Origin: Streptosporangium lutulentum
GTDB lineage: Bacteria; Actinomycetota; Actinomycetes; Streptosporangiales; Streptosporangiaceae
Reading direction: 5' to 3'
Length of the DNA stretch: 64,000 bases
Assembly (NCBI RefSeq): GCF_030811455.1
Contig: NZ_JAUSQU010000001.1
Coordinates: forward strand, 496,001-560,000
In this document: in pieces, positions 1-64,000 of the stretch
How the letters are laid out: every line of letters starts with the position of its first letter
How positions within the stretch are numbered: position 1 is the stretch's first letter
Notes under the pieces: model-generated
Databases searched by the model: none
What the model saw: the letters and a program-made list of their open reading frames with translations, nothing else
Told to the model about the DNA's origin: nothing
Translations under genes and position numbers: made by a program

Positions 1-361
1 GAAGGAGGAGCGGGGAGAGCGGGTCTTCATCGACTACAACCAGAACGCCCGCGACCGGACCGTGGCCAGCGCCTACTCGGTGAGGGCCAAGCCGCACGCC
101 CCGGTCTCCACGCCGCTCACCTGGAACGAGCTCGCGGACGCCGACCCGCGCGACTTCGACATCCGTACGGTCCCCGCCAGGTTCGCGAAGCTGGGAGACG
201 TGCACGCCGCGATCGACGATCGGGCCTTCTCGATCGAGCTCCTGCTGGAGTGGTTCGAGCGCGACGGCCGGCAGGACATGCCCTATCCGCCGAACTACCC
301 AAAAATGCCCGGTGAGCCCAAGCGGGTCCAGCCCAGCAAGGCCCGGCACGATCCGCAGTGA
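1..361 (+). CDS. Archaeo-eukaryotic primase-type DNA polymerase (LigD Pol / Prim-PolC family), C-terminal fragment
   Basis: This is the 3' end of a gene that begins left of the window; the frame is open from base 2 to the TGA at 359-361. The visible part contains VFIDYNQNARDRT and a conserved segment around SAYSVRAKPHAPVSTPL, both typical of the C-terminal half of LigD polymerase-domain and stand-alone Prim-PolC proteins, followed by the usual WNEL and F-DIRTVPARFA elements. These enzymes extend or prime DNA with ribonucleotides in end joining and base-excision repair. The LigC-like ligase at 835-1872 is transcribed toward this gene, matching the mycobacterial Prim-PolC/LigC pairing. Because the N-terminus is not seen, a full-length LigD cannot be excluded, but no ligase or nuclease domain follows in frame. 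Confidence 0.85.
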   Translation, partial: KEERGERVFIDYNQNARDRTVASAYSVRAKPHAPVSTPLTWNELADADPRDFDIRTVPARFAKLGDVHAAIDDRAFSIELLLEWFERDGRQDMPYPPNYPKMPGEPKRVQPSKARHDPQ

Positions 362-410
362 ACGGCGCCGGCGCCCCGTCTCGGCCGGCCCGGGAGCGGT
401 GACGCCGGCC

Positions 411-779
411 TTACCGGTGGCGCCGCCCGAGGGTGAAGGACGCGTTCACCCCGAGGATGCCGACCCACAGGAGCACGAGCACGAACCCGAGGAACGGGCC
501 GCTCAGATCGCTGAAGGATATGGCTATCGTCCCGGGCACGCCGAGACCGAGAGAGATGATCGCCAGCGCCAGCCGCTGGCCGGCGTCCACGGAGGGCCGG
601 ACCGCGGGGCTCTCCTTGCGGACGCGGGCGGCGACCCGGTCGTCCACCCGCCTGTCGATCTCCTGGTCCATCTTCTCCAGGAAACCCTCGACGAGGGAGT
701 CTTCGTAGTCGGGTCCGAGGTCTCGGCGGGCCGCGAGCGAGGCGCGTAACTCGTCGCCGGAGGAGGGTGATCGTGCCAT
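411..779 (-). CDS. Small membrane protein of unknown function
   Basis: A 122-residue protein if the ATG at 779 is used; an in-frame start at 815 would add 12 residues, and neither has a clear Shine-Dalgarno site. The N-terminal half is charged and possibly helical, with acidic residues followed by EKMDQEIDRRVDDRVAARV. The C-terminal half has two hydrophobic stretches, about residues 67-85 and 91-110, so it should sit in the cytoplasmic membrane with its N-terminal part outside the bilayer. It lies 55 bp downstream of the ligase gene on the same strand and may be cotranscribed with it. I do not recognise the family. Confidence 0.6.
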   Translation of the reverse strand: MARSPSSGDELRASLAARRDLGPDYEDSLVEGFLEKMDQEIDRRVDDRVAARVRKESPAVRPSVDAGQRLALAIISLGLGVPGTIAISFSDLSGPFLGFVLVLLWVGILGVNASFTLGRRHR

Positions 780-834
780 AGTCGAGATATATCGCTTCTT
801 TGCGGCTCTGTCCATCGTCCGTGCGAATGAGGTC

Positions 835-1872
835 TCAGCGGGCCAGGATGTCGTCCAGGTCGTAGGACACCGGATGTTCGAGCTGTTCGAAGGTGCACGA
901 CTCGGGGGTGCGGTCCGGGCGCGGGCGGCGGAACTGGGCGGTGTGGCGGAAGCGGTGTCCCTCCATGTGGTCGTAGGCGACCTCGATCACCAGCTCCGGC
1001 CGCATGGGCACGAACGACAGATCCTTGGAGGCGCTCCACTTGGAGAGCGCGCCGGGCAGGGACTCGGCACTCCAGGGGTGAGGGTCGTGGCTCACGTAGG
1101 GAGCGAGCTCCTCGACCATCTCGGCCCGGCGCCTCATCGAGAACGAGGCCGCCACACCGACATGGCGGAGCACGCCCTGCGCGTCGTAGAGCCCCAGAAG
1201 CAGGGACCCGACCACCGGGCCCGACTTGTGCTCCCGGTATCCCGCCACCACGACGTCGGCGGTGCGTTCGTGTTTGACCTTGAGCATCACCCTCTTGTCC
1301 GGCTGGTACGGCAGGCCGCCGGACTTGACCACGAGGCCGTCCAGCCCCGCGCCCTCGAACGTCTCGAACCACCCGGCCGCCTGTTCCTCGGACGTCGTGA
1401 CCGGCGTCAGCCGCACCGCGTCACCGGCTCCGCCGAAGATCGACTCCAGTCGCTCGCGGCGCGCGGAGAACGGGACGTCCATCAGGGACTCCTGTCCCAG
1501 AGCCAGCAGGTCGAAGGCGACGAACGACGCCGGGGTCTGCTCGGCCAGCAGCCTCACCCGGGAGGCGGCGGGGTGGATGCGTTGCTGCAGCGCCTCGAAG
1601 TCGAGCACCTGGCCGCCGCGGATGACGATCTCCCCGTCCACCACCACCCGGTCGGGCAGCTCCGCTCTCACCGCCTCGACCAGTTCGGGGAAATAGCGGG
1701 TGAAAGGTCGTTCGTTGCGGCTGCCGAGATAGACCTCGTCCCCGTCGCGGAACGCGACGCACCGGAAACCGTCCCACTTGGGTTCGTAGAGGAGCGTGCC
1801 GTCCTGCGCGGGCAGGACCTTGACGGGTTTGGCCAGCATCGGGGCCACCGGCGGTGCTATCGGCAGGTTCAC
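835..1872 (-). CDS. ligC: ATP-dependent DNA ligase, LigC type
   Basis: A 345-residue ligase that seals nicked DNA through an AMP-lysine intermediate. The adenylation motif EPKWDGFR gives Lys32 as the catalytic lysine. Further nucleotidyltransferase motifs are visible: VDGEIV, FVAFDLL, GLVVKSGG and the MLKVKHERTADVVVAGYR motif V region, then an OB-fold carrying GLYDAQGVLRHVGV. Length and the absence of polymerase or nuclease domains fit the mycobacterial LigC group rather than LigD. The start is a GTG; the GAGGGG immediately before it leaves little spacing, so the start is not certain, but the N-terminus up to PPVAPMLAKP aligns with the family. It faces a Prim-Pol gene, suggesting a shared role in non-replicative repair. 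Confidence 0.9.
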   Translation of the reverse strand: MNLPIAPPVAPMLAKPVKVLPAQDGTLLYEPKWDGFRCVAFRDGDEVYLGSRNERPFTRYFPELVEAVRAELPDRVVVDGEIVIRGGQVLDFEALQQRIHPAASRVRLLAEQTPASFVAFDLLALGQESLMDVPFSARRERLESIFGGAGDAVRLTPVTTSEEQAAGWFETFEGAGLDGLVVKSGGLPYQPDKRVMLKVKHERTADVVVAGYREHKSGPVVGSLLLGLYDAQGVLRHVGVAASFSMRRRAEMVEELAPYVSHDPHPWSAESLPGALSKWSASKDLSFVPMRPELVIEVAYDHMEGHRFRHTAQFRRPRPDRTPESCTFEQLEHPVSYDLDDILAR

Positions 1873-1989
1873 CCCCTCATCCTGTCCGAAGGACGTTCGC
1901 CATGGGTGTTCTCTCGCCGTGCGGTCTGATGATCCGGTACGGCCTCACCCGGCCGGCGGGAGGGTCTCCGGGCGTGGCCGGTGACGGTT

Positions 1990-2709
1990 CTAGGACTCCC
2001 GGGCGTACTTGACGAAGAGGAACCCCTCCTCCTCCAGGACGTGGACCAGGCTGAGGTGGGTGAGCGAGGCCGGGCCGTTGAGGATGCGGGAGGCGTCTCC
2101 GCCGATCAGGATCGGGCTCACCGTGAGGCAGAGCTCGTCGATCAGGCCGGCCGTGGAGAGCTGGCCGTTGATCTTGGAGCCGCCCTCGCACAGCACCCGC
2201 TTCAGGCCGCGGTCACCGAGTTCCTTCATCGCCAGCGGCAGATCCACCCGATCGCCCCCGGCCACGATCACCTCGGCGCGCTCGGCCGCCTCCTGACGTC
2301 GTTCGCGGGGCGCCGCCTCACAGGTGATGACGATCGTCCGGGCGTACGGCTCCGCCTCGGCGAACAGCGGGCCGGTCAGGTCCAGGTCGAGCCGCCGGGT
2401 GATCACGGCCACCGGGGGAACGGCCGTGCGGCCCTCTCTAAGGGGGCGCCACGACTCTCTCGGCCGGACCGGGCCGTACCCCTCGGTCCGCACGGTCGCC
2501 GCTCCTGCCACGACGACGTCGGCCAGCCCGCGCAGCACCCCGAAGATCTGCCGGTCGCCCCCGCCGGACAGACCGCCGGACAGGCCCTTCAGCCAGGTCC
2601 CGCCGTCGGCGCTGGCCACCATGTTGACCCGGACGCACGGACCGTCGGGGTAGGCGTAGACGCGCGGCAGGTCGACGTCGCCTGAACTCGCAGGATGGAT
2701 GAGGCGCAT
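1990..2709 (-). CDS. Pyrimidine reductase family protein (RibD C-terminal / DHFR-like fold)
   Basis: A 239-residue protein with the RibD C-terminal reductase fold. Signature segments are VRVNMVASADGGTWLKG near the N-terminus (substrate and NADPH site), DVVVAGAATVRTEGYGP, the nucleotide-binding segment KRVLCEGGSKINGQL, and LTVSPILIGG near the end. The family reduces the ribosylamino group of pyrimidine intermediates in riboflavin synthesis, but stand-alone actinobacterial copies outside a rib operon have no settled substrate. I chose the ATG at 2709 because family members begin MR-L--P; an in-frame start at 2754 would add an unlikely 15-residue extension. No rib genes are near, so a role in riboflavin synthesis is only an inference. 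Confidence 0.8.
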   Translation of the reverse strand: MRLIHPASSGDVDLPRVYAYPDGPCVRVNMVASADGGTWLKGLSGGLSGGGDRQIFGVLRGLADVVVAGAATVRTEGYGPVRPRESWRPLREGRTAVPPVAVITRRLDLDLTGPLFAEAEPYARTIVITCEAAPRERRQEAAERAEVIVAGGDRVDLPLAMKELGDRGLKRVLCEGGSKINGQLSTAGLIDELCLTVSPILIGGDASRILNGPASLTHLSLVHVLEEEGFLFVKYARES

Positions 2710-2835
2710 CCACACACTTTGACACAGTGGCGATCCGTGTGCGTTTTCCAGCACGGTCGATAACGGATTCGACGCTTCTAGTGACTTCTGATGACTCTCG
2801 TTACATGATTCGTGACTGGAGACCTGGAGGGCTGT

Positions 2836-3211
2836 GTGGGGCTGGTCGCGATCGTGACGTGGTTGATCACTGCGATGGCGGGGTTATACCTGCTCTACCT
2901 GTGGATCTCCGGGGGAGGTCTGCGCCAGCAGGCGACGAAGGTCACCCGGTTCCCCACCCTGCTGATCCTCGCGCATCCGGTCCTGGCGGTCTCCGCGCTG
3001 GCCTGCTGGGTCGCCTACGTGCTCACCTTCGAGCGCTTTCTCGCGTGGCTGTCGTTCGGGGTGCTCGTGACGTCGGTGCTCCTGGGCTTCACCATGTTCA
3101 CCCGCTGGCTGGGCGGCGGCCGTCACGCCCGCGGCGCCGAACAGCGGTTCCCCATGATCGCGGTCCTGCTGCACGGCGCGGCCGGGCTGACGACGTTCGT
3201 CCTGGTGCTGC

Positions 3212-3240
<29 letters not shown>
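2836..3240 (+). CDS. Four-helix membrane protein of unknown function
   Basis: A 134-residue integral membrane protein with four hydrophobic segments (about residues 3-23, 43-62, 69-89 and 108-130) and short charged loops. The GTG at 2836 follows GGAGGG at 2826-2831, and the protein then starts directly with the first membrane helix; a GTG at 2812 would add eight residues. Its last 29 bases overlap the convergent end of glgX on the other strand. No catalytic motif is visible and I do not recognise a family. Confidence 0.6.
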
Positions 3241-5383
<2,143 letters not shown>

Positions 5384-5689
5384 GTGGCCCTATTCTCCTC
5401 CAGTTAGGCCCTCGTGTGCAGCATGTTGTCGCTCTTGTCACCTTTTAGCGGGAAAATTCGAAGGCCGAGACTGATCTGCCTCGCCTTACCGCTGCGTCGG
5501 GGGAGCTCACGAGGTACCGCGGGTCTTCGTTTACTGCCTGCTCTTGTCGTCGGATGCGTGGCCGGGTCGGACGGCCTTCGGACAGGTGGGCCCAGCCGCG
5601 CGCACGGAGCCGGTCGCCCCGGGCTTTCCCGACGGTCGTGCCCGCGAGGCGTGGGTTGCCTGAGTGTATGTGTTCGAAGTGACTGAGCG

Positions 5690-5742
5690 CGACGCCCGGT
5701 GACCAGGACCCGAGCCGGGATCCCGGGTTCAGAGCCGGGGAG
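5690..5742 (+). other. Possible relic of a TnpB-element right end (omegaRNA-like 3' end)
   Basis: Within the 416-bp gap between glgX and osmC I see no convincing gene. The stretch at 5717-5742 has a G+C hairpin (CCCGGGTTCAGAGCCGGGG) followed by AGGACG. This resembles the motif at 32691-32742 and the right ends of actinobacterial TnpB-type IS200/IS605 elements, where the end of the guide-RNA scaffold lies. The terminal TCAA expected there is not preserved (CCGAA). It may be chance similarity in GC-rich DNA. Confidence 0.3.
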
Positions 5743-5752
5743 GACGCCGAAC

Positions 5753-5785
5753 GGCCACGCCCGCCCGGATGGGGCAGGCGTGGCC
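5753..5785 (-). terminator. Hairpin terminator after osmC
   Basis: A perfect 9-bp inverted repeat, GGCCACGCC at 5753-5761 and GGCGTGGCC at 5777-5785, with a 15-base loop. It starts 15 bp past the osmC stop, as expected for a GC-rich actinobacterial terminator without a U tract. Confidence 0.65.
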
Positions 5786-5799
5786 GCGGAAAAGGGTGA

Positions 5800-6228
5800 T
5801 CAGCTCAGCAGTTCGGCGTTGAGGGTGATCGTCGTGCCGGTGAGGGCCTTGCTCACCGGGCAGTTGGCCTTGGCCGTCTCGGCCGCCTGCTGGAAGTCCT
5901 CGGCCGACAGGCCGTCGACCTGGGCGCGGACCGACAGGACGATCCCGGTGATGCCCTCACCCGGCTGGAAGGTCACATCGGCCTTGGTCTCCACCGACTG
6001 CGGCGGGGTGCCCGCCTGAGCCAGCCCGTGCGACAGGGCCATCGAGAAGCACGAGGAGTGCGCCGCCGCGATGAGCTCCTCCGGGGAGGTCTTGCCGTTG
6101 GCCTGCTCGGCCCGCGAGGCCCAGGACACGTCGAACGTGCCCACTCCGGAGGTGTCCAGAGAGACGGTGCCCGACCCGTCGAGCAGCGCGCCCTTCCACT
6201 GAGTTGTCGCGGTGCGTGTCGTCGCCAT
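5800..6228 (-). CDS. osmC: OsmC-family peroxiredoxin (organic hydroperoxide reductase)
   Basis: A 142-residue cytoplasmic thiol peroxidase that reduces organic hydroperoxides. The two redox cysteines are Cys60 in AHSSCFSMAL and Cys123 in KANCPVSKAL, and the conserved PEELIAAA precedes the first. The ATG at 6228 is chosen because GAAAGGACA sits at proper spacing before it; the upstream GTG at 6249 would place that ribosome site inside the gene. It matches the OsmC rather than the Ohr branch in the ANCPVSKAL segment. It is monocistronic, with a strong hairpin after it. Confidence 0.92.
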   Translation of the reverse strand: MATTRTATTQWKGALLDGSGTVSLDTSGVGTFDVSWASRAEQANGKTSPEELIAAAHSSCFSMALSHGLAQAGTPPQSVETKADVTFQPGEGITGIVLSVRAQVDGLSAEDFQQAAETAKANCPVSKALTGTTITLNAELLS

Positions 6229-6355
6229 GGCGATTGTCCTTTCGATCACGAAGCGTTAGCCATGCACGACCTTACTCGCCGAGATCGCGGAGCCGCTCCC
6301 CGGAGCCCCTTTGCCGTCCCGGGGCGGCGGTGGCCGTCACAGGAGCCCGCAGGAG

Positions 6356-8029
6356 TCACCGAAGCCCCGTCGGCGGCGTCGAAAGCGCCCCCTGCGGCGC
6401 CGGGGAGGGGTGGGTCGCGGCCCGTTCGATGAGGGCGTCCAGGTCCAGGCCGGCGGGCAGGGTCCCGAAGGCGCGGCCCGACTCGCCGCTCAGGCGGGAG
6501 ACGCAGAAGGCGTCGGCGACGGCCGGGGGCGCGAAGCGCACGAGCAGGGAACCCTGCAGGACCAGGGCCATGTCCTCGGCGACGCGCCGGGCCCTGACCT
6601 CGATGTCGGTGACGTCGCCAAGGGACTTGCGCAGGCGGTCGGCGGCGTCGTCCAGCCGCCGGTCGGCGCCGGCCGCGAGCGAGACCTCCGCGAGGAACGC
6701 CTCCTGCGCCTCGGGCTCGCGGCCCAGGGCGCGCAGCACGTCCAGCGCCGCGACGTTCCCCGAGCCCTCCCAGATGCTGTTCAGCGGCGACTCGCGGAAC
6801 AGCCGGGGCATCTGCGACTCCTCCACGTAACCGTTGCCGCCCAGGCACTCCAGCGATTCGGCGGCGTGGACGGGGGCGCGCTTGCACACCCAGTACTTGC
6901 CGACGGCCAGCGCGGTACGGCGCAGCGCGCTCTCGGCCTGGTCTCCGGCGATGGCCCGATCGGTGGCCCCGGCCAGCCTCGTCATCAGGACGGTCGCGGC
7001 CTCCGACTCCAGGACCAGATCGGCCAGGACGTTGCGCATCAGGGGCTGGTCGATCAGTTTCCTGCCGAACGCGCCCCGGTGCGCGGCGTGGTGGACGGCC
7101 TGCGTCACGCCGTACCGCATGCCGGCCGCGGAACCGATCACGCAGTCGAGCCGCGTCAGGTTGACCATCTCCAGGATGGTCCGCACCCCCCGGCCCTCCT
7201 CGCCCACCAGCCAGGCGGTCGCGCCGTGGTACTCCACCTCGGCGCTGGCGTTGGACCTGTTGCCCAGCTTGTCCTTCAACCGCATCAGGTGCATGGCGTT
7301 GCGGCTGCCGTCGGGCAGGACCCGGGGGAGCAGGAAGCACGACAGCCCGCCAGGCGCTTGGGCGAGGACCAGGAACACGTCGCACATCGGGGCGGAGTTG
7401 AACCACTTGTGCCCGGTCAGGGCATAGCTGCCGTCGCTCAGCGGTTCGGCGCGGGTGGTGCCGGCGCGGACGTCGGAGCCGCCCTGCTTCTCGGTCATCG
7501 CCATCCCGGCGAGCACGCCGCGCTTGCCGAGCGGCGGGCGCAGCCCGAAATCGTAGCTCCGGGAGGCCAGCAGGGGCTCCCAGTCCGCGGCGAGCGCGGG
7601 AGTGTGGCGCAGCGCCGCGATCGAGGCGTAGGTCATCGAGATCGGGCAGCTGTGTCCCGACTCGACCTGGCTCCAGACGTAGAACTTGGCCGCGCGGGCC
7701 ACGTGCGAGCCCGGCCGCTGGCTCGACCAGGGAGTGGCGTGCATGCCGTTCTCGACCGCGACGGTCATCAGCTCGTGCCAGGCGGGGTGGAACTCGACCT
7801 CGTCGATCCGCCTGCCGTACCGGTCGTGGGTGCGCAGGACGGGCGGATGCTCGTTCGCCAGTCGTCCCCACTCGATGGCCTGCTCCGACCCGGCGAGGAT
7901 GCCGAGCCGGTGCAACTCGCCGGTGGCCCAGCCGGCGCCCTCGCGCGTCATACCGGCCACCAGCGTGGCGTCAGCGGACACGTCGTGACCGCTGAGAGGG
8001 GGAGCCTGGTTGAAGACGTCATGGGTCAC
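6356..8029 (-). CDS. aidB: AidB-type acyl-CoA dehydrogenase family flavoprotein
   Basis: A 557-residue FAD protein of the acyl-CoA dehydrogenase superfamily, AidB branch. Diagnostic segments are GMAMTEKQGGSDVRAGTT (FAD/substrate loop), LTGHKWFNSAPMCDVFLVLAQ, the NLTRLDCVIGSAAGMR helix and LGGNGYVEES. E. coli AidB belongs to the alkylation (Ada) response, binds DNA through a C-terminal domain and has weak isovaleryl-CoA dehydrogenase activity. Length and the C-terminal helical extension here fit AidB rather than a catabolic dehydrogenase. The GTG at 8029 follows GGAGG at good spacing. No Ada-like gene is adjacent, so induction by alkylation cannot be inferred from this window. Confidence 0.85.
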   Translation of the reverse strand: MTHDVFNQAPPLSGHDVSADATLVAGMTREGAGWATGELHRLGILAGSEQAIEWGRLANEHPPVLRTHDRYGRRIDEVEFHPAWHELMTVAVENGMHATPWSSQRPGSHVARAAKFYVWSQVESGHSCPISMTYASIAALRHTPALAADWEPLLASRSYDFGLRPPLGKRGVLAGMAMTEKQGGSDVRAGTTRAEPLSDGSYALTGHKWFNSAPMCDVFLVLAQAPGGLSCFLLPRVLPDGSRNAMHLMRLKDKLGNRSNASAEVEYHGATAWLVGEEGRGVRTILEMVNLTRLDCVIGSAAGMRYGVTQAVHHAAHRGAFGRKLIDQPLMRNVLADLVLESEAATVLMTRLAGATDRAIAGDQAESALRRTALAVGKYWVCKRAPVHAAESLECLGGNGYVEESQMPRLFRESPLNSIWEGSGNVAALDVLRALGREPEAQEAFLAEVSLAAGADRRLDDAADRLRKSLGDVTDIEVRARRVAEDMALVLQGSLLVRFAPPAVADAFCVSRLSGESGRAFGTLPAGLDLDALIERAATHPSPAPQGALSTPPTGLR

Positions 8030-8181
8030 GTACGGCCTCCGATGAACTCACCTGCACCATTTATTGGGTTCTGTCACCCATCTCAGCATTCTTCTCGCTT
8101 CCACACACCGGCGTGGAGCCCGGACGTCTGATTCACGAAAATGACGCCGGTGATCGCCGGAGGCCGCCCGGCGCCGGTGGG

Positions 8182-9630
8182 TCAGGAGTTCTTGACCAGG
8201 TCGCGGATGTAGTCGTCGTCCTCGTCGCTCTCGGCGAGCACGCGGTCCGCGCCCCTCTGGGCGCGAGCGTCGCCCCGGACGGCCAGACCGCGAGTGGCCT
8301 CGGCCACCGTGTTCAGGTCCTCGTCGTCGAGCCGGGCGGCCAGCGCGTCACGGATCTGCTCGGTGTCCTCCGCCAGCCCCGCCAGCCCCATGGTCGCCCA
8401 GTCGCGCACCTCCTCGTCGGAGTCCTCGGTCATCGAGATGAGCAGCGCGAGCCCCTCGGCGTGACCCTGGGGCAGGACGGCGGCCAGCGCGGCGGGGTCG
8501 GCCTGGGTGCGCACCCAGCCGTCGGCGGTGATGATCTCCAGCACCTCGGGCAGGGCCCGCGGGTCGGCGTGATGGCCGAGCGCGCCGAGCACCGAGCGCA
8601 GCACCCGCTCGTCGCCCTCGGTGGCCGCCATCCGCCGGAGGACCGGCAGCGTGTCCTCCAGGTAGGGCTTCTCGCCCTCGGTGAAGCCGAACTCGGCGAG
8701 CACGTCGACGGCGAACTCCCGCTTGCGCGGGTCCTCGCTGACGCTCAGCCGGGTCAGCGCGTCGAAGGTCTCCTGGTCACCGCGCTTGCTCAGCGAGCTC
8801 GCCACCGTCCACCAGGTCTCGGCCTCCTCGTCGACGTCCCGGTACGGCAGCGCCCGCTCGACCAGGGCGTCGAACGGCTGCGGCTCGTTCGTCGCGTCCT
8901 CCAGCAGGGTCGCGATGGCCGCGTGGCCGCGCTGGCACTGGAGCTCGGCCGTGCGGGTCCCGTCGGGACCCACGGCCGCGACGGTCACCAGGTCGGTGCC
9001 GTCCTTGGCGCGGGTGCGGCCGATGACGAACTGGGAATCCTCGGGGGCCTGCTCGGTGAGCTGCTCCAGCAGCGCGCTCTCCAGCTGGGTGCCGAGCCAG
9101 TCGCCTGCGATGATCAGCGGAGTGTCGCCCTCGCCGTCCGGGCGGGCCGGGTCGGCTCCCGCCTCCAGCAGCACGCGCACGGCGCCCAGGGCCCCGCGCC
9201 GGGCCGCCAGGGTGAGCGCGGTCTCACCGTTCTCGTTGGCGTCCTCGGCGTCGGCTCCGGCCTCCAGGAGCACCCGCAGCGTGTCGGCCTGGCCGTTGGA
9301 GGCGGCCCAGAGCAGGGCGCTCCACCCGTCGCTCTCCCGGCCGGCCGGATCCGCGCCGGCGGCCAGCAGCGCCTCCACGATCTCGGTGTGATCCAGCGCC
9401 GCGGCTCCGGACAGGGGCAGCCCCTCGTCCTCGCCCCCGCTGATCCGGTTGGGGTCGGCGCCGTGGGCCAGGAGGGCGCGCACGACCGGCAGGCGGCCCC
9501 GCGTCGAGGCCAGATAGAGCGCCGTCGTCTCGTTCGCGCCGTCGGGGTCGGCGCTCGTGCCGCTCTGGAGCAGGTGCTCGACCCGCTCGGCGTCGTTCCC
9601 CGTCACCGCGTCCAGAAGTTCTTGGTACAT
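8182..9630 (-). CDS. Ankyrin-repeat protein with C-terminal HEAT-like repeats
   Basis: A 482-residue soluble protein built from repeats. Residues about 1-170 hold four to five ankyrin repeats, each ending in the A--L--GADP type of turn (for example LLAHGADPN, LLAAGADPA, LLEAGADAE, LLEAGADPA). Residues about 265-470 look like helical HEAT/Armadillo repeats with repeated V---L--LG and acidic turns. Such proteins act as protein-binding scaffolds; no enzymatic motif is present. The C-terminus is strongly acidic (ESDEDDDY). The gene is monocistronic and divergent from the DUF1707 gene, with 231 bp between them. Partner and function cannot be told from sequence. Confidence 0.85.
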   Translation of the reverse strand: MYQELLDAVTGNDAERVEHLLQSGTSADPDGANETTALYLASTRGRLPVVRALLAHGADPNRISGGEDEGLPLSGAAALDHTEIVEALLAAGADPAGRESDGWSALLWAASNGQADTLRVLLEAGADAEDANENGETALTLAARRGALGAVRVLLEAGADPARPDGEGDTPLIIAGDWLGTQLESALLEQLTEQAPEDSQFVIGRTRAKDGTDLVTVAAVGPDGTRTAELQCQRGHAAIATLLEDATNEPQPFDALVERALPYRDVDEEAETWWTVASSLSKRGDQETFDALTRLSVSEDPRKREFAVDVLAEFGFTEGEKPYLEDTLPVLRRMAATEGDERVLRSVLGALGHHADPRALPEVLEIITADGWVRTQADPAALAAVLPQGHAEGLALLISMTEDSDEEVRDWATMGLAGLAEDTEQIRDALAARLDDEDLNTVAEATRGLAVRGDARAQRGADRVLAESDEDDDYIRDLVKNS

Positions 9631-9861
9631 GTCTCCGGATCATAGGGCTTGTCCGCCGGGCTCAGCCGCCCAGCGCCCAGGCTTTGCGTAATCGCCCGGG
9701 GCCGCTCACCCGGGTCGCACGGCCCGGCCGTACGGCGAGCGCGGCCGATCGGCCCGGCGGGGTCGCGGATTCCGCGGAACGCACGTCGTCCAAGGTATGG
9801 AGGAGCGACTCCTCCCTTCGAGGGATCCCCTGCGAAGACAAGTCGAGATATGTTGTGTGCC

Positions 9862-10701
9862 ATGAACGACCCTGGTGCAATGCGGGCCTCGGACGCCGAG
9901 CGGGAGGCCGCCGTCGAGCTGTTGCGCGTCGCGTCCGTCGAGGGTCGTCTCACCCTCGGTGAGCTGACCGAGCGCACGGAGGCCGCCTACAGCGCCGTCA
10001 CGCGGGCGGAGCTGGTCGTGGTCACCTCGGACCTGCCCCAGGCCGGCCAGGCGCCGATGCCCGCGCCCGCCCAGGCCCCGGCGGAACAGCAGGGCCGGAC
10101 GCGACGCTGGTTCGTGGCCGTGATGGGCGACTCCAAGCGGCGCGGAAAGTGGCGCATCGACAAGCCGCTCGGCGCGGTGGCCGTGATGGGCGACGTCGTG
10201 CTCGATCTACGCCAAGCCGAGGTCCGGAGCGGGGTGGTGGACATCGTGGCCACCGCGGTCATGGGCGACGTGAAGATCATCGTCCCGGACGGCGTGGACG
10301 TCGATCTCGACGGCATCGCGATCATGGGCGACAAGAAGGTCCAGGTCGTCGAGGCGCCCCCGGGCATGACCGTCCCGCTCATCCGGGTCAAGGCCTACGC
10401 CGTCATGGGAGACGTCAAGGTGATCGGCGACTCGCGCGCCGAACCCGTCAAGAAGGCCTGGGCCGCCTGGCGGGAGCAGTGGCGGGAGATGCGGGGCGAG
10501 CTCCTGGGCGAGCCGCGGCACCTGCCGCCGCCACCGCTCCTCAACCGGGGACCCCACCCGGAGCAACCTTCCGCTCAGGCGCCGTATCCACACGAGCACT
10601 ACCCTCGGCAGCCGTTCGATCCGGATCAGCCGCTCCGTCCGCGGGATGACGGTCGATGGCAAGAGCGCCAATGGCAGGACCGCCGGGAGCGGGGGCACTG
10701 A
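9862..10701 (+). CDS. DUF1707 domain protein with LiaF/DUF2154-like repeated beta region
   Basis: A 279-residue protein. Residues about 6-55 are a DUF1707 domain (RASDAEREAAVELLRVAS...GRLTLGELTERTEAAYSA). A beta-rich region follows in which the phrase AVMGD or its variant IMGD recurs five times (about residues 90, 108, 132, 154 and 180), the pattern of LiaF-like/DUF2154 cell-envelope response proteins. The C-terminus is proline-rich and charged. There is no signal peptide or membrane helix. The ATG at 9862 lacks a Shine-Dalgarno site but TATGTT at 9849-9854 ends seven bases before it, so a leaderless transcript is likely. The broad role, envelope stress sensing, is inferred from the fold family. 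Confidence 0.8.
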   Translation: MNDPGAMRASDAEREAAVELLRVASVEGRLTLGELTERTEAAYSAVTRAELVVVTSDLPQAGQAPMPAPAQAPAEQQGRTRRWFVAVMGDSKRRGKWRIDKPLGAVAVMGDVVLDLRQAEVRSGVVDIVATAVMGDVKIIVPDGVDVDLDGIAIMGDKKVQVVEAPPGMTVPLIRVKAYAVMGDVKVIGDSRAEPVKKAWAAWREQWREMRGELLGEPRHLPPPPLLNRGPHPEQPSAQAPYPHEHYPRQPFDPDQPLRPRDDGRWQERQWQDRRERGH

Positions 10702-10837
10702 CGGCTGGACGCCCGCTCCCTGGCTTCCGGTGATCGCCCGTTGAGGCGCGCGCTCCTCCTGGCGTCCCGCCGCCGATCGTCGAGTCCTCCGGATTCACGG
10801 AGACCGGCGTCACGGTGAGGCTTTTTGTGCTTCCGGT

Positions 10838-10866
10838 GGAAATGCTTGGAAACGCGTGCAACGTCT
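10838..10866 (+). promoter_or_regulatory. Possible ECF-type promoter of the SigE-family gene
   Basis: GGAAAT at 10838-10843 and CGTC at 10862-10865 are 18 bp apart, resembling the GGAA(C/T)-N16-18-CGT architecture of ECF sigma promoters. It lies about 57 bp before the sigma-factor ATG, which would allow autoregulation. The match is short and could be chance. Confidence 0.3.
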
Positions 10867-10922
10867 TCGGGGGGCCGGGGCGTAGTGATCGGTGACGGAC
10901 ACCGAACAGTGAGGATCCCCGA

Positions 10923-11420
10923 ATGCGAGACCGGGCCGACTTCGAACGCTACGTGGAGCAGCGTTCGGCCCGTCTGCTGCAGACCGCCTACCTGCTGTGC
11001 CGGAACTGGGGCACCGCGGAGGACCTGCTGCAGACGGCTCTGGCCAAGGCGTGGCTGGCCTGGCGGCGGGTTGGCGACAATCCCGACCCGTACGTCTACC
11101 GCATCCTCGCCAACACCCACGCCTCCTGGTGGCGGCGCAGATGGCGAGGGGAGGTGCCCAGCGAGGTCCTGCCCGACGTGGCGGGGCAGGACGAGACGGG
11201 CGCGGTCGGGGCGCGTGAGGCGGTCCGGCAGGTTCTGGCCGGACTGCCGGACAAGCAGCGGGCCGTGGTCGTCCTGCGCTACTTCGCCGACCTGCCCGAC
11301 CCGCAGATCGCCGAGATCCTCGGCTGCTCGGCGGCGACCGTCCGCAGCCAGGCCAGCCGGGCCCTGGCCAGACTACGCGTCGATCCCGCGGCGATCGCCG
11401 CGATCACCACGGGGAGCTGA
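10923..11420 (+). CDS. SigE-family ECF RNA polymerase sigma factor
   Basis: A 165-residue extracytoplasmic-function sigma factor of the SigE-family type common in Streptomyces and relatives. Region sigma-2 (residues about 8-70) contains LLQTAYLLCRNWGTAEDLLQTALAKAW and the -10-recognising PDPYVYRILANTHASWWRRRW. Region sigma-4 (about 100-155) contains LPDKQRAVVVLRYFADLPDPQIAEILGCSAATVRSQASRALARLR with a helix-turn-helix. The start ATG is preceded by GAGGATCCCCGA. The following gene starts one base after this stop and is a candidate anti-sigma or effector membrane protein. The target regulon is not visible beyond a weak possible site at its own promoter. Confidence 0.93.
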   Translation: MRDRADFERYVEQRSARLLQTAYLLCRNWGTAEDLLQTALAKAWLAWRRVGDNPDPYVYRILANTHASWWRRRWRGEVPSEVLPDVAGQDETGAVGAREAVRQVLAGLPDKQRAVVVLRYFADLPDPQIAEILGCSAATVRSQASRALARLRVDPAAIAAITTGS

Positions 11421-11421
11421 G

Positions 11422-12183
11422 ATGACGATCACCGAATCCGAGCTGCGCGAGATCCTGACCGGGGAGGGACGCGAGGACCACCACAGGGGCGTGACCGTCG
11501 CCGACGTCGACCGGCGCGTCCGCGTGATCAGGCGCCGCCGCCTGCGGGTCATGAGTGCGATGGCAGGCCTGGGGATCGTCGCGGGCCTGGCGTTCGCCGT
11601 GCCGCGGGTGGAGAACACGATGGCGTCCGAGGACATTTGGACCGGCGTGATGACCCAGCCCACGAAGACGCCCAGGATCGTTTCCACCCCTGTGGGGGGA
11701 CCGGTGATCAAGGACGCGCTGGGCGGCAGGCGCTACAAGGAGGGCGGGGTTCGCAAGGGGTTCGTCGTCGCGAACAGATCCTCGCAGATCATGGTGAGGT
11801 TGTCGTGCTCCGGATCGCTGACCAAGGCCGCGCTCTGGATCGACGGAAAGCTCGTCAAGGCCGGCCCCTGTGGGGGAAAGAACCCTGTCGGCACCTACGC
11901 GCTCTGGTGGGAGGGACCACAGGACGACCGCGCTTCCAAGCACACCGTGACCGGCGCCGTACTGCAGGCCGGGGCACGTACCCCGGAACAGCTCTACGGC
12001 ACGGCGGACGTCGAGCACCTGCTGGCGGCGAGTGAGCCGTTCGACGTCACGTGGGATATCTCGGTCGATCGGATGGGTCCTCCGGAGTGCGTCAACAACG
12101 CCATCCAGGTCGACCCGGACACCGGAGAGATCGTCCGGCTCCGGTGTGAGGAGAAACCGACGACGCCTCCGAGCGTTCCCTGA
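11422..12183 (+). CDS. Single-pass membrane protein encoded with the SigE-family factor
   Basis: A 253-residue protein starting one base after the sigma-factor stop, so the two are very likely cotranscribed. Residues 1-43 are cytoplasmic and end in a basic cluster (RRRRLRVMS); residues about 44-60 form one membrane helix; the rest is an extracytoplasmic domain with two Cys in the middle (SCSGS and GPCGG) and two near the end (PECVN and RLRCEE), which could form disulfides. Membrane proteins paired this way with SigE-family factors are usually called anti-sigma-like, but I see no zinc-binding anti-sigma motif, so the role as regulator or effector is open. Confidence 0.75.
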   Translation: MTITESELREILTGEGREDHHRGVTVADVDRRVRVIRRRRLRVMSAMAGLGIVAGLAFAVPRVENTMASEDIWTGVMTQPTKTPRIVSTPVGGPVIKDALGGRRYKEGGVRKGFVVANRSSQIMVRLSCSGSLTKAALWIDGKLVKAGPCGGKNPVGTYALWWEGPQDDRASKHTVTGAVLQAGARTPEQLYGTADVEHLLAASEPFDVTWDISVDRMGPPECVNNAIQVDPDTGEIVRLRCEEKPTTPPSVP

Positions 12184-12194
12184 CGACGTGCCGC

Positions 12195-12956
12195 TCAGGC
12201 CGTCGCGAAGCTCTTCTCCCGCTGTACGGCCTGCTCGTACCGTTCGAGGAGCACGGTCGCGAGTTCCGGGGCGGCGCCGAGCACGTCGGCGACGACCTCG
12301 GCGCCCGCGGCCAGGGTCGTGGCGCGGATCCTGTCGGCGAAGTAGCCGGGGGCCAGCAGGTAGGGGGCCACGACCACCCGCGGAGCCCCGGCCTCGACGA
12401 GCCGCCGGACCTCCTGCTCGGGGGTGGGCTCGGCCGCCGAGGCGTAGGCGGTGGTCACCGACCACCAGCCGCGCCGTCCGGCCCACTCCCGGGCGACCTG
12501 GGCGACCGTCGCGTTGGCCCGCCGGTCGCTGGAGCCGGCCGAGACCAGCACCACGGCGGTGCCGGGATCACCGGCCTCCACCCCCGCCTCGGCCAGGCGC
12601 CGCTCCAGGGCGGTGACCAGCAGCGGGTGCGGGCCCAGGGTGGCGCCCCGGTGCACGCGCAGCAGAGGCCTGCGGGCCGTCACCTCGGCGAGCGCGCCGG
12701 GGATGTCCACGCGGCTGTGGTAGGCCTCGGTGAGCAGCAGCGGCAGCACCGCGGCCTCGGCCAGCCCGGACAGCGCCATGGGGAGCGTCGGGGGAGCGTG
12801 GTCGAGGTAGGCGGTGCGCACGGGGAGCTCCGGACGCGCCCGCCGCACGAGGTCGAGCAGCCTCTCCACCGTCGCGGCGGCGCGCGGGTCACGGGACCCG
12901 TGCGCCACCGCGACCAACGGGACCGTGGACGCGGTGCCGGGGGCACGCCACGTCAT
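12195..12956 (-). CDS. Sirohydrochlorin chelatase, CbiX/SirB type
   Basis: A 253-residue class II chelatase related to CbiX/SirB, which insert Fe2+ or Co2+ into sirohydrochlorin. The N-terminal motif LVAVAHGSRDPRAAATV carries the metal-binding His, and the duplicated half has VVLVSAGSSDRRANATV and APYLLAPGYFADRI. The ATG at 12956 overlaps the cysH stop by four bases (ATGA), so translation is coupled. Placing the siroheme-making step in the operon with the siroheme-dependent sulfite reductase makes iron insertion the likely reaction. The open frame extends upstream to 13181, but that part is only the shadow of cysH. The Ser in SAGSSD replaces the second-half His seen in some long CbiX proteins. 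Confidence 0.88.
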   Translation of the reverse strand: MTWRAPGTASTVPLVAVAHGSRDPRAAATVERLLDLVRRARPELPVRTAYLDHAPPTLPMALSGLAEAAVLPLLLTEAYHSRVDIPGALAEVTARRPLLRVHRGATLGPHPLLVTALERRLAEAGVEAGDPGTAVVLVSAGSSDRRANATVAQVAREWAGRRGWWSVTTAYASAAEPTPEQEVRRLVEAGAPRVVVAPYLLAPGYFADRIRATTLAAGAEVVADVLGAAPELATVLLERYEQAVQREKSFATA

Positions 12957-13684
12957 AGATGAAGACCGCATTCCGTCTTGCCCAGTCCGGCCCAGCGACC
13001 GCTGCGCGGGTCCTCTCCCGGAGCGACCTGGCGGGTGCAGGGGGCGCAGCCGATCGAGGGGTAGTTGTCGTAGTGCAGCGGGTTGATGAGCACGCCGTTG
13101 TCGGCCATGTAGTTGTCGACGTCTTCCTGCGTCCACGTGGCGATCGGGTTGATCTTGACCATCTGGCGCTTGGCGTCCCACTCCACGACCTTGACGCCGG
13201 CGCGGGTGCTGGCCTCGTCGCGGCGGATGCCGGAGACCCAGGCGAGGTACGGCTCCAGCGCCCGGTTGAGCGGCTCGACCTTGCGCAGGTAGCAGCAGAG
13301 GTCGGGGTTGCGCCCGAACAGGCGGGGGCCGAGGTCGCGCTCCTGCTCGGCGACCGTCCGGGACGGTTTCACGTCGATCACGTTCACGTCGTAGACCTGC
13401 TGGACGGCGTCACGGGTGCCGATCGTCTCGGCGAAGTGGTATCCGGTGTCGATGAACAGCACGTCCACGCCCGGCTTGACCCGGCTGACCAGGTCGATCA
13501 GCAGGGCGTCGCTCATGGAGGCGGTGAGGCAGAGCCGGTCGCCGAAGGTGGCCGCCGCCCAGCGGATGATCTCGCGGGCGGAGGCGTCCTCCAGGAACCG
13601 CCCGGCCGACTCGACGATGTCCTGCAGGTCGAACGCGCCGCGCTGTTGCCGTAATCCGACTTCGACGTCCACCAGGCTGGTCAT
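12953..13684 (-). CDS. cysH: Adenylylsulfate (APS) reductase
   Basis: A 243-residue assimilatory APS reductase that reduces adenylylsulfate to sulfite. The iron-sulfur cysteines are all present: Cys130-Cys131 in DLCCYLRK and Cys213/Cys216 in GCAPCTR, which marks it as the [4Fe-4S] APS-using type rather than the PAPS-only enzyme. The catalytic C-terminal Cys239 lies in KTECGLH. The substrate loop SMSDALLIDL and the DTGYHF motif are also visible. Its ATG overlaps the stop of the 47-aa zinc-ribbon gene by four bases and its stop overlaps the chelatase start by four bases. No cysDN or ATP sulfurylase gene is in the window. Confidence 0.95.
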   Translation of the reverse strand: MTSLVDVEVGLRQQRGAFDLQDIVESAGRFLEDASAREIIRWAAATFGDRLCLTASMSDALLIDLVSRVKPGVDVLFIDTGYHFAETIGTRDAVQQVYDVNVIDVKPSRTVAEQERDLGPRLFGRNPDLCCYLRKVEPLNRALEPYLAWVSGIRRDEASTRAGVKVVEWDAKRQMVKINPIATWTQEDVDNYMADNGVLINPLHYDNYPSIGCAPCTRQVAPGEDPRSGRWAGLGKTECGLHL

Positions 13685-13824
13685 GATCGCACTCCGATTC
13701 CCAGAAACTTCAGCTTGAAAGCGCGGACGCAGGAGCGGCAGTACCAGCCGCCGTCACCTTCATAGGGTTCGAGGTCCTCGTCACCGCAGTAGGGGCAGTG
13801 GAAGGGAACCGCTCGCTCGGTCAT
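13681..13824 (-). CDS. 47-residue zinc-ribbon protein inside the sulfur operon
   Basis: This short gene fills the space between sir and cysH exactly. Its ATG (13824) overlaps the sir stop by four bases and its TGA overlaps the cysH ATG by four bases, so it is translated as part of the operon. The protein has two cysteine pairs, CPYC at residues 10-13 and CRSC at 29-32, separated by an acidic stretch and an aromatic WY: a small rubredoxin-like or zinc-ribbon knuckle. The tail is basic (FKLKFLGIGVR). Streptomyces sulfur clusters have a small gene at this position. Function is unknown; a metal- or Fe-S-transfer or redox-partner role is only an inference. Confidence 0.85.
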   Translation of the reverse strand: MTERAVPFHCPYCGDEDLEPYEGDGGWYCRSCVRAFKLKFLGIGVRS

Positions 13825-15503
13825 TTGAGGTCCGCCTCGTCGGCGCGCTGAACCCAGTCGGCGAAGGTCTCGCCCTCGTCCTTCTGCTTCTCGAAGTTCG
13901 TGACGACGCGCTCCACGTAGTCGGGCAGCTCCTCGGCGGTGGCCTTCAGCCCGCGCACCTTGCGGCCGAAGCCCGGGTTGACGCCCAGCGAGCCGCCCAG
14001 GTGGACCTGGAAGCCCTCGACCTGCTCACCCTTGTCGTTGACGACGAGCTGGCCCTTGAGGCCGATGTCGGCGACCTGGATCCGGGCGCAGGAGTTGGGG
14101 CAGCCGTTGACGTTGATGGTCAGCGGGTCCTTGAAGTCCGGGAGGCGCTCCTCCAGCTCGTCGATCAGGTTGGCCGCGAGGGCCTTGGTCTCGACGATCG
14201 CCAGCTTGCAGAACTCGATGCCGGTACAGGCCATCGTCTGGCGGCGGAAGGTGGAGGGCTTGACCCGCAGGTCGTTGGCCTCCAGCTCGGCGACGATGCT
14301 GTCGACCTGGCCGGGAGCCACGTCGAGGATGACCATCTTCTGCTCGACCGTGGTGTGCACCCGGTCCGAGCCGTGCCGCTCGGCGATGTCGGCGATCAGG
14401 TTCAGCTTGTCGCCGTCGAGGCGGCCGACCTTGGGGGCGAAGCCGACGTAGAAGTTGCCGTCCTTCTGCTCGAAGACGCCCACGTGGTCCCTGCGCCCGC
14501 CGCGCGGCTGCTCGGGCGCGGGGCCGTCGGGCAGGGCGTGGCCGAGGTACTCCGTCTCGAGGATCTCCCTGAACTTCTCCGGGCCCCAGTCGTTGATGAG
14601 GAACTTGATCCGGGCCCGGTGCCGCAGGCGGCGGTAGCCGTAGTCACGGAAGATGCCGATCACGCCGCCGTAGGCGGGGGCGACCTGCTCGGGGGTCAGG
14701 AAGACGCCCAGTCGCTTGGCCAGCATGGGATTGGTGGACAGACCGCCGCCCACCCACAGGTCGTAGCCCTTCTCGCCCTGCTCGTTGACGACGCCCACGA
14801 ACGCCACGTCGTTGATCTCGTGCACGGTGCAGTGCGCCGGGCAGCCGCTCAGCGCGGACTTGAACTTGCGCGGCAGGTTGGAGAACGCGGGGTTGCCGAT
14901 GTAGGTGTCGTAGATCTCGCGGATCAGCTCGGTCGGGTCGATGAGCTCCTCGGTGTCGATCCCGGCCAGCGGGCAGCCCAGGATGACGCGCGGGGTGTCG
15001 CCGCAGGCCTCGGTGGTCGACAGGCCCACCGACTCCAGCCGCTCCCAGATGTCCGGGACGGCCTCGATCTCGATCCAGTGGAGCTGGATGTTCTGCCGGT
15101 CGGTGACGTCCGCGGTGCCCCGGCCGTAGAGGTTGGAGATGTCGGCGATGACGCGCAGCTGCGCCAGGTTGAGCCGGCCGCCGTCGATCCTGACCCGGAG
15201 CATGAAGTAGCGGTCGTCGAGCTCCTCCGGCTCCAGGATCGCGGTCTTGCCGCCGTCGATCCCGGGCTTGCGCTGGGTGTAGAGCCCGTACCAGCGCATC
15301 CGGCCCCGCAGGTCGGCCGGGTCGATGGAGTCGAAGCCGCGCTTGGAGTAGATGTCGATGATCCGCTGACGGACGTTGAGCCCGTCGTCGTTCTTCTTGT
15401 TCTCTTCGTTCTTGTTCAGAGGCTCGCTGTAGCCGAGAGCCCACTGACCTTCGCCGCGCGGGCGCTTGTGATGGCGGTTGGCAGGCCGGGCCGGGGTCGT
15501 CAT
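13821..15503 (-). CDS. sir: Ferredoxin-dependent sulfite reductase (nitrite/sulfite reductase family)
   Basis: A 560-residue siroheme and [4Fe-4S] enzyme reducing sulfite to sulfide with ferredoxin. The cluster and siroheme ligands are Cys426 and Cys432 (ACTGIEFC) and Cys468 and Cys472 (NGCPNSC). The Tyr72 (RWYGLYTQ) and Cys167 (EACGDTPR) positions that form the Tyr-Cys cross-link in mycobacterial NirA are both conserved, supporting sulfite rather than nitrite as substrate. The ATG at 15503 follows AAAAGGACG; an in-frame GTG at 15545 would add 14 unlikely residues. It is the first structural gene of a four-gene coupled operon and lies behind a leader peptide and hairpins. Confidence 0.95.
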   Translation of the reverse strand: MTTPARPANRHHKRPRGEGQWALGYSEPLNKNEENKKNDDGLNVRQRIIDIYSKRGFDSIDPADLRGRMRWYGLYTQRKPGIDGGKTAILEPEELDDRYFMLRVRIDGGRLNLAQLRVIADISNLYGRGTADVTDRQNIQLHWIEIEAVPDIWERLESVGLSTTEACGDTPRVILGCPLAGIDTEELIDPTELIREIYDTYIGNPAFSNLPRKFKSALSGCPAHCTVHEINDVAFVGVVNEQGEKGYDLWVGGGLSTNPMLAKRLGVFLTPEQVAPAYGGVIGIFRDYGYRRLRHRARIKFLINDWGPEKFREILETEYLGHALPDGPAPEQPRGGRRDHVGVFEQKDGNFYVGFAPKVGRLDGDKLNLIADIAERHGSDRVHTTVEQKMVILDVAPGQVDSIVAELEANDLRVKPSTFRRQTMACTGIEFCKLAIVETKALAANLIDELEERLPDFKDPLTINVNGCPNSCARIQVADIGLKGQLVVNDKGEQVEGFQVHLGGSLGVNPGFGRKVRGLKATAEELPDYVERVVTNFEKQKDEGETFADWVQRADEADLK

Positions 15504-15549
15504 GTGCGCGTCCTTTTGTTGCTCGATGGAATGATTTCCGGACACGCAC

Positions 15550-15600
15550 AGGCGGCACCTCCCGCCTCATCGTTGAGTGCGGGGGTCGATTACTCAAACG
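15550..15600 (-). promoter_or_regulatory. Two RNA hairpins between the leader peptide and sir
   Basis: On the minus strand the leader between the peptide stop and sir holds two dyads. The first pairs TTGAGT with ACTCAA (15573-15578 and 15592-15597) around a 13-base loop. The second pairs AGGCGG with CCGCCT (15550-15555 and 15562-15567) around a six-base loop. Neither is followed by a clear U tract, so translational masking or Rho-type control is as likely as intrinsic termination. Confidence 0.5.
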
Positions 15601-15650
15601 AGGACGCCTGTCACGCGGCCGAGCTGGATGAAATCAGCAGAGGGCGACGA

Positions 15651-15734
15651 TCAACGGACGTCACAACAGATGGCACTGCGGACACGCAGAAGGTCGACGT
15701 GGCGTCGCACGACGAGCAATGGGTCCACTGGCAT
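15651..15734 (-). CDS. 27-residue leader peptide of the sulfur operon
   Basis: An ATG at 15734 opens a 27-codon frame ending with TGA at 15651-15653. It contains RRHVDLLRVRSAICC, the hallmark of the short 'putative leader peptides' found upstream of sulfur genes in Streptomyces and related actinobacteria. It ends in two consecutive cysteine codons (residues 23-24), both TGT, a rare choice in this GC-rich DNA. The start is probably leaderless, since a -10 hexamer ends seven bases before the ATG. The position, 148 bp before sir, and the tandem Cys codons suggest that cysteine-limited ribosome stalling alters the downstream hairpins. Confidence 0.85.
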   Translation of the reverse strand: MPVDPLLVVRRHVDLLRVRSAICCDVR

Positions 15735-15741
15735 GTCTCAG

Positions 15742-15770
15742 ACGATACCCTGGTGGCCCGAGATGTCCAA
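15742..15770 (-). promoter_or_regulatory. Promoter of the leader peptide and sulfur operon
   Basis: On the minus strand TTGGAC (complement of 15765-15770) and TATCGT (complement of 15742-15747) are separated by exactly 17 bp. The -10 ends seven bases before the leader ATG, predicting a leaderless transcript. This is one of the best sigma-70-like promoters in the window. Confidence 0.75.
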
Positions 15771-15776
15771 TGTCCG

Positions 15777-15791
15777 GTCCAAATTCTGGAC
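15777..15791. promoter_or_regulatory. Short dyad just upstream of the sulfur promoter
   Basis: A perfect inverted repeat GTCCA-N5-TGGAC lies directly upstream of the -35 element, and GTCC-type half sites are repeated nearby (ATGTCCAATGTCC). A 15-bp T-N11-A-like dyad at this place would suit a LysR-type sulfur regulator, but no regulator gene is adjacent. Confidence 0.35.
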
Positions 15792-15834
15792 GGAAACGTG
15801 GTCTTGGCCTTGTCGAGGCCGGTCCGCCGCAGCC

Positions 15835-15990
15835 CTACCCTTGCCGGGGCCAGCCCAGCGGTGACTCCCTGGGCCCCTCGGCCTGCTCGGCGGCCTGGTG
15901 CTGGCAGTCGCACCACGAGCCTCCCCGGCACTCCTCGTGCCTTCGCTCCTTGCACTCATTGCAGATCACCCTTCCATTGTGCGACTCCAC
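15835..15990 (-). CDS. 51-residue Cys/His-rich small protein
   Basis: A GTG at 15990, preceded by CTGGAGGGAAC at good spacing, starts a 51-residue frame. It carries C-x2-C at residues 10-13, then His18, Cys21, C-x-C at 27-29 and His31 (VICNECKERRHEECRGG then SWCDCQH), a compact zinc-binding pattern; the C-terminal half is polar and probably disordered. Similar small proteins with a GSWCDCQH core occur in Streptomyces genomes near sulfur genes, from memory rather than a search. It ends about 65 bp before the sulfur-operon promoter and is on the same strand, so it may belong to the same region functionally, but it has its own translation signal. Confidence 0.75.
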   Translation of the reverse strand: MESHNGRVICNECKERRHEECRGGSWCDCQHQAAEQAEGPRESPLGWPRQG

Positions 15991-16052
15991 GCGGCCGTTC
16001 CCTCCAGAACATCCCTCGGTTACCCTTGCCGGAGCCGGAACGAGGAGGCGCC

Positions 16053-16877
16053 GTGGGCCTGATGGACGAGCTGATGGCGGATCTGCGCGCCGAGACCGCC
16101 GAGCTCGACGCCATGATCCAGGGGCTCGACGCGACCGCCTGGGAGCTTCCGACGCCGGCCGAGGGCTGGGCCGTACGAGACCAGATCAGTCACCTCGCCT
16201 GGTTCGACGACGCCGCCACCGTCTCGGTGACCGATCCCGAGAGGTTCCGCGCCGCCCTGCCCGCCTTCCTCGCCCGCGGGCACGCCGGGGTGGACGAGCT
16301 GGCCGCCGCCTCGCGCGACCTCCCCGCCGCCTCGGTCCACGACTGGTTCCGTGCGGCCAGGGCCCGCAGCCTGGAGGCCTTCGCCCGGCTGGAGCCGGGG
16401 ACCAGACCGCCCTGGTACGGGCCCGACATGTCGGCGGCGTCCTTCGTCACCGCGCGGCTGATGGAGACCTGGGCCCACGGGCAGGACGTGGCGGACGCCC
16501 TCGGCGTCGCGCGGACGCCGACCGCCAGGCTCAGGCACGTGGCGACGCTCGGGGTGCGCGCCATGCCGTACGGCTTCGCGATACGCGGCCTGCCGGCGCC
16601 GGCGCGTCCGGTGCGGGTGGAGCTGACGGCGCCCGACGGCTCACCGTGGTCGGCGGGTCCCGAGGGCGCGGAGGACACGGTCGAGGGGACGATGCTCGAT
16701 TTCTGCCTCCTGGTGGTCCAGCGGCGCCACCTCGCCGACACCTCCCTGAAGGTGCGCGGCACGACCGCGGAGACCTGGACGGCCGTCGCCCAGGCGTTCG
16801 CGGGACCGCCGGGCGGCGGGCGGGCGCCCCTCAGATCGGCGATCACCCCATCGGGGATTTCCCAGGGGAATACCTGA
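16053..16877 (+). CDS. DinB/mycothiol-maleylpyruvate isomerase-like metal-binding protein (TIGR03084 family)
   Basis: A 274-residue protein of the mycothiol-dependent DinB-like group. The N-terminal four-helix bundle contains the metal-ligand histidine in VRDQISHLAWFDDAA (about residue 48) and a second HGQDVADALG region near residue 150 with METWAHGQDV. A C-terminal sterol-carrier-like domain follows (about 180-260). Members are thought to bind a divalent metal and transfer or isomerise mycothiol adducts; the substrate of this subgroup is unknown. The GTG at 16053 is preceded by GAGGAGG at correct spacing. The gene is unlinked in function to its neighbours as far as I can see. Confidence 0.85.
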   Translation: MGLMDELMADLRAETAELDAMIQGLDATAWELPTPAEGWAVRDQISHLAWFDDAATVSVTDPERFRAALPAFLARGHAGVDELAAASRDLPAASVHDWFRAARARSLEAFARLEPGTRPPWYGPDMSAASFVTARLMETWAHGQDVADALGVARTPTARLRHVATLGVRAMPYGFAIRGLPAPARPVRVELTAPDGSPWSAGPEGAEDTVEGTMLDFCLLVVQRRHLADTSLKVRGTTAETWTAVAQAFAGPPGGGRAPLRSAITPSGISQGNT

Positions 16878-16913
16878 TAGAGCCAGGTGAATCCGGTCTG
16901 AGATGATTTGATC

Positions 16914-17312
16914 ATGCGGACCTTGCTGAACGTCATCTGGCTGGTGTTCGCCGGCATCTGGCTGGCGATCGCCTACGTCCTCGCGGGCATTATCTGTTGT
17001 GTCCTAATTATTACTATTCCGTTTGGTATTGCATCCTTTCGGATCGCCGCCTACGCGCTGTGGCCTTTCGGCCGGACCGTGGTCCGCGATCCCGACGCGG
17101 GCGTGTTCTCTCTCATCGGCAACGTGATCTGGTTCGTCGTGGCCGGGGTCTGGCTGGCGATCGGGCACGTGCTGACCTCGATCCCGCTCTTCCTGTCGAT
17201 CATCGGCATCCCGCTGGCCGTCGCGAACATCAAACTGATTCCGGTCTCACTGCTGCCACTGGGCGCCCGGATCGTCGACGTGAACGAGGCTGAGACGTTT
17301 TATCGCAGGTAG
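16914..17312 (+). CDS. yccF: YccF domain membrane protein
   Basis: A 132-residue inner-membrane protein with the duplicated YccF module: two similar blocks, NVIWLVFAGIWLAIAYVLAG at the start and NVIWFVVAGVWLAIGHVLTS around residue 70, each followed by a second hydrophobic helix and a GI-L--A/IPFGIA type turn. Four membrane helices are predicted. Function is unknown in all species. A patch at about 16987-17040 uses AT-rich codons (ATT, TGT, CTA, ACT, GGT, TTT) quite unlike the rest of the gene and window. The ATG at 16914 has no strong ribosome site; a TTG at 16908 is possible. Confidence 0.9.
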   Translation: MRTLLNVIWLVFAGIWLAIAYVLAGIICCVLIITIPFGIASFRIAAYALWPFGRTVVRDPDAGVFSLIGNVIWFVVAGVWLAIGHVLTSIPLFLSIIGIPLAVANIKLIPVSLLPLGARIVDVNEAETFYRR

Positions 17313-17423
17313 TCCGGTAAGTTAACCCGAAAATCGATTGTTTGGCCTGGTTGGCCGACACGAGATTCGATCGTTGCGAGCCGGGCTCGTGATCAAGCGT
17401 GGCTAGGAATACCGTTGTGTGGC

Positions 17424-18389
17424 ATGACGTCCACTGATGCCTCGGCGCAGAGGCCTGGGCCCAAGAGGCGCTCCACTCGTGGGCGCAGGGCCAGGCTGCG
17501 CGCCGGACTCTCCTGGGTCCGGGGGACGGGCACCTGGGCGTTGGCCAGCGCCACCACGAACGCGGGCGTCGCCTACCGGGTCACCGGCCTGGCCGGTGAG
17601 GCGGCCTTCTTCGCGCTGCTGTCGCTGCCGCCCTTCGTGCTCGGCCTGATCGGCGTGCTCGGCCAGCTCACCAAGATCTTCGGTCCCGAGACGGTGAAGG
17701 ACGTCAGCGTCTGGATCGAGACCCAGGCCCACCTGCTGTTCACCGACAACGCCGTCGACACCGTCGTCACCCCTCTCGTCCAGGACGTTCTGAAGCCCGA
17801 GAACAAGGTGTCGCTGATCTCCCTGGGCTTCGTGCTGGCACTCTGGTCGGGTTCGCGGGCGTTGTTCGTCTACGTCGACCTGATCTCGGTCGCCTACGGG
17901 CTCGGCGAGGAGCGCGGCATCATCCGCACCCGCCTGATGTCCTTCGGGTTCTACCTCGCGGGCCTGCTGATCGGGCTGGTCGTCATGCCCGTCCTCGTCC
18001 TCGGCCCCGCGGCGCTGCGGGGCGCGCTGCCCCACGACTACGCCGTTCTGGTCGACATCCTCTACTGGCCGGTGGTCGTCATCGGCTCGGTCTTCTTCCT
18101 CACCCTGCTCTACCACGTGAGCGTTCCGGTGCGTACGCGATGGTGGCGGGAGCTGCCGGGGGCGGTGCTCGCCCTGATCATCTGGATCGCCTGCGCCGCC
18201 GTGCTGCGCGCGGTGCTCGCCGCCTGGTTCTCCCCGGTCTCCATCTACGGCTCGCTCGCCGCGCCGATCGCGATGCTGCTCTGGCTCTACATCACCGCGC
18301 TGGCGGTGCTCATCGGGGCCATACTCAACGCCGAGGTGGATCGGCTCTGGCCCGCCGGAGGCACAAGCCGCCTCAGCCGTATCGGGTAG
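17424..18389 (+). CDS. YihY/BrkB family membrane protein
   Basis: A 321-residue multi-pass membrane protein of the YihY (virulence factor BrkB) family. After a basic N-terminus (residues 1-30) come about six membrane helices; typical landmarks are LAGEAAFFALLSLPPFVLGLIG, LWSGSRALFVYVDLISVAYG, and the C-terminal YGSLAAPIAMLLWLYITALAVLIGAILNAEVDR. Although once annotated as ribonuclease BN, this family is not an RNase; transport or envelope roles are suspected. The ATG at 17424 is chosen over a TTG at 17415. Its 3' end runs up to the glyA leader, and the glyA promoter probably lies in its last codons. Confidence 0.9.
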   Translation: MTSTDASAQRPGPKRRSTRGRRARLRAGLSWVRGTGTWALASATTNAGVAYRVTGLAGEAAFFALLSLPPFVLGLIGVLGQLTKIFGPETVKDVSVWIETQAHLLFTDNAVDTVVTPLVQDVLKPENKVSLISLGFVLALWSGSRALFVYVDLISVAYGLGEERGIIRTRLMSFGFYLAGLLIGLVVMPVLVLGPAALRGALPHDYAVLVDILYWPVVVIGSVFFLTLLYHVSVPVRTRWWRELPGAVLALIIWIACAAVLRAVLAAWFSPVSIYGSLAAPIAMLLWLYITALAVLIGAILNAEVDRLWPAGGTSRLSRIG

Positions 18390-18404
18390 TCCGCTATCGT
18401 CTAG

Positions 18405-18475
18405 ACCGTGACTGGCGCGTTGGGTGGATGGACCACCGGGGAGCGAATGGCGGAGGCCGGGCGCCTGGGTCTTCG
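18405..18475 (+). promoter_or_regulatory. ZTP (pfl) riboswitch upstream of glyA
   Basis: The leader contains CCGTGACTGGCG at 18406-18417, then GGGTGGATGGACCACCGGGG and AGCG, and after a linker the distal CCGGGCGCCTGGGT (18457-18470). These are the conserved elements of the pfl motif, which senses ZTP/ZMP and controls one-carbon and purine genes. It ends about 40 bases before the glyA ATG. The short dyad TGGG-TCTTCG-CCCA at 18466-18479 directly after it may be part of the expression platform. A TATCGT at 18395-18400 could be the -10 of this transcript. Confidence 0.88.
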
Positions 18476-18509
18476 CCCATTGTCAAGATGACAGGGGAGT
18501 GAACGCGGC

Positions 18510-19766
18510 ATGAGTTCTCTTAACAGCGTCGATCCGCAGATTGCCGAGCTCGTCAAGGCGGAGGAGCGGCGTCAGGCCGACACCGTCAAGCTGATCGCCT
18601 CGGAGAACTACGCCTCCAAGGCGGTTCTCGAGGCCACCGGCACCGTCCTCACGAACAAGTATTCCGAGGGCTATCCGGGCAAGCGGTACTACGAGGGCCA
18701 GCAGGTCATCGACCAGATCGAACTGCTCGCCATCGACAGGGCCAAGTCCCTGTTCGGGGTGAACCACGCGAACGTCCAGCCCTACTCGGGCTCGCCCGCG
18801 AACCTCGCCATCTACCTGGCCTTCCTGAAGCCGGGCGAGACCGTCATGGGCATGGGCCTGCCGTTCGGCGGCCACCTGACCCACGGCTGGTCGGTCTCGG
18901 CCACCGGCAAGTGGTTCAACCCGGTCCGCTACGGCGTGCGCCAGGACACCGGCCGCGTCGACATGGACGAGGTCCGCGAGATCGCCCTGCGCGAGCGCCC
19001 CAAGCTGATCTTCTGCGGCGGCACCGCGATCCCGCGCACGATCGACTTCCCGGCCTTCGCCGAGATCGCCCGTGAGGTCGGAGCCGTGCTCGCCGCCGAC
19101 ATCGCGCACATCGCCGGCCTGGTGGCCGGTGGCGCCCACCCGTCGCCGGTCGGCCACGCGGACGTGATCTCCACCACCACCCACAAGACCCTGCGCGGTC
19201 CCCGGGGCGCCATGCTCATGGCCACCTCCGACGAGCACGCCACCGCGCTGAACAAGGCCGTCTTCCCCGGCCTGCAGGGCGGCCCGCACAACCACACCAC
19301 CGCGGCCATCGCGGTGGCGCTGAAGGAAGCGGCGACCGACGAGTTCAAGGACTACGCCCGCCAGGTCGTCATGAACGCCCAGGCGCTGGCCGAGGAGCTC
19401 AAGGGCCGCGGCTTCGACCTGGTCTCCGGTGGCACCGACAACCACCTCATCCTGCTCGACCTGACCCCCAAGGGCATCGGCGGCAAGCCCGCCGCCCAGG
19501 CCCTGGACAAGGCCGGTCTGGAGACCAACTACAACAGCGTGCCGTTCGACACGCGCAAGCCGTTCGACCCCTCGGGCATCCGCGTCGGCACCGCCGGTGT
19601 GACCAGCCGGGGCATGGGCGTCGCCGAGATGCGCCAGATCGGCGCCTGGATCGACCAGGTCGTCAGCGCCCTGGCCAAGGGCGAGGACGAGGCCGATCAC
19701 GTCATCACCCGCGTTCGCGGCGAGGTCACGGAGCTGACCTCGCACTTCCCGGCCCCCGGCCTGTGA
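18510..19766 (+). CDS. glyA: Serine hydroxymethyltransferase
   Basis: A 418-residue PLP enzyme that interconverts serine and glycine while loading tetrahydrofolate with a one-carbon unit. The PLP lysine is Lys226 in STTTHKTLRGPRG; ADIAHIAGL (residues 196-204) holds the conserved Asp and His of the cofactor site, and SENYAS and the YSEGYPGKRYY loop are intact. Length is standard. GGGGAG at 18494-18499 sits ten bases before the ATG. The upstream ZTP riboswitch ties expression to folate/purine limitation, which fits its supply of glycine and one-carbon units to purine synthesis. Confidence 0.97.
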   Translation: MSSLNSVDPQIAELVKAEERRQADTVKLIASENYASKAVLEATGTVLTNKYSEGYPGKRYYEGQQVIDQIELLAIDRAKSLFGVNHANVQPYSGSPANLAIYLAFLKPGETVMGMGLPFGGHLTHGWSVSATGKWFNPVRYGVRQDTGRVDMDEVREIALRERPKLIFCGGTAIPRTIDFPAFAEIAREVGAVLAADIAHIAGLVAGGAHPSPVGHADVISTTTHKTLRGPRGAMLMATSDEHATALNKAVFPGLQGGPHNHTTAAIAVALKEAATDEFKDYARQVVMNAQALAEELKGRGFDLVSGGTDNHLILLDLTPKGIGGKPAAQALDKAGLETNYNSVPFDTRKPFDPSGIRVGTAGVTSRGMGVAEMRQIGAWIDQVVSALAKGEDEADHVITRVRGEVTELTSHFPAPGL

Positions 19767-19778
19767 TCTGATCCGTGA

Positions 19779-19810
19779 GGCCCCGGGACCGACGGGTTCC
19801 GGGGCTTCTC
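19779..19810 (+). terminator. Hairpin terminator after glyA
   Basis: GCCCCGG at 19780-19786 pairs with CCGGGGC at 19799-19805 and is followed by TTCTC. It begins 13 bp after the glyA stop. Confidence 0.75.
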
Positions 19811-20000
19811 GCTGCCCGCCCGTGAGCGGGGGAGATCCCCGGCGAAGCGGGCGGTGCCGCGCGCTTCGGCGCGTTCCGCCGGGCGTTCTGACACGGACGG
19901 GGCGAATATCGGTTTGCGTGTGGTGGGAGGGACTGCGCTACAGTTCTGGCGAAGACGCCGTTCGGCGGATGAGTGGTCACGAGTCGTGGAGGTGAGGACT

Positions 20001-20054
20001 ATGCGGGTTTTTCTGGTGAGCCTGCCGTCCGTCAATCTCCGGGTGCCCGCCTAG
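20001..20054 (+). CDS. 17-residue small ORF with a strong ribosome site upstream of rsgA
   Basis: GGAGGTGAGG at 19988-19997 is a near-perfect Shine-Dalgarno site, and an ATG follows at 20001 with eight bases between the GGAGG core and the start. The frame encodes 17 residues (MRVFLVSLPSVNLRVPA) ending with TAG at 20052-20054, 45 bp before the rsgA start. The peptide is hydrophobic to amphipathic and has no Cys. A possible promoter is TTGCGT/TACAGT at 19914-19919 and 19939-19944 with 19-bp spacing. It may be a translated leader of rsgA, a small membrane peptide, or a chance frame behind a good ribosome site. Confidence 0.5.
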   Translation: MRVFLVSLPSVNLRVPA

Positions 20055-20099
20055 CCGACATGCGACAGGGCGCCCGGCCTTTCAAAGGGTGTACCCACG

Positions 20100-21218
20100 T
20101 TGTCTTTGCCGACTGGCTTTGATTCTTCCGCTCTTCTCTCGCTCGGCTGGAACGACTCGCTCGCCGCCGAGTTCCCCACCGGGCTGATTCCCGCCCGGGT
20201 GACCCGCGTCGACCGCGGCTCCGCCGAGGTCCTGTCCGCCGACGGTCACTTCCCGGCCCACTACGGCGCCCACGTGCGGCGGGCGGCCGCCGCCGATCCC
20301 GTCGACCTGCCCTGCGTCGGGGACTGGGTCGCGCTCCGCAGGCTGCCCGAGGGCCGCTTCGAGGTGGAGGCGCTGCTGCCCCGCCGTACCGTGTTCGTGC
20401 GCGGAGGTGTCGGCAGGCTCTCCAGGGGCGGTCTGTCCGGCGACTCCCAGGGGCAGGTGCTCGCCGCCAACGTCGACGTCGTGTTCGTCGCCGAACCCGC
20501 CCTGCATTCCACCGACACCGCCGATCTGGGCCGGATCGAGCGGCTGCTCGCACTGGCCTGGGAGAGCGGTGGCCTGCCCGTGGTGCTGATCACCAAGTCC
20601 GATCTCATCGGCGAGGGGCTGGACTTCCTGATGCGGGAGGTCGCCACGGTGGCGCCGGGAGTGGACACGCACGCGATCTGCTCCCTCAGCGGCGAGGGGG
20701 TCGAGATCGTCCGCGGTTACCTGGAGGGCACGCGCACCGCGGTGGTGCTCGGGGCTTCGGGCGCGGGCAAGTCCACCCTCGTCAACGCCCTGGCGGGGGA
20801 GACGATGATGGAGGTCCAGCAGGTGAGGTCCGGCGACGGCCGGGGGCGTCACACCACCGTGCACCGCGAGCTCATCCCGCTCAAGGGCGGGGGCCTCATC
20901 GTCGACACGCCGGGTATCCGCCGCATCGGCCTGTACGACATGGGCGAGGGCGTGGACCTGGTCTTCTCCGACATCGAGGAGTTCGCCGCCCGATGCCGGT
21001 TCGCCGACTGCCGGCACGACAGCGAGCCGGGCTGCGCCGTCATCGCCGCGATCGAGGACGGGACGATCCCGGAACGGCGGCTGGAGAGCTGGAACAAACT
21101 CCAGAGAGAGGCCGCCTGGATGGCGTCAAGAAGTGACGCGCGGCTCCGAAAGGAGCTGCAGAACAAGTGGAAAATCATTCATAAGGAGATGCGGAAGCCG
21201 GGTCGCAACCGTCCCTGA
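20100..21218 (+). CDS. rsgA: Ribosome small subunit-dependent GTPase RsgA
   Basis: A 372-residue circularly permuted GTPase that checks late 30S subunit maturation. An N-terminal OB-fold (residues about 25-95) precedes the permuted motifs: TKSD at 165-168 (G4), GASGAGKST at 218-226 (G1), a T-rich switch with RHTTVHRE, and DTPG at 269-272 (G3). The C-terminal zinc knuckle CRFADCRHDSEPGC is intact. The start is taken as the TTG at 20100, eight bases after AAAGGGTG; no better in-frame ATG or GTG is nearby. A small ORF with a stronger ribosome site lies just upstream. Confidence 0.92.
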   Translation: MSLPTGFDSSALLSLGWNDSLAAEFPTGLIPARVTRVDRGSAEVLSADGHFPAHYGAHVRRAAAADPVDLPCVGDWVALRRLPEGRFEVEALLPRRTVFVRGGVGRLSRGGLSGDSQGQVLAANVDVVFVAEPALHSTDTADLGRIERLLALAWESGGLPVVLITKSDLIGEGLDFLMREVATVAPGVDTHAICSLSGEGVEIVRGYLEGTRTAVVLGASGAGKSTLVNALAGETMMEVQQVRSGDGRGRHTTVHRELIPLKGGGLIVDTPGIRRIGLYDMGEGVDLVFSDIEEFAARCRFADCRHDSEPGCAVIAAIEDGTIPERRLESWNKLQREAAWMASRSDARLRKELQNKWKIIHKEMRKPGRNRP

Positions 21219-21253
21219 TCTCTGAGACCGAATACGACGGGCCCCACACAACA

Positions 21254-21292
21254 ACGTGTGATCTCGCAAGGGGAATACGCGAGATCACACGT
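21254..21292. terminator. Bidirectional hairpin between rsgA and whiB
   Basis: A perfect 14-bp inverted repeat, ACGTGTGATCTCGC (21254-21267) and GCGAGATCACACGT (21279-21292), with an 11-base loop; outer CCCCAC and GTGGGG segments can extend it. It sits between two convergent genes, 36 bp after rsgA and 26 bp after whiB, as expected for a shared terminator. It is A/T-richer than most hairpins here. Confidence 0.8.
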
Positions 21293-21318
21293 GGGGGAAA
21301 GCCGGGTGGAGGTACTGC

Positions 21319-21633
21319 TCAGGCGACGGCACTGATGCCGGCGCTGGCGGCGCGGCGCATGCGACGGCGACGCTCGGAGGCGCGCTCGTCCTCGTTCAGA
21401 CCGCCCCAGGTGCCGTACTTCTCCGGGCGGGAAAGCGCGTAGTCGAGACACTCGGCGCGCACGGGGCACTGGGCGCAGATGGCCTTGGCCTTACGCTCGC
21501 GAATGTCACGCTCGGGCTGACGCTCGCCGTCGGGACCGAAGAAGAGCACGAGGTCCTCGCCCCGGCACGCGGCGTCATCCTGCCAGCCCCAGCTGGGCCG
21601 AGGCCGGGCGGTCTGCCGACGTACCTGAGACAT
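21319..21633 (-). CDS. WhiB-family iron-sulfur transcription regulator
   Basis: A 104-residue Wbl protein. The four [4Fe-4S] ligands are Cys23, Cys53, Cys56 and Cys62 in the pattern ACRGED...ICAQCPVRAEC, followed by the GTWGGLNEDER beta-turn that contacts sigma factor and a basic C-terminal helix (RRRRMRRA). Wbl proteins bind the primary sigma factor and respond to redox or NO in actinobacteria. It lacks the AT-hook that marks WhiB7. The upstream 104 bp is moderately AT-rich and probably carries its promoter. I cannot place it among the numbered paralogues with confidence. Confidence 0.93.
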   Translation of the reverse strand: MSQVRRQTARPRPSWGWQDDAACRGEDLVLFFGPDGERQPERDIRERKAKAICAQCPVRAECLDYALSRPEKYGTWGGLNEDERASERRRRMRRAASAGISAVA

Positions 21634-21737
21634 GAGAAAACCACCTTACAGTGAGAGGTATTTCGGGTTGATGCCGCATTGGACGTTTGTGGCGTCCCTG
21701 AGTCCAACGCCTGGATAGTCCGTGATGTTCCCTCAGG

Positions 21738-22676
21738 TCAAGTCAGTGCGGACGTGGCGTACTGCACAGGATTCACCCTGTCCAGCGTTACCAGCCGATA
21801 GGTAGTGATCGTGTCAGCACAGGCCCTACCACATGGCGTTGTTAGCGTCATGGGTTCGACCACTACCCGAAAACGAGCGTCACTACCGCGCACCAAAGCC
21901 TCGGTAATGTCGCCGTCCAACCTGGAGGACTCCACGGCCACTCCGCCGACCGAGAGTTCGCCCGTATGAACACGGACAAAATGCTCGGCGGCTTGCAATG
22001 GCTCAGGGGTGCCTGAGCGTCCCCGGAGACGGTCGAGGATAACCTCGCCGGACCGGTACGCATCGGCTGCCGCGATCGCGGCAGCCTGAGACATGCTGCC
22101 GTAGTAAAGCCCGTGTGGCAAGCACACGAGGTTGGCGGCGTATCGATCGCCGCCAACATGTGATGTTTCCCATACTGTGTCCGGCAATATTTCTACCAAG
22201 GACCGAGCGAGGGGTAGTCCAATGCGGGCGCAGCACGCGTTGCGCTTGGCATGCGTGCAGACCAGAAAAACCGGCTCACTCACAAGTATGCAGGACTCCG
22301 GGACCACTCCGGCCACCACGCTGTCAAGGTCAAGATCGTCCGGACCTGCGATGACGCCCTCGGCGATCCAGGGTTCGGCGCCCGTGGAGTTGGCGACCAT
22401 GACGTGAATGCCGGTGTTTGCGGTGTTTCGTCGCCCGGGTCGGCGGATCAGCTGGGGCCGGATGCCGAGGCTTGTGGCCCGTTCGACAAGGGTGCGTACG
22501 CCTTCGGGAAGGTGGCAGTCCTCAAGATAGGCCGCCCAGGGCCCGGAATGCTCGATGAGCAGCCAGAACCGGGCGCCGACGGTCGCACTGGCGAGAACCG
22601 GCAGATCACCGGTGTGGCTTCCCGGAAGGTGCGTGCAGCCCTTGACCGTCATACCCGAAACGCCCCCCGCGGCCAC
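21738..22676 (-). CDS. Sucrase/ferredoxin-like family protein, iron-regulated
   Basis: A 312-residue protein of the sucrase/ferredoxin-like (thioredoxin-like ferredoxin) family. Diagnostic segments are VFLVCTHAKRNACCARIGLPLA, which supplies the Cys cluster, WETSHVGGDRYAANLVCLPHGLYYG, and the N-terminal GARFWLLIEHSGPW. The fold can hold a [2Fe-2S] cluster; some members lie in siderophore operons. The GTG at 22676 has GGAG at good spacing; an ATG at 22652 lies further in. An IdeR/DtxR box lies 21 bp upstream of the GTG, so the gene should be induced by iron starvation. No siderophore genes adjoin it, and its substrate is unknown. Confidence 0.85.
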   Translation of the reverse strand: MAAGGVSGMTVKGCTHLPGSHTGDLPVLASATVGARFWLLIEHSGPWAAYLEDCHLPEGVRTLVERATSLGIRPQLIRRPGRRNTANTGIHVMVANSTGAEPWIAEGVIAGPDDLDLDSVVAGVVPESCILVSEPVFLVCTHAKRNACCARIGLPLARSLVEILPDTVWETSHVGGDRYAANLVCLPHGLYYGSMSQAAAIAAADAYRSGEVILDRLRGRSGTPEPLQAAEHFVRVHTGELSVGGVAVESSRLDGDITEALVRGSDARFRVVVEPMTLTTPCGRACADTITTYRLVTLDRVNPVQYATSALT

Positions 22677-22697
22677 GCTCTTTCTCCTTGCCTCGAC

Positions 22698-22716
22698 TTA
22701 GGTAAGACTAACCTAA
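22698..22716. promoter_or_regulatory. IdeR/DtxR iron box
   Basis: TTAGGTAAGACTAACCTAA is a 19-bp dyad that closely matches the actinobacterial IdeR/DtxR consensus, with perfect outer arms TTAGGT/ACCTAA. It is in the promoter position of the sucrase/ferredoxin-like gene, where iron-bound repressor would block transcription. Confidence 0.88.
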
Positions 22717-22789
22717 TAGGCAGAAGGGCATGTCGAGGGGGCGACAAAGCGCCGGGCGGATAAATCCCTACGCCTCAGACGGCGTCGCG

Positions 22790-22995
22790 TCAATGGGTTC
22801 GCTCCCATGGATCCGCATCGAATTCGGGTTCGCTCCGCGATGGGGCCGTGCCGCGTTCGCCGGCCGGTCGCACCGCCTGTGGATTCGCTGTCAATAGGTC
22901 CGTGCCGCTTGCGGATTCGCCCTCACGCGGGTTCGCGCGTCTTACGGATTCGCGGCCACGCGGGTTCGCGGAAGCTGTGAGTTCGCTGTCAATGA
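22790..22995. repeat. Degenerate direct repeats with a GTTCGC/GATTCGC core
   Basis: TTCGC recurs at 22798, 22829, 22856, 22884, 22916, 22932, 22949, 22964 and 22982, usually as GGGTTCGC or GGATTCGC, with spacings of 15-18 bp or about twice that. The array fills the 333-bp gap between the iron box and glpD and encodes no convincing protein; the minus-strand frame through it is an ANPR-type repeat translation. Confidence 0.55.
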
Positions 22996-23009
22996 GATCG
23001 TGGGTCCCG

Positions 23010-24572
23010 TCAGTAGGCCAGGGCCGCCCGCGCCGCGGGGAGGGCCGCCTCACGGTCCTCGGGAACCAGGCCGATCCGGGTGCGCCGGTCGAGAAGGTCG
23101 GCGGCGTCCAGCGCCCCCTCGTGCCTGACGCCCCAGACGAGCTCGGCCCCGGTGACCCCCGTCGGCCCCGGCTCGGCCAGCCCGGGGTCTCGCTCCATCA
23201 GCGCCAGCACGGCCCCGGCCTCGCTCCCGTAGCGCTCCAGCAGCCGCTCCGGCACGCCTGGCGCGCCGCCTGCGGCGAAGCTCTCGCGGAGGCCCTCGCG
23301 GGGATCCCCGTGAGACCCCTGGGGAGACCCCTGGGGAACGGCCCCGACCAGGGGCAGCCGCGCCGTACGGCACGGGCCCGCGTCGAGGCGTCCGAGCGAC
23401 ACCACCCGGTCCACCGCGTCCTCGGCCATCCGCCGGTAGGTGGTCAGCTTGCCGCCCACGATCGTCACGACCCCGTCGGGGGAGGTCAGCAGGGCGTGCT
23501 TCCTCGACAGGTCGGCGGTGCGTCCCTCGGCGTCCGGCAGCGGCCGGAGCCCGGCGTAGGCCCCGGCCACCTGTGCCCGCCCGATCGGCACCTCCAGCAC
23601 GGAGTTGATCACATCGAGCAGGAACGTCACGTCCTCCTCGGGCACCTGCGGAACGTCCGGCACGGGACCGTCCACCGGCTCGTCGGTGAGGCCGGCGTAG
23701 ACGCGGCCGTCGGGCTGGGGGAGCACCAGCGCGAACCTGTTGCTCTCGCCGGGGAGCGGCACGTGCAGCCCGGCCGTGAGGCCCGGCAGGGTCTCGGGGC
23801 GGAACACCAGGTGGGTGCCGCGTGAGGGCCGCATCCGGATCTCCGGCCTCAGCTGGGCGGCCCAGACCCCGGTGGCGTTGACCACCGTCCTGGCCCGGAC
23901 CGCGAAGGCGTCCCCGGTGAGCTCGTCGCGGACCTGTGCCCCGTCCCCCGTCAGCTCCAGCGCCCGGCAGCGGGTCAGGATCCTGGCCCCTCGCGAGGCG
24001 GCCGTCCTGGCCAGGGCGACCACCAGCCGGGCGTCGTCGACCAGGCGCCCGTCCCAGGACAGCAGGCCGCCGCGCAGCCCGCGCGGACTCAGCGGCGCGG
24101 CGAGGGCCAGCGCCCGTCCGGCGGAGATCCGCGACGGGCCGGGCAGGAGGTGGCGGGGGGTGCGCGCCGCCATCCGCAGCCCGTCGCCGAGCCGGTATCC
24201 GGTCATCACGACCGCCGCCTGGCCGCGGGAGACCGCGGGAACCAGCGGCAACAGGTACGGCTGGGCGGCGACCAGGTGCGGCGCGGTGTGGCGGAGCAGG
24301 ACGCCGCGCTCCACCGTGCTCTCGTAGGCCACCCCTACCTGGCCCCCGGCCAGGTAGCGGAGCCCGCCGTGGATCATCTTGGAGCTCCACCTGGAGGTGC
24401 CGAACGCCAGGTCGTGGGCGTCGATCGCCGCGACGGACAGACCCCGGGAGGCGGCGTCGAGCGCCGCGCCGGCACCGGTGGCGCCCAGCCCGACCACCAG
24501 CACGTCCACCACGAGGTCGCGGAGCCCGGCGAGCTCGCGCGAGCGGCGCGCGGCGTTGAGGGAGGAGCTCAT
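23010..24572 (-). CDS. glpD: FAD-dependent glycerol-3-phosphate dehydrogenase
   Basis: A 520-residue flavoprotein that oxidises glycerol-3-phosphate to dihydroxyacetone phosphate at the membrane. The N-terminal FAD motif VDVLVVGLGATGAGAALDAASRGLSVAAID and the substrate segment FGTSRWSSKMIHGGLRYLAGG are clear, as is GGKLTTYRRMAEDAVD near residue 400, followed by the C-terminal GlpD cap. The ATG at 24572 overlaps the tetR stop by four bases, so the two are coupled. With TetR and the divergent AGPS-like flavoprotein this matches the layout of M. tuberculosis Rv2249c-Rv2250c-Rv2251. The C-terminal region (about 420-450) has a Gly/Ser/Pro-rich insert. Confidence 0.92.
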   Translation of the reverse strand: MSSSLNAARRSRELAGLRDLVVDVLVVGLGATGAGAALDAASRGLSVAAIDAHDLAFGTSRWSSKMIHGGLRYLAGGQVGVAYESTVERGVLLRHTAPHLVAAQPYLLPLVPAVSRGQAAVVMTGYRLGDGLRMAARTPRHLLPGPSRISAGRALALAAPLSPRGLRGGLLSWDGRLVDDARLVVALARTAASRGARILTRCRALELTGDGAQVRDELTGDAFAVRARTVVNATGVWAAQLRPEIRMRPSRGTHLVFRPETLPGLTAGLHVPLPGESNRFALVLPQPDGRVYAGLTDEPVDGPVPDVPQVPEEDVTFLLDVINSVLEVPIGRAQVAGAYAGLRPLPDAEGRTADLSRKHALLTSPDGVVTIVGGKLTTYRRMAEDAVDRVVSLGRLDAGPCRTARLPLVGAVPQGSPQGSHGDPREGLRESFAAGGAPGVPERLLERYGSEAGAVLALMERDPGLAEPGPTGVTGAELVWGVRHEGALDAADLLDRRTRIGLVPEDREAALPAARAALAY

Positions 24573-25174
24573 GGCCTCAGATACCTCTCCAGGATCGTGG
24601 CGAGTTCGGCGTCCAGATCGTCCGGGGTGAGGGGGTCCGGGGGTCGCCGCGCGGGATCGTCCCGGGTGAGGGGGGCCAGCATGGTCGGGCCGGAGATCAG
24701 GAACGACTGGGCGGTCAGCAGCACGGACCTGGCCAGGGCCGCGGGGTCGCCCGGCCGTACGGTGCCGGACCGCTGCCCGCGCGCGATCGCCGCCTCGATC
24801 ATGGAGAGCATGGCCTCCTGGCTGGATCCCCGGCGCTCCGTCAGGTACGGCAGGAGCAACTCGGGGTCCACTTCGACGATCTTGCGCCAGAGCGGATGGT
24901 CGCGCAGCGTCCGCACCACCGAGACCGCCGCACCGACCGGTTCCTCGGTGGCGAACCCGCCCGCGACGCGCACCCACTCGCGGGTCATCAGGTCGGCGAC
25001 GAGGCTGCGCACGTCGGGCCAGGAACGGTAGATCGTCATCCGGGACAGCCCGGCCCGGCGCGCCACGTCGGTGAGAGTGGTGCGCCTCACCCCGACCGCC
25101 AGGATCATCTCGCGAGCGGCGTCGAGGATGGAGTCCTCGCTACGTGCAGTCGTATTGTGACGAATAGACGCCAT
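24569..25174 (-). CDS. TetR-family transcription regulator of the glpD/AGPS-like pair
   Basis: A 201-residue TetR/AcrR regulator. The N-terminal helix-turn-helix (residues about 12-58) reads SILDAAREMILAVGVRRTTLTDVARRAGLSRMTIYRSWPD; the rest is an all-helical ligand-binding domain. Its start is only 16 bp from the divergent flavoprotein start, and a dyad sits across this gap, so it very probably represses both directions. Its stop overlaps glpD. The ligand is unknown; a glycerol ether or lipid-derived molecule would fit the neighbours. Confidence 0.9.
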   Translation of the reverse strand: MASIRHNTTARSEDSILDAAREMILAVGVRRTTLTDVARRAGLSRMTIYRSWPDVRSLVADLMTREWVRVAGGFATEEPVGAAVSVVRTLRDHPLWRKIVEVDPELLLPYLTERRGSSQEAMLSMIEAAIARGQRSGTVRPGDPAALARSVLLTAQSFLISGPTMLAPLTRDDPARRPPDPLTPDDLDAELATILERYLRP

Positions 25175-25182
25175 ATGTCACA
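25156..25182. promoter_or_regulatory. Probable TetR operator between divergent genes
   Basis: TGTGAC at 25156-25161 and GTCACA at 25177-25182 form an inverted repeat across the tetR start codon and the 16-bp intergenic space. Binding here would cover both start regions. The spacing (15 bp) is longer than for many TetR sites, so the actual operator may be only part of it. Confidence 0.45.
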
Positions 25183-25190
25183 GTGTAGAG

Positions 25191-26789
25191 GTGGAAACTC
25201 CGACGAGCACCGCCGAACCCATGCTCTGGTCCGGCTGGGGTGACCCCGCCAAGGCCGCAGATCTGCCCGAAACGCTCCGCACGCTGCTCCGGGACATGCT
25301 CGACGTGCGGGCTCCGGAGACGCCGGCCGTGAGCTTCGGCGAGGTCCGGCTTGCCCCCGTGACCCTCTCGCCGCTCGTCCTCGCCGAGCTGGGCGCCGTC
25401 GTCGGCGCCGGCCACGTGCGCCTCGACGACGACGCCCGCGTCCGGCACACCCGGGGCAAATCCACCCTCGACCTGATGCGCGTGCGCGCCGGGGACGGCT
25501 CCGACGCGCCCGACGCCGTGGTGCTGCCCGGCTCCCACGACGAGGTGCTGGAGCTGCTCCGGCTCTGCGCCGCGCACCGGGTCGCGGTGGTTCCGTTCGG
25601 CGGCGGCACCTCGGTCGTCGGCGGCCTGGTGGCCGCCAGGGACGGCTTCGCGGGCGTCGTCGCGCTGGATCTGGCCCGGCTGAACCGGCTGATCTCGGTG
25701 GACACCGAGTCGATGACGGCCGAGATGGAACCCGGCCTGCGCACGCCGCAGGCCGAGCTGCTCCTGGCCGGGCACGGGTTCACCCTGGGCCACTTCCCCC
25801 AGTCGTACGAGTACGCCACCCTGGGCGGCTTCGCCGCCGCCCGCTCCAGCGGCCAGGCCTCGGCGGGGTACGGCCGGTTCGACGACATGGTCGTCGGCAT
25901 GACCGTGGCCACCCCGCGCGGCACCCTCGACCTCGGCCGCGCCCCCAAGTCCGCCGCGGGCCCCGACCTGCGCCAGGTGATCCTCGGCTCGGAGGGCGCC
26001 TTCGGCGTGATCACCTCTCTGCGCCTGCGGGTACGGCGCGCCCCCGCCCGGCGAATCTACGAGGGGTGGCGGTTCGGGTCGTTCGCGGAGGGCTCGGCCG
26101 CGCTGCGGTGCCTGGCCCAGGAAGGCCCCGTGCCCACCGTGCTCCGCCTGTCCGACGAGACCGAGACGATGATCGGCCTGGCCAGGCCGGACGAGCTCGG
26201 CGGCCTGGCGTCCGACGCGGGGTGCCTGGCCATCGTGGGATACGAGGGTTTCGAGGAGGTGAAGGCGCTGCGGGAGCGGGCCGCCGCCGTACTGTCCGAG
26301 TCCGGCGGCCTCCCCCTCGGCACGGAGCCGGGGGAGTCCTGGGCGCACGGCCGCTACTCCGCCCCCTACCTGCGCGACTCCCTGCTCGCCGCCGGGGCCA
26401 CCGTGGAGACGTTGGAGACGGCGGGGTTCTGGTCCGGCCTCCCCCGGCTCCACGACGCCGTGCGGCTCTCGCTCCGGTCCTCCCTCGGCTCGCCGCTGGT
26501 GATGTGTCACATCTCCCACGTGTACGCCACGGGCGCCTCGCTCTACTTCACGGTCGTCACCGCCCAGAGCGGCGATCCCCTCGGGCAGTGGGAGGCGGCC
26601 AAGCGGTCGGCGAGCGAGGCGATCGTCGCGGCCGGGGGCACGGTCTCGCACCACCACGGCGTCGGCCGCGACCACCGGGAGGCCTACGCCGCCGAGATCG
26701 GCGAGCTGGGCGTGGAGATCCTGCGCGGCGTCAAGGACCGGCTCGACCCGCGGGGAATCCTCAACCCCGGCGTGCTGATCGCCCCGTGA
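25191..26789 (+). CDS. FAD-binding oxidase resembling alkyldihydroxyacetone-phosphate synthase
   Basis: A 532-residue flavoprotein of the VAO/PCMH family. The FAD-binding region has VVPFGGGTSVVGG (about residues 136-148), the substrate/FAD segment SYEYATLGGFAAARSSGQASAGYGRFDD, and SEGAFGVIT. The C-terminal HHHGVGRDHREAY resembles the active-site His motif of alkylglycerone-phosphate synthase, and NPGVLI ends the family. It probably joins or oxidises a lipid alcohol or DHAP ester. Linkage to glpD, which makes DHAP, supports a glyceride ether or DHAP-linked reaction, as for Rv2251. The start GTG at 25191 follows TAGAGG with little leader. Plasmalogen synthesis is inference. Confidence 0.85.
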   Translation: METPTSTAEPMLWSGWGDPAKAADLPETLRTLLRDMLDVRAPETPAVSFGEVRLAPVTLSPLVLAELGAVVGAGHVRLDDDARVRHTRGKSTLDLMRVRAGDGSDAPDAVVLPGSHDEVLELLRLCAAHRVAVVPFGGGTSVVGGLVAARDGFAGVVALDLARLNRLISVDTESMTAEMEPGLRTPQAELLLAGHGFTLGHFPQSYEYATLGGFAAARSSGQASAGYGRFDDMVVGMTVATPRGTLDLGRAPKSAAGPDLRQVILGSEGAFGVITSLRLRVRRAPARRIYEGWRFGSFAEGSAALRCLAQEGPVPTVLRLSDETETMIGLARPDELGGLASDAGCLAIVGYEGFEEVKALRERAAAVLSESGGLPLGTEPGESWAHGRYSAPYLRDSLLAAGATVETLETAGFWSGLPRLHDAVRLSLRSSLGSPLVMCHISHVYATGASLYFTVVTAQSGDPLGQWEAAKRSASEAIVAAGGTVSHHHGVGRDHREAYAAEIGELGVEILRGVKDRLDPRGILNPGVLIAP

Positions 26790-26891
26790 GCCGCCCTCCG
26801 GCCCCGGCCGGGTCGCTTCGGGGGCGGGCGCAGCTCGCGGGACGGGGAACCCGGACGGCGGGAGACGACCGCCCCCGGGCCGGGCACGGCG

Positions 26892-27305
26892 TCACCCGGC
26901 CGTCGGCACGAGCTTCTCCATGGCCTCGCGCAGCGGCCCCGGGATCTCGGCGGGCCGCCGGGTCTCCCGGTCGACGAACACGTGGACGAAGTGGCCCTCG
27001 GCCACGACCGTCTCGCCGTCCTCGCGGAACAGCCCGAGCTCGTAGCGGACGCTGGAACGGCCCAGGCGGCCGATCCGCAGCCCGACCCTGATGGCCTCGG
27101 GGAAGGCGACCGACGCCTTGTAGACGCAGTGCGACTCCACGCACAGTCCGATGGCGTCCCCGCCGTGGATGTCCAGGCCCGCGACCCTGATGAGCCAGGT
27201 GTTGATCACGGTGTCCATCAGCGAGTAGTGGACGGCGTTGTTGACGTGGCCGTAGACGTCGTTGTCCTTCCACCGCGTCGGAACGGTCTCCCAGTAGGCG
27301 TACAC
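26892..27305 (-). CDS. Acyl-CoA thioesterase, 4-hydroxybenzoyl-CoA (hot-dog) family
   Basis: A 137-residue hot-dog-fold thioesterase. The catalytic segment TRWKDNDVYGHVNNAVHYSLMDT carries the conserved Asp of the YbgC/FcbC type; GLCVESHCVYKASVAFPEAIRVGLRIGRLGRSSVRYE and VAEGHFVHVFVDRETRRPAEIP are also typical. It hydrolyses acyl-CoA thioesters; chain length cannot be read from sequence. The start is set at the GTG at 27305 because the family begins just before YWETVPTRW; it lacks a ribosome site but TATGGT ends six bases before it, so a leaderless message is likely. It is convergent with the AGPS-like gene, with 102 bp between them. Confidence 0.9.
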   Translation of the reverse strand: MYAYWETVPTRWKDNDVYGHVNNAVHYSLMDTVINTWLIRVAGLDIHGGDAIGLCVESHCVYKASVAFPEAIRVGLRIGRLGRSSVRYELGLFREDGETVVAEGHFVHVFVDRETRRPAEIPGPLREAMEKLVPTAG

Positions 27306-27352
27306 GGTAGAACCATATTCCAGAGCCGGGCGGAAGGCGGGGGTGAAAGCGA

Positions 27353-27655
27353 TTGGTCGCGGCCGGTGCGGTGGCCGCCGTGCTCGGGATCCGCATGCTC
27401 TCCCAGGGGCCGTCCCACAGCACCGACGTGCTTGTCCGGGACGGCTTCGCCGCCGACGACTCGGGCTGGTACAGGGACGCCGGGACTCGGGTGGACACGT
27501 CCCGCGGCTATACCGGGGACGGCCGCCACCAGGACGAGGAGGCGGGCGGTGCCACGGGCAAGCCCCGGTTCGGACTGTCCGTGGCGAAGCGTTCGGGGGC
27601 GTCCGAGGAGACCCGGGCGTACTTCGACGATTTTGAGATCGACCGCCTCTCCTGA
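27353..27655 (+). pseudogene. Probable remnant of an exported concanavalin-like protein
   Basis: The frame from a TTG at 27353 gives 100 residues: a hydrophobic VAAGAVAAVLGIRML start, then VLVRDGFAADDSGWYRD, then a polar stretch and a terminal AYFDDFEIDRL. The D-F--DDSGW start and YFDDFEI end are the two ends of the beta-sandwich domain found in exported proteins and attached to bacterial kinases, normally about 150-170 residues apart; here they are about 60 apart. This suggests an internal deletion. A ribosome-site-like GGGGGTGAAAG precedes it. It may be a decayed gene or a small real protein. Confidence 0.4.
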
Positions 27656-27688
27656 AGGCGCGCAAGATCCTCAAAAGACGGTAAAAAT

Positions 27689-29203
27689 ATGGTCATGGTT
27701 GATGTTGGGCAGGCCGCGGAACGCGGGCGTGAGGTCTCCTCCCGGGTCTCGGAGGAGGGAGCGGGCTGGTCCTGCGTCCAGATCGGCACCTTCAAAGACC
27801 TGAGGCCCAACCAGGAGACCTTCAGCTGGCTGAGCCCGCGCACGATCTGGAGGTCGAGGAACGAGGTCCTCGCGGGCCTGTTCGGCGACCCCTCGGGGCA
27901 GGTCAGGGCGCGCTGGGTGGCCTCCCAGCGCGACCGGGGCGTCGACCCCTCCTTCCGCATCCCGGCGGACGTCGGCCCCGAGTTCTCCTTCCTGGTCCTC
28001 GGCGACACGGGTGAGGGCGACGCCTCGCAGTACGCGGTGGTGCCGGGCATGCTCAAAATCGGCCAGGACACGGCCTTCGCCGTCGTCGCCAGCGACGTGG
28101 TCTATCCCACCGGGTCGGGGAACGAGTACGAGGACAAGTTCTTCCGCCCCTACCAGGACTACCGGGCGCCGATCTACGCGATCCCCGGCAACCACGACTG
28201 GTACGACGGGCTCGGCGGCTTCATGCGCGTCTTCTGCGACGCCCCCGCGCTGAAGGCCGAGCGCGAGGGGTTCAAGCTGTCGCCCTCGGGACTGCGCGGG
28301 CTGCTCTGGCGCAAACCGGAGAAGATCGACGAGGCCCGGCTGGCCAAGGCGCGCGAGCGCAGGGCGCTGTCCGAGCAGCAGGTCGTGCAGCCCGCGCCGT
28401 ACTGGGCGATGGAGACCCCGAGCCTGCTCATCGTGGGCGTGGACACCGGGATCCGCGGCGATCTGGACCACGAGCAGGCCAACTGGCTGCGCGAGGTCTC
28501 CCGGGACCCCCGCCCCAAGGTGCTGATCACCGGCAAGCCCATCTACACCCGTAACGACTACAAGCCGTCACGGCTTGAGGGCGGCGGCACGATCGACGAC
28601 ATCGTCGTCGATCCCGCGAACAACTACGTCGCGGCGATAGGCGGCGACGTGCACAACTACCAGCGTTTCCCGATCAAGGTGGGCGATCGGACGATCCAGT
28701 ATCTCGTGGCGGGCGGCTCCGGGGCCTTCATGCACGCCACCCACACCATCCCCAGGGTCACGGTCGGCGACCTCCACGAGGACGACTACAAGTGCTACCC
28801 GCTGCGCGGCGACTCGCTGTCGTTCTACAGCAGGCTCTACAGCGAACGGCTGCGCATGCGCTGGCTCTACCTCACGCCCGAGGAGGGAGTGGCGCTGATG
28901 TCGGAGCAGATCGGCAACACCCCTCCCAGGGATATCCCGCCCGTGCGCATCACCCGGCGGATGAGGTGGGCGGCGCGGATCCTCGGCGGCCGGTCGATGC
29001 CGTTCCGGCTGCCCGTGGGCAAGGTCTTCCACCGCTACCTGTCGGAGCTGTCCGACTGGGACACCCCGCCGTTCTTCAAGAGCTTCCTGCACATCTCCGT
29101 GACGCCGCAGGCTCTGAAGATCCGTTGCTTCGCCGCCACCGGCTGCCTGCCGCAGGAGATCGAACCCCCGCTCGAAGACGAGGTCGTCATCCCGCTCGCC
29201 TGA
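27689..29203 (+). CDS. Metallophosphoesterase (calcineurin-like)
   Basis: A 504-residue protein with a dimetal phosphoesterase domain. The metal motifs are LVLGDTGEGD (about residues 102-111), VVASDVVYPTG (in place of the usual GD-xY), AIPGNHDWYDG (about 168-178) and AIGGDVHNYQRF (about 315-326). The N-terminal 95 residues and a C-terminal 130 residues are family-specific extensions without known motifs. There is no signal peptide. The GNHDW and GGDVHNY motifs indicate a functional active site; the Ser in SDVVY instead of Gly is unusual. TAAAAAT just before the ATG may be a -10 element of a leaderless message. The substrate is unknown. Confidence 0.85.
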   Translation: MVMVDVGQAAERGREVSSRVSEEGAGWSCVQIGTFKDLRPNQETFSWLSPRTIWRSRNEVLAGLFGDPSGQVRARWVASQRDRGVDPSFRIPADVGPEFSFLVLGDTGEGDASQYAVVPGMLKIGQDTAFAVVASDVVYPTGSGNEYEDKFFRPYQDYRAPIYAIPGNHDWYDGLGGFMRVFCDAPALKAEREGFKLSPSGLRGLLWRKPEKIDEARLAKARERRALSEQQVVQPAPYWAMETPSLLIVGVDTGIRGDLDHEQANWLREVSRDPRPKVLITGKPIYTRNDYKPSRLEGGGTIDDIVVDPANNYVAAIGGDVHNYQRFPIKVGDRTIQYLVAGGSGAFMHATHTIPRVTVGDLHEDDYKCYPLRGDSLSFYSRLYSERLRMRWLYLTPEEGVALMSEQIGNTPPRDIPPVRITRRMRWAARILGGRSMPFRLPVGKVFHRYLSELSDWDTPPFFKSFLHISVTPQALKIRCFAATGCLPQEIEPPLEDEVVIPLA

Positions 29204-29238
29204 TCGGAATGTCGGTGCCACGTGGCAGTCTTTGACCC

Positions 29239-30837
29239 ATGTATGTGGCAGTCGCGGCCGGTCCCGGCGGTGGAGGGGTCCTGCGTCCCGAGGGCCGGGA
29301 CGCCGAGACCGTCACCGACCTGGCGGCGGCCGTGCGGGAGCTGGAGGAGAGCGGGCACCCCCGCTGGATCTGGGCGGACACGCGGGAGATCTACCCCGCG
29401 CTGCTCGACGCCGGCGTGCGGCTGGCGCGCTGCCACGACCTGGCGCTGACCGAGAGCCTCCTCCTCGGATACGAGGGGCGCTACGGCGAGCCCAGGTCGG
29501 CCCAGGCCGCCCACGCCCGGCTGCACGGGCTTCCGGCGCCGCAGGACCACCAGGGGCCGCAGGCGCGGCAGGCCACGCTCTTCGAGGAGGAGGCGCCCCC
29601 GCCCGACGTCGAGCTGGTCGCCGAGGTCCACGCCGACCAGCTCCGGCGGATCGAGGCCGTCGCCGACCCCCGGCGGTTCCGGTTGCTGGTCGCCGCCGAG
29701 TCGGCCGGGGCGCTGATCGCCGGGGAGATGGAGCACGAGGGCATGCCCTGGCGGCAGGACGTGCACGACGCGTTGCTGACCGGCCTGCTCGGCCCGCGCC
29801 CGGTGCACGGCATGCGGCCGGCCAAGCTCCAGGCTCTGGCCGACCAGGTGTCGGTGGCCTTCGGCGCGTCGTTCAACCCCGACTCCCCGCAGCAGATCGT
29901 CAAGGCCTTCAAGGCGGCGGGCGTGCCCGTGTCCTCCACCCGGGCCCACGAGATCAAACAGGTGGACCACCCGGGCGTCGCGCCGCTGCTCGCCTACAAG
30001 GAGCTGGCCAGGATCTACAGTTTCCACGGCTGGGCCTGGGCCGACCAGTGGGTCCGCGACCACCGCTTCCGGCCCGAATACGTGGTGGGCGGCGTCGTGT
30101 CGGGCCGGTGGGCCACCAGCGGCGGCGGCGCGCTGCAGATTCCCAAGGTGATGCGGAAGGTCGTGGTGGCCGACGAGGGCTGGACGCTCGTGGTCGCCGA
30201 CGCGGCCCAGCTGGAGCCACGGGTGCTGGCCGCGATGGCCGGTGACGGCGGCCTGGCCAGGGCGGCCGGGCAGATCGACCTCTACCAGGCGCTGGCCCAG
30301 CCGTTCGGCGGCGAGCGTGACAACGCCAAGATCGCCATGCTGTCGGCGATGTACGGCGGGACCAGCGGAGACGCGCCCAAGCTGCTGGCCGTCATGCGGC
30401 AGCGCTTCCCCCGGGCCTACCAGTTCGTGGAGGACGCCGCCCGGTCGGGGGAGGACGGCAGGCTGGTCCGTTCCTGGCTGGGCCGCACCTGCCCGCCGCC
30501 CTCGGCCCGCTGGCGGGAGACGGTCTCGGGCCCTGAGGGAACCCGGGCGGCCCGTGACCGGGGCCGCTTCACCCGGAACTTCGTCGTCCAGGCGACGGCG
30601 GCCGAGTGGGCGCTCACCCTGATGGCCGTGCTGCGCGGGCTGTTGCCCGGCCCGGCCAGGCTGGTGTTCTTCCAGCACGACGAGGTGATGGTGCACTGCC
30701 CCGCGGAGGTGGCCGAGGAGGTCGTCGCGGCGGTCGGCAGGGCCGCCGAGGAAGCGACCAGGCTGCTGTTCGGACCGACCCAGGTGCGTTTCCCGATGGA
30801 GACCGCCGTGGTGCGGTGTTACGCCGACGCCAAATGA
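29239..30837 (+). CDS. Short bifunctional 3'-5' exonuclease/DNA polymerase, family A
   Basis: A 532-residue PolA-like enzyme lacking the 5' nuclease domain, of a type annotated in many actinomycetes. The polymerase motifs are complete: motif A VVADAAQLEPRVLAAM (about residues 317-332), motif B RDNAKIAMLSAMYGG (about 357-371), and motif C FFQHDEVMVHCP (about 478-489) with the catalytic HDE. The N-terminal 140 residues correspond to a degenerate exonuclease-like domain without obvious catalytic acidic residues (TREIYPALLDAGV...CHDLALTESLLLG). The usual fingers GYxxT block of PolA is replaced by MYGG. It may act in repair rather than replication. No partner gene adjoins it. Confidence 0.9.
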   Translation: MYVAVAAGPGGGGVLRPEGRDAETVTDLAAAVRELEESGHPRWIWADTREIYPALLDAGVRLARCHDLALTESLLLGYEGRYGEPRSAQAAHARLHGLPAPQDHQGPQARQATLFEEEAPPPDVELVAEVHADQLRRIEAVADPRRFRLLVAAESAGALIAGEMEHEGMPWRQDVHDALLTGLLGPRPVHGMRPAKLQALADQVSVAFGASFNPDSPQQIVKAFKAAGVPVSSTRAHEIKQVDHPGVAPLLAYKELARIYSFHGWAWADQWVRDHRFRPEYVVGGVVSGRWATSGGGALQIPKVMRKVVVADEGWTLVVADAAQLEPRVLAAMAGDGGLARAAGQIDLYQALAQPFGGERDNAKIAMLSAMYGGTSGDAPKLLAVMRQRFPRAYQFVEDAARSGEDGRLVRSWLGRTCPPPSARWRETVSGPEGTRAARDRGRFTRNFVVQATAAEWALTLMAVLRGLLPGPARLVFFQHDEVMVHCPAEVAEEVVAAVGRAAEEATRLLFGPTQVRFPMETAVVRCYADAK

Positions 30838-30976
30838 GCGAGGGCGCCCCGGCGCCGGGCGGGCGGGCGGCCGGCGGCGTGCCGGCGGCGTGCCGGCGGC
30901 GGGTGAGTCCCCGGGCGGGGCCTGCGGGTGAGTCCCCTGGACGGGCGCCGCCGGATGGGCCGGTGCGGGAAAGGCG

Positions 30977-32473
30977 TCAGGCGCGTCGTGCCGCCGGTCG
31001 CATGCCGGTCGCCGCCAGCCACACGCCGGTGATCGTCACCATGACCGCCACGGCCGCGCCGAGCACGCCGTAGGACAGGTTGCCGACGATCACTCCGGCG
31101 AGCACCGTGCCGGTCGCGCCGCAGACGTTCATCACCAGGTCGGACAGGCCCTGCACGGCGGGGCGGTGCCGCAGCGGAACGGCCTCACTGATCATCGCCG
31201 ATCCGGAGATCAGCCCGCAGGACCAGCCGACGCCGAGCAGTGCCAGACCGGCGGTCACCTGCGCGACGTCGTGCGGTCCCGCCCCGCCCGCCAGAACGGC
31301 GGCGGCCAGCAGGAGGCCCATGCCGAGGGTCATCACCTGGATCCGGCCGATCCGGTCGGCCAGCCAGCCGACCACCGGGGAGAAGATGTACATCCCGGCG
31401 ATGTGCAGGCTGATCACGACGCCGATGATCGTGTAGGTCGCGCCGCCGTGGTCGAGGTGGACCGGCGTCATGGACATGACCGACACCATGGCGGTGTGGC
31501 TGACCGCGATCGCCACGAGCGCCCGCCGCGCGACCGGCGTATCGCGCAGGGCCCGCCACGCGGTGCGCAGCGTGCCCTCGCGCTTCGCGATGGAAGCCGG
31601 CACGGCCGGGACCGGCGCGTCGGGGGACGGAGTGGCGGGGGACGGCACGGCCGGGGACGGAGTGGCGAGGGACGGCGCGCCGGAGACCGGGGCCGCGGTG
31701 GCGTGCGCGGTGAGAGGCGGCGTGGCGGCCGGGGTGCCGGCAGGGGTGGCGAGAGGCGACGCGGAGTCCTGCACGGCGGGAGACACGGCAGGAGACGCGG
31801 TAGGAGGCACAGCGGGAGACGCGTCAGGAGGCGGGGTGGGGGAGGGCGGTGCCGTGAGCGCGGCCGAGCGGGCCAGCAGCAGCGGATCGGGGCGCAGGGC
31901 GATTCCGACGATGAGCAGCGCGACCGCGAAGGTGAGCAGGGCGAGCACGAAGGGCCCGGTGTCCGGGGCCAGGCCGAGTTCACGGCCCAGGTGCTCGGCC
32001 GGTTCCGCGAGGTTCGGACCGGCGACCGAGCCGATCGTTCCCGCCCACACGACCCACGACAGATGCCGGGCCGCGTGCCCGGGAGGGGACAGGTCGGTCG
32101 CGGAGTAGCGGGAGGCCAGGTTGCCGGCGCTGGCACCGCCGAACAGCACCAGGCCGCCCAGCAGCAGCGGCCACGAGGCCAGGGAGATGGCGAGCACCGC
32201 GATCAGGGTGCCGATCAGGGCGCACCCGTAGGCCAGGGTCAGCCCGGCACGCCGTCCGCTCCCGCCCGAGGTCCTGGCGGTGGGCAGTGCGAGCAGGGCG
32301 GTGCCCAGCACGGTCGCGGTTCCGGCCAGCCCGCTGATCGCCGTCGAGCCCGAGAGCCTGGCGACGACCAGCGAGCTGAGGGAGAGCCCCACGGCGACCC
32401 CGATCCCGCTGGAGATCTGCGTGGCGGACAGGACGGCGAGGGTCCGCCGCTGCGCGGTGACGGTCGACGTCAC
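30977..32473 (-). CDS. MFS transporter with a long low-complexity central loop
   Basis: A 498-residue major facilitator with twelve predicted helices, six on each side of a central loop. The second half contains VVGWLADRIGRIQVMTLGMGLLL, the conserved loop between helices 8 and 9. The central loop (about residues 205-290) is made almost only of Pro, Ala, Ser and Thr with SPAVPSPATPSPDAP-type repeats, far longer than usual. The substrate is unknown. The start is GTG at 32473. It is convergent with the polymerase gene; the 139 bp between contains repeated GCCGGCGGCGT and GGTGAGTCCCC units but no clear gene. Confidence 0.88.
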   Translation of the reverse strand: MTSTVTAQRRTLAVLSATQISSGIGVAVGLSLSSLVVARLSGSTAISGLAGTATVLGTALLALPTARTSGGSGRRAGLTLAYGCALIGTLIAVLAISLASWPLLLGGLVLFGGASAGNLASRYSATDLSPPGHAARHLSWVVWAGTIGSVAGPNLAEPAEHLGRELGLAPDTGPFVLALLTFAVALLIVGIALRPDPLLLARSAALTAPPSPTPPPDASPAVPPTASPAVSPAVQDSASPLATPAGTPAATPPLTAHATAAPVSGAPSLATPSPAVPSPATPSPDAPVPAVPASIAKREGTLRTAWRALRDTPVARRALVAIAVSHTAMVSVMSMTPVHLDHGGATYTIIGVVISLHIAGMYIFSPVVGWLADRIGRIQVMTLGMGLLLAAAVLAGGAGPHDVAQVTAGLALLGVGWSCGLISGSAMISEAVPLRHRPAVQGLSDLVMNVCGATGTVLAGVIVGNLSYGVLGAAVAVMVTITGVWLAATGMRPAARRA

Positions 32474-32649
32474 CGGACATCCAGGGCGGATGCCCCGTCC
32501 TTTAGAAGCACTTCTTGTGTTTCCTCGTGGTGTGTGGGTTCGGCTCAGTAGGGTTGGAGTGTTCTGCGATAGCCAAGCGGGGCGTGTGTTTGTTCGAGCG
32601 CGGCAGGGCGTGCCGTGTCTGCGCGGGGAGGCTTCGGGGTTGCCCGGGC

Positions 32650-32742
32650 CGGTGAACCGCGAACCGACAGACCCGGCTGGAAGGCCGGGTGCTGGAATCC
32701 CCGGTTTTCAAAGCCGGGGAGGACGTCAATCGTGACACGTCC
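32650..32742 (+). other. Probable TnpB-element right end / omegaRNA-like relic
   Basis: The 291-bp gap holds GGAATCCCCGG-TTTTCAAAG-CCGGGG followed by AGGACGTCAAT (32693-32731). A G/C hairpin ending in GAGGACGTCAA is the usual right end of TnpB-type IS200/IS605 elements in Streptomyces and relatives, where the guide-RNA scaffold ends at TCAA. Upstream, 32660-32690 has another GC hairpin (ACCCGGCTGGAAGGCCGGGT). The plus-strand frame ending here (...GAGIPGFQSRGG) resembles the C-terminal read-through seen in TnpB genes. No tnpB gene precedes it, so it is an orphan end. Confidence 0.5.
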
Positions 32743-32764
32743 GGGAGGGCTGTCCGGCCGACGG

Positions 32765-34810
32765 TCAGCCGGTCGAGGTGAAGGTGCCGAAGAAGGTCTC
32801 CAGGACCTTCGAGCTCTTCTCCCACTCGAGGTCCTGTGCTTTGAAGGCGATCTCGTAGGCGGTCTGACCGTTGACGGCGACGTAGCGGGTCAGCCCGTGC
32901 ATGGGGACGCCGTTGGACTGGGAGTAGGTGTACTCCCAGTCGGCCGCCTTCCAGGTGCGGTACCGCACCGCCGTCACGCCGACCTCGATGTAATCCTCCA
33001 GCCCTTCCTTGTCGGCCCGGCCGAGCGCGGTCACCGGGTCGGCGACGGGGACCTTGGTGACGACAATGGTCTGCCCGCCGCTCTTCGGCTCGGAGAAGAC
33101 GACGGCTCCGCCGGTCCCCTCCTTCACCGTCCAGCCCTGGGGCACCGCACCGGAGATCCCGCCCGAGTCCAGTGCCTCGAACCCGTCGGGGACCTCGCCG
33201 GGCCCCTCGGACAACGGCTCCGGATCGGCCGCACCCGAGCTCGCCGGGGAGGGGGCCGCGGTGGTCGGGGCGCCGGTGGTGTCGCTGGGCAGGAAGACGA
33301 GCAGCGCGGCGACCAGGACGACCAGCACCCCGATGCCGCCGAGCAGCAGCATGCGAGGTCGCATCCAGCCGCCGCCGCCGCTCGCCGAGCGGCGGCGGCT
33401 GCGGCTCCCGGACCGGCCGGAGGAGGTCACGGCCTGGGAGTCCTGCGCGCCGTCGCGCCGGGCCGGAGCGATCGGGGCGGGCTCCGCGACGGGCCACAGC
33501 CCGGCCCCGGAGCCGGAGGCGGCGTCGAGGAAGCCGCCCGAAGAGCCGGCCGGGGCGTCGGACGGGTTGCGTTCGAGGCCGGCCGAGGGGAGGCGCAGCG
33601 CGTCGTAGCCGCGCGGGTGCCCGCCGGAGGGGCTGGAGACGTCGTGCGTCGGAGCGGGGTACGCGGGCGGACGCGCCGCGGGCTGTTCCGTGCGGTGCGT
33701 ACCCGAGGGGCTGGACAGCGCGTCGTAGGGCATCGGGTAACCACCCGACGAACTGGCCGCCGGGTCGTACGGCACGCGCACCGGGCCCGAGGGGGTTTCG
33801 ATGATCCGCGAGGGCATCGGGCCGGACGGCGATTCCAGCGGGGGCATCAGGTGCATCGGTATGGAGTCGCCGGGGACCGGCATCGACGGGGGGTGCGGAG
33901 GGCGCGCCCGGTTCGGGGTGCTGGAGCCGTGGCTGAGCAGCACCCGGTCCAGCAGGTCCGACACCTGGGCGGCGGACATCCGGTCGGCCGGGTTCTTGCG
34001 GAGCAGTCCCTCCAGGACCGCGACCAGGGCCCCCGCCCGCTGCGGGCGGGTGGGCTCCTGGGTGAGGATCGCTCCAAGCACGGCCATCGAGTCGGAGCCC
34101 TCGTACGGCGGGCGTCCCTCGACCGCCGCGTACAGCGTGGCTCCGAAGGACCACAGGTCGGAGGCCTGGGTGACCCGCTGGCCCGACAGTCGCTCCGGCG
34201 GGATGTAGGCGGGGGAGCCCATCAGCATGCCGGCCTGGGTGATGGTGGAGTCACCCTCTATGGCGGCGATGCCGAAGTCGGTGAGGATCACCCGGTCGGA
34301 GGTGAGCAGCACGTTGCCGGGTTTGACGTCGCGGTGCATGATCCCGGCGGCGTGCGCGTGGCGGAGCGCGTCGAGCACCCGGACGCCGATCTCGGCGGTC
34401 TGGACCACGGGCAGCGGGCCGCTCTGCCGTACGGCCTGCTCCAGGGACCAGGCGCGGACCAGCTCCATCACGATCCAGGGCCGGCCGTCCTCCTCGACGA
34501 CGTCGTGGACGGTGACGATCCCCGGATGGCTGAGCCGCGCCGCCGAGCGGGCCTCGCGCAGCATCCGCTGGTGCGCCACCTGCTTGCCCGCGTGGTCCAT
34601 CCCGTAGGGGAGGATCAGCTCCTTGACGGCCACATCCCGGTCGAGCAGGACGTCGTGCGCATGCCACACCATGCCCATTCCGCCGCGGCCCACCGGCGAC
34701 ATCAGGCGGTAGCGTCTGCCCACCAGCCTGCCCTGGCCCTCCGGCGCGGTCCCGGGGGCGCCCCCGCCATCCGGCCCGTGGGGGGCTTTGCCGAGCAAGC
34801 GATCGGTCAT
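32765..34810 (-). CDS. Membrane serine/threonine protein kinase
   Basis: A 681-residue Hanks-type kinase. The kinase domain (residues about 33-290) has GRGGMGMVW, the ATP lysine Lys63 in VAVKEL, HRDVKPGN (159-166), DFG (178-180) and the APE-like PPERLSG. A disordered linker (about 300-475) with repeated S-PSG units follows, then one membrane helix near 485-505 and an extracellular domain of about 175 residues ending the protein. The external domain, with VPQGWTVKEG and TYSQSNGVPMHGLTRYVAVNGQTAYEIAF, is of the type found in actinobacterial kinases and phospholipid/lipoprotein sensors rather than PASTA repeats. Signal and targets are unknown. A 222-bp AT-richer gap upstream carries its promoter. 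Confidence 0.94.
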   Translation of the reverse strand: MTDRLLGKAPHGPDGGGAPGTAPEGQGRLVGRRYRLMSPVGRGGMGMVWHAHDVLLDRDVAVKELILPYGMDHAGKQVAHQRMLREARSAARLSHPGIVTVHDVVEEDGRPWIVMELVRAWSLEQAVRQSGPLPVVQTAEIGVRVLDALRHAHAAGIMHRDVKPGNVLLTSDRVILTDFGIAAIEGDSTITQAGMLMGSPAYIPPERLSGQRVTQASDLWSFGATLYAAVEGRPPYEGSDSMAVLGAILTQEPTRPQRAGALVAVLEGLLRKNPADRMSAAQVSDLLDRVLLSHGSSTPNRARPPHPPSMPVPGDSIPMHLMPPLESPSGPMPSRIIETPSGPVRVPYDPAASSSGGYPMPYDALSSPSGTHRTEQPAARPPAYPAPTHDVSSPSGGHPRGYDALRLPSAGLERNPSDAPAGSSGGFLDAASGSGAGLWPVAEPAPIAPARRDGAQDSQAVTSSGRSGSRSRRRSASGGGGWMRPRMLLLGGIGVLVVLVAALLVFLPSDTTGAPTTAAPSPASSGAADPEPLSEGPGEVPDGFEALDSGGISGAVPQGWTVKEGTGGAVVFSEPKSGGQTIVVTKVPVADPVTALGRADKEGLEDYIEVGVTAVRYRTWKAADWEYTYSQSNGVPMHGLTRYVAVNGQTAYEIAFKAQDLEWEKSSKVLETFFGTFTSTG

Positions 34811-35032
34811 CGTACCCCGTTCCCCTCAACCATTCCTGCTTGTGAGGTGGGCCACGATATCGGGATAACATTCGCTAGCGGAAGTTGACCGGTAAAGAAA
34901 GCACGTAATGGTATCTATCGGAAGCCGATCTTTCTGCAGATTTGATCTTCCGCGTGTAGTGGCTGACGTCGGTGAATGTGTCCCGGGGTGCCATGGGTGC
35001 TGTCAGCTTTATCCTGGTTTATGGGTAAAAAA

Positions 35033-36442
35033 TCACACTGCTGATATGCGGTCGTGATCGGCGGCCTCGGCCAGCGCCGCCAGGGCCGAGGTGAAGGCCG
35101 AGGCGGGCGGGCTCACCAGGCCCGCTCCCACCTGTCCCGTGCCCGCCACCCGGCCCGCGATGCCGGTGTTCACCGTGGGCAGCAGGCCCGTCCTGGCGAC
35201 CAGCGTGACGTCGACGCCGACCGGCGTGCCCCGGAAGCCGAGCCCGGGAATCTGGTAGGCGGGGTGCTCGGCCACGGTGATCTCATACATGGACCGGGTG
35301 GCCGCCATCGCGTCCGACACGTCGCCTCCGACGAACCTGACGATCGCCGGGGCCGCCGCCATCGCGAAGCCGCCCAGCCCCGCCGTCTCGGTGATCGTGG
35401 AGTCGCCGATGTCGGGGTTGGCGTCGGCGGGGCCGTACGCGCCCAGGTAGAGACCGTCGGGCACGCCCGCCGGGCCGGTGAACCAGCGGTCGCCCAGCCC
35501 GGAGACCTGGATGCCGAAGTCCGTGCCGTTGCGGGCCATCGCGACGACCAGTGAGGAGCCGGGAACGTCCCTGGCGGCGTCGGTGCTGACCTTGCACGCC
35601 GCCATGCCCGCGTTGAGGAAGAAATGGTCGTTGCCGTTGATGAAGCGCAGGACCTCGGCCGCGTGGCCGGGAGCGGCGTCCACGATCCCGGGGGCCAGCT
35701 CGCGCACCAGCAGCGAGGTGGCCGCGCGGTTGCGGTTGTGCAGCTCGTCGCCCATCTGCAGGGCCTGTGCGATCAGCGACGTGAGGTCCAGCGGTCCGGT
35801 CTCGTCCAGGGCGGCTCGCAGCACGGGACCGAGCACCTCGCCCATCCAGCGCAGTCGCTCCAGCACCTCGGGGCCGTAGGCGCCGTAGCGCAGCACCTTG
35901 CCCAGACCCTCGTTGAGCGAGCAGTAGGCGGTGCCGCCGTGCTCGGCGTCGCGGACCTCGAACATCCACATCGACGGGGTGACGACACCCGCCATGGGGC
36001 CGACGGTCCCGTGATGGTGGCAGGAGTCCAGCCGCGCCCGCCCGGCGGCCAGCCGCTCCTCGGCCTCCTCCGCGTCGGCGGCCAGACCCTCCAGCAGCAT
36101 CGCCCCGATGAGCGCGCCACGCATCGGGCCCGACGCCCGCTCCCAGCCGATCGGCGGCCCGGCGTGCAGGAACGTGCCCTCCGGCAGGTCGAGCGCCTCG
36201 CGCGCCGGCCGTACCCCCACGAGCTGGGGACGCGCGGACAGCAGGCGGCCCACGGCCCTGTCGTTGGCGGCGGCCCTGCGCGGGTCGGCCAGCACACGGG
36301 CCAGGTCATCTTCGGTGCCGGGCATCGGCGGACGCCAGTCCACCCTCACCCTGGGCACGGCCTGCGCGTCCAGCGCCTCGCCGAGCACGTCGGCGCCGAC
36401 GGTGATCACTTCCGGCTCTCCGGAGAGCATGGGCAATGTCAT
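35033..36442 (-). CDS. allG: DUF1116 protein, AllG/YlbE-like subunit of oxamate carbamoyltransferase
   Basis: A 469-residue DUF1116 protein homologous to E. coli YlbE. Conserved stretches are RPQLVGVRPAREALDLPEGTFLHAGPPIGWERASGPMRGA, ACKVSTDAARDVPGSSLVVAMARNGTDFGIQVSGLG, and the C-terminal GFRGTPVGVDV with MPAVNTGIAG-like LPTVNTGIAGR. YlbE (AllG) has been reported with FdrA (AllF) and YlbF (AllH) as the three-part oxamate carbamoyltransferase of allantoin breakdown, making oxamate and carbamoyl phosphate from oxalurate. All three are adjacent here. It is the last gene of the operon; AGGAG precedes the ATG. No carbamate kinase follows. Confidence 0.85.
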   Translation of the reverse strand: MTLPMLSGEPEVITVGADVLGEALDAQAVPRVRVDWRPPMPGTEDDLARVLADPRRAAANDRAVGRLLSARPQLVGVRPAREALDLPEGTFLHAGPPIGWERASGPMRGALIGAMLLEGLAADAEEAEERLAAGRARLDSCHHHGTVGPMAGVVTPSMWMFEVRDAEHGGTAYCSLNEGLGKVLRYGAYGPEVLERLRWMGEVLGPVLRAALDETGPLDLTSLIAQALQMGDELHNRNRAATSLLVRELAPGIVDAAPGHAAEVLRFINGNDHFFLNAGMAACKVSTDAARDVPGSSLVVAMARNGTDFGIQVSGLGDRWFTGPAGVPDGLYLGAYGPADANPDIGDSTITETAGLGGFAMAAAPAIVRFVGGDVSDAMAATRSMYEITVAEHPAYQIPGLGFRGTPVGVDVTLVARTGLLPTVNTGIAGRVAGTGQVGAGLVSPPASAFTSALAALAEAADHDRISAV

Positions 36443-36572
36443 CGACGACTCCTGAGCGGGGAACGGTGGTTTCCGGTCCTGAGCGGAAAAGGGTCACTTC
36501 CGGCCGGGTGGTCGCCGGTCCCGGCCGTCCGGAGGCGGGCCGTCCGGCGGTGGCTCATCGAGCGGCGGTGGG

Positions 36573-38174
36573 TCATACGGCGTTCGCGGCGACATCGGCC
36601 GCGTACGCGGCGGCTCGGGCGTTGGACGCGAACACGGTGGCCCCGGCGGCCTGTAACGCCTCGGCCTGGGCGGTCAGCCCCTGGGGGTCGCCCGAGGAGC
36701 CGACCAGCACGACGACCACCGGAACCCCCCTGGCGACGGCCGCGGCGACTCCGGGCGCGAGCCGTACCGAGGGGTCGGGATCGGCGCCGTGCCCGAGCAC
36801 CACGTCAAGGAGCACGACCGTGCCGGGCGGCGCCTCGGCCAGGGCCTCCAGGCGGAGCGACGGGTCGATCATCGGATGGGGCCGGCCACGGGTGTAGGCG
36901 TCGTCGCCGAAGTCGGTGAACTCCCCGGTCCCGGCGATCAGCCTGGCCTCCACGCACAGGGTTCCCCCCGAGTAGACGCCCCGCAGCGTCCTCCCGGAAG
37001 GACCGGAAGGACTGGAAGGACCGGAAGGACCGGAAGGACCGGAAGGACCGGAAGGACCGGAAGGACCGGAAGGACCGGAAGGACCGCGAGAGCCGGAGGC
37101 GGTGGGGGAACCGGAAGGACCGGGAGAACCGGAGGCGGCGGGGGAGCCGGAGGCGTCCGGGGCGCCGGGAGAACCGGAGGCGGTGGGGGCGCCGGGAGGA
37201 TCCGAGGCGGCGCCCGGGGGGGTCGGCGCGGGGGGCCATGAGGGCCATGCCGGGACCGGCACGCCAAGGGTGCGCAGGGCCGTCTCGGTGGCGGCCGTCA
37301 GGTCGTCCTGGCCGGGGCCGAGCAGCGCGGTCACCACCGGGGTTCCGAGCTTCGCGACGGCCTCCCGCACGGTGTGGGCGACCTCCGGGGCCGGGGGCTT
37401 GGAGATCAGAACGATCAGTTCGGTCGCCGGGTCGGCGTCGAGCGCCTCCAGCGCGCGGAGGGTGGACAGGGCGCCCACGTCCGCGGACAGGTCCCGGCCG
37501 CCCACGCCCAGCACATGGCTGACCCCCACGCCCGCCAGGTCCAGCAGGCAGGTCACCTGTTGCGCCCCCGTCCCGGAGGCGGCCACCACGCCGACGGGGC
37601 CGGGGCGGAGCACGTTCGCGAAGCCGAGGCCGACCCCGCCGATCACGGCGGTGCCGCAGTCGGGGCCCATGACCAGCACGCCCCGCTCCTCCGCGCGCTT
37701 CTTGAGCAGCACCTCCTGCTCGACCGGCACGTTGTCACTGAAGATCATCACGGGCAGGCCGGCCTCGATCGCGTCCATCGCCTCGGCGAACGCGTACGGT
37801 CCCGGCACCGAGACCAGGGCCAGCGTGGCGGCGTTCCCGCGGACGGCGGTGCGCACGGTGCGCGGCGAGCGCTCGGTCGCTCCGGTCTCGCCGGTCGTCC
37901 GGGCGGCGAGCCCGGCCAGCAGCCGCTCCAGTTCGGCGTCGGCGGTCTCCAGCACGTCGGGACCGCTGCTCCGCAGCGCGATCAGCAGGTCGGCGGGACC
38001 GGTCCGGGGCAGGTCGAAGCCCAGTTCGACGGCGATGTCGCGGTTGAGCTCCGTGGCCATCGCCACCACCGCGACCTCCATCCCCGGCAGCGCGGTGAGC
38101 GCCTGGCTGACCCGCATCAGGCTCACCGAGTCGTGGTAGACGCCTGTGCGTATCCGGACCGCATCGGTGCTCAA
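36573..38174 (-). CDS. fdrA: FdrA/AllF-like subunit with a collagen-like linker
   Basis: A 533-residue protein of the FdrA family, related to succinyl-CoA synthetase alpha subunits. The N-terminal region has GPDCGTAVIGGVGLGFANV and GVVAASGTGAQQVTCLLDLAGVGVSHVLGVGGRDLS; the C-terminal domain has SGGTLCVEA and VLLDVVLGHGADPDP. Between them (residues about 305-395) lies a low-complexity linker with eight or nine consecutive Gly-Pro-Ser triplets, absent from E. coli FdrA as I know it. The start is a TTG at 38174 that overlaps the DUF2877 stop by four bases (TTGA) behind GGAGGG. Role: carbamoyl transfer from oxalurate with AllG and AllH. Confidence 0.88.
   Translation of the reverse strand: MSTDAVRIRTGVYHDSVSLMRVSQALTALPGMEVAVVAMATELNRDIAVELGFDLPRTGPADLLIALRSSGPDVLETADAELERLLAGLAARTTGETGATERSPRTVRTAVRGNAATLALVSVPGPYAFAEAMDAIEAGLPVMIFSDNVPVEQEVLLKKRAEERGVLVMGPDCGTAVIGGVGLGFANVLRPGPVGVVAASGTGAQQVTCLLDLAGVGVSHVLGVGGRDLSADVGALSTLRALEALDADPATELIVLISKPPAPEVAHTVREAVAKLGTPVVTALLGPGQDDLTAATETALRTLGVPVPAWPSWPPAPTPPGAASDPPGAPTASGSPGAPDASGSPAASGSPGPSGSPTASGSRGPSGPSGPSGPSGPSGPSGPSGPSSPSGPSGRTLRGVYSGGTLCVEARLIAGTGEFTDFGDDAYTRGRPHPMIDPSLRLEALAEAPPGTVVLLDVVLGHGADPDPSVRLAPGVAAAVARGVPVVVVLVGSSGDPQGLTAQAEALQAAGATVFASNARAAAYAADVAANAV
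36994..37083. repeat. Ten-copy 9-bp minisatellite inside fdrA
   Basis: Ten tandem copies of CCGGAAGGA run from 36994 to 37083; only the third differs (CTGGAAGGA). On the coding strand each copy encodes Gly-Pro-Ser in frame, so copy-number changes keep the gene open. Flanking sequence to about 37230 has degenerate relatives encoding GSP/ASGS-type triplets. Confidence 0.95.
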
Positions 38175-39055
38175 CGGTTTCCGCCCTCCAGATCGATGAT
38201 CGCGGCCAGGCCGATGCGCAGTCCGCAGGCCAGGTCCGCCCCCGAGGTGTGGCCGAGCTGGAGCAGGCGGTGCAGCGCGGGCTCCAGGGACTGCCGTCCG
38301 GCCAGGCCCCGCAGTACGGCCAGCACCTCGCCGCTGGCCTCGCCCCTGGCAGCGCAGTGCAGCAGCGTCGCCGAGATGGGGGTGGTCCTGCCGCGGGCGT
38401 CGAAGGTGACCGCGGCGGCCAGCCAGTCGGCCAGCCAGACGGCCCTGCCCGCCCCGGCCGCCGTACCCAGGTGGCGCAGCGCGACCAGCAGCCCGGCGAG
38501 CACGTCGTCACCGCTCGGCGTGAGCCCGGGGCCCAGGCCGACCAGCTGCTCGGCGGCCGTGACGCTCTTCAGCAGCGAGGCCTCGGCGCACCCCTGGGCC
38601 AGCAGGGCGACGGCGCCGTTGCCCTCCAGGCCCGGACGTCTCGGTGAGCGGTCGCACAGCTCGGCCAGCACGGGTAGCGAGCGGGCCAGCCGGACCGGAT
38701 CCACCCGGCCGAGCGCCGGGGCCGGGTTCCACCAGCGGTGGGCCCGCAGACTGAGCCGTCCGACCTCGATCGAGCCGTCGCCGACGGACCCCTCGTCGCC
38801 GACGGCGACCTGGGGCATCGAGCCGGTGATCACCATCGCGTTGGGCAGGCGGGTGGCGTCCCCGGTCACCACCGCGATCACGTGCGGTTCGAGTTCCGTG
38901 CGGACCTCCAGATAGATCCCGGCGGGAAAGGCCGCCAGCACCCGCGCGGGGCGGCGGGGCGACTCCAGTATCCGGCGCAGGGCCGTGCTGACCGCGCCTG
39001 TCGCGTGTGTCCGCGCGTGCGCGCGCGGAGCCCTCGGGCGCGTTCCAACGGTCAT
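38171..39055 (-). CDS. allH: DUF2877 protein, AllH/YlbF-like subunit
   Basis: A 294-residue DUF2877 protein homologous to E. coli YlbF. The family signature LVGLGPGLTPSGDDVLAGLLVALR (about residues 180-203) is intact, as is SATLLHCAARGEASGEVLAVL. AAGGTGA sits before the ATG at 39055. It begins the operon DUF2877-fdrA-DUF1116, divergent from the PucR regulator gene 204 bp away. Inferred role: third part of oxamate carbamoyltransferase in ureide degradation. The extended N-terminus (PRAPRAHARTHA) is basic and not conserved. Confidence 0.85.
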   Translation of the reverse strand: MTVGTRPRAPRAHARTHATGAVSTALRRILESPRRPARVLAAFPAGIYLEVRTELEPHVIAVVTGDATRLPNAMVITGSMPQVAVGDEGSVGDGSIEVGRLSLRAHRWWNPAPALGRVDPVRLARSLPVLAELCDRSPRRPGLEGNGAVALLAQGCAEASLLKSVTAAEQLVGLGPGLTPSGDDVLAGLLVALRHLGTAAGAGRAVWLADWLAAAVTFDARGRTTPISATLLHCAARGEASGEVLAVLRGLAGRQSLEPALHRLLQLGHTSGADLACGLRIGLAAIIDLEGGNR

Positions 39056-39259
39056 GTGGTCACCTTGGCCGGTCCCCTGACAGTGCGTTTTCCAGGTGCT
39101 TTTCCAGTGGTTCGCTCGTTGCGCTCGCTCACGGACACCCCTATCCATTGAGCCGACGGTAGAACGGTCGCGGATCCAGGCCGTACGGAGAAAGATGCCA
39201 ACACTCTGGCCAAAGGTTGGTTCTTCCTGACAGATGGGTGCATCAGTCACAATCACCTC

Positions 39260-40822
39260 ATGGAACCTCCCGTGCGTCTGGCCAGCACCGGCACGATCAT
39301 TCATGGAGTCGCCGTCGGAGAGGTCCTCGGCGTCTCGACGCTGGCAGGGGCCCGGGTGATAGCGGGGGAGCGGGGCCTGGGCCGGATCGTGCAGCGGCTC
39401 AACGTGATGGAGGTCCCGGACATCCTCGCCTGGGTGAAGCCTCACGAGCTGCTGCTCACCACGGGATACCCGCTGCGCAACACCCCCCAGTCGCTCGACC
39501 GGCTGGTGATCGACCTGGACGAGCGCGGCCTGGCCGCGCTGGCGATCAAGCTCGGCCGCTATCTGGACCGGCTGCCACCGGAGATGGTGGAGCAGGCGGA
39601 CCGGTTGGGCTTCCCGCTGATCCAGCTTCCGGACGACGTCGGCTTCGACGACATCCTGAACCAGGTGCTGACCGACATCCTCAACCGCCAGGCCGCCGTG
39701 CTGGCCAGGGCCGAGGAGGCGCACCGGGCGCTGGTCCAGGTCGTGCTCGCCGGGGGAGGGCTGCGCGAGGTGGCGGCCGAGGTCGCCGGGCTGCTCGACG
39801 TGGCCGTGGCCGTGCTGGACGGAGCGGGCCAGATGCTGGTCTCCGCCGGGCCCGCCGAGTACGTGGCCGCGCTGCGCGGCGCTCCCGAGGGGCGCCACAC
39901 CTCGGTCCCCGTCGTCGCGGGCGGGCACCACCACGGCCGGATCGTCGCCTGCGGTCCGGTCGGGTCGATCGGCGACAGCGACATCGGCATTCTGGAACGT
40001 GCCGCCACGGTCGCCGCCCTGGTGGTGACCCGGCAGGAGGCGGTCAACGCGGTCGAGAGCAAATACCGCGCCGACTTCCTGCGCGACGTGCTCACCGGCC
40101 GGGCCGGCGGCACCGAGCGGGTCGCCTCGCGAGCCAAGACCTTCGGCTGGGACCTGGAGCGCCCGGTCACCGTGCTGGTGGCCGAACTCGACCCGGAGGG
40201 CGACGAGCGCGTCGCCCAGGACCGCCTGGTCAGCTGCTGGACCGCCGCGATGCGCCGCCACGACGCGCGCGGCGCGGTGGCCGGGTTCTCCCACGAGGTC
40301 GTGACGATCGTGGACGCCGCCGTCGACGCCGGTCGCCTGGCCAAGGACGCCGCCGGTGCCTTCGCCGAATGCCTGCCCGCCACCTTCTCCACCGGCGCCA
40401 GCCGTGTCGCCGTCGGAGCCGAGGCACTGCCCGAGGCGTACGGCCAGGCGCTGAAGGCGGCCAGGGTGGGCCGTCAGCTCCACGGCAACGGCGCGGTCGC
40501 CCACTTCGACCAGCTCGGCGTCTACCGCCTGCTGTCGCTGGTGAACGACACCGCCGAGTTGCACTCCTTCGTCAGCGAGACGCTCGGCTCGCTCGCCTCC
40601 GACGCCGACGCGGAGAACGCGGACCTGCGCCGGACCCTGCAGGTGCTGCTGGAGACCAACCTCAACGTCGCCGAGACGGCCAGGAGGCTGCACTTCCACT
40701 ACAACACGCTGCGCTACCGCATCGGCAAGCTCGAACGGATGCTGGGCAGTTTCACCGAGGACGCACATCTGCGGCTGAACCTCACCCTCGCCCTGCACGT
40801 TCTGCGGATGCGTGGCATCTGA
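39260..40822 (+). CDS. PucR-family transcription regulator
   Basis: A 520-residue activator-type regulator. The N-terminal PucR domain (about 15-140) has GVSTLAGARVIAGERGLGRIVQRLNVMEVPDILAWVKPHELLLTTGYPL; a GAF-like middle follows; the C-terminal helix-turn-helix (about 455-515) reads LRRTLQVLLETNLNVAETARRLHFHYNTLRYRIGKLERMLG. PucR proteins activate purine/allantoin catabolism genes. It is divergent from the allH-fdrA-allG operon and very likely controls it. CACAAT six bases before the ATG suggests a leaderless message. The intergenic region has a CCAAC-N13-GTTGG dyad as a possible binding site. The 3' end of the gene has been duplicated downstream. Confidence 0.92.
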   Translation: MEPPVRLASTGTIIHGVAVGEVLGVSTLAGARVIAGERGLGRIVQRLNVMEVPDILAWVKPHELLLTTGYPLRNTPQSLDRLVIDLDERGLAALAIKLGRYLDRLPPEMVEQADRLGFPLIQLPDDVGFDDILNQVLTDILNRQAAVLARAEEAHRALVQVVLAGGGLREVAAEVAGLLDVAVAVLDGAGQMLVSAGPAEYVAALRGAPEGRHTSVPVVAGGHHHGRIVACGPVGSIGDSDIGILERAATVAALVVTRQEAVNAVESKYRADFLRDVLTGRAGGTERVASRAKTFGWDLERPVTVLVAELDPEGDERVAQDRLVSCWTAAMRRHDARGAVAGFSHEVVTIVDAAVDAGRLAKDAAGAFAECLPATFSTGASRVAVGAEALPEAYGQALKAARVGRQLHGNGAVAHFDQLGVYRLLSLVNDTAELHSFVSETLGSLASDADAENADLRRTLQVLLETNLNVAETARRLHFHYNTLRYRIGKLERMLGSFTEDAHLRLNLTLALHVLRMRGI

Positions 40823-40946
40823 CACCCTCACCCTCGCCCCGCACGTTCCGCGGATGCGTGGATCCGACCCTCACCTCGCCTCGCGTGTCCCGCGGACGCG
40901 GGGCAGGTGAACCTCCTCCATGCCTCGCGTGTCCTGCGGATGCGCG
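40781..40946 (+). repeat. Four imperfect copies of the pucR 3' end
   Basis: A unit of about 43-47 bp with the core GCACGTTCTGCGGATGCGTGG begins inside the last codons of pucR and recurs at about 40827-40866, 40870-40900 and 40917-40946, with growing divergence (GCGTGTCCCGCGGACGCGG, GCGTGTCCTGCGGATGCGCGG). It fills the gap to the next gene. Confidence 0.75.
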
Positions 40947-40979
40947 GAACCTTGACCGGCGGGATCTAAACTCTGGGTC

Positions 40980-41201
40980 GTGAACGAGACCTTTGAGCTG
41001 GAAACCGAGTACATCCCACTGTGTGACCTGCTCAAATATTGCGGCGTCGCCGACACGGGCGGCCAGGCCAAGCATTTCATCGCCGATGGCAACGTCATGG
41101 TGGACGGTGAGATCGAGCTCCGCAAGACCTGCAAGATCCGCGCAGGGCAGGTCGTGACCGGCGACGGCTTCGAGATCAGCGTGGTCGCCCCCGGGAGCTG
41201 A
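40980..41201 (+). CDS. S4-domain RNA-binding protein (YbcJ/YaaA type)
   Basis: A 73-residue protein that is almost entirely an S4 RNA-binding fold: FELETEYIPLCDLLKYCGVADTGGQAKHFIADGNVMVDGEIELRKTCKIRAGQVV, with the alpha-L motif residues expected of ribosome-associated S4 proteins. The GTG at 40980 lacks a ribosome site, but TAAACT ends seven bases before it, so it is probably leaderless. It sits between two pucR-type regulators without an obvious link to purine catabolism. Confidence 0.9.
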   Translation: MNETFELETEYIPLCDLLKYCGVADTGGQAKHFIADGNVMVDGEIELRKTCKIRAGQVVTGDGFEISVVAPGS

Positions 41202-41223
41202 TCTCCACGGGACGACCTTCCGG

Positions 41224-42678
41224 TCAGATGCGTGCGACGCGGCAGGCGAGGTGGAGAGCCAGGCGAGTGTCGGGGTCGGCGAGGTCGACGCCGAGGAGCT
41301 GTCCGATCTTGACGATCCGCCGGGCGACGGTGTTGCGGTGGACGCCGAGGACGGCGGCGGCCTCGATCAGGGACGACTCGGCGTCGAGGTAGACGGTGAG
41401 GGTCCGGATCAGGTCGCCCGGCTCGGAGTCCAGGGTGGCGAGCAGCGATTTGGCGGCGGGGACGAACGTGTCGGTTCTGGTCCAGGCGAGCAGGAGCTGG
41501 GCCAGGCCGAGGCGATCGACGTGCAGGAAACGGCCGGTCTCGACCCGGGACCCGGCCAGGCGGGCGGCGTCGCGAGCCTCGGACAGGGTGCGGGCGATGC
41601 CGCCGGGACCGGGGTGAGGCCGGGCCATGCCCACGTGCAGGTCGAGGTCGGCCAGGCGGCGCTGGGCCTGCCGTACGTGCGCGGCCAGCCGGTTCACCGG
41701 CCCGGGTCCGGGCTCGGTGTCGTTGGTCACCCAGGCCATCCAGCCGTCGTCCTCCGCCACGACGACCGCCGCGACTCCCTCGGCGGCCAGCGCGGAGACC
41801 ACATCGGTGCTCAGCGCCACCACGTCCACGGCGCGGCTCACCCCGATGCGAACGCCCGTGTGCCAGCCGTCCAGTCGCCAGCCCGCCTCCGCCGCGCGGC
41901 GGCGCAGCGAGGGGCCGGGATCGTCGCCCGCCTGGAGCAGTTCGCCGAGCAGGCCGGATCTGCGCCGGGCGTCGCGCTCCACGTCCACCCGGCGCAGCGC
42001 CAGCGATCGCTGAACCGCGGCCGCCGCCACCGCGAGAACCTCCTCGTCGCCCGCCGTGCCGCCGGTGACGAGCCACAACTCCGGGGTCCGGCCGTCAGGG
42101 GCGAGGACCGGTACCGCGACGCCGCCGCCCGCCAGCCGCTGGCGCACCGGGACGTTCGTCCTGAACCGAGCCGGTACGAAGGGACCGAGCAGTACGGCCC
42201 CGTCCCTCGCCAGCACGGTGACCTCGGTTCCCAGCACCGCGCTCGTACGGTCGCGCATCTCCGCCAGGGCGGTCGCGCCGGCGTCGAGAACCCGATGCGC
42301 CGCGAGAACCCGCCGTGCCACGTCCACCTCGGGGGAGGCGACCAGCACGGCCAGTCTCATCGCCGTCTCCAGCGGATCCTCACGGCAGCCGAGCACGGGC
42401 ATCCCCAGCCGTTCGGCGAGCAGGACCGTACTGCGCAGCAGCGATTCGGTTCCCGGCACCAGCAGCCCGGCGGCCCCCGCCTCGGCCGCCCGGCTCAGCT
42501 CGGCGTCCAGTCGCCAGGCGGTGCGGTCGGGGTCCAGCAGAACGAGCAACTCTCCGGCGGCGAGGGAGACGCTCGCCGTCCTCGCCGCCACGCGCACGCC
42601 GGTGACCTGGAGTCCCGTCGCGGTCTCGCCCGCGAGCGAGACCAGCGGGGCTCGGACGAACAGGTCGGTGACGATCAC
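41224..42678 (-). CDS. Second PucR-like regulator
   Basis: A 484-residue PucR-type protein: an N-terminal PucR domain (MIVTDLFVRAPLVSLAGE...), a degenerate middle domain, and a C-terminal helix-turn-helix reading LIRTLTVYLDAESSLIEAAAVLGVHRNTVARRIVKIGQLLGVD. The start is the GTG at 42678, with GGAGG six bases before it and a four-base overlap with the stop of the DUF917 gene; the open frame upstream to 42729 is shadow. It is the last gene of the permease-hydantoinase-DUF917-DUF917 operon and probably controls it. It differs from the regulator at 39260 in lacking close sequence identity outside the two end domains. Confidence 0.88.
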   Translation of the reverse strand: MIVTDLFVRAPLVSLAGETATGLQVTGVRVAARTASVSLAAGELLVLLDPDRTAWRLDAELSRAAEAGAAGLLVPGTESLLRSTVLLAERLGMPVLGCREDPLETAMRLAVLVASPEVDVARRVLAAHRVLDAGATALAEMRDRTSAVLGTEVTVLARDGAVLLGPFVPARFRTNVPVRQRLAGGGVAVPVLAPDGRTPELWLVTGGTAGDEEVLAVAAAAVQRSLALRRVDVERDARRRSGLLGELLQAGDDPGPSLRRRAAEAGWRLDGWHTGVRIGVSRAVDVVALSTDVVSALAAEGVAAVVVAEDDGWMAWVTNDTEPGPGPVNRLAAHVRQAQRRLADLDLHVGMARPHPGPGGIARTLSEARDAARLAGSRVETGRFLHVDRLGLAQLLLAWTRTDTFVPAAKSLLATLDSEPGDLIRTLTVYLDAESSLIEAAAVLGVHRNTVARRIVKIGQLLGVDLADPDTRLALHLACRVARI

Positions 42679-43784
42679 CAGCCGCCTCCGTCCGGCTGAT
42701 CGGCTCCACGTGGTGGACCGTCCTTCCACGGCGGGCCGGTCTCGTGCGGCGGGCCGCCACCGGCGTCGCCGTCCCCCATCAGGCGCGGGGGGACGTCGAT
42801 GCCGAACGCCGCGGGGGAGACCTGGGACAGGCGGTCGGGCCGGCGCCAGAGAGCGGGGGCGGGCAGCTGGACGACCTCGACCCGGTGTCCGGGCCGTACC
42901 TCGTAACAGGCGATCGGCGCCCCGGTCCGGGACTCCAGCAGGCAGAGCACGTCAGGGGTGGTCGCCACCGGCACGCCGTCCCGGAACACGACCTGGTACT
43001 CGTTCTCCATCTCCACGCGCAGCACGGCGCCGTCGTGGTCCAGGATCGTCACGGTGCCCCGTCCGCTCGGCCGCCTGTTCACCTCGACGACCCGGCCGGT
43101 CCCGGCGAGCCTGCCGCCGAGGGCCGCCGCACGCGGTGCGTTCCCCGGCAGCGACAGCATGGTGCGCCCGAGGCCGAGCGCACGCGAGAGGCTGCCGACG
43201 ATCGCCTGCCCGGGGAGGTCCGCGGCGCGAATCGGCCAGTGCGCGAACGCGGCCCAGCCGCCGCTCGCCGCCAGCGCGCCGCGGATCATCCGGTCTCCGG
43301 CGTCGGGGTCGCACCGGTCCATGACCGTGGTCCGGCCCGCGGCGTCCACCATCGCGTACGGCCCGGCGGCCACGTTCGCCCGAGAGGTGGACATGTGGCC
43401 GATCCGGGGGAAGGCCCGTCCCATGAGGTCGGCGTCCACCACCGGCCGCCCGCAGCAGAACACGGCGATCCCGTTGCTGCCGCCCGCCTCCAGGGACATG
43501 ACCGCGTCCACCCGGACGCCGCTCCAGCGGGCCACCACCTCGATCGCCTCGCCGAGTTCGCCGCCGGACGGGAGCTTCTCGTCCAGCAGTCCGGTCGCCC
43601 CGACGAACCCGATCGGCACGACCACGGCATCGGGAGAGAGGTCGGCGACCGCGAGGAACGGCACCGGGGCCACGCGGAGCAGCCGTCGCAGCAGCGTCCC
43701 CATCGTGGCGCTGGGCCCGCCGCCGCCCGAGCCGAGCAGGACGCAGCCACGGTCGAGGGCGGCGACATCCTGCTCGGTGATCAC
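42675..43784 (-). CDS. DUF917 (S-methyl thiohydantoin desulfurase family) protein, copy 2
   Basis: A 369-residue DUF917 protein. The nucleotide-like glycine loop VLLGSGGGGPSATMG at the N-terminus, VDAVMSLEAGGSNGIAVFCCGRPVVDADLMGRAFP in the middle, and PVATTPDVLCLLESRTGAPI near the end are family hallmarks. The C-terminal 45 residues (from LMGDGDAGGG on) are a Gly/Pro-rich tail absent from its neighbour. The start GTG at 43784 is four bases after the upstream gene's stop, with AGAAGG abutting it. DUF917 proteins are usually encoded with hydantoinase/oxoprolinase subunits, as here, and probably process a hydantoin-like ring. Confidence 0.85.
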   Translation of the reverse strand: MITEQDVAALDRGCVLLGSGGGGPSATMGTLLRRLLRVAPVPFLAVADLSPDAVVVPIGFVGATGLLDEKLPSGGELGEAIEVVARWSGVRVDAVMSLEAGGSNGIAVFCCGRPVVDADLMGRAFPRIGHMSTSRANVAAGPYAMVDAAGRTTVMDRCDPDAGDRMIRGALAASGGWAAFAHWPIRAADLPGQAIVGSLSRALGLGRTMLSLPGNAPRAAALGGRLAGTGRVVEVNRRPSGRGTVTILDHDGAVLRVEMENEYQVVFRDGVPVATTPDVLCLLESRTGAPIACYEVRPGHRVEVVQLPAPALWRRPDRLSQVSPAAFGIDVPPRLMGDGDAGGGPPHETGPPWKDGPPRGADQPDGGGW

Positions 43785-43788
43785 CCTT

Positions 43789-44838
43789 CTAGATTGCCAC
43801 GGGGTCCAGGTCGTAGCCGAAGTACCTCGGTCCGACGAGTGCCAGGCCCTCCGGTGTGTGCCAGCGAGGGTCGCACGGGGCGACCAGCACCGTGACCCGC
43901 TGGCCGTACCGGGTGGCCTCGGTCGTCACCGGAAATCCCGTCTGCTGGTCGAGCACGCAGATCAGGTCGGGCGTGGTCGCCACGGGGACTCCGTCGAGTT
44001 CGGCCAGCAGGTGCTCGTTCTGGAACGACAGGCGCAGCTCGGCCGAGCCGTCGGTGAGCTTCGCCGTACCCCGGGCGAATCCCCCGACGGTGCGGCGCTC
44101 GACGTCCAGGATCTTGCCGGTGAACAGCACCCGCCCTCCCAGCCGCCCGGCGACCGCCTCGGCCGTGTCACCGGTGGCCCGGTGGCGCTCGACCAGCGCG
44201 CCGAGCTCGGCGCAGAGCGACAGCGTGCCGGGCACCATGAACTCGCGGGCCTGCTTGCCGGTCATGGCGTAGAGGGCGGTCGTGGAGGAGCCGCCCATCT
44301 CCACGGTGGCCGCTCGGGCGAGCCGTTCGGTCCAGTGGTTGTCGACGGTGTGGATGACCGCCCGGTTGCCCTTGTCGTCGGACATCGCCATCGGGGAGGC
44401 CTTGACCCCGTAGAGGCCGGGGACGAACATCTGCAACTCGGGGAACGCCCGGCCCATGCCGTCGGCGTCGATGAGGGGCAGGCCGGTCCTGGCCGCCGCG
44501 GCGACGGGGATCAGCGAGTTCACGCCGCCCGCCTCCGCGCAGGCCAGGTGGGTCGGGCGACGGCCGAGGTAGCCGCACAGGGCCTCCACCGCGTTGGAGA
44601 GCTCGTCGGCGGCGGGCAGTTTCTCCACCATCACCGTGGGCGCGCCCATGGACGCGACCGGCAGGACCACCGCGTCGTCGGGCAGCTCCGCCAGCGGTGT
44701 CAGCTTCACCGGGCCGGTCTCCCGCAGGGCGGCGCGGGCCATGAGGCGGCCGATGTAGGGGTCGCCGCCCCCGCCCGTGCCGAGGATGGCCGCTCCCGTG
44801 GCGATGTCGACGAGGTCGTCGAGGCCGATCTCACGCAT
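43789..44838 (-). CDS. DUF917 (S-methyl thiohydantoin desulfurase family) protein, copy 1
   Basis: A 349-residue DUF917 protein with the glycine loop AAILGTGGGGDPYIGRL, THLACAEAGGVNSLIPVAAAARTGLPLIDADGMGRAFPELQM, and VATTPDLICVLDQQTGFPV. Its first eight bases overlap the end of the hydantoinase gene, so translation is coupled. It is a clear but diverged paralogue of the next gene; the two could form a heteromer. The gene pair with a hydantoinase/oxoprolinase and an NCS1 permease is a recurring arrangement for uptake and opening of hydantoin-like compounds. The actual substrate is unknown. Confidence 0.87.
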   Translation of the reverse strand: MREIGLDDLVDIATGAAILGTGGGGDPYIGRLMARAALRETGPVKLTPLAELPDDAVVLPVASMGAPTVMVEKLPAADELSNAVEALCGYLGRRPTHLACAEAGGVNSLIPVAAAARTGLPLIDADGMGRAFPELQMFVPGLYGVKASPMAMSDDKGNRAVIHTVDNHWTERLARAATVEMGGSSTTALYAMTGKQAREFMVPGTLSLCAELGALVERHRATGDTAEAVAGRLGGRVLFTGKILDVERRTVGGFARGTAKLTDGSAELRLSFQNEHLLAELDGVPVATTPDLICVLDQQTGFPVTTEATRYGQRVTVLVAPCDPRWHTPEGLALVGPRYFGYDLDPVAI

Positions 44839-46456
44839 GTCCCGCTCCCTTCGTCGAAAGTTCCTTGATCGCGAGGTCGCCCACGGCCTTCACCCGGATG
44901 CGCGTGGCGTCCCCGGGGAGGTAGGGCACGGGGATCTCGTCGAACTCCACGATCCGGACGCTGCCCGGCTGCGCGCCTCCCGCGATCGCCCGATCCACGG
45001 CCTCCTGGCGGGCCTCGTCGAGTACGGTCTCCCGGCGGTCGGGGGCGACCGTGTAGATCCGGTCCACCTCGCCGCCGATCTGCGCGATGGCCGCGCCGAT
45101 GGCGTTGGCCACCGAGTGGTTGCCCGGCCGGTGCAGGGTGCCGCAGCCGGGCAGTTCGTCGGGCAGGAGGATCGATCCGCCGCCCACCGCCACCACGGGA
45201 AGCGGCTCCGGGCTGGTCCGCATCCGTTCCACGGCCTCGGCGACCTCGTCGGCGATCCGATCGAGGACCGCCTGGACCATGCCCCGGTCCAGGTGGGCGA
45301 CCAGCGAGGGGTCGCCGATCTCCGCCCGGCCCGCGGCCACCGCTATGTCGGTGGCGGTGAGGGTCGAGCCGCCGAACACCAGCGCCTGCTCGGGCAGGCG
45401 GTAGCCGACCGAGTCGGGACCCACTCTGTGGTCCGGGTGGATCCGGCTGCCGCCGCCGATGCCGATCGACAGCACGTCGGGCATGCGGAAGTTGGTGCGG
45501 ATCCCCGCGACCGTGACCTCGGTCGTCGCCTCGCGGGGAAAGCCGCCGCTGAGGATTCCGATGTCGCTGGTCGTGCCGCCGATGTCGACGACCGCACAGG
45601 TGCCGATGCCGGACAGCGCCGCGGCGCCGCGCATGGAGTTGGTCGGTCCCGAGGCGAAGGTGGCGACCGGGTAGCGCCTGGCGAACTCCAGGCCCATCAG
45701 CGTGCCGTCGTTCTGGCTGAGGTAGAGGGGCGCGGTGATGCCGAGCCCCGCCATCGCCCCGGACAGGCCGTCCACGATGCCGGTCGCGAGCTCCCTGAGC
45801 GCCGCGTTCACGATCGTGGCGTTCTCCCGCTCCAGCAGGCCTATCCGGCCGATCTCGTGGGAGAGCGAGATCGGCACGCCCGGCAGTTCGGCGGCGAGGA
45901 TCTCCGCGGCCCGCTCCTCGAACTCGATGTTCACCGGGGAGAAGACCGAGGAGACCGCCACCGAACGGATGCCCCGGGCGCGGATGTCGTCGGCGGTACG
46001 GCGCAGCTCGTCGGGGTCCGGCTCGGAGATGAGCCGCCCGTCGAACTCGTGCCCCCCGTGGCACAGGTAGCCGCGGCCGGAGACGGCCTCGACCAGCGCG
46101 TCCGGCCAGTCCACGAACGGAGGCAGGGCCGAGGTGGCGGGCAGGCCCAGCCGTACGGCCGCGGTGGGAGCGAGCCGGTCGGCCTCCACCAGCGCGTTGA
46201 TGAAGTGCGTGGTGCCGATCATCACGGCGTTCACGTCGCCCAGCGTCGCGCCTTCGCCGTCCGCGCCGTTCGCCGCCCGGGCGGAACCGGTCGCGGGCGG
46301 CCTCTGGAGGAGTTGGTCCCGCAGTCCTTCGAGGGCCGCGACGATGCCGCCGGTGACATCCCGGGTGGTGCCCCGCTTCACCGCGGCGACCACCCGGTCG
46401 CCGTCCATCAGGACCGCGTCGGTGTTGGTGCCGCCCACGTCGATGCCGATTCTCAT
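44831..46456 (-). CDS. Hydantoinase/oxoprolinase family protein (HyuA-like)
   Basis: A 541-residue protein of the ATP-dependent hydantoinase/5-oxoprolinase A-subunit family. It has the actin-like phosphate loop IGIDVGGTNTDAVLMDG at the N-terminus, MIGTTHFINALVEADRL, the second phosphate loop CAVVDIGGTTSDIGIL, and the late VAVGGGSILLPDEL. The ATG at 46456 overlaps the permease stop by four bases; the open frame beyond is shadow. No HyuB-type B subunit is adjacent, which is typical of the stand-alone subgroup encoded with DUF917 proteins. It should use ATP to open a lactam or hydantoin ring. Confidence 0.9.
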   Translation of the reverse strand: MRIGIDVGGTNTDAVLMDGDRVVAAVKRGTTRDVTGGIVAALEGLRDQLLQRPPATGSARAANGADGEGATLGDVNAVMIGTTHFINALVEADRLAPTAAVRLGLPATSALPPFVDWPDALVEAVSGRGYLCHGGHEFDGRLISEPDPDELRRTADDIRARGIRSVAVSSVFSPVNIEFEERAAEILAAELPGVPISLSHEIGRIGLLERENATIVNAALRELATGIVDGLSGAMAGLGITAPLYLSQNDGTLMGLEFARRYPVATFASGPTNSMRGAAALSGIGTCAVVDIGGTTSDIGILSGGFPREATTEVTVAGIRTNFRMPDVLSIGIGGGSRIHPDHRVGPDSVGYRLPEQALVFGGSTLTATDIAVAAGRAEIGDPSLVAHLDRGMVQAVLDRIADEVAEAVERMRTSPEPLPVVAVGGGSILLPDELPGCGTLHRPGNHSVANAIGAAIAQIGGEVDRIYTVAPDRRETVLDEARQEAVDRAIAGGAQPGSVRIVEFDEIPVPYLPGDATRIRVKAVGDLAIKELSTKGAGHA

Positions 46457-47781
46457 ACCCGGACTCCCTCGGAGATCTCGATGTCGGCCGGTCCGGCTCC
46501 CATTTCCCTCACCAGGCCGAGCTTCCCGCAGACGACGTAGAGCACAAAGGCCGCGACCAGTGAGTTGACGCTGCCCAGCCCGGCGGTGACGTACTGGCCG
46601 ACGAGCGAGGCGGCCAGCCAGATCACCAGCGTCGCGGGGACCCACATCGGAGAGCTCGACGGAGCGGCGCCCTCCGCGCGGCCCTCGGCCAGCCGGCCGC
46701 GCCAGCGGCGCACCACGAAGTACTCCGCGATCATGATTCCGGCGATCGGCGGGAACACCACCCCGAGGATCAGCAGGAAGTTCGAGAACTGGTCGAGGAT
46801 CCCGGCCGCGCCCAGCAGCGTGCCCGCCACGCCGACGATCGCGGTGACCACGGCCCGGTTGGGGCGGCGGTCGGTGACGACGACGACGAAGTTCACGATG
46901 CCCAGACCGGAGGAGTACAGGTTCCAGTCATTGATCTTCAGTGTTCCCGCGACGATCACCAGCGTGCCGACCAGACCGACCGAGGAGGTGACGATCGCGA
47001 TCACGTCGGAGCTGCCGACCGCGTGGGCGAGGAGCACCCCCGAGAGTCCGATGACGTACTCGCCCAGGGTGATGCCGACCAGTGTCTGCTTGACGACGTC
47101 CGCGGCGTTCCGGTTGAACCGCGTCATGTCGGGGGTGATCACCGCGCCGACCATGAGGCTTCCCGCGACCAGGGCCACCCCTTCGAGCAGGGTCATGGAC
47201 GGACCCGGTGGTGGAGAGGAGACGAGCGTGCCGAGCGAGTGACCGCTCAGCTCGGAGATGATCGACCAGGCGACCAGCGCGAGAAAGAGCGGGACGGTCA
47301 GGTAGGCCGTCCAGGCCATCGAGTGGAAGCCCAGCATGACGATGGCCGTGACGGCGAGGCCGAAGGCGATCGCCCACACCCACTCCGGCGGCCCGCCGAT
47401 CAGCTCCGACAGGCCGCGGGCCGAGACGCCCGACTGGACGCCGAACCAGCCGATCAGGCTGATCCCGATGGCCAGGCCGATCACCGCGGAGCCGCCGCGG
47501 CCGAATCCGGTCCAGCGGGCGAGCATCGAGGTGGACAGGCCCTCGCGCATGCCGATGACGCCCACGAAGATCATCCCAAACTCCAGGATCACCGCGCCGA
47601 TGGTCAACGCCCAGAACGCGCCCCAGAAATCCATCCCGAAGCCGAGTGTCGCGCCGAGCAGGAACTGGGTGAGAGCCGAGACCTGGCCGAACCGCTGCAC
47701 GGCGATCGACCACCAGGGGTAGCGCGCCGTTGTGGGCACTCGTGCCAGCGAGTAGTCGTCCATGCCGACGGTGTCAGCCAT
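46453..47781 (-). CDS. NCS1-family permease for a nucleobase or hydantoin
   Basis: A 442-residue permease of the cytosine/purine/hydantoin (NCS1) family with about twelve membrane helices. Landmarks are ARYPWWSIAVQRFGQVSALTQFLLGATLGFG at the start, GRGGSAVIGLAIGISLIGWFGVQSG, TPDMTRFNRNAADVVKQTLVG, and INDWNLYSSGLGIVNF. It is first in the operon and is coupled to the hydantoinase gene by a four-base overlap, so its substrate is probably what the hydantoinase and DUF917 proteins process. CodB-like proteins carry cytosine, others hydantoins; sequence alone does not decide. Confidence 0.9.
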   Translation of the reverse strand: MADTVGMDDYSLARVPTTARYPWWSIAVQRFGQVSALTQFLLGATLGFGMDFWGAFWALTIGAVILEFGMIFVGVIGMREGLSTSMLARWTGFGRGGSAVIGLAIGISLIGWFGVQSGVSARGLSELIGGPPEWVWAIAFGLAVTAIVMLGFHSMAWTAYLTVPLFLALVAWSIISELSGHSLGTLVSSPPPGPSMTLLEGVALVAGSLMVGAVITPDMTRFNRNAADVVKQTLVGITLGEYVIGLSGVLLAHAVGSSDVIAIVTSSVGLVGTLVIVAGTLKINDWNLYSSGLGIVNFVVVVTDRRPNRAVVTAIVGVAGTLLGAAGILDQFSNFLLILGVVFPPIAGIMIAEYFVVRRWRGRLAEGRAEGAAPSSSPMWVPATLVIWLAASLVGQYVTAGLGSVNSLVAAFVLYVVCGKLGLVREMGAGPADIEISEGVRV

Positions 47782-48127
47782 GAGGACCTCCAGTAGTGAG
47801 TTGAAAGTACGGTAAGCAGCTGTTCCGCTCCGGCATAGGTGCGTTGAGCACTGCCCGCATGGCTGAACAGGGCGATCCGCACCATCGCCTCACGAAGGGT
47901 GGAACGAGCCGGGACCGGCAGGTTTTCGTGATTTCCGTGCGTTTCGCCGGGCGTTTTCACCGGCGGTGCGCGACGCTTTCACTGGTCGGCGCCTCAGATT
48001 TGGCAGATCATGACGATGTAAGGGTGTGATCGCGGGCCTACCGTGCCCGCAACGACAGCATGGGGATTCGCCGGAGGGATGCCTGCGGGGCGGCCACCGA
48101 CCGACGGCCCGGTGAAAGGTGGGCTTG
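47782..48127. other. Divergent promoter region of the two permease operons
   Basis: This 346-bp gap separates the divergent NCS1 and NCS2 permease operons. I find no convincing gene. It should contain two promoters and binding sites for one or both PucR regulators, but I see no strong dyad. AAAGGTGG at 48115-48122 is the ribosome site of the NCS2 gene. Confidence 0.5.
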
Positions 48128-49528
48128 ATGGTTGCAGGTTGGACAAAACACGGCGACGGCAAAACCCTGGCACCGGGAGAGGTCGTCAAACCGGACGAGC
48201 GGCTGTCCTGGCCGCGCATGGTCGGGTTCGGCGCGCAGCACGTCATCGCGATGTTCGGCGCGACGTTCGTCTTCCCCCTGGTCATGGGGCTGAACGCGAA
48301 CGTCGCCATCATGTTCTCCGGCGTCGCGACGATCATGTTCCTGCTCATCGTGAACGGGAAGATCCCCAGCTACCTCGGGACCAGCGCCTCGTTCGTGGGC
48401 GGTGTGTTCGCCATCCGGGCGGCCTTCGGCGGTGACACCTCCGGGGCCGACGCGATCGTCACCGGGTCGATCCTCGTCGTGGGCCTGGTGCTCGCGCTCG
48501 TCGGCGTGGCGATCCACTACCTCGGCGTGCAGATCATCCACCGGATCTTCCCGCCGGTCGTCACCGGCGCGGTCGTCATGCTGATCGGGTTCGGCCTGGC
48601 GTACGTGGTCGCGGACATCTACTGGCCGCAGGACCAGTGGATCGCCCTGATCACGATGTGCGTCACCTTCCTGATCATCGTGCTCTTCAAGGGGTTCGTC
48701 GGGCGGATCGGCATCCTGCTCGGGTTGGTCATCGGTTTCCTCCTCTCCTGGGGAGCCGACAGGATCTTCGGCGACATCACCGCCTACAACGCCGGCACCG
48801 GCGCGATCGACACGCACCCGCGGGTGAGCTTCGACGCGGTGGCCCAGGCCGACTGGATCGGCCTGCCGAGCATGCACTTCCCCGACTTCAGGTTCTCCGC
48901 CGTGGTCCTCGTGCTCCCGGCCGTGATCGCGCTGGTCGCCGAGAACGTGGGGCACGTCAAGGCGGTCGGCGAGATGACCGGCACCGACGTGGACCCCTAC
49001 CTCGGCCGGGCGATCATCGGCGACGGGGCCGCCACCGCGGTCGCCAGCGCCTTCGGAGGCTCTCCGACCACCACCTACGCCGAGAACATCGGGGTCATGG
49101 CCGCGACGAGGGTCTACTCGACGGCCGCGTACTACATCGCGGCGGTCATCGCGATCCTGTTCGGCCTCTGCCCCAAGTTCGGCGCGCTGGTCGCGGCGAC
49201 GCCGGGCGGCGTGCTCGGCGGCATCACCGTCATCCTCTATGGCATGATCGGCTTGCTCGGCGCGAAGATCTGGATCGAGAACCGGGTGGACTTCTCCGAC
49301 CCCGTCAACATGGTTCCGATCGGAGCGGGCATCATTCTCGCCATCGGCCCGGTCAAGCAGATGATCGGCTCGGACTTCACGCTGGAGGGCATCGCCCTCG
49401 GCACCATCGTGGTGCTCGTGGGCTATCACGTGCTCCGGGCGATCTCCGGCCGCACCGGTGCCGGCCGCGGCGGCGACCCGGCCCCCGAGCCCGAGGCGAC
49501 CGGGCTGAGACGAGAGGCCGCCGGGTGA
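48128..49528 (+). CDS. NCS2-family uracil/xanthine permease
   Basis: A 466-residue permease of the solute carrier 23/NCS2 family with about fourteen segments. Landmarks are VGFGAQHVIAMFGATFVFPLVMGLN, SYLGTSASFVGG, the proton/substrate segment VLPAVIALVAENVGHVKAVGEMTG and GSPTTTYAENIGVMAATRVYS, which resemble UraA. AAAGGTGG lies before the ATG at 48128; a GTG at 48119 would put that site inside. Its stop overlaps the FAD-subunit start (GTGA), so it is coupled to the molybdenum hydroxylase genes. It should import the purine or pyrimidine base that the hydroxylase oxidises. Confidence 0.93.
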   Translation: MVAGWTKHGDGKTLAPGEVVKPDERLSWPRMVGFGAQHVIAMFGATFVFPLVMGLNANVAIMFSGVATIMFLLIVNGKIPSYLGTSASFVGGVFAIRAAFGGDTSGADAIVTGSILVVGLVLALVGVAIHYLGVQIIHRIFPPVVTGAVVMLIGFGLAYVVADIYWPQDQWIALITMCVTFLIIVLFKGFVGRIGILLGLVIGFLLSWGADRIFGDITAYNAGTGAIDTHPRVSFDAVAQADWIGLPSMHFPDFRFSAVVLVLPAVIALVAENVGHVKAVGEMTGTDVDPYLGRAIIGDGAATAVASAFGGSPTTTYAENIGVMAATRVYSTAAYYIAAVIAILFGLCPKFGALVAATPGGVLGGITVILYGMIGLLGAKIWIENRVDFSDPVNMVPIGAGIILAIGPVKQMIGSDFTLEGIALGTIVVLVGYHVLRAISGRTGAGRGGDPAPEPEATGLRREAAG

Positions 49529-50394
49529 AGCCACCTCCGTTCGACTATCACGCCCCCCGATCCCTCGGCGAGGCGCTCGACACGCTCGCCGAGGCCGGGG
49601 AGCACGGCAAGGTGCTCGCGGGCGGCCAGAGCCTGATCCCGATGCTGAACATGAGGCTGGCCGCTCCGGCGCACCTCGTCGACATCAACCGGCTGGCCGA
49701 GCTGGCCACCCTCGACGTGGAACCGGGGGGTGTCCGGGTCGGCGCGCTGGCCAGGCACGCCCAGGTGGAGCGGTCCGAGCAGGTCGCCGCCGCCCAGCCG
49801 CTGCTCCGCGAGGCGCTCCGGCTGGTCGCCCACCCGGTGATCCGCAACCGGGGCACCGTGGTCGGCAGCCTGGCGCACGCGGACCCGGCCGCCGAGCTGC
49901 CCGCCGTCCTGGCCCTTCTCGGGGGTTCGGTACGGCTGGCACGGTCCGGCGCCGTCCGGGACGTCCCGGCCGCCGACTTCTTCGTGGGCCTCCTGGAGTC
50001 GGCGGTCGAACCGGGCGAGCTGGCCGTCTCCGCGTTCTTCCCCGCGCTGCCCCCGCGATCGGGCACCGCGTTCCGCGAGGTCGCCAGGAGGCACGGCGAC
50101 TACGCCCTGGCCGGGATCGCGGCGCTGGTCCGCCTGGACGACGACCTGCGGATCACCTCGGCCACGGTGGCGTGCGTGAGCGTCGGCCCCGTCCCGGTCG
50201 TCGTCGACGTCACCGGGGCGTGCGGACACCGGCCTCCGGCGACGGCCGACTGGGCCTCGGCGGCGCGGGCCGTACAGGATCGCATCGAGCCGGAGGCCGA
50301 CATCCACGCGACCGCCGCCTACCGGCGGCACCTCGCCGGGGTGCTGACCGAGCAGGCACTTCGCGACGCGGCCAGGGAGGCCACCGGTGCATGA
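49525..50394 (+). CDS. FAD-binding subunit of a xanthine dehydrogenase/CO dehydrogenase-type hydroxylase
   Basis: A 289-residue medium subunit. The FAD motifs are VLAGGQSLIPMLNMRLAAPAHLVDI and the second loop HPVIRNRGTVVGSLAHADPAAELPAVL; the C-terminal CO-dehydrogenase flavoprotein domain follows, with GDYALAGIAALV. It passes electrons from the Fe-S subunit to the acceptor. Start GTG at 49525 overlaps the permease stop by four bases. Gene order M-S-L (FAD, Fe-S, Mo) is that of cox-type clusters. Confidence 0.94.
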   Translation: MKPPPFDYHAPRSLGEALDTLAEAGEHGKVLAGGQSLIPMLNMRLAAPAHLVDINRLAELATLDVEPGGVRVGALARHAQVERSEQVAAAQPLLREALRLVAHPVIRNRGTVVGSLAHADPAAELPAVLALLGGSVRLARSGAVRDVPAADFFVGLLESAVEPGELAVSAFFPALPPRSGTAFREVARRHGDYALAGIAALVRLDDDLRITSATVACVSVGPVPVVVDVTGACGHRPPATADWASAARAVQDRIEPEADIHATAAYRRHLAGVLTEQALRDAAREATGA

Positions 50395-50863
50395 GATCAC
50401 GCTGACCGTCAACGGGATGATCCGGCAGGTCGAGGTGCCGGGGCGGAGGCTGCTGTCGGACTGCCTGCGGCACGATCTCGGCCTGACGGGCACCCACGTC
50501 GGCTGCGAGCACGGGGTCTGCGGATGCTGCACGGTGCTGCTGGACGGCGAACCCGTCCGGTCCTGCCTGACGTTCGCGGTCAGCGTGGACGGACACGAGA
50601 TCACCACCGTGGAGGGGCTCGCCGGGCAGGACGGTGAGCTGTCGCCGGTGCAGCGGGCCTTCGCCGAGTGCCACGGCCTGCAGTGCGGCTTCTGCACCCC
50701 CGGGTTCCTGTGTACGGTGACCGCCCTGCTGCGGGAGAACCCGGCGCCGACGGAGCAGGAGGTGCTGGAGGGCATCTCCGGCAACCTCTGCCGGTGCACG
50801 GGCTATCAGAACATCGTCAAGTCCGTCCATCGCGCGGCCGAGATCATGGCGGAGGAGTCGTGA
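50387..50863 (+). CDS. [2Fe-2S] subunit of the molybdenum hydroxylase
   Basis: A 158-residue small subunit with two [2Fe-2S] clusters. The plant-type ferredoxin cluster ligands are in GCEHGVCGCCTVLLDG (about residues 42-57), and the second helical cluster in LQCGFCTPGFLC and GNLCRCTGYQNI (about 100-140). GTG at 50387 overlaps the FAD-subunit gene by eight bases. It links the molybdenum site to FAD. Confidence 0.95.
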   Translation: MHEITLTVNGMIRQVEVPGRRLLSDCLRHDLGLTGTHVGCEHGVCGCCTVLLDGEPVRSCLTFAVSVDGHEITTVEGLAGQDGELSPVQRAFAECHGLQCGFCTPGFLCTVTALLRENPAPTEQEVLEGISGNLCRCTGYQNIVKSVHRAAEIMAEES

Positions 50864-50910
50864 GGGAGCGAAGCGGGCGAGCCGGTGGGCACGGCGGCGT
50901 TCGCGGACGC

Positions 50911-51004
50911 GAACTCCGAGCGGCGGGCCAGGAGGTCGTATGAGCGAGCGAGCCGGCGAACGCGAACGCGGACTCCGAGCGCCGGGTGAGGAGGCCGTAT
51001 GAGC
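50911..51004 (+). repeat. 59-bp-spaced duplication of the large-subunit start region
   Basis: A 35-bp unit containing ACTCCGAGCG, a purine-rich ribosome site and GTATGAGC occurs at 50911-50945 and 50970-51004 with few mismatches. The second copy supplies the real start of the large-subunit gene and the first makes the small frame at 50940. Confidence 0.8.
50940..51002 (+). CDS. 20-residue coupling ORF before the molybdenum subunit
   Basis: The first copy of the duplicated start region provides AGGAGG (50929-50934) and an ATG at 50940. The frame encodes 20 residues, mostly Glu, Arg and Ala, and ends with TGA at 51000-51002, overlapping the large-subunit ATG (50999) by four bases. It is probably translated and coupled to the large subunit, without a function of its own. 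Confidence 0.5.
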   Translation: MSERAGERERGLRAPGEEAV

Positions 51005-53386
51005 ACGAAGCTGTTCGGGGAGCCGGTCCAGCGACGGGAGGACCCCCGGCTGCTCACCGGGCAGGGGCGGTACCTGGACGACCTGGGCGCGGGCGCGTTC
51101 GAGGTGGCGTTCGTCCGGTCCCCGCACGCCCACGCCAGGATCCGCGACATCGACGTGTCGGACGCCCTGGAGGTGGAGGGGCTGGTGGCGATCTACACCT
51201 GGGAGGACCTGCCCACCCTCCTCGCCCAGCCGTTGCCGCTGCTCATCCCGCACCCGGCGCTGACCCACGGCCGCACCGCCCACGCTCTCGCCCGCGACGT
51301 CGTCAGGCACGTCGGCGAGCCCGTCGTGATGGTCGTCGCCCGCGACCGCTACCTCGCCGAGGACGCCTGCGCGCTCATCCGGGTGGACTACGAACTCCTC
51401 AAACCGGTGGTCGGCGTGGAGGAGGCGGCGCAGTCCGCGCAGCTCGTCCACGAGGACGTGCCGGGCAACGTCGGCGCGCACCTGGTCCAGGAGGTGCCCT
51501 CGGCGGGCGGGTTCGGCGCGCGGGAGGCGATCGAGGCCGCGCCGCACACGCTGGCCTTCCGGCTCGACATCGAGCGCAGCGCCTCCATGCCCCTGGAGGG
51601 GCGCGGGGTGTACGCCCGCTGGGACGCCGACGACCGGTCCCTGCGCGTCTACTCCAGCACCCAGACCTCCACCAGCGTCCGCATGGCCATCGCGGCCAAG
51701 CTCGGCCTGCCGCTGCCCAAGGTCGAGGTGATCGCGCCCGACGTGGGCGGCGGCTTCGGGGTCAAGATCGTGCATCCGTGGCCGGAGGAGGTCCTGGTCC
51801 CGTGGGCGGCGATCGTGCTCGGCCACGAGGTCAAGTGGACCGAGGACCGGCGCGAGCACTTCATCTCCTCCGCGCACGAGCGGGCCCAGGTGCAGTTCGT
51901 CAGGGTCGGATTCGACGACGACGGCCGGGTGCTCGGCCTCGACGTGAACATCCTGCACGACCACGGCGCCTACACGCCGTACGGGATCATCGTCCCGATC
52001 ATCACCTCCACCCAGCTCCTCGGCCCCTACAAGATCGGCGCCTACCGGGTCGAGTTCTCCTCGATCTACACCAACACCGTGCAGGTCACGCCGTACCGTG
52101 GGGCGGGCCGCCCGCAAGGGGTCTTCTGCATGGAGCGGACGATGGACCACATCGCCGAATACCTGGAGGCGGACCGTACGGCGGTGCGCGAGGCCAACTT
52201 CATCCAGCCCGGCGAGTTCCCCTACGACCAGGGCCTGATCTTTCAGGACGGACGGCCGCTGATCTACGACAGCGGCGACTACCCCGAGTCGCTGCGACTG
52301 CTCAAGGAGCTCATCGGCTGGGACGGCTTCCCCGACCTGAAGGCCCGGGCCGCGGCACAGGGGCGGAGGATCGGCATCGGCATCGGCTGCTACGTCGAGG
52401 GCACCGGAGTCGGCCCCTACGAGGGCGGTCACGTCCAGATCACCTCCGACGGCCGGGTGCACGTCTCCACCGGGCTCACCTCGCAGGGCCAGGGCCACGA
52501 GACGGTGTTCGCCCAGATCGCCGCGACCGAGCTCGGCGTGCCGCTGGAGCGGGTCTCGGTGGTCACCGGCGACACCCGCAGGTTCGGCTACGCGGTCGGC
52601 ACGTTCGCCTCGCGGGCCGCGGTGATGAGCGGCAACGCGATCGCCCTGGCGTGCAGGAAGGTCAGGGACAAGGCCCTGCGGATCGCCGCCGAGGCGCTGG
52701 AGGCCGACCCCCGCGACCTGGAGATCGTCGACGGCGAGGTGAAGGTGGTGGGCGCGCCCGGCGCCTCGATCTCGCTGGCGACGGTGGCGGTGCTGTCCAA
52801 CCCCCTGCGCTACGCCTTCGACTCCGAGACGGCCAGGGCGACCCAGTTCGCCGGGACGTCGTCCTTCGACCGGCCGCCGGTGGAGGCGGGAGACGAACCG
52901 GGGCTGGAAGGACGCGACTACTACTCGCCGATCCGCTCGACGTTCGCCTCCGGCATGCACGCGGCGATCGTCGAGACCGACCCGCTGACCGCCGAGATCC
53001 ACATCCTGCGCTACGCCGTCGTCCACGACTGCGGAAACCTGATCAATCCGATGATCGTGGAGGGGCAGATCCACGGCGGGGTCGCCCAGGGCGTCGGCGG
53101 AGCGCTGTACGAGCGCATGGTCTACGACGGTCACGGTCAGCTGCTGAACGCCTCGTTCATGGACTTCCTGATGCCCTACGCCACGGAGATCCCCCACATC
53201 GAGACCGCGCACCTGGAGACCCCGTCCCCGCTCAACCCCCTGGGCATCAAGGGCGCGGGCGAGGCCGGGGTCATCCCGGGCTCCGCGGTGATCGCCTCGG
53301 CCGTCGAGGACGCCGAGGGGATCAGGATCGACAAGATGCCGATCTCCCCGTCGGAGCTGTTCGACCTGCGCCGCGCCTCTTCCTGA
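50999..53386 (+). CDS. Molybdopterin-binding large subunit of a xanthine dehydrogenase/CO dehydrogenase-type hydroxylase
   Basis: A 795-residue molybdenum subunit. The N-terminal domain begins with GEPVQRREDPRLLTGQGRYLDD; the cofactor-binding regions include PDVGGGFGVKI, TPYRGAGRPQGVFCMERTMD and TGLTSQGQGHETVFAQIAA; the catalytic base Glu lies in LGIKGAGEAGVIPG near residue 760. The active-site loop PYRGAGR lacks the Cys-Ser of true CO dehydrogenase (form I), so CO is not the substrate. With an NCS2 nucleobase permease in the same operon, a purine or related heterocycle is the likely substrate. The coupling ORF and duplicated ribosome site precede it. Confidence 0.93.
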   Translation: MSTKLFGEPVQRREDPRLLTGQGRYLDDLGAGAFEVAFVRSPHAHARIRDIDVSDALEVEGLVAIYTWEDLPTLLAQPLPLLIPHPALTHGRTAHALARDVVRHVGEPVVMVVARDRYLAEDACALIRVDYELLKPVVGVEEAAQSAQLVHEDVPGNVGAHLVQEVPSAGGFGAREAIEAAPHTLAFRLDIERSASMPLEGRGVYARWDADDRSLRVYSSTQTSTSVRMAIAAKLGLPLPKVEVIAPDVGGGFGVKIVHPWPEEVLVPWAAIVLGHEVKWTEDRREHFISSAHERAQVQFVRVGFDDDGRVLGLDVNILHDHGAYTPYGIIVPIITSTQLLGPYKIGAYRVEFSSIYTNTVQVTPYRGAGRPQGVFCMERTMDHIAEYLEADRTAVREANFIQPGEFPYDQGLIFQDGRPLIYDSGDYPESLRLLKELIGWDGFPDLKARAAAQGRRIGIGIGCYVEGTGVGPYEGGHVQITSDGRVHVSTGLTSQGQGHETVFAQIAATELGVPLERVSVVTGDTRRFGYAVGTFASRAAVMSGNAIALACRKVRDKALRIAAEALEADPRDLEIVDGEVKVVGAPGASISLATVAVLSNPLRYAFDSETARATQFAGTSSFDRPPVEAGDEPGLEGRDYYSPIRSTFASGMHAAIVETDPLTAEIHILRYAVVHDCGNLINPMIVEGQIHGGVAQGVGGALYERMVYDGHGQLLNASFMDFLMPYATEIPHIETAHLETPSPLNPLGIKGAGEAGVIPGSAVIASAVEDAEGIRIDKMPISPSELFDLRRASS

Positions 53387-53416
53387 GGACCCCGGTGCTC
53401 GCCGTACGACTGCGGG

Positions 53417-53443
53417 CGGCGCCGCCGTGGTTCCCCGGCGCCG
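53417..53443. terminator. Possible shared terminator between convergent genes
   Basis: CGGCGCCG at 53417-53424 and again at 53436-53443 (self-complementary arms) can form an 8-bp stem between the hydroxylase and MFS genes, which converge with 70 bp between them. No U tract. Confidence 0.35.
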
Positions 53444-53456
53444 GACCGGCCGAAGG

Positions 53457-54701
53457 TCAGGCGCCGACCGGGTCCGTGGCGGGTAGGTCGCGCATCGTGC
53501 GCAGGGGGGAGAGCAGGAGCGGCACCAGGGCCAGCAGCGCCAGCACGGCACTGATCCACAGCGTGGTGCGGGCGCCGAAGAACTCGCCCAGCGCTCCTCC
53601 GGCCAGGCCGCCGAGGGGAATGGTGCCCCACACGACGAAGCGCATGGTGGCGTTCATCCGGCCGAGCATGTGCTCGGGAGTGACGCTCTGGCGGAAGCTG
53701 ACCTGGCCGACGTTGTAGAGCACCGCGCCGACCCCGCTCATGAACATGGCGACCGCGAACAGCAGGATTCTCCATCCGGGCTCGGTGAGCGGGATCAGGA
53801 GCATGAACGGCGAGGTCACGAGGACGGACAGCCAGATGATCCGAGCCGTGCCGACCCGGCGGCCGACCACGCCCACGACCGCCGCGCTGCTGAGCCCGCC
53901 GAGGGCGCCCGCCGAGAACAGCAGGCCGATGACGCCGGGGGAGAGCTCCAGCACCCGGGCCAGAAAGATCATTTCGACGGCCGCCGTCATCCCGCCGCTG
54001 AAGTTGGCGGTGGCGGTGGAGGCGGCGATCATCCGCAGGATCCGGTGTGTGGCCACGAACCGCAGCCCCTCGCCGATCTCCTTGGTCAGGCTTCGCCGGG
54101 CCGCCCGGTCCGGCACCTGCTCGACGGCGTCGATCCGCCACAGGAACAGCGCCGAGCCCAGGAAGCTGATGGCGTCCGCGAGCACCGCGACCGGCGCGGT
54201 GAGCACCTGGACCAGCAGGCCGCCCAGACCGGGTCCGGCCACGCCCGCCGTCGTCCGCACGATCTCCAGCTTGGCGTTGCCGTCGACCAGTCGCTCCCGC
54301 CCGACCAGACTCGGCAGGTAACTCTGGTAGGAGATGTCGAAGAAGACCGTGGCCAGTCCCATGCAGAGCGCCACGCCGTACAGGTGGGGGAGGGTCAGCC
54401 CGCCGAACCACCACGCGATCGGCACCGACGCCAGCAGCGCGCCGCGGACCAGGTCGGAGATGATCAGGATCCGCCGCCTGCGCATCCGGTCCACCCACAC
54501 CCCGGCGGGCAGCCCCACCAGCAGGAACGCGGCGGTCTCGGCCGCGACCAGCAGGCCGGTCTCGAACTCGCTCGCCTGGAGTGCGAGCACCGCGACCAGC
54601 GGAAGTGCGAGCAGGCTGACCTGCGTGCCGAACTGGCTGATCGTGTCGGCACCGAACAGGCGCATGAAGTTCCGGTGCCGGAACAGGCTGGGGGAGGTCA
54701 C
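53457..54701 (-). CDS. MFS transporter, EntS-like
   Basis: A 414-residue major facilitator of the EntS/MFS_3 exporter-like group with twelve predicted helices. Landmarks are SLFRHRNFMRLFGADTISQFGTQVSLLALPLVAV at the start, GLPAGVWVDRMRRRRILIISDL between helices 2 and 3, ISYQSYLPSLVGRERLVDGNAKLE and GRMNATMRFVVWGTIPLGGLAGGALGE. Relatives export siderophores or drugs. The neighbouring genes give no hint of substrate. Confidence 0.9.
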   Translation of the reverse strand: MTSPSLFRHRNFMRLFGADTISQFGTQVSLLALPLVAVLALQASEFETGLLVAAETAAFLLVGLPAGVWVDRMRRRRILIISDLVRGALLASVPIAWWFGGLTLPHLYGVALCMGLATVFFDISYQSYLPSLVGRERLVDGNAKLEIVRTTAGVAGPGLGGLLVQVLTAPVAVLADAISFLGSALFLWRIDAVEQVPDRAARRSLTKEIGEGLRFVATHRILRMIAASTATANFSGGMTAAVEMIFLARVLELSPGVIGLLFSAGALGGLSSAAVVGVVGRRVGTARIIWLSVLVTSPFMLLIPLTEPGWRILLFAVAMFMSGVGAVLYNVGQVSFRQSVTPEHMLGRMNATMRFVVWGTIPLGGLAGGALGEFFGARTTLWISAVLALLALVPLLLSPLRTMRDLPATDPVGA

Positions 54702-54741
54702 CGGGGCATGCTGACGGGCTTCCCGATCAAAAGCAACACCT

Positions 54742-54877
54742 TTACTCCGCTGCTGGAGCCGAGCCGACAGCCGAGGTCCCGAAGGAGGCCGTTATCTCGG
54801 CGGCATCCTCATAGGCGAAGGCGTCCTCGTCATTACCGATCTCAGCCCTGATCGCGCCTCTTGCGAAGCGTGGCCAT
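54742..54877 (-). pseudogene. Decayed or frameshifted small ORF
   Basis: An ATG at 54877 behind AGAGGAAC reads only 11 residues (MATLRKRRDQG) before a stop. A neighbouring frame through the same DNA continues as GAIRAEIGNDEDAFAYEDAAEI and on to ASFGTSAVGSAPAAE, ending at 54742 with good codon bias. A third frame upstream (about 54875-55007) reads plausibly as GIPPEEAARHVGRLFVALPHG but has no start codon. The 311-bp gap therefore looks like one or two small genes broken by frameshifts, or chance frames in GC-rich DNA. Confidence 0.3.
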
Positions 54878-55007
54878 CGGTCGTGTTCCTCTCGACGGAG
54901 CGTCCGTGGGGTAAGGCGACGAACAGCCGGCCGACGTGCCGCGCTGCCTCCTCCGGGGGTATGCCCCACCGCTTGAGCGGTCCGCAAAGGACACGGACAC
55001 CTCCCTG

Positions 55008-55316
55008 TCAGGCGATCCGGTAATGGTTGTCGTCAACGGTGGCGACGACCTCGAGCCGTCCTCCGAGCGCCTGGACATAGGCCGTTAATGTGCTTAGCGT
55101 CGCTGCGCCCAGTTCCCCGCGCTCGATCGCGGAAATCCTCTCCTGTCGCACGTGCATCCGCTCCGCGACGTCGGCCTGGCGCAGTCCCAACTGCTTGCGT
55201 ACGGTGGCCAGTCTGATGGCGGTGACGGTCTTGGCCGCGTCCTCGTCGATCGCGGCGATGTCCTCCTCGTCGAAGATCTCGTGCTTGACGTCGTCCCACG
55301 AGTGGAATGTGGTCAT
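55008..55316 (-). CDS. HigA-type antitoxin with XRE helix-turn-helix
   Basis: A 102-residue antitoxin. The N-terminal 40 residues are acidic; the helix-turn-helix (about 42-95) reads ATVRKQLGLRQADVAERMHVRQERISAIERGELGAATLSTLTAYVQALGGRLEVVA. The ATG at 55316 overlaps the toxin stop by four bases. The protein should bind and neutralise the toxin and repress the operon at the dyad upstream of the toxin gene. Confidence 0.9.
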   Translation of the reverse strand: MTTFHSWDDVKHEIFDEEDIAAIDEDAAKTVTAIRLATVRKQLGLRQADVAERMHVRQERISAIERGELGAATLSTLTAYVQALGGRLEVVATVDDNHYRIA

Positions 55317-55696
55317 CGCTGCTGCTCCTTCGGTGATGCTTCCAGCCATTCGATCCATTCGGCGAAGCGATCCTCCGCGAGCGGTATCGCCTTCTCGTAC
55401 CAGGCTTCCCACTGGCCGGCCTTGTCACCGGCGACGAGAAGTACGGCGTTGCGACGGGGATCGAAGGCGAACAGGATTCTCACCTCGCTCCGTCCTGATG
55501 ATCCGGGACGGAGCTCCTTCATATTTTGCAGGACCGACCCTGTGATCCTGTCAACCAGTGGCCTTCCGAGGCCAGGCCCGATTTCGACGAGAGTCTGGAT
55601 GGCCTGGCCGATCAGTCTGGACGTCGCACGATCGGTTGCCCTCATCGCGTGCAACCACTCTCGAACCTCCCCCGTCATTTCTAAGTTCCATGCCAT
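55313..55696 (-). CDS. RelE/HigB-type toxin (Gp49-like family)
   Basis: A 127-residue toxin of the phage-derived Gp49-like/HigB group in the RelE superfamily. Characteristic segments are VREWLHAMRATDRATSRLIGQAIQTLVEIGPGLGRPLVDRI, MKELRPGSSGRSEVRILFAFDPRRNAVLLVAGDKAGQW, and WYEKAIPLAEDRFAEW. These toxins cleave mRNA on the ribosome. Toxin comes before antitoxin, as in higBA. AAGGAGG precedes the ATG at 55696. An AT-rich operator lies 9 bp upstream. Confidence 0.9.
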   Translation of the reverse strand: MAWNLEMTGEVREWLHAMRATDRATSRLIGQAIQTLVEIGPGLGRPLVDRITGSVLQNMKELRPGSSGRSEVRILFAFDPRRNAVLLVAGDKAGQWEAWYEKAIPLAEDRFAEWIEWLEASPKEQQR

Positions 55697-55705
55697 GACC
55701 AGCCT

Positions 55706-55735
55706 CCTTCATAGTATGCACGCATACTATGAAGG
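55706..55735. promoter_or_regulatory. Palindromic operator of the toxin-antitoxin operon
   Basis: A perfect 14-bp inverted repeat CCTTCATAGTATGC / GCATACTATGAAGG separated by two bases lies directly upstream of the toxin start and includes part of its ribosome site. CATACT-type sequence in it could be the -10. Such dyads are the usual binding sites of HigA-type antitoxins. Confidence 0.85.
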
Positions 55736-55974
55736 GCAAGATTGTCGCAATGGGTGTTCGCAAAAACTCGCTTCGTGTTCCTTGGTGGATCCAAGTAAGG
55801 GTTCGTACTGTTAGCCCGAAACGCTATGGGAACCTATACGGACCTGGGCTCGGGTATTCCTCGGTGTTTCTCCCCGGGGTGGTGATCTGGGAGAAGGGCC
55901 GGAAAGTGTCGGGGGTGGCCGGTAGCGTTGGTGACCGGTGAGGTCATCTGGGCTGGCGGTGGCCAGGGTCGGGG

Positions 55975-56192
55975 GTGGGCGAAGTGGCGGTGCTGATGGC
56001 GACGGCATCGTGTACCGCCCACCGGGCAGCGCTGGAGACCGGCGGCGAGGCGGTGGGTGAGCGGACGCTGGTGCGGCGGGTGGGCTGGCTGGCCGCGCTG
56101 GCTCAGACCATGACCACACAGATCCTCGCCGAACGCTGGACCGATGCGGCCCTGACCGCACTCGCCTCGGGTAAAAGCGGTGACGGGCGGGG
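55975..56192 (+). pseudogene. N-terminal part of the TnpB-like gene, in a different frame
   Basis: From a GTG at 55975 the frame encodes about 70 residues with natural composition (ATASCTAHRAALETGGEA, LVRRVGWLAALAQTMTTQILAERW) and then breaks into an Arg/Cys-rich shadow after residue 70. The frame at 56193 continues with good protein. The change of frame occurs at the run GGGGG at 56189-56193. I read the two parts as one gene separated by a one-base indel or a -1 slip. Confidence 0.5.
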
Positions 56193-57989
56193 GTGCATCG
56201 GCGGGCGGTGCTGGCGGCGGTGCTCGCGACCTGGCCGGTCGACCCATCCAAGCGATCGGAGGCGGAATGGCAAGCGGTGCGCGCGGCACTACCCGCCGGG
56301 ACGAGCGCGGCGCAGATCCGTAACCGCACCCGGCAGGTCCGCGCGTATCTGGCCGAGCACCAGCGGTTGCCCGCTGATGTGACCGAGGTGGAGGGTGCGC
56401 CGATGGTGGCGGCGCAGGTGCTACTGGCGGCGGCCGACAAACAGCTGGTCACCCTGACCCGCGCCACCCCCGCAGACGCCACCCCCGCAGACGCCACCGC
56501 CTCGGACGGGCCACCGGCAGGTGCGGGTGACGGGCCCGGTGGGCCGCAGGCGGCGGTGTTGCGGGTGCGGCTGCCTTTGTGCCCAGCCCCGCTTTCATGG
56601 GCCGATTGGGCGTGGCGTGTGATCGTGTTCACGCTGCCGCCACACGTACCCACTCACGCCACCTGGTGCACGCCCACGCTACGGGTGGCCACACACCGGC
56701 TGCGGGTCGATCTGCCGTTCACCGTCTCGATCCCAACTGCTGCGGCAGCGGGGCATCGGGTGGGGCTGGGGTTGGATTGGGGGGTGAACACGTTGCTGAC
56801 CGGCACCGTCGCCCGCCTGACCGACCCACCCGGCGCCTCGGCCGGCGGGCCGGGCAGCGGGTCGGGTGCCGGCCCTGCGGGTGGGCGGGTGTTCTCCGAT
56901 GGGCGGATGCTGCGCTACGACGCCACCGCGATCTCCGCGAAACTGCACCGACTGCGCGCCCACCGCGAACACCTGGCCGTCGAACGTGATCACTACGCCG
57001 CCCTGCTGTCGGGGTTATGCGCCCCGGACCTGCAGTGGGCCGACCTGCACACCCGGCACGCCCGCACCGAAGCCGACCACGAACGTATCTGCGCAAGGAT
57101 CCGCAACCTCAATCACGCCCTGGCCCGGTCGGCGGCCCGCTGGGCAGTGGACCAAGTGATGGCGACCGGCTGCGGCGTCATCTACCTCGAAGATTTGGCC
57201 ACGTTGGAGGCGCGCGGGCGTCGCCGGGGTAATGCCCGGCTGTCGGGGCAGGTCCGCGGAATGGTGGTGGCCGCGATCCGGCACCTGGCCGCCAAAGCCG
57301 GCATCGCCGTGGTCACCGTCCCCGCGCGGGGCACCTCGAAGTACTGCCCGCGCTGCGGCACCGGCACCAGCCCTCTGAAGCACGTGGCGGCGCCGGACCA
57401 GCCCAGCCGGGCGGGCTGGAAATGGGCGCGCTGCTCGTGTGGGCTCTCGGCGGATCGGGATTGGGCCGCCGCCGAGCGGATCGTGGCCCGCGGTCTGCTG
57501 GGTCAGGCCCATACCCGCACCGACCGGGCCACCGGCCACCGCACCATCACCATCGTGGTGGAGGGCAACGTCGCCCGCGCCCGGCGCCCCCGCGCTGAGA
57601 CCCGGCGGGTACGCCGGGCCAACCGTAGCGGCCGCGACACTTTCATCCGTCCCGGCCGTCCCGGCCGTCCCGGCCCCACCCCGGGCAAGGGCCGGCCCAC
57701 GCCTAAACGCCCCGGACGGCCCACTCCGGCAGTCCGGGATGAGGCCGGGCTCGCATCGACTTTTCGCCGTGTGCCGGAGTGGCGTACGGTTCCCGCCCCC
57801 ACCGCGGTGGGACAGCGTCCGGCGGGACACGAACCCCAGAGCGGCCACCTTGCGGTGACCCGCTCAGGTCGTGCACGCGATTTCCAGCACCGGACCGGTT
57901 TCCACCGCGCCCGCGCCACCCCCGTCCTCCGCCTCAGCGCGGACTACGGACCCCGCGCGGGAACGGCCACACCGGCCCGGAATGTCTGA
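56193..57989 (+). CDS. TnpB-like RNA-guided nuclease/transposon protein, main part
   Basis: A 598-residue frame containing a complete RuvC-type nuclease of the TnpB/OrfB family. The three catalytic acids are present: Asp195 in GLGLDWGVNT, Glu333 in IYLEDLATL, Asp423 in SADRDWAAAERI. The zinc ribbon ligands are CPRC (385-388) and CSC (414-416). The usual DRDvNAA is DRDWAAA, with Asn replaced by Ala. Residues after about 475 are Pro/Arg-rich, without domain features, and probably correspond to DNA that acts as the guide-RNA scaffold and right end of the element. No TnpA transposase is adjacent. Members either support transposon maintenance by RNA-guided cleavage or are domesticated. Confidence 0.8.
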   Translation: MHRRAVLAAVLATWPVDPSKRSEAEWQAVRAALPAGTSAAQIRNRTRQVRAYLAEHQRLPADVTEVEGAPMVAAQVLLAAADKQLVTLTRATPADATPADATASDGPPAGAGDGPGGPQAAVLRVRLPLCPAPLSWADWAWRVIVFTLPPHVPTHATWCTPTLRVATHRLRVDLPFTVSIPTAAAAGHRVGLGLDWGVNTLLTGTVARLTDPPGASAGGPGSGSGAGPAGGRVFSDGRMLRYDATAISAKLHRLRAHREHLAVERDHYAALLSGLCAPDLQWADLHTRHARTEADHERICARIRNLNHALARSAARWAVDQVMATGCGVIYLEDLATLEARGRRRGNARLSGQVRGMVVAAIRHLAAKAGIAVVTVPARGTSKYCPRCGTGTSPLKHVAAPDQPSRAGWKWARCSCGLSADRDWAAAERIVARGLLGQAHTRTDRATGHRTITIVVEGNVARARRPRAETRRVRRANRSGRDTFIRPGRPGRPGPTPGKGRPTPKRPGRPTPAVRDEAGLASTFRRVPEWRTVPAPTAVGQRPAGHEPQSGHLAVTRSGRARDFQHRTGFHRARATPVLRLSADYGPRAGTATPARNV

Positions 57990-58000
57990 AATCCTCAGAC
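57984..58000 (+). other. Hairpin at the 3' end of the TnpB-like gene
   Basis: GTCTGA-AATCC-TCAGAC is a perfect six-bp stem with a five-base loop that contains the stop codon of the TnpB-like frame. It may mark the element's right end or a terminator; it differs from the CCCCGG/CCGGGG type at 32693. Confidence 0.45.
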
Positions 58001-58098
58001 AACCACAGGAAATCGAAGACGCTTCCTGGGCGGGGTGAACCTTGCTTGAAGGAATCCGGCTGGGTATCGGGAGATTCCGTCGACCGTGGCCATGGACC

Positions 58099-58218
58099 AT
58101 GTCGGACAGGTTGTGGGAACGGATTAAGTCGTTGCTGTCAAAGACGGAGCGCTGGCATTTCGGATATAAACGGCCTGATGACCGTAAAACGCCGTGTGAG
58201 GCCAGGTTTGTGCTCTAC
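58099..58218 (+). pseudogene. N-terminal scrap of an IS5-family transposase
   Basis: The frame from ATG 58099 begins MSDRLWERIKSLLSKTERWH, then GYKRPDDRKTPCEARFVLY, matching the DUF4096-type N-terminus of IS5-family transposases (SDELWERIEPLLP...GRKRLDDRKALCGILFVL). The similarity stops at about 58218, just before the next gene. The DDE catalytic domain is absent, so this is a relic. Confidence 0.65.
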
Positions 58219-58229
58219 TGTCGGGCCGT

Positions 58230-58805
58230 ATGGGAAAGGTCATCTTGCACGTCACCATGTCGCTGGACGGTTTCATGGCCGGCCCGGACATCAGCGTCGA
58301 ACTGCCTATGGGCCGGGGCGGGCAGCGGCTGCACGACTGGATATTCAACGCGTCACCCAACGACGCGGACGCCGAGGTGATCCGGGAGCTGTTCACCACG
58401 ACGGGAGCGGTCGTGCTGGGCAGGCGGACGTTCGACGTGAGCCTGGGGGAGTGGGAGGACACGCCTTTCCCCGCACCTTCCTTCGTGCTCACGCATGAGG
58501 TTCGAGACGAGCTGGCCATGAAGAGCGGGACGTTCACCTTCGTGACCGACGGCGTCGAGAGCGCACTTCGGCTGGCCAGGGCGGCCGCGGGTGAGAAGAA
58601 CGTCATCGTGATGGGCGCGGACGTCTCCCAGCAGGTCCTCAGAGCCGGCCTCCTCGATGAGATACACCTTCAGATCGCGCCGGTGCTGATCGGCGAGGGC
58701 CGCCGGTTGTTCGACCACCTCGGCGCCGAGCACATCGAGCTGGAACGGATTCGAGTGATCGAGTCACCCCACGCCACGCATCTGGAATTTCGCGTGGTGA
58801 AGTAG
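58230..58805 (+). CDS. Dihydrofolate reductase-like protein (RibD C-terminal fold)
   Basis: A 191-residue DHFR-fold protein of the YyaP/RibD C-terminal group. The N-terminal LHVTMSLDGFMAGPDISVE, the VVLGRRTFD motif (about residue 60), KNVIVMGADVSQQVLRAGLLDEIHLQIAPVLIGEGRRLFD and the ending LEFRVVK are typical. Such stand-alone reductases bind NADPH but have no assigned substrate. TACTGT eight bases before the ATG suggests a leaderless start. It begins 11 bp after the transposase scrap, so the insertion may have replaced its original upstream region. Confidence 0.88.
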   Translation: MGKVILHVTMSLDGFMAGPDISVELPMGRGGQRLHDWIFNASPNDADAEVIRELFTTTGAVVLGRRTFDVSLGEWEDTPFPAPSFVLTHEVRDELAMKSGTFTFVTDGVESALRLARAAAGEKNVIVMGADVSQQVLRAGLLDEIHLQIAPVLIGEGRRLFDHLGAEHIELERIRVIESPHATHLEFRVVK

Positions 58806-58817
58806 GCGCCGCCGCCA

Positions 58818-58941
58818 CGGTCCCGTTCCGCCCGAGCCTGCCGGCGGGAGGCCACGATCCCGTTCCGTCCGGGACGACCGGCGGTCTGCCTGAGCCTCCC
58901 GGTGGGAGGATCCGGTCCCGTTCCGTCCGGGACGATCGGTG
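58818..58941 (+). repeat. Three imperfect tandem repeats after the DHFR-like gene
   Basis: Units beginning CGGTCCCGTTCCG or CGATCCCGTTCCG start at about 58818, 58855 and 58913; the last two share GTTCCGTCCGGGACGA. CGTCCGGGACG is partly self-complementary. They lie between two convergent genes and may terminate transcription. Confidence 0.6.
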
Positions 58942-59011
58942 AGAGGACTCGTCCCCGTCCTGGCCTGCCTGACGGTGGGAGAACTCGCAGGCACGGGGAG
59001 AGGGTGGCGTT

Positions 59012-59953
59012 TCAGGACACCTCGGCGACCAGGCGTTTGCGGAACACCCAGTACGACCAGGCCTGGTAGCCCAGCACGAACGGCAGCGCGATCAGTCCGA
59101 TCCAGGTCAGCACGCTCAGCGTGTAGGGGCCGGAGGCGGCTTCGGCGATGGTCAGGCCGGGCAGGGGGGCCGGGGAGAGGGCGCCGAACAGGGCGGCGCC
59201 GGTCAGGACGATGGACGAGGCGGTGGCGGCGAACGCCCAGCCGTCCCGGCCGCGCCAGGTCAGTGCGATCCCGGCGGCCAGGGCCGCCATCGCGGTCAGG
59301 GCGCAGGCCCACAGCCACGGAGCCGCGGCCCAGTCGGCGACGGCCGCCGGCACGCCGGGGATGGTGGACAGCGCCACCACCGCGGCGGGCAGGACCACCG
59401 TCGAGGCGATCATCGCGGCACGGCGGGCACGCGAGCGCATCGGGCCGGAGGTCTTGAGCGCGACGAAGACCGCCCCGTGAAGCACGCACAGCGAGAGCGA
59501 GAACACCCCGCCGACCAGTGCCGCCGTCGCGCTGCCGTGCAGCAGGGCGGCGAAGACGGCGCCCCACAGGAACGCCGGCAGCGCGCTGCCGACCAGGATG
59601 CCCAGGTCGCACCGGGCGCGGCCCGCGGAGCTGTGGACCTTGCCCCGCCACTCCAGGCCGATGCCGCGCACGATCAGCCCGACGAGGATCAGCACGATCG
59701 GCAGGTAGAACGTGCTGAACAGCCCGGCGTACCAGACGGGGAAGGCGGCGAACATCGCCCCGACGGCGGTGATCAGCCAGACCTCGTTGCCGTCCCAGAC
59801 CGGGCCGATGGTGCCCAGGATCTGCTTGCGCTCGGCCTCGTTCCTGGACAGCGCGGGCATCAGCATGCCCACACCGAAGTCGAAGCCCTCCAGGACGAAG
59901 TAACCGGTCCACAGGAACGCGATGACCGCGAACCAGAAGGTGGTGGTTTCCAT
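59012..59953 (-). CDS. cydB: Cytochrome bd ubiquinol/menaquinol oxidase subunit II
   Basis: A 313-residue membrane subunit with about eight or nine helices. Hallmarks are FWFAVIAFLWTGYFVLEGFDFGVGML at the start, IGPVWDGNEVWLITAVGAMFAAFPVWYA, and LIVRGIGLEWRGK. It pairs with CydA to form the high-affinity terminal oxidase. Its start is ten bases after the cydA stop; the operon has no cydDC in this window. Confidence 0.96.
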   Translation of the reverse strand: METTTFWFAVIAFLWTGYFVLEGFDFGVGMLMPALSRNEAERKQILGTIGPVWDGNEVWLITAVGAMFAAFPVWYAGLFSTFYLPIVLILVGLIVRGIGLEWRGKVHSSAGRARCDLGILVGSALPAFLWGAVFAALLHGSATAALVGGVFSLSLCVLHGAVFVALKTSGPMRSRARRAAMIASTVVLPAAVVALSTIPGVPAAVADWAAAPWLWACALTAMAALAAGIALTWRGRDGWAFAATASSIVLTGAALFGALSPAPLPGLTIAEAASGPYTLSVLTWIGLIALPFVLGYQAWSYWVFRKRLVAEVS

Positions 59954-59963
59954 GATTCCGCCT

Positions 59964-61409
59964 TCAGTACATCAGGGTCGGCTGGAGCCGGGCGGCCCTG
60001 TCCTCGTCGTCCTCGGAGGGCCGCGTGAGGGGGTCGGGGGAGACGGGTTCGGGGCCCGTCTTGACGTGGCGTACGAGCAGTACGGCCTCGGCCAGCGCGA
60101 GCACGCCGTACAGGGCGGTGAAGATCGCCAGCGAGACGGCCACCTCGGTCAGGCTGACGCCGGGTGACACGCTCGCGGCCGTGAGCAGCTCGCCCTGGAC
60201 GGTCCACGGCTGGCGGCCGACCTCGCTGAGCAGCCAGCCCGCGATGATCGCGATGGTCGGCAGCGGCAGCGCCAGCAGGCAGCTCCGGGCGAACCACGCG
60301 GGGATCTCACGCGGGCGGCCGGCGGCGCGGCGGCGCTTGCGGGTGAGCCACAGGCCGAGGACCGACAGTCCCACGGTGGTCAGACCGAAGACGATCATCA
60401 CGCGGAAGGACCAGAAGACCACGGGCAGGTTGGGCCGGTAGTCGCCGGGGCCGAACTGCTTCACGAACGTGGCCTGCAGGTCCTCGGTGCCCTGGACCAC
60501 CGCGTTCGGGTCGTGGGTGGAGAGGAAGCTGAGCAGCTTGGGCACCTCCACGCCGGGAACGGGGGAGAACGGCGCGCCCGCCGTGTCGTGCCTGAGGCCC
60601 TCGGCGGCGGCCAGCTTCATCGGCTGCTGCTCGTACAGCAGCCTGGCGGACGTGTCCCCGCTGGCCACGACCACGACCCCGGCGATCGCGACCATGACGA
60701 GCGCGGCCCGCATCGGGGTCCGCCACATGCTCGCCCCGCCCGGCCGTGCCGGCGTGGTCCGGCCGGGATCCGCCGGGCCGGACCGCCGTTCCCGCAGGAG
60801 GTGGTAGCCGCAGACCGCCAGCACGAATCCGCCCGCGACCACGAAGGCGCCTCCGACCACGTGGGGCACCTGGGCGAGCGCGGTGGAGTTGGTGAGCACC
60901 GCCCACAGGTCCGTCATCCGGGCCCTGCCGTCGACGACCTCGTAGCCGACCGGGTGCTTCATCCAGGCATTGGCGGCGAGGATGAAGTAGGCGGACAGGT
61001 TGGACCCGATGACAGCCGCCCAGATGGTGGCGAGGTGGATGCGCTTGGGCAGCTTGTCCCAGCCGAAGATCCAGAGACCCAGGAAGGTCGACTCCAGGAA
61101 GAACGCGAGCAGCGCCTCCAGGGCCAGAGGGGCGCCGAAGACGTCGCCGACGAAGATCGAGTACTCGCTCCAGTTCATGCCGAACTGGAACTCCTGCACG
61201 ATGCCCGTCACCACGCCCATCCCGAAGTTGATCAGGAAGAGCTTCCCGAAGAACTTCGTGAGCCGCAGGTAGTGCTCCTTGCCGGTGCGGTGCCATGCGG
61301 TCTGCAGGCCGGCCACGAAGACCCCGAGGCCGATCGTCAGGGGTACGAACAGAAAGTGGTACACGGTGGTGACCCCGAACTGCCACCGTGCCAGGTCCAG
61401 TGCGTCCAT
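59964..61409 (-). CDS. cydA: Cytochrome bd ubiquinol/menaquinol oxidase subunit I
   Basis: A 481-residue heme-bearing subunit. The N-terminus MDALDLARWQFGVTTVYHFLFVPLTIGLG carries the heme b595 His18; NFGMGVVTGIVQEFQFGMNW, ALEALLAFFLESTFLGLW (conserved Glu residues) and SEVGRQPWTVQGEL (the quinol-site GRQPW) are intact. It reduces oxygen to water at low oxygen tension. The ATG at 61409 follows GAGGGGAAG. An extended dyad region lies 22-68 bp upstream and overlaps a possible promoter. The C-terminal tail is acidic and polar. Confidence 0.96.
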   Translation of the reverse strand: MDALDLARWQFGVTTVYHFLFVPLTIGLGVFVAGLQTAWHRTGKEHYLRLTKFFGKLFLINFGMGVVTGIVQEFQFGMNWSEYSIFVGDVFGAPLALEALLAFFLESTFLGLWIFGWDKLPKRIHLATIWAAVIGSNLSAYFILAANAWMKHPVGYEVVDGRARMTDLWAVLTNSTALAQVPHVVGGAFVVAGGFVLAVCGYHLLRERRSGPADPGRTTPARPGGASMWRTPMRAALVMVAIAGVVVVASGDTSARLLYEQQPMKLAAAEGLRHDTAGAPFSPVPGVEVPKLLSFLSTHDPNAVVQGTEDLQATFVKQFGPGDYRPNLPVVFWSFRVMIVFGLTTVGLSVLGLWLTRKRRRAAGRPREIPAWFARSCLLALPLPTIAIIAGWLLSEVGRQPWTVQGELLTAASVSPGVSLTEVAVSLAIFTALYGVLALAEAVLLVRHVKTGPEPVSPDPLTRPSEDDEDRAARLQPTLMY

Positions 61410-61430
61410 CTTCCCCTCGCCGCTCCTTCG

Positions 61431-61477
61431 CTCTACGAGTTGTAGTGCTACCTCCAGTAGTACTACAAGCTGTAGAG
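61431..61477. promoter_or_regulatory. Interrupted 47-bp palindrome with BlaI-like dyads before cydA
   Basis: The arms read CTCTAC-N3-TTGTAGT-N-CTAC and the mirror GTAG-N-ACTACAA-N3-GTAGAG, centred at 61454. Each side contains a CTAC-N5-GTAG dyad, resembling the TACTAC/GTAGTA sites of BlaI/MecI-type repressors. On the cydA strand TTGTAG and TACAAC with 18-bp spacing could be the promoter, so binding would repress cydAB. Confidence 0.6.
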
Positions 61478-61689
61478 CATTGGGCGGGGAGGGTGCCACG
61501 AGCTCATGCGATCTTCGTCACACGGTCGGGGACGTGCCGCGGGTTGCACGATTCCTGTCCGGCTTGCAGGCCTTTCTTAAAGGCAATTGCAAGGAATGAT
61601 ATGGGGATGTGCAAGTGCGCCCCTATATCAATGAATCAGCCCGAAGGGGGAGTCGGCAAAGGGCCGGCACGGAGGGCTGAGGAGAAATC

Positions 61690-62223
61690 ATGATGAAGAA
61701 ACTGGCCACCGGTCTTCTGGCTCTCGCCGCCACCGGTGCCGTCGCTCTCGCCGCTCCGGCCACCGCGTCCGCCGCGACGACCGCGACCGCGTCCGCCGCG
61801 ACGACCGCGACCGTGACGGCCGGTCCGTCCGGCTACGACTACAGCGACTACTGGGGCAGCTACTACTCGTCCAACCACAAGGCCAAGGCCCGCGGCTGGA
61901 TCGGCGTCGAGTGGGACAAGCACCAGAAGCGCAACACCGTGCGGGTGAAGGGCTCCCTCTACGACCTCGACCACCGCACGTACAAGCAGGGCGGGAAGTG
62001 CGCCTACGTGAAGTTCGGGGTGCACCACTTCGGTGACAACGGCGGCCAGTGGTACGACGGCAAGTCCTACACCTACTGCGGAGCCGGCGGGGCCAAGCAG
62101 TTCCAGTTCTCCAAGAACCGGGTGGACAGCGTCCGCGTCAAGGTCTGCCAGGTCCCCCTGCACAGCTCCTACCCGACCAAGTGCGGCGACTGGGAGTACC
62201 TCTACACCGCCGAGAGCGAGTGA
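61690..62223 (+). CDS. Secreted protein of unknown function
   Basis: A 177-residue protein with a Sec signal peptide: MMKKLATGLLALAATGAVALAAPATASA, with cleavage near residue 28. A short repeat ATTATASAATTAT follows, then a mature domain rich in Tyr, Gly and Lys (YDYSDYWGSYYSSNHKAKARG) with four Cys (KCAYVKF, YTYCGAG, VKVCQVP, TKCGDW), which can form two disulfides. A purine-rich ribosome site precedes two tandem ATGs. No known domain is recognised; small beta-sandwich secreted proteins of this kind are common in Streptosporangiales. Confidence 0.8.
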   Translation: MMKKLATGLLALAATGAVALAAPATASAATTATASAATTATVTAGPSGYDYSDYWGSYYSSNHKAKARGWIGVEWDKHQKRNTVRVKGSLYDLDHRTYKQGGKCAYVKFGVHHFGDNGGQWYDGKSYTYCGAGGAKQFQFSKNRVDSVRVKVCQVPLHSSYPTKCGDWEYLYTAESE

Positions 62224-62251
62224 TCACATATAGTCCCTGCCCTCTAGCCCT

Positions 62252-62286
62252 GAACGGCTCGCCCCTTTCTCCGGGGCGGGCCGTTC
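62252..62286 (+). terminator. Hairpin terminator after the secreted protein gene
   Basis: GAACGGC-T-CGCCCC and CGGGGCG-G-GCCGTTC form a near-perfect 13-bp stem with a short loop, starting 29 bp after the stop. The rest of the gap to 62484 has an AT-rich stretch (62325-62400) with a 21-codon frame (MRIFLDEGFSVIHCF...) that lacks a ribosome site. Confidence 0.85.
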
Positions 62287-62484
62287 GGCGTGTGGGGCGG
62301 TTTGTGTGAACGGGCCTCTCTGGTGATGCGCATCTTTTTGGACGAGGGCTTTAGTGTTATTCATTGCTTCTCGGATGAATCACGAATTTAGCCGGATCTT
62401 TCGCCTCCGCGGTGGGTTTGTGCGGTATGGCGTGATCGCCCTCTTCGGCGTGCCGGCCGCGCGCCGCTGCCGGAGGTGGGTCGC

Positions 62485-62844
62485 CTAACCCTCGCGCTCG
62501 TCGAAGGCCTTGATCAGCCGCTTGGGCGCGGCCATCCGCCAGGACTCGGTGACCAGCTCACCCAGCTCGCCGAGCTCCAGCGCGGCGGTCTTGACCAGCA
62601 TGTACTGGTAGTTCTGGTAGTGAGGCGTGACGATGAAGATCTCGGGGCGCTCCTCGGTGAGCGCCGTGCGCTCGTCGACGGTGACCTTGAAGACCATGAG
62701 CTCGGGATCCTCGTGCTGGCGGATGAACAACGTGCCGTTCACCTTCAGCGAGGGGGTGCCCCAGGACTCGGACTCCTCGACCCCCGGCAACTCGATCGCA
62801 ACATCACGGACGCGGCTGAAATCAAGCACATTCCACGATGACAC
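62485..62844 (-). CDS. MmcQ/YjbR family protein
   Basis: A 119-residue protein of the MmcQ/YjbR fold (CyaY-like double-wing). LPGVEESESWGTPSLKVNGTLFIRQHEDPELMVFKVTVDERTAL, YQYMLVKTAALELGELGELVTESWRMAAPKRLIKAFDE are the family pattern. DNA binding has been suggested from the fold; function is unknown. The GTG at 62844 has no good ribosome site. It is monocistronic. Confidence 0.9.
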   Translation of the reverse strand: MSSWNVLDFSRVRDVAIELPGVEESESWGTPSLKVNGTLFIRQHEDPELMVFKVTVDERTALTEERPEIFIVTPHYQNYQYMLVKTAALELGELGELVTESWRMAAPKRLIKAFDEREG

Positions 62845-62982
62845 ATCGTGGTTCTGTTATCCAACGACTGGCGAAGGGGCGGCCGGCGGTGGGCGACCTC
62901 AGATCACACGCAGCACCCCGACCCGCGAACCGTCACCTCCCGAGAGACTTCCGGCGGCGACCACTGAGCGTGGTTCGCAGGT

Positions 62983-63879
62983 CTACGAATCGCCGGCCGG
63001 GGTTCCGATCGCGGCTTTCAGGTAGGCGTCGAGGTTGCCGAGCTCGAAACCCCGGCGCTTGATCTTGTTGACCAGGATGCGGAAGTCCCGCGAGAGGTTC
63101 GGGCGGAAATGCAGCAGCAGGACGTCGCCCGGACGCAGCTTCTTGTCGGGCACCTGGTAGGCGATCTTCCCTCCGGGTTGCACGGTCGCGGTCCAGAGAA
63201 GGAGCGCGTCGAGGCCACACGCTTTGGCCGCCTTGAGCGTCAGACTGTTGTAACTGCCGAACGGCGGGCGGAACAGGGCGGGCTGGGTTCCGGTGTGCTT
63301 GCGGATCAGTTTGGAGGAGCCGCAGATCTCGGCCTTCTGCTGGTCGTAGCCGAGCGACGGCAGGCTCGGATGGGTCAGCGTGTGGTTCTCGATCGTCGCG
63401 CCCGCGTCGCGCAGGTCACGCACGTACCCCCATTTGCCCGCCCCCAGGAACTTGCCGCCCTGAGCGGTCGGATCGACCGCGCCCCTGGCTTCCACGGCGT
63501 CGCGCATCACGAAGGCCGCGATGGGGATCCGCTGGCTCCTGACCTGTGACACGAAACCGGGATCCTGTTCCCAGCCGTCGTCGATGGTGAGGAAGACGAC
63601 CTTCCTCTTGGTCGGAATGGAACTGATCACCGGCGGCAGGCCGTCGTCGGATCGGGGGATCCTCTTCACCTCGCCCGGTCGGGGCAGTGCCCCGGGCGGT
63701 CCCTTCGGAGTCGCCGCCTCCGCGGATCCGGCGGAGGAGACGCCGGTGCCCGGGCCCGGCGTGGAGGTCGCGCCGCCGGCACCGGATCCCCCGTCCGTGC
63801 CGGTGCCGCATCCGGCGCTCATCGCCAAGGCCACGAAGGCGGCCGCCGATCTGATCGCCCATGACTTCGCCGCTGACAT
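62983..63879 (-). CDS. Polysaccharide deacetylase family lipoprotein
   Basis: A 298-residue exported lipoprotein. The signal peptide ends in the lipobox LAMSAGC (Cys24), followed by a Gly/Ser/Thr-rich linker to about residue 60. The NodB-type domain shows KVVFLTIDDGWEQDP (motif 1, with Asp), TIENHTLTHPSL (motif 2, metal His pair), FRPPFGSYN (motif 3) and DVLLLHF (motif 5-like, His). It probably removes acetyl groups from peptidoglycan or another cell-envelope glycan outside the membrane. The 121 bp between its start and the window end show no gene. Confidence 0.93.
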   Translation of the reverse strand: MSAAKSWAIRSAAAFVALAMSAGCGTGTDGGSGAGGATSTPGPGTGVSSAGSAEAATPKGPPGALPRPGEVKRIPRSDDGLPPVISSIPTKRKVVFLTIDDGWEQDPGFVSQVRSQRIPIAAFVMRDAVEARGAVDPTAQGGKFLGAGKWGYVRDLRDAGATIENHTLTHPSLPSLGYDQQKAEICGSSKLIRKHTGTQPALFRPPFGSYNSLTLKAAKACGLDALLLWTATVQPGGKIAYQVPDKKLRPGDVLLLHFRPNLSRDFRILVNKIKRRGFELGNLDAYLKAAIGTPAGDS

Positions 63880-64000
63880 GGACGATCATCCTGCCAGCAA
63901 TCGAAGCGCTAAATGCCCGGTTTGGGAACTTTATGGCCGTGGTCCCCGTGGTCTCCATCCGCCTCGCGCCCGCCGCCTGGGCTGGTTGTCCGCGTTCGCC

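Follow-up and report, generated by a model that had tools for sequence, protein, structure and literature searches.

The leader region of the assimilatory sulfate-reduction operon in the window, i.e., the 64,000-nucleotide stretch of Streptosporangium lutulentum DNA analyzed here, is probably a ribosome-sensed translational attenuator, a reading to which we give a probability of ~0.6. Its leader ORF adds another example to the cysteine-responsive leader ORFs already described from mycobacteria. With this type of leader known already, the unexpected part is the fixed UGU spelling of one Cys codon, and the gain is a covariation-backed structural model for Cys leaders outside mycobacteria. The features of the locus are as follows:

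15770-15765, minus strand: −35 element TTGGAC, read directly
15747-15742, minus strand: −10 element TATCGT, 7 nt from the leader ATG (15734-15732)
15651..15734, minus strand: leader ORF MPVDPLLVVRRHVDLLRVRSAICCDVR, 27 codons, stop at 15653-15651
15680..15688, minus strand: arm 0, L-R-V-R leader codons UGCGUGUCC, a complement of the Shine-Dalgarno stretch of sir
15666..15668, minus strand: anchor (first) Cys codon UGU, the proposed sensor
15663..15665, minus strand: second Cys codon UGU, not conserved
15642..15662, minus strand: arm 1, spanning the final codons of the leader, its stop and a further 9 nt; partner of arm 2
15603..15621, minus strand: arm 2, partner of arm 1 or arm 3
15561..15585, minus strand: hairpin separating arms 2 and 3, conserved by alignment counts
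15539..15554, minus strand: arm 3, holding the anti-Shine-Dalgarno GTGCGTGTCC (15549-15540)
15504..15513, minus strand: arm 4, Shine-Dalgarno stretch GGACGCGCAC, adjoining the sir ATG
13821..15503, minus strand: sir, nitrite/sulfite reductase family protein (Pfam NIR_SIR, 211.7 bits; ATG at 15503)
13681..13824, minus strand: 47-aa CxxC/CxxC ORF, with an ATGA overlap with both sir and cysH
12953..13684, minus strand: cysH, phosphoadenylyl-sulfate reductase (NF002537, 266.9 bits, cut-off 154)
12195..12956, minus strand: CbiX-domain gene, sirohydrochlorin chelatase type (Pfam CbiX, 132.7 bits on 12198-12980)

Direct reading bears out the promoter and most of the frame described in the original prediction: TTGGAC and TATCGT are separated by 17 nt, the −10 ends seven bases from the ATG, and the 27 codons encode a peptide with the RRHVDLLR motif. 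The further claim that the frame ends in two TGT codons fails, since residues D-V-R come after the two Cys codons (15668-15663). A promoter scan of 15300-16000 returned a single site, in which this −10 is combined with TGGACA across a 16-nt spacer (9/12); 50 shuffles gave a mean of 0.0 sites. With a looser pattern (TTG-type −35, 16–18 nt, TAnnnT, ending 3–10 nt ahead of the ATG), 59 of the 99 distinct sir loci matched, each ending 6 or 7 nt from the ATG, and 40 gave no match. With 7 nt between the −10 and the leader ATG, this promoter spacing points to a probably leaderless transcript, which would start at or near that ATG.

The leader peptide passes NCBIfam NF042934 (cis_reg_atten), a 19-position peptide profile that holds neither codons nor RNA structure, with 30.9 bits against a cut-off of 27 (29.2 bits as a six-frame hit). 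NF042933 (Ms5788A, 17.8 bits) and NF042936 (Ms4527A, 20.6 bits) were both below the curated cut-off of 45, and no Rfam model matched 15400-15850 up to E 1. A relative of the leader lies upstream of sir in 110/110 loci examined (99 distinct after removal of 11 duplicates), and sulfur genes also neighbor other leaders of the class. Behind the leader, whose stop is 147 nt from sir, the operon runs sir, CxxC ORF (20.5 bits against NF047912, under the cut-off of 37), cysH and the CbiX gene, the ATG of which overlaps the cysH stop. Family, synteny and sulfur-gene context agree, and the predicted role as a cysteine-sensing leader over sulfate assimilation fits them; what does not hold from the earlier account is its emphasis on tandem Cys codons.

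Specifically, 44 of the 99 distinct sir leaders carry the second Cys and 55 a different residue there, so that conservation, while holding for the pairings described below, fails for the tandem. The invariant feature is instead the anchor codon, spelled UGU in 99/99 distinct sir leaders; in the sir genes, 94% of Cys codons are UGC. Among the matches listed for the class, the anchor position is UGU in 111/112 leaders, and Cys codons upstream of it are UGC 126 times and UGU 19 times, which raises the puzzle of a near-universal UGU at one Cys codon of peptides whose upstream Cys codons are mostly UGC. Over the sir and class sets together, UGU occupies the anchor in 210/211 among the matches listed, the two sets sharing at least one leader: class leader L202 is a sir leader, its peptide identical to that of L110. 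Eighty class leaders were picked down the score-ordered list among the matches listed, with some skipped, and are thus a non-random sample.

The published theory of regulatory codon choice (PMC1183508) acts via different isoacceptors for synonymous codons. ARAGORN, run on stretches over all 68 tRNA positions listed for the genome, found the Cys anticodon GCA only; ACA was absent among these 68 places, two tRNAs having unassigned four-base anticodons, and a pattern search open to both anticodons found three GCA tRNA-Cys genes. With tRNA-Cys(GCA) the only kind found in the genome, isoacceptor charging does not account for the fixed UGU, and we rejected it as a cause. Among the open-licence papers listed for this leader, for UGU and for cysteine dioxygenase in combination with leader peptides, we recognized none as describing a UGU rule. 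We tentatively suggest, at somewhat short of even odds, that actinobacterial Cys leaders may be single-codon sensors relying on a synonymous choice, in which a conserved nascent chain is followed by one positionally fixed UGU, and that UGC there, although read by the same tRNA-Cys, would blunt or abolish the response. If true, the class-wide rule would reflect how a wobble-read codon is decoded within conserved surroundings, rather than isoacceptor charging. A purely structural reason for UGU, i.e., an anchor kept unpaired with decoding irrelevant, appears unlikely. Placing C at the anchor base in silico did raise codon pairing from 0.486 to 0.649 across the 99 sir leaders, and synonymous T-to-C changes elsewhere (76 changes) had no mean effect, but over 111 class leaders among the matches listed the effect was nil (0.659 vs 0.661, p 0.42), and UGU is nonetheless fixed there. 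The unpaired-base requirement was dropped, as its effect is seen in sir leaders and not class-wide.

In the model that we favor, a leaderless transcript would begin at or close to the leader ATG. When Cys-tRNA is ample, the ribosome would pass the Cys codon(s) and depart at the stop, arms 1 and 2 would pair, and arm 3 would hide the sir Shine-Dalgarno (arm 4); arm 0, a second anti-Shine-Dalgarno copy within the L-R-V-R codons, may act as an alternative mask. With Cys-tRNA short, we infer that the ribosome would halt with UGU in the A site. If a ribosome footprint reaches ~17 nt upstream and ~13 nt downstream from the first base of the A-site codon, one halted at the anchor would cover the beginning of arm 1 together with most of arm 0; with arm 1 covered in this way, arms 2 and 3 would pair and the Shine-Dalgarno would be free. 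In relatives with a U-run past arm 2, such as Herbidospora and Microbispora, helix 1:2 may also end transcription. The ermC attenuator works through exclusive helix sets, a stalled ribosome covering arm 1 and freeing the Shine-Dalgarno in arm 4. The leader in the window may follow this logic, with 1:2 and 3:4 exclusive with 2:3 and the Shine-Dalgarno in arm 4; unlike ermC, where an antibiotic causes the stall, the cause here would be missing Cys-tRNA, and an extra anti-Shine-Dalgarno inside the leader competes for the Shine-Dalgarno.

The arms were evaluated in four alignments totaling 97 sequences (A1, 14; A2, 49; A3, 15; A4, 19), all of which allow the same arms to be drawn. The A4 sequences hardly vary. 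One leader (L057) was excluded from structural analysis owing to a misassigned sir start, and another (L082) from the alignments, leaving 97 of 98. RNAalifold gave no useful consensus for the 68-sequence group (energy −8.2); helices were then named from structures of member sequences and counted, a procedure that favors them in the slide control. Helix 2:3 was paired in 84.5% of A2 cells vs 82.0% when shuffled, with both sides changed in 8 of 15 pairs (0/500 shuffles), and its 19 pairs in A1 were 95.5% paired, with 8 cells changed on both sides (0/500). Helix 3:4 was 79.0% paired in A2 vs 75.7% shuffled (0/500), with 13 cells changed on both sides (0/500); slid by −2 columns it scored a higher covariation (0.153 vs 0.132), and no pair changed on both sides in A1, A3 or A4. 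The hairpin was paired in 91.1% of A2 cells vs 86.4% shuffled (0/500), with 24 cells changed on both sides (0/500). Helix 1:2 had 10 cells changed on both sides in A3 (0/500) and a 6-pair core paired in every cell of A2, where it was overall barely above shuffles (91.6% vs 91.1%, 33/500; pairs changed on both sides, 11/500). Counts of pairs changed on both sides were unexceptional in A1 (209/500) and A3 (44/500). Overall, covariation supports 2:3, 3:4 and the hairpin, and 1:2 more weakly. The two hairpins originally placed between the leader stop and sir can be matched to hairpin 15585-15561 and a Shine-Dalgarno hairpin, an incomplete picture in that both compete with longer pairings.

Within the window, the energy minimum of the whole leader has 2:3 formed, and it is arm 0 (with 15513-15505), not arm 3, that hides the Shine-Dalgarno. 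The fold energy itself was unexceptional, with z −1.77 (11/200 shuffles as good) and −0.91 (35/200). The stretch GGCGTCC of arm 2 also complements the Shine-Dalgarno and was dropped as the main pairing in view of the better pairing and the conservation of arm 3. An unsupervised duplex test of the stretch after the anchor found the window no better than shuffled targets (z 0.51, 136/200 as good), and 27/98 sequences passed 5%. Across the class, among the matches listed, the mean duplex z was −0.41 after the anchor vs 0.03 before it, and z fell below −2 in 13 vs 4 of 112 leaders; this signal being slight, the four-arm switch is not claimed outside sir.

For the window, deleting the RNA beneath the front of a stalled ribosome made the Shine-Dalgarno easier to open, the computed cost falling from 8.17 to 6.38 kcal/mol. 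Across 98 sequences, the mean change was −0.38 vs −0.01 in shuffles (Wilcoxon p 0.008, relatedness uncorrected), with 23 falling and 7 rising by >1 kcal and 68 shifting by less than 1 kcal either way. When the ribosome position was scanned on the full leader in every second sequence (49/98), the mean change was −0.47 with the anchor in the A site and −0.81 at the next codon, then +0.51 and +0.03 at the two codons after that; in the window, the opening cost was 7.48 without a ribosome, 5.80 at the anchor, 4.75 at the next codon, then 7.33 and 7.10. The scan does not reach its minimum at the anchor: a ribosome at positions −6 to −4 makes the Shine-Dalgarno still easier to open (−0.81 to −0.91).

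Transcription attenuation as the main mechanism, in which helix 1:2 would terminate (intrinsically or aided by Rho) unless a stalled ribosome covered arm 1 and Shine-Dalgarno pairing would be secondary, strikes us as improbable. TTTT does occur within 8 nt past arm 2 in 27/49 A2 sequences (at least 4 T in 38/49), which suggests extra termination in relatives, and PMC1262725 suggested Rho in 2005 for terminator-less Cys leaders, for which it found no conserved terminator hairpin. Such TTTT runs are rare elsewhere, however (0/14 in A1, 0/15 in A3, 1/19 in A4); a terminator scan of 15300-16000 in the window found none, so that the U-run intrinsic terminator which precedes the first gene in trp-type attenuators is not seen there, and the conserved 2:3 and 3:4 would be superfluous. 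The earlier statement that no U-rich terminator is visible thus stands for the window but not for many A2 relatives. In this species, the conserved pairings support Shine-Dalgarno sequestration as the predicted mode over a classical terminator, in line with the original suspicion of a non-classical mechanism.

Less likely again is a simpler switch in which arm 0 alone hides the Shine-Dalgarno, any ribosome on it opens it and arms 1–3 are minor, even though arm 0 is an apt partner: codons −7 to −4 form a duplex with the Shine-Dalgarno stretch that averages −13.4 kcal/mol (other leader stretches, −6.2), are its strongest leader partner in 69/98, do better in their own than in swapped combinations (0/200 permutations as good, without control for relatedness), and take part in the window's energy minimum. 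The LEU element before leuA offers a precedent (PMC1262725), since there too leader codons pair with the main gene's Shine-Dalgarno, although these are leucine codons and the element has a pseudoknot. Yet the arm 0 pairing is as expected from the peptide and normal codon usage, 41% of synonymous codings being as good, and the conservation of 2:3 and 3:4 is left unexplained. A choice of the L-R-V-R codons for pairing was itself rejected, as the test fell below 5% in 0/98 with sir usage and 5/98 with leader usage. An arrest peptide, in which the nascent RRHVD(L/F)xRVxSAI and not the codon alone would halt the ribosome on a trigger of Cys-tRNA or another sulfur signal, is a distinctly unlikely reading. 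It would suit the residues R, H, V, D, R, V, A and C, each invariant in 99/99 sir leaders though most of their codons vary, the low pN/pS of the leader (0.118 vs 0.257 in sir, 29 of 1500 random pairs left out), and the sufficiency of a single Cys in 55/99; however, much of the stretch differs in other class leaders, and pairing may explain the conservation of parts of the coding RNA. We give almost no credence to a leader that merely couples translation to sir without sensing: its stop does lie upstream of sir on the same strand, but 147 nt away, and the fixed UGU and alternative helices speak against it.

In 2020, Canestrari et al. reportedly described polycysteine leaderless sORFs of mycobacteria, on which stalled ribosomes block structures hiding the downstream RBS. 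These sORFs and the leader in the window both precede sulfur genes, with Cys codons that reportedly act as an attenuator in the former and are predicted to do so in the latter. Compared with that description, the sir relatives appear to differ in that most manage with one Cys, and in their fixed UGU, covarying alternative helices and U-run variants. Actinobacterial Cys leaders with Cys runs were reported in 2005 from Mycobacterium, P. acnes and B. longum (PMC1262725) and resemble the leader in the window as short ORFs with Cys near the stop, before cys genes and with no obvious terminator. The uORFC-8-2 motif before cysS of Rhodobacterales likewise joins a Cys-codon uORF to a cysteine-related gene, but with tandem Cys, mostly UGC, and an intrinsic terminator (PMC8632094). 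For six Cys-codon sORFs, PMC9094748 gives a G/C skew that goes up once the Cys codons are removed, an observation that touches on the UGU rule.

The promoter sequence noted on the minus strand, TTGGAC-N17-TATCGT, was confirmed, with 7 nt separating the end of the -10 element (TATCGT, 17 nt from the -35 TTGGAC) from the ATG of a 27-codon ORF, the product of which (MPVDPLLVVRRHVDLLRVRSAICCDVR) matched NCBIfam NF042934 at 30.9 bits (cut-off 27). Downstream follow sir (Pfam NIR_SIR), a 47-aa CxxC ORF, cysH and a CbiX-domain gene, successive genes being joined by ATGA overlaps.

15503-15791, minus strand: leader region, i.e., promoter, 27-codon ORF and 147 nt up to sir

The 47-aa ORF (window 13681-13824), which carries two CxxC pairs and shares an ATGA overlap with both sir and cysH, weakly matched a putative zinc-binding family.

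To evaluate leader conservation, the sir protein was searched against 200 genomes of the family, 193 of which matched at E 1e-150; Streptosporangium species were the best named relatives among the matches listed, which may lack records very near the window. We then analyzed 110 sir loci (30 comprising the window genome's own and 29 from the family search, plus the best 80 named loci), requiring that a frame carrying the motif R-x-HVD-x2-RV-x2-A-(I/V/L)-C lie no more than 500 nt from sir; the motif fixes residues and leaves codons free. All 110 loci carried such a frame, and 99 were distinct over the interval between 40 nt upstream of the ATG and the sir start codon. Eight residues were invariant in 99/99 (R -13, H -11, V -10, D -9, R -6, V -5, A -2 and C 0, counted in codons from the first Cys codon, hereafter the anchor), and since no locus failed the motif, this invariance was not produced by motif selection. 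pN/pS was 0.118 for the leader vs 0.257 for 150 sir N-terminal codons (1471 random pairs). Codon spelling varied at every invariant position except the anchor, which was TGT in all 99 leaders; TGC accounted for 94% of the 818 Cys codons in these loci's sir genes. The tandem arrangement of Cys codons seen in the window was not conserved, as only 44 of the 99 loci had a second Cys (TGC in 26, TGT in 18), the residue after the anchor otherwise being Arg (22), Ile (16), Thr (6), Leu (5), Ser (3) or, once each, Tyr, Phe and Trp.

The same spelling recurred in the leaders read across the class. NF042934 scored above cut-off in 174 of 296 Actinomycetes genomes, with no match in 14 control genomes at E 0.001. 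Among 112 class leaders (80 fetched, 30 profile-search loci and 2 others from the window genome), all but one had TGT for Cys at the last model position (111; the exception, L205, has TGC). These leaders are high-scoring ones, their relatedness means that the counts are not independent, and at least one peptide is shared with the sir set (L202 = L110). NF042934 is a protein model and thus blind to codon spelling, but favours Cys at the anchor. Other Cys codons in these peptides were TGC 126 and TGT 19 before the anchor, and TGC 48 and TGT 32 after it; the NNT/(NNT+NNC) share was 0.99 at the anchor vs ≤0.36 at other positions from -15 to +5, and 0.16 when all positions preceding the anchor were pooled. 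The exceptional L205 precedes, by eye, a sir-like frame.

Several reasons for this rule can be considered. Regulatory codon bias has been explained by choice between isoacceptors (PMC1183508, in excerpt). In the 10.6-Mb window genome, however, three tRNA-Cys genes were found, all with anticodon GCA, and no ACA anticodon, so both Cys codons should be read by one kind of tRNA and we rejected isoacceptor choice as the cause. RNA pairing of the codon itself gave a divided picture: an in-silico C at the anchor raised codon pairing from 0.486 to 0.649 in sir leaders (n = 99) but not in class leaders (0.659 to 0.661, n = 111). Slow wobble reading of UGU in a fixed nascent-chain context would be the likelier reason.

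Downstream of the anchor, alternative helices (1:2, 2:3 and 3:4) were named by inspecting individual members of four alignments: A1, Actinomadura-like (14 sequences); A2, Streptosporangium, Microbispora, Herbidospora and relatives (49); A3, Nocardiopsis-like (15); and A4, Nonomuraea (19).

Arm 1, GACGTCCGTTGATCGTCGCCC in the window: begins directly after the codon following the anchor and includes the stop codon
Arm 2, CGGCCGCGTGACAGGCGTC in the window
Arm 3, CGCCTGTGCGTGTCCG in the window
Arm 4, GGACGCGCAC in the window: sir Shine-Dalgarno stretch

The paired share of cells in A1, A2, A3 and A4 was 84.5%, 89.4 and 91.6% (two versions), 87.6% and 98.6% for helix 1:2; 95.5%, 84.5%, 85.9% and 98.8% for 2:3; and 90.5%, 79.0%, 76.4% and 100% for 3:4, A4 being nearly invariant and hence of little information. 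Arm sequences varied between and within groups with complementarity kept, e.g., in A3 AGCGTCGG with CCGGCGCT and AACGTCGG with CCGACGTT. Helix 2:3 was never equaled in 500 shuffles in A2, where both sides changed in 8/15 pairs; in A1, 0/500 shuffles reached its cells paired or its cells changed on both sides, and 209/500 its pairs changed on both sides. For 3:4 in A2, 0/500 shuffles reached the cells paired and 37/500 the pairs changed on both sides; covariation scored higher after a slide of -2 columns than for the helix as named. Helix 1:2 in A3 was reached by 3/500 shuffles for cells paired, 0/500 for cells and 44/500 for pairs changed on both sides; in A2 it was weak (33/500) because its core hardly varies. 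The hairpin between arms 2 and 3 was supported in A2 (91.1% paired, 0/500 shuffles). Separately, Arg -13 was the rare CGA in 65/99 sir leaders (CGA = 1.4% of sir Arg codons), and together with the following codon often gives a further GACGCC, a possible additional partner for arm 2.

When the window leader was folded in full, its energy minimum combined helix 2:3 with a pairing of 15688-15680 (UGCGUGUCC, the L-R-V-R codons, hereafter arm 0) to the Shine-Dalgarno stretch 15513-15505. Across sequences, codons -7 to -4 reached a mean of -13.4 kcal/mol with this stretch vs -6.2 for other leader stretches, and paired best in 69/98; the peptide with normal codon usage accounts for such pairing, which 41% of synonymous codings equal. 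Own arm 0 pairs exceeded swapped ones in 200/200 permutations, with kinship not controlled. A ribosome with UGU in its A site would cover most of arm 0 and the first part of arm 1. When RNA was deleted as far as 13 nt from the first UGU base, the Shine-Dalgarno opening cost fell by 1.79 kcal/mol in the window and changed by a mean of -0.38 over 98 sequences vs -0.01 in shuffles (changes >1 kcal: 23 down, 7 up; 68 smaller). Scanning ribosome positions along the full leader (49 sequences) gave -0.47 at the anchor, -0.81 at the next codon and +0.51 and +0.03 at the following two, so the site closes once the ribosome has moved past the Cys codons, which the model requires. Positions -6 to -4 yielded -0.81 to -0.91, so the strongest easing does not fall at the anchor. 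Overall, the energy tests give the RNA switch modest backing. TTTT occurred ≤8 nt after arm 2 in 27/49 sequences of A2, 0/14 of A1, 0/15 of A3 and 1/19 of A4 (window: CTCGTTTG), and some genera may combine termination with Shine-Dalgarno control.

This kind of Cys leader is already known. Cysteine-responsive attenuation by mycobacterial Cys leaders was reportedly described by Canestrari in 2020. Excerpted sources present the mycobacterial leaders as cysteine-responsive attenuators (PMC4633059) and terminator-less Cys leaders as observed in 2005 (PMC1262725), and the Streptomyces lividans reannotation, in the part available, lists eight leader peptides, none for cysteine (PMC8079986). Unlike the leaders studied here, the Rhodobacterales cysS uORF, as excerpted, has mostly UGC (PMC8632094). 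Among the open-licence papers listed on the leader, UGU and cysteine dioxygenase leaders, we did not find the sir member, the covarying helices or the UGU rule.

Nine proteins, hand-chosen from ORFs following class leaders, were tested against Pfam, yielding cysteine dioxygenase, NMT1-like binding protein, rhodanese, PALP, DUF4395, TauD, PAPS reductase, luciferase-like monooxygenase and SDF symporter. As cysteine dioxygenase breaks down cysteine, it is difficult to see starvation as the inducer of every member. Leaders of the LWRRVHMDLxRYAGCxC type precede its gene at L172 (PF05995 match) and, by eye, at L200, L210 and L211; L165, L198, L204, L207, L213 and L214 resemble this form, and in some leaders of this type a downstream CAGGACGG pairs with the sequence that follows UGU. 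Within the window genome, two other leaders, L113 before an NMT1-like binding protein and L114 before a rhodanese, score above cut-off and have a TGT anchor, and a sub-cutoff leader (L116, 19.6 bits) has, by eye, an oxidoreductase-like frame behind it. Finally, a ZMP/ZTP riboswitch at window 18398-18477 (44.8 bits, cut-off 39) is followed after 32 nt by an ORF at 18510, which we take to resemble serine hydroxymethyltransferase.
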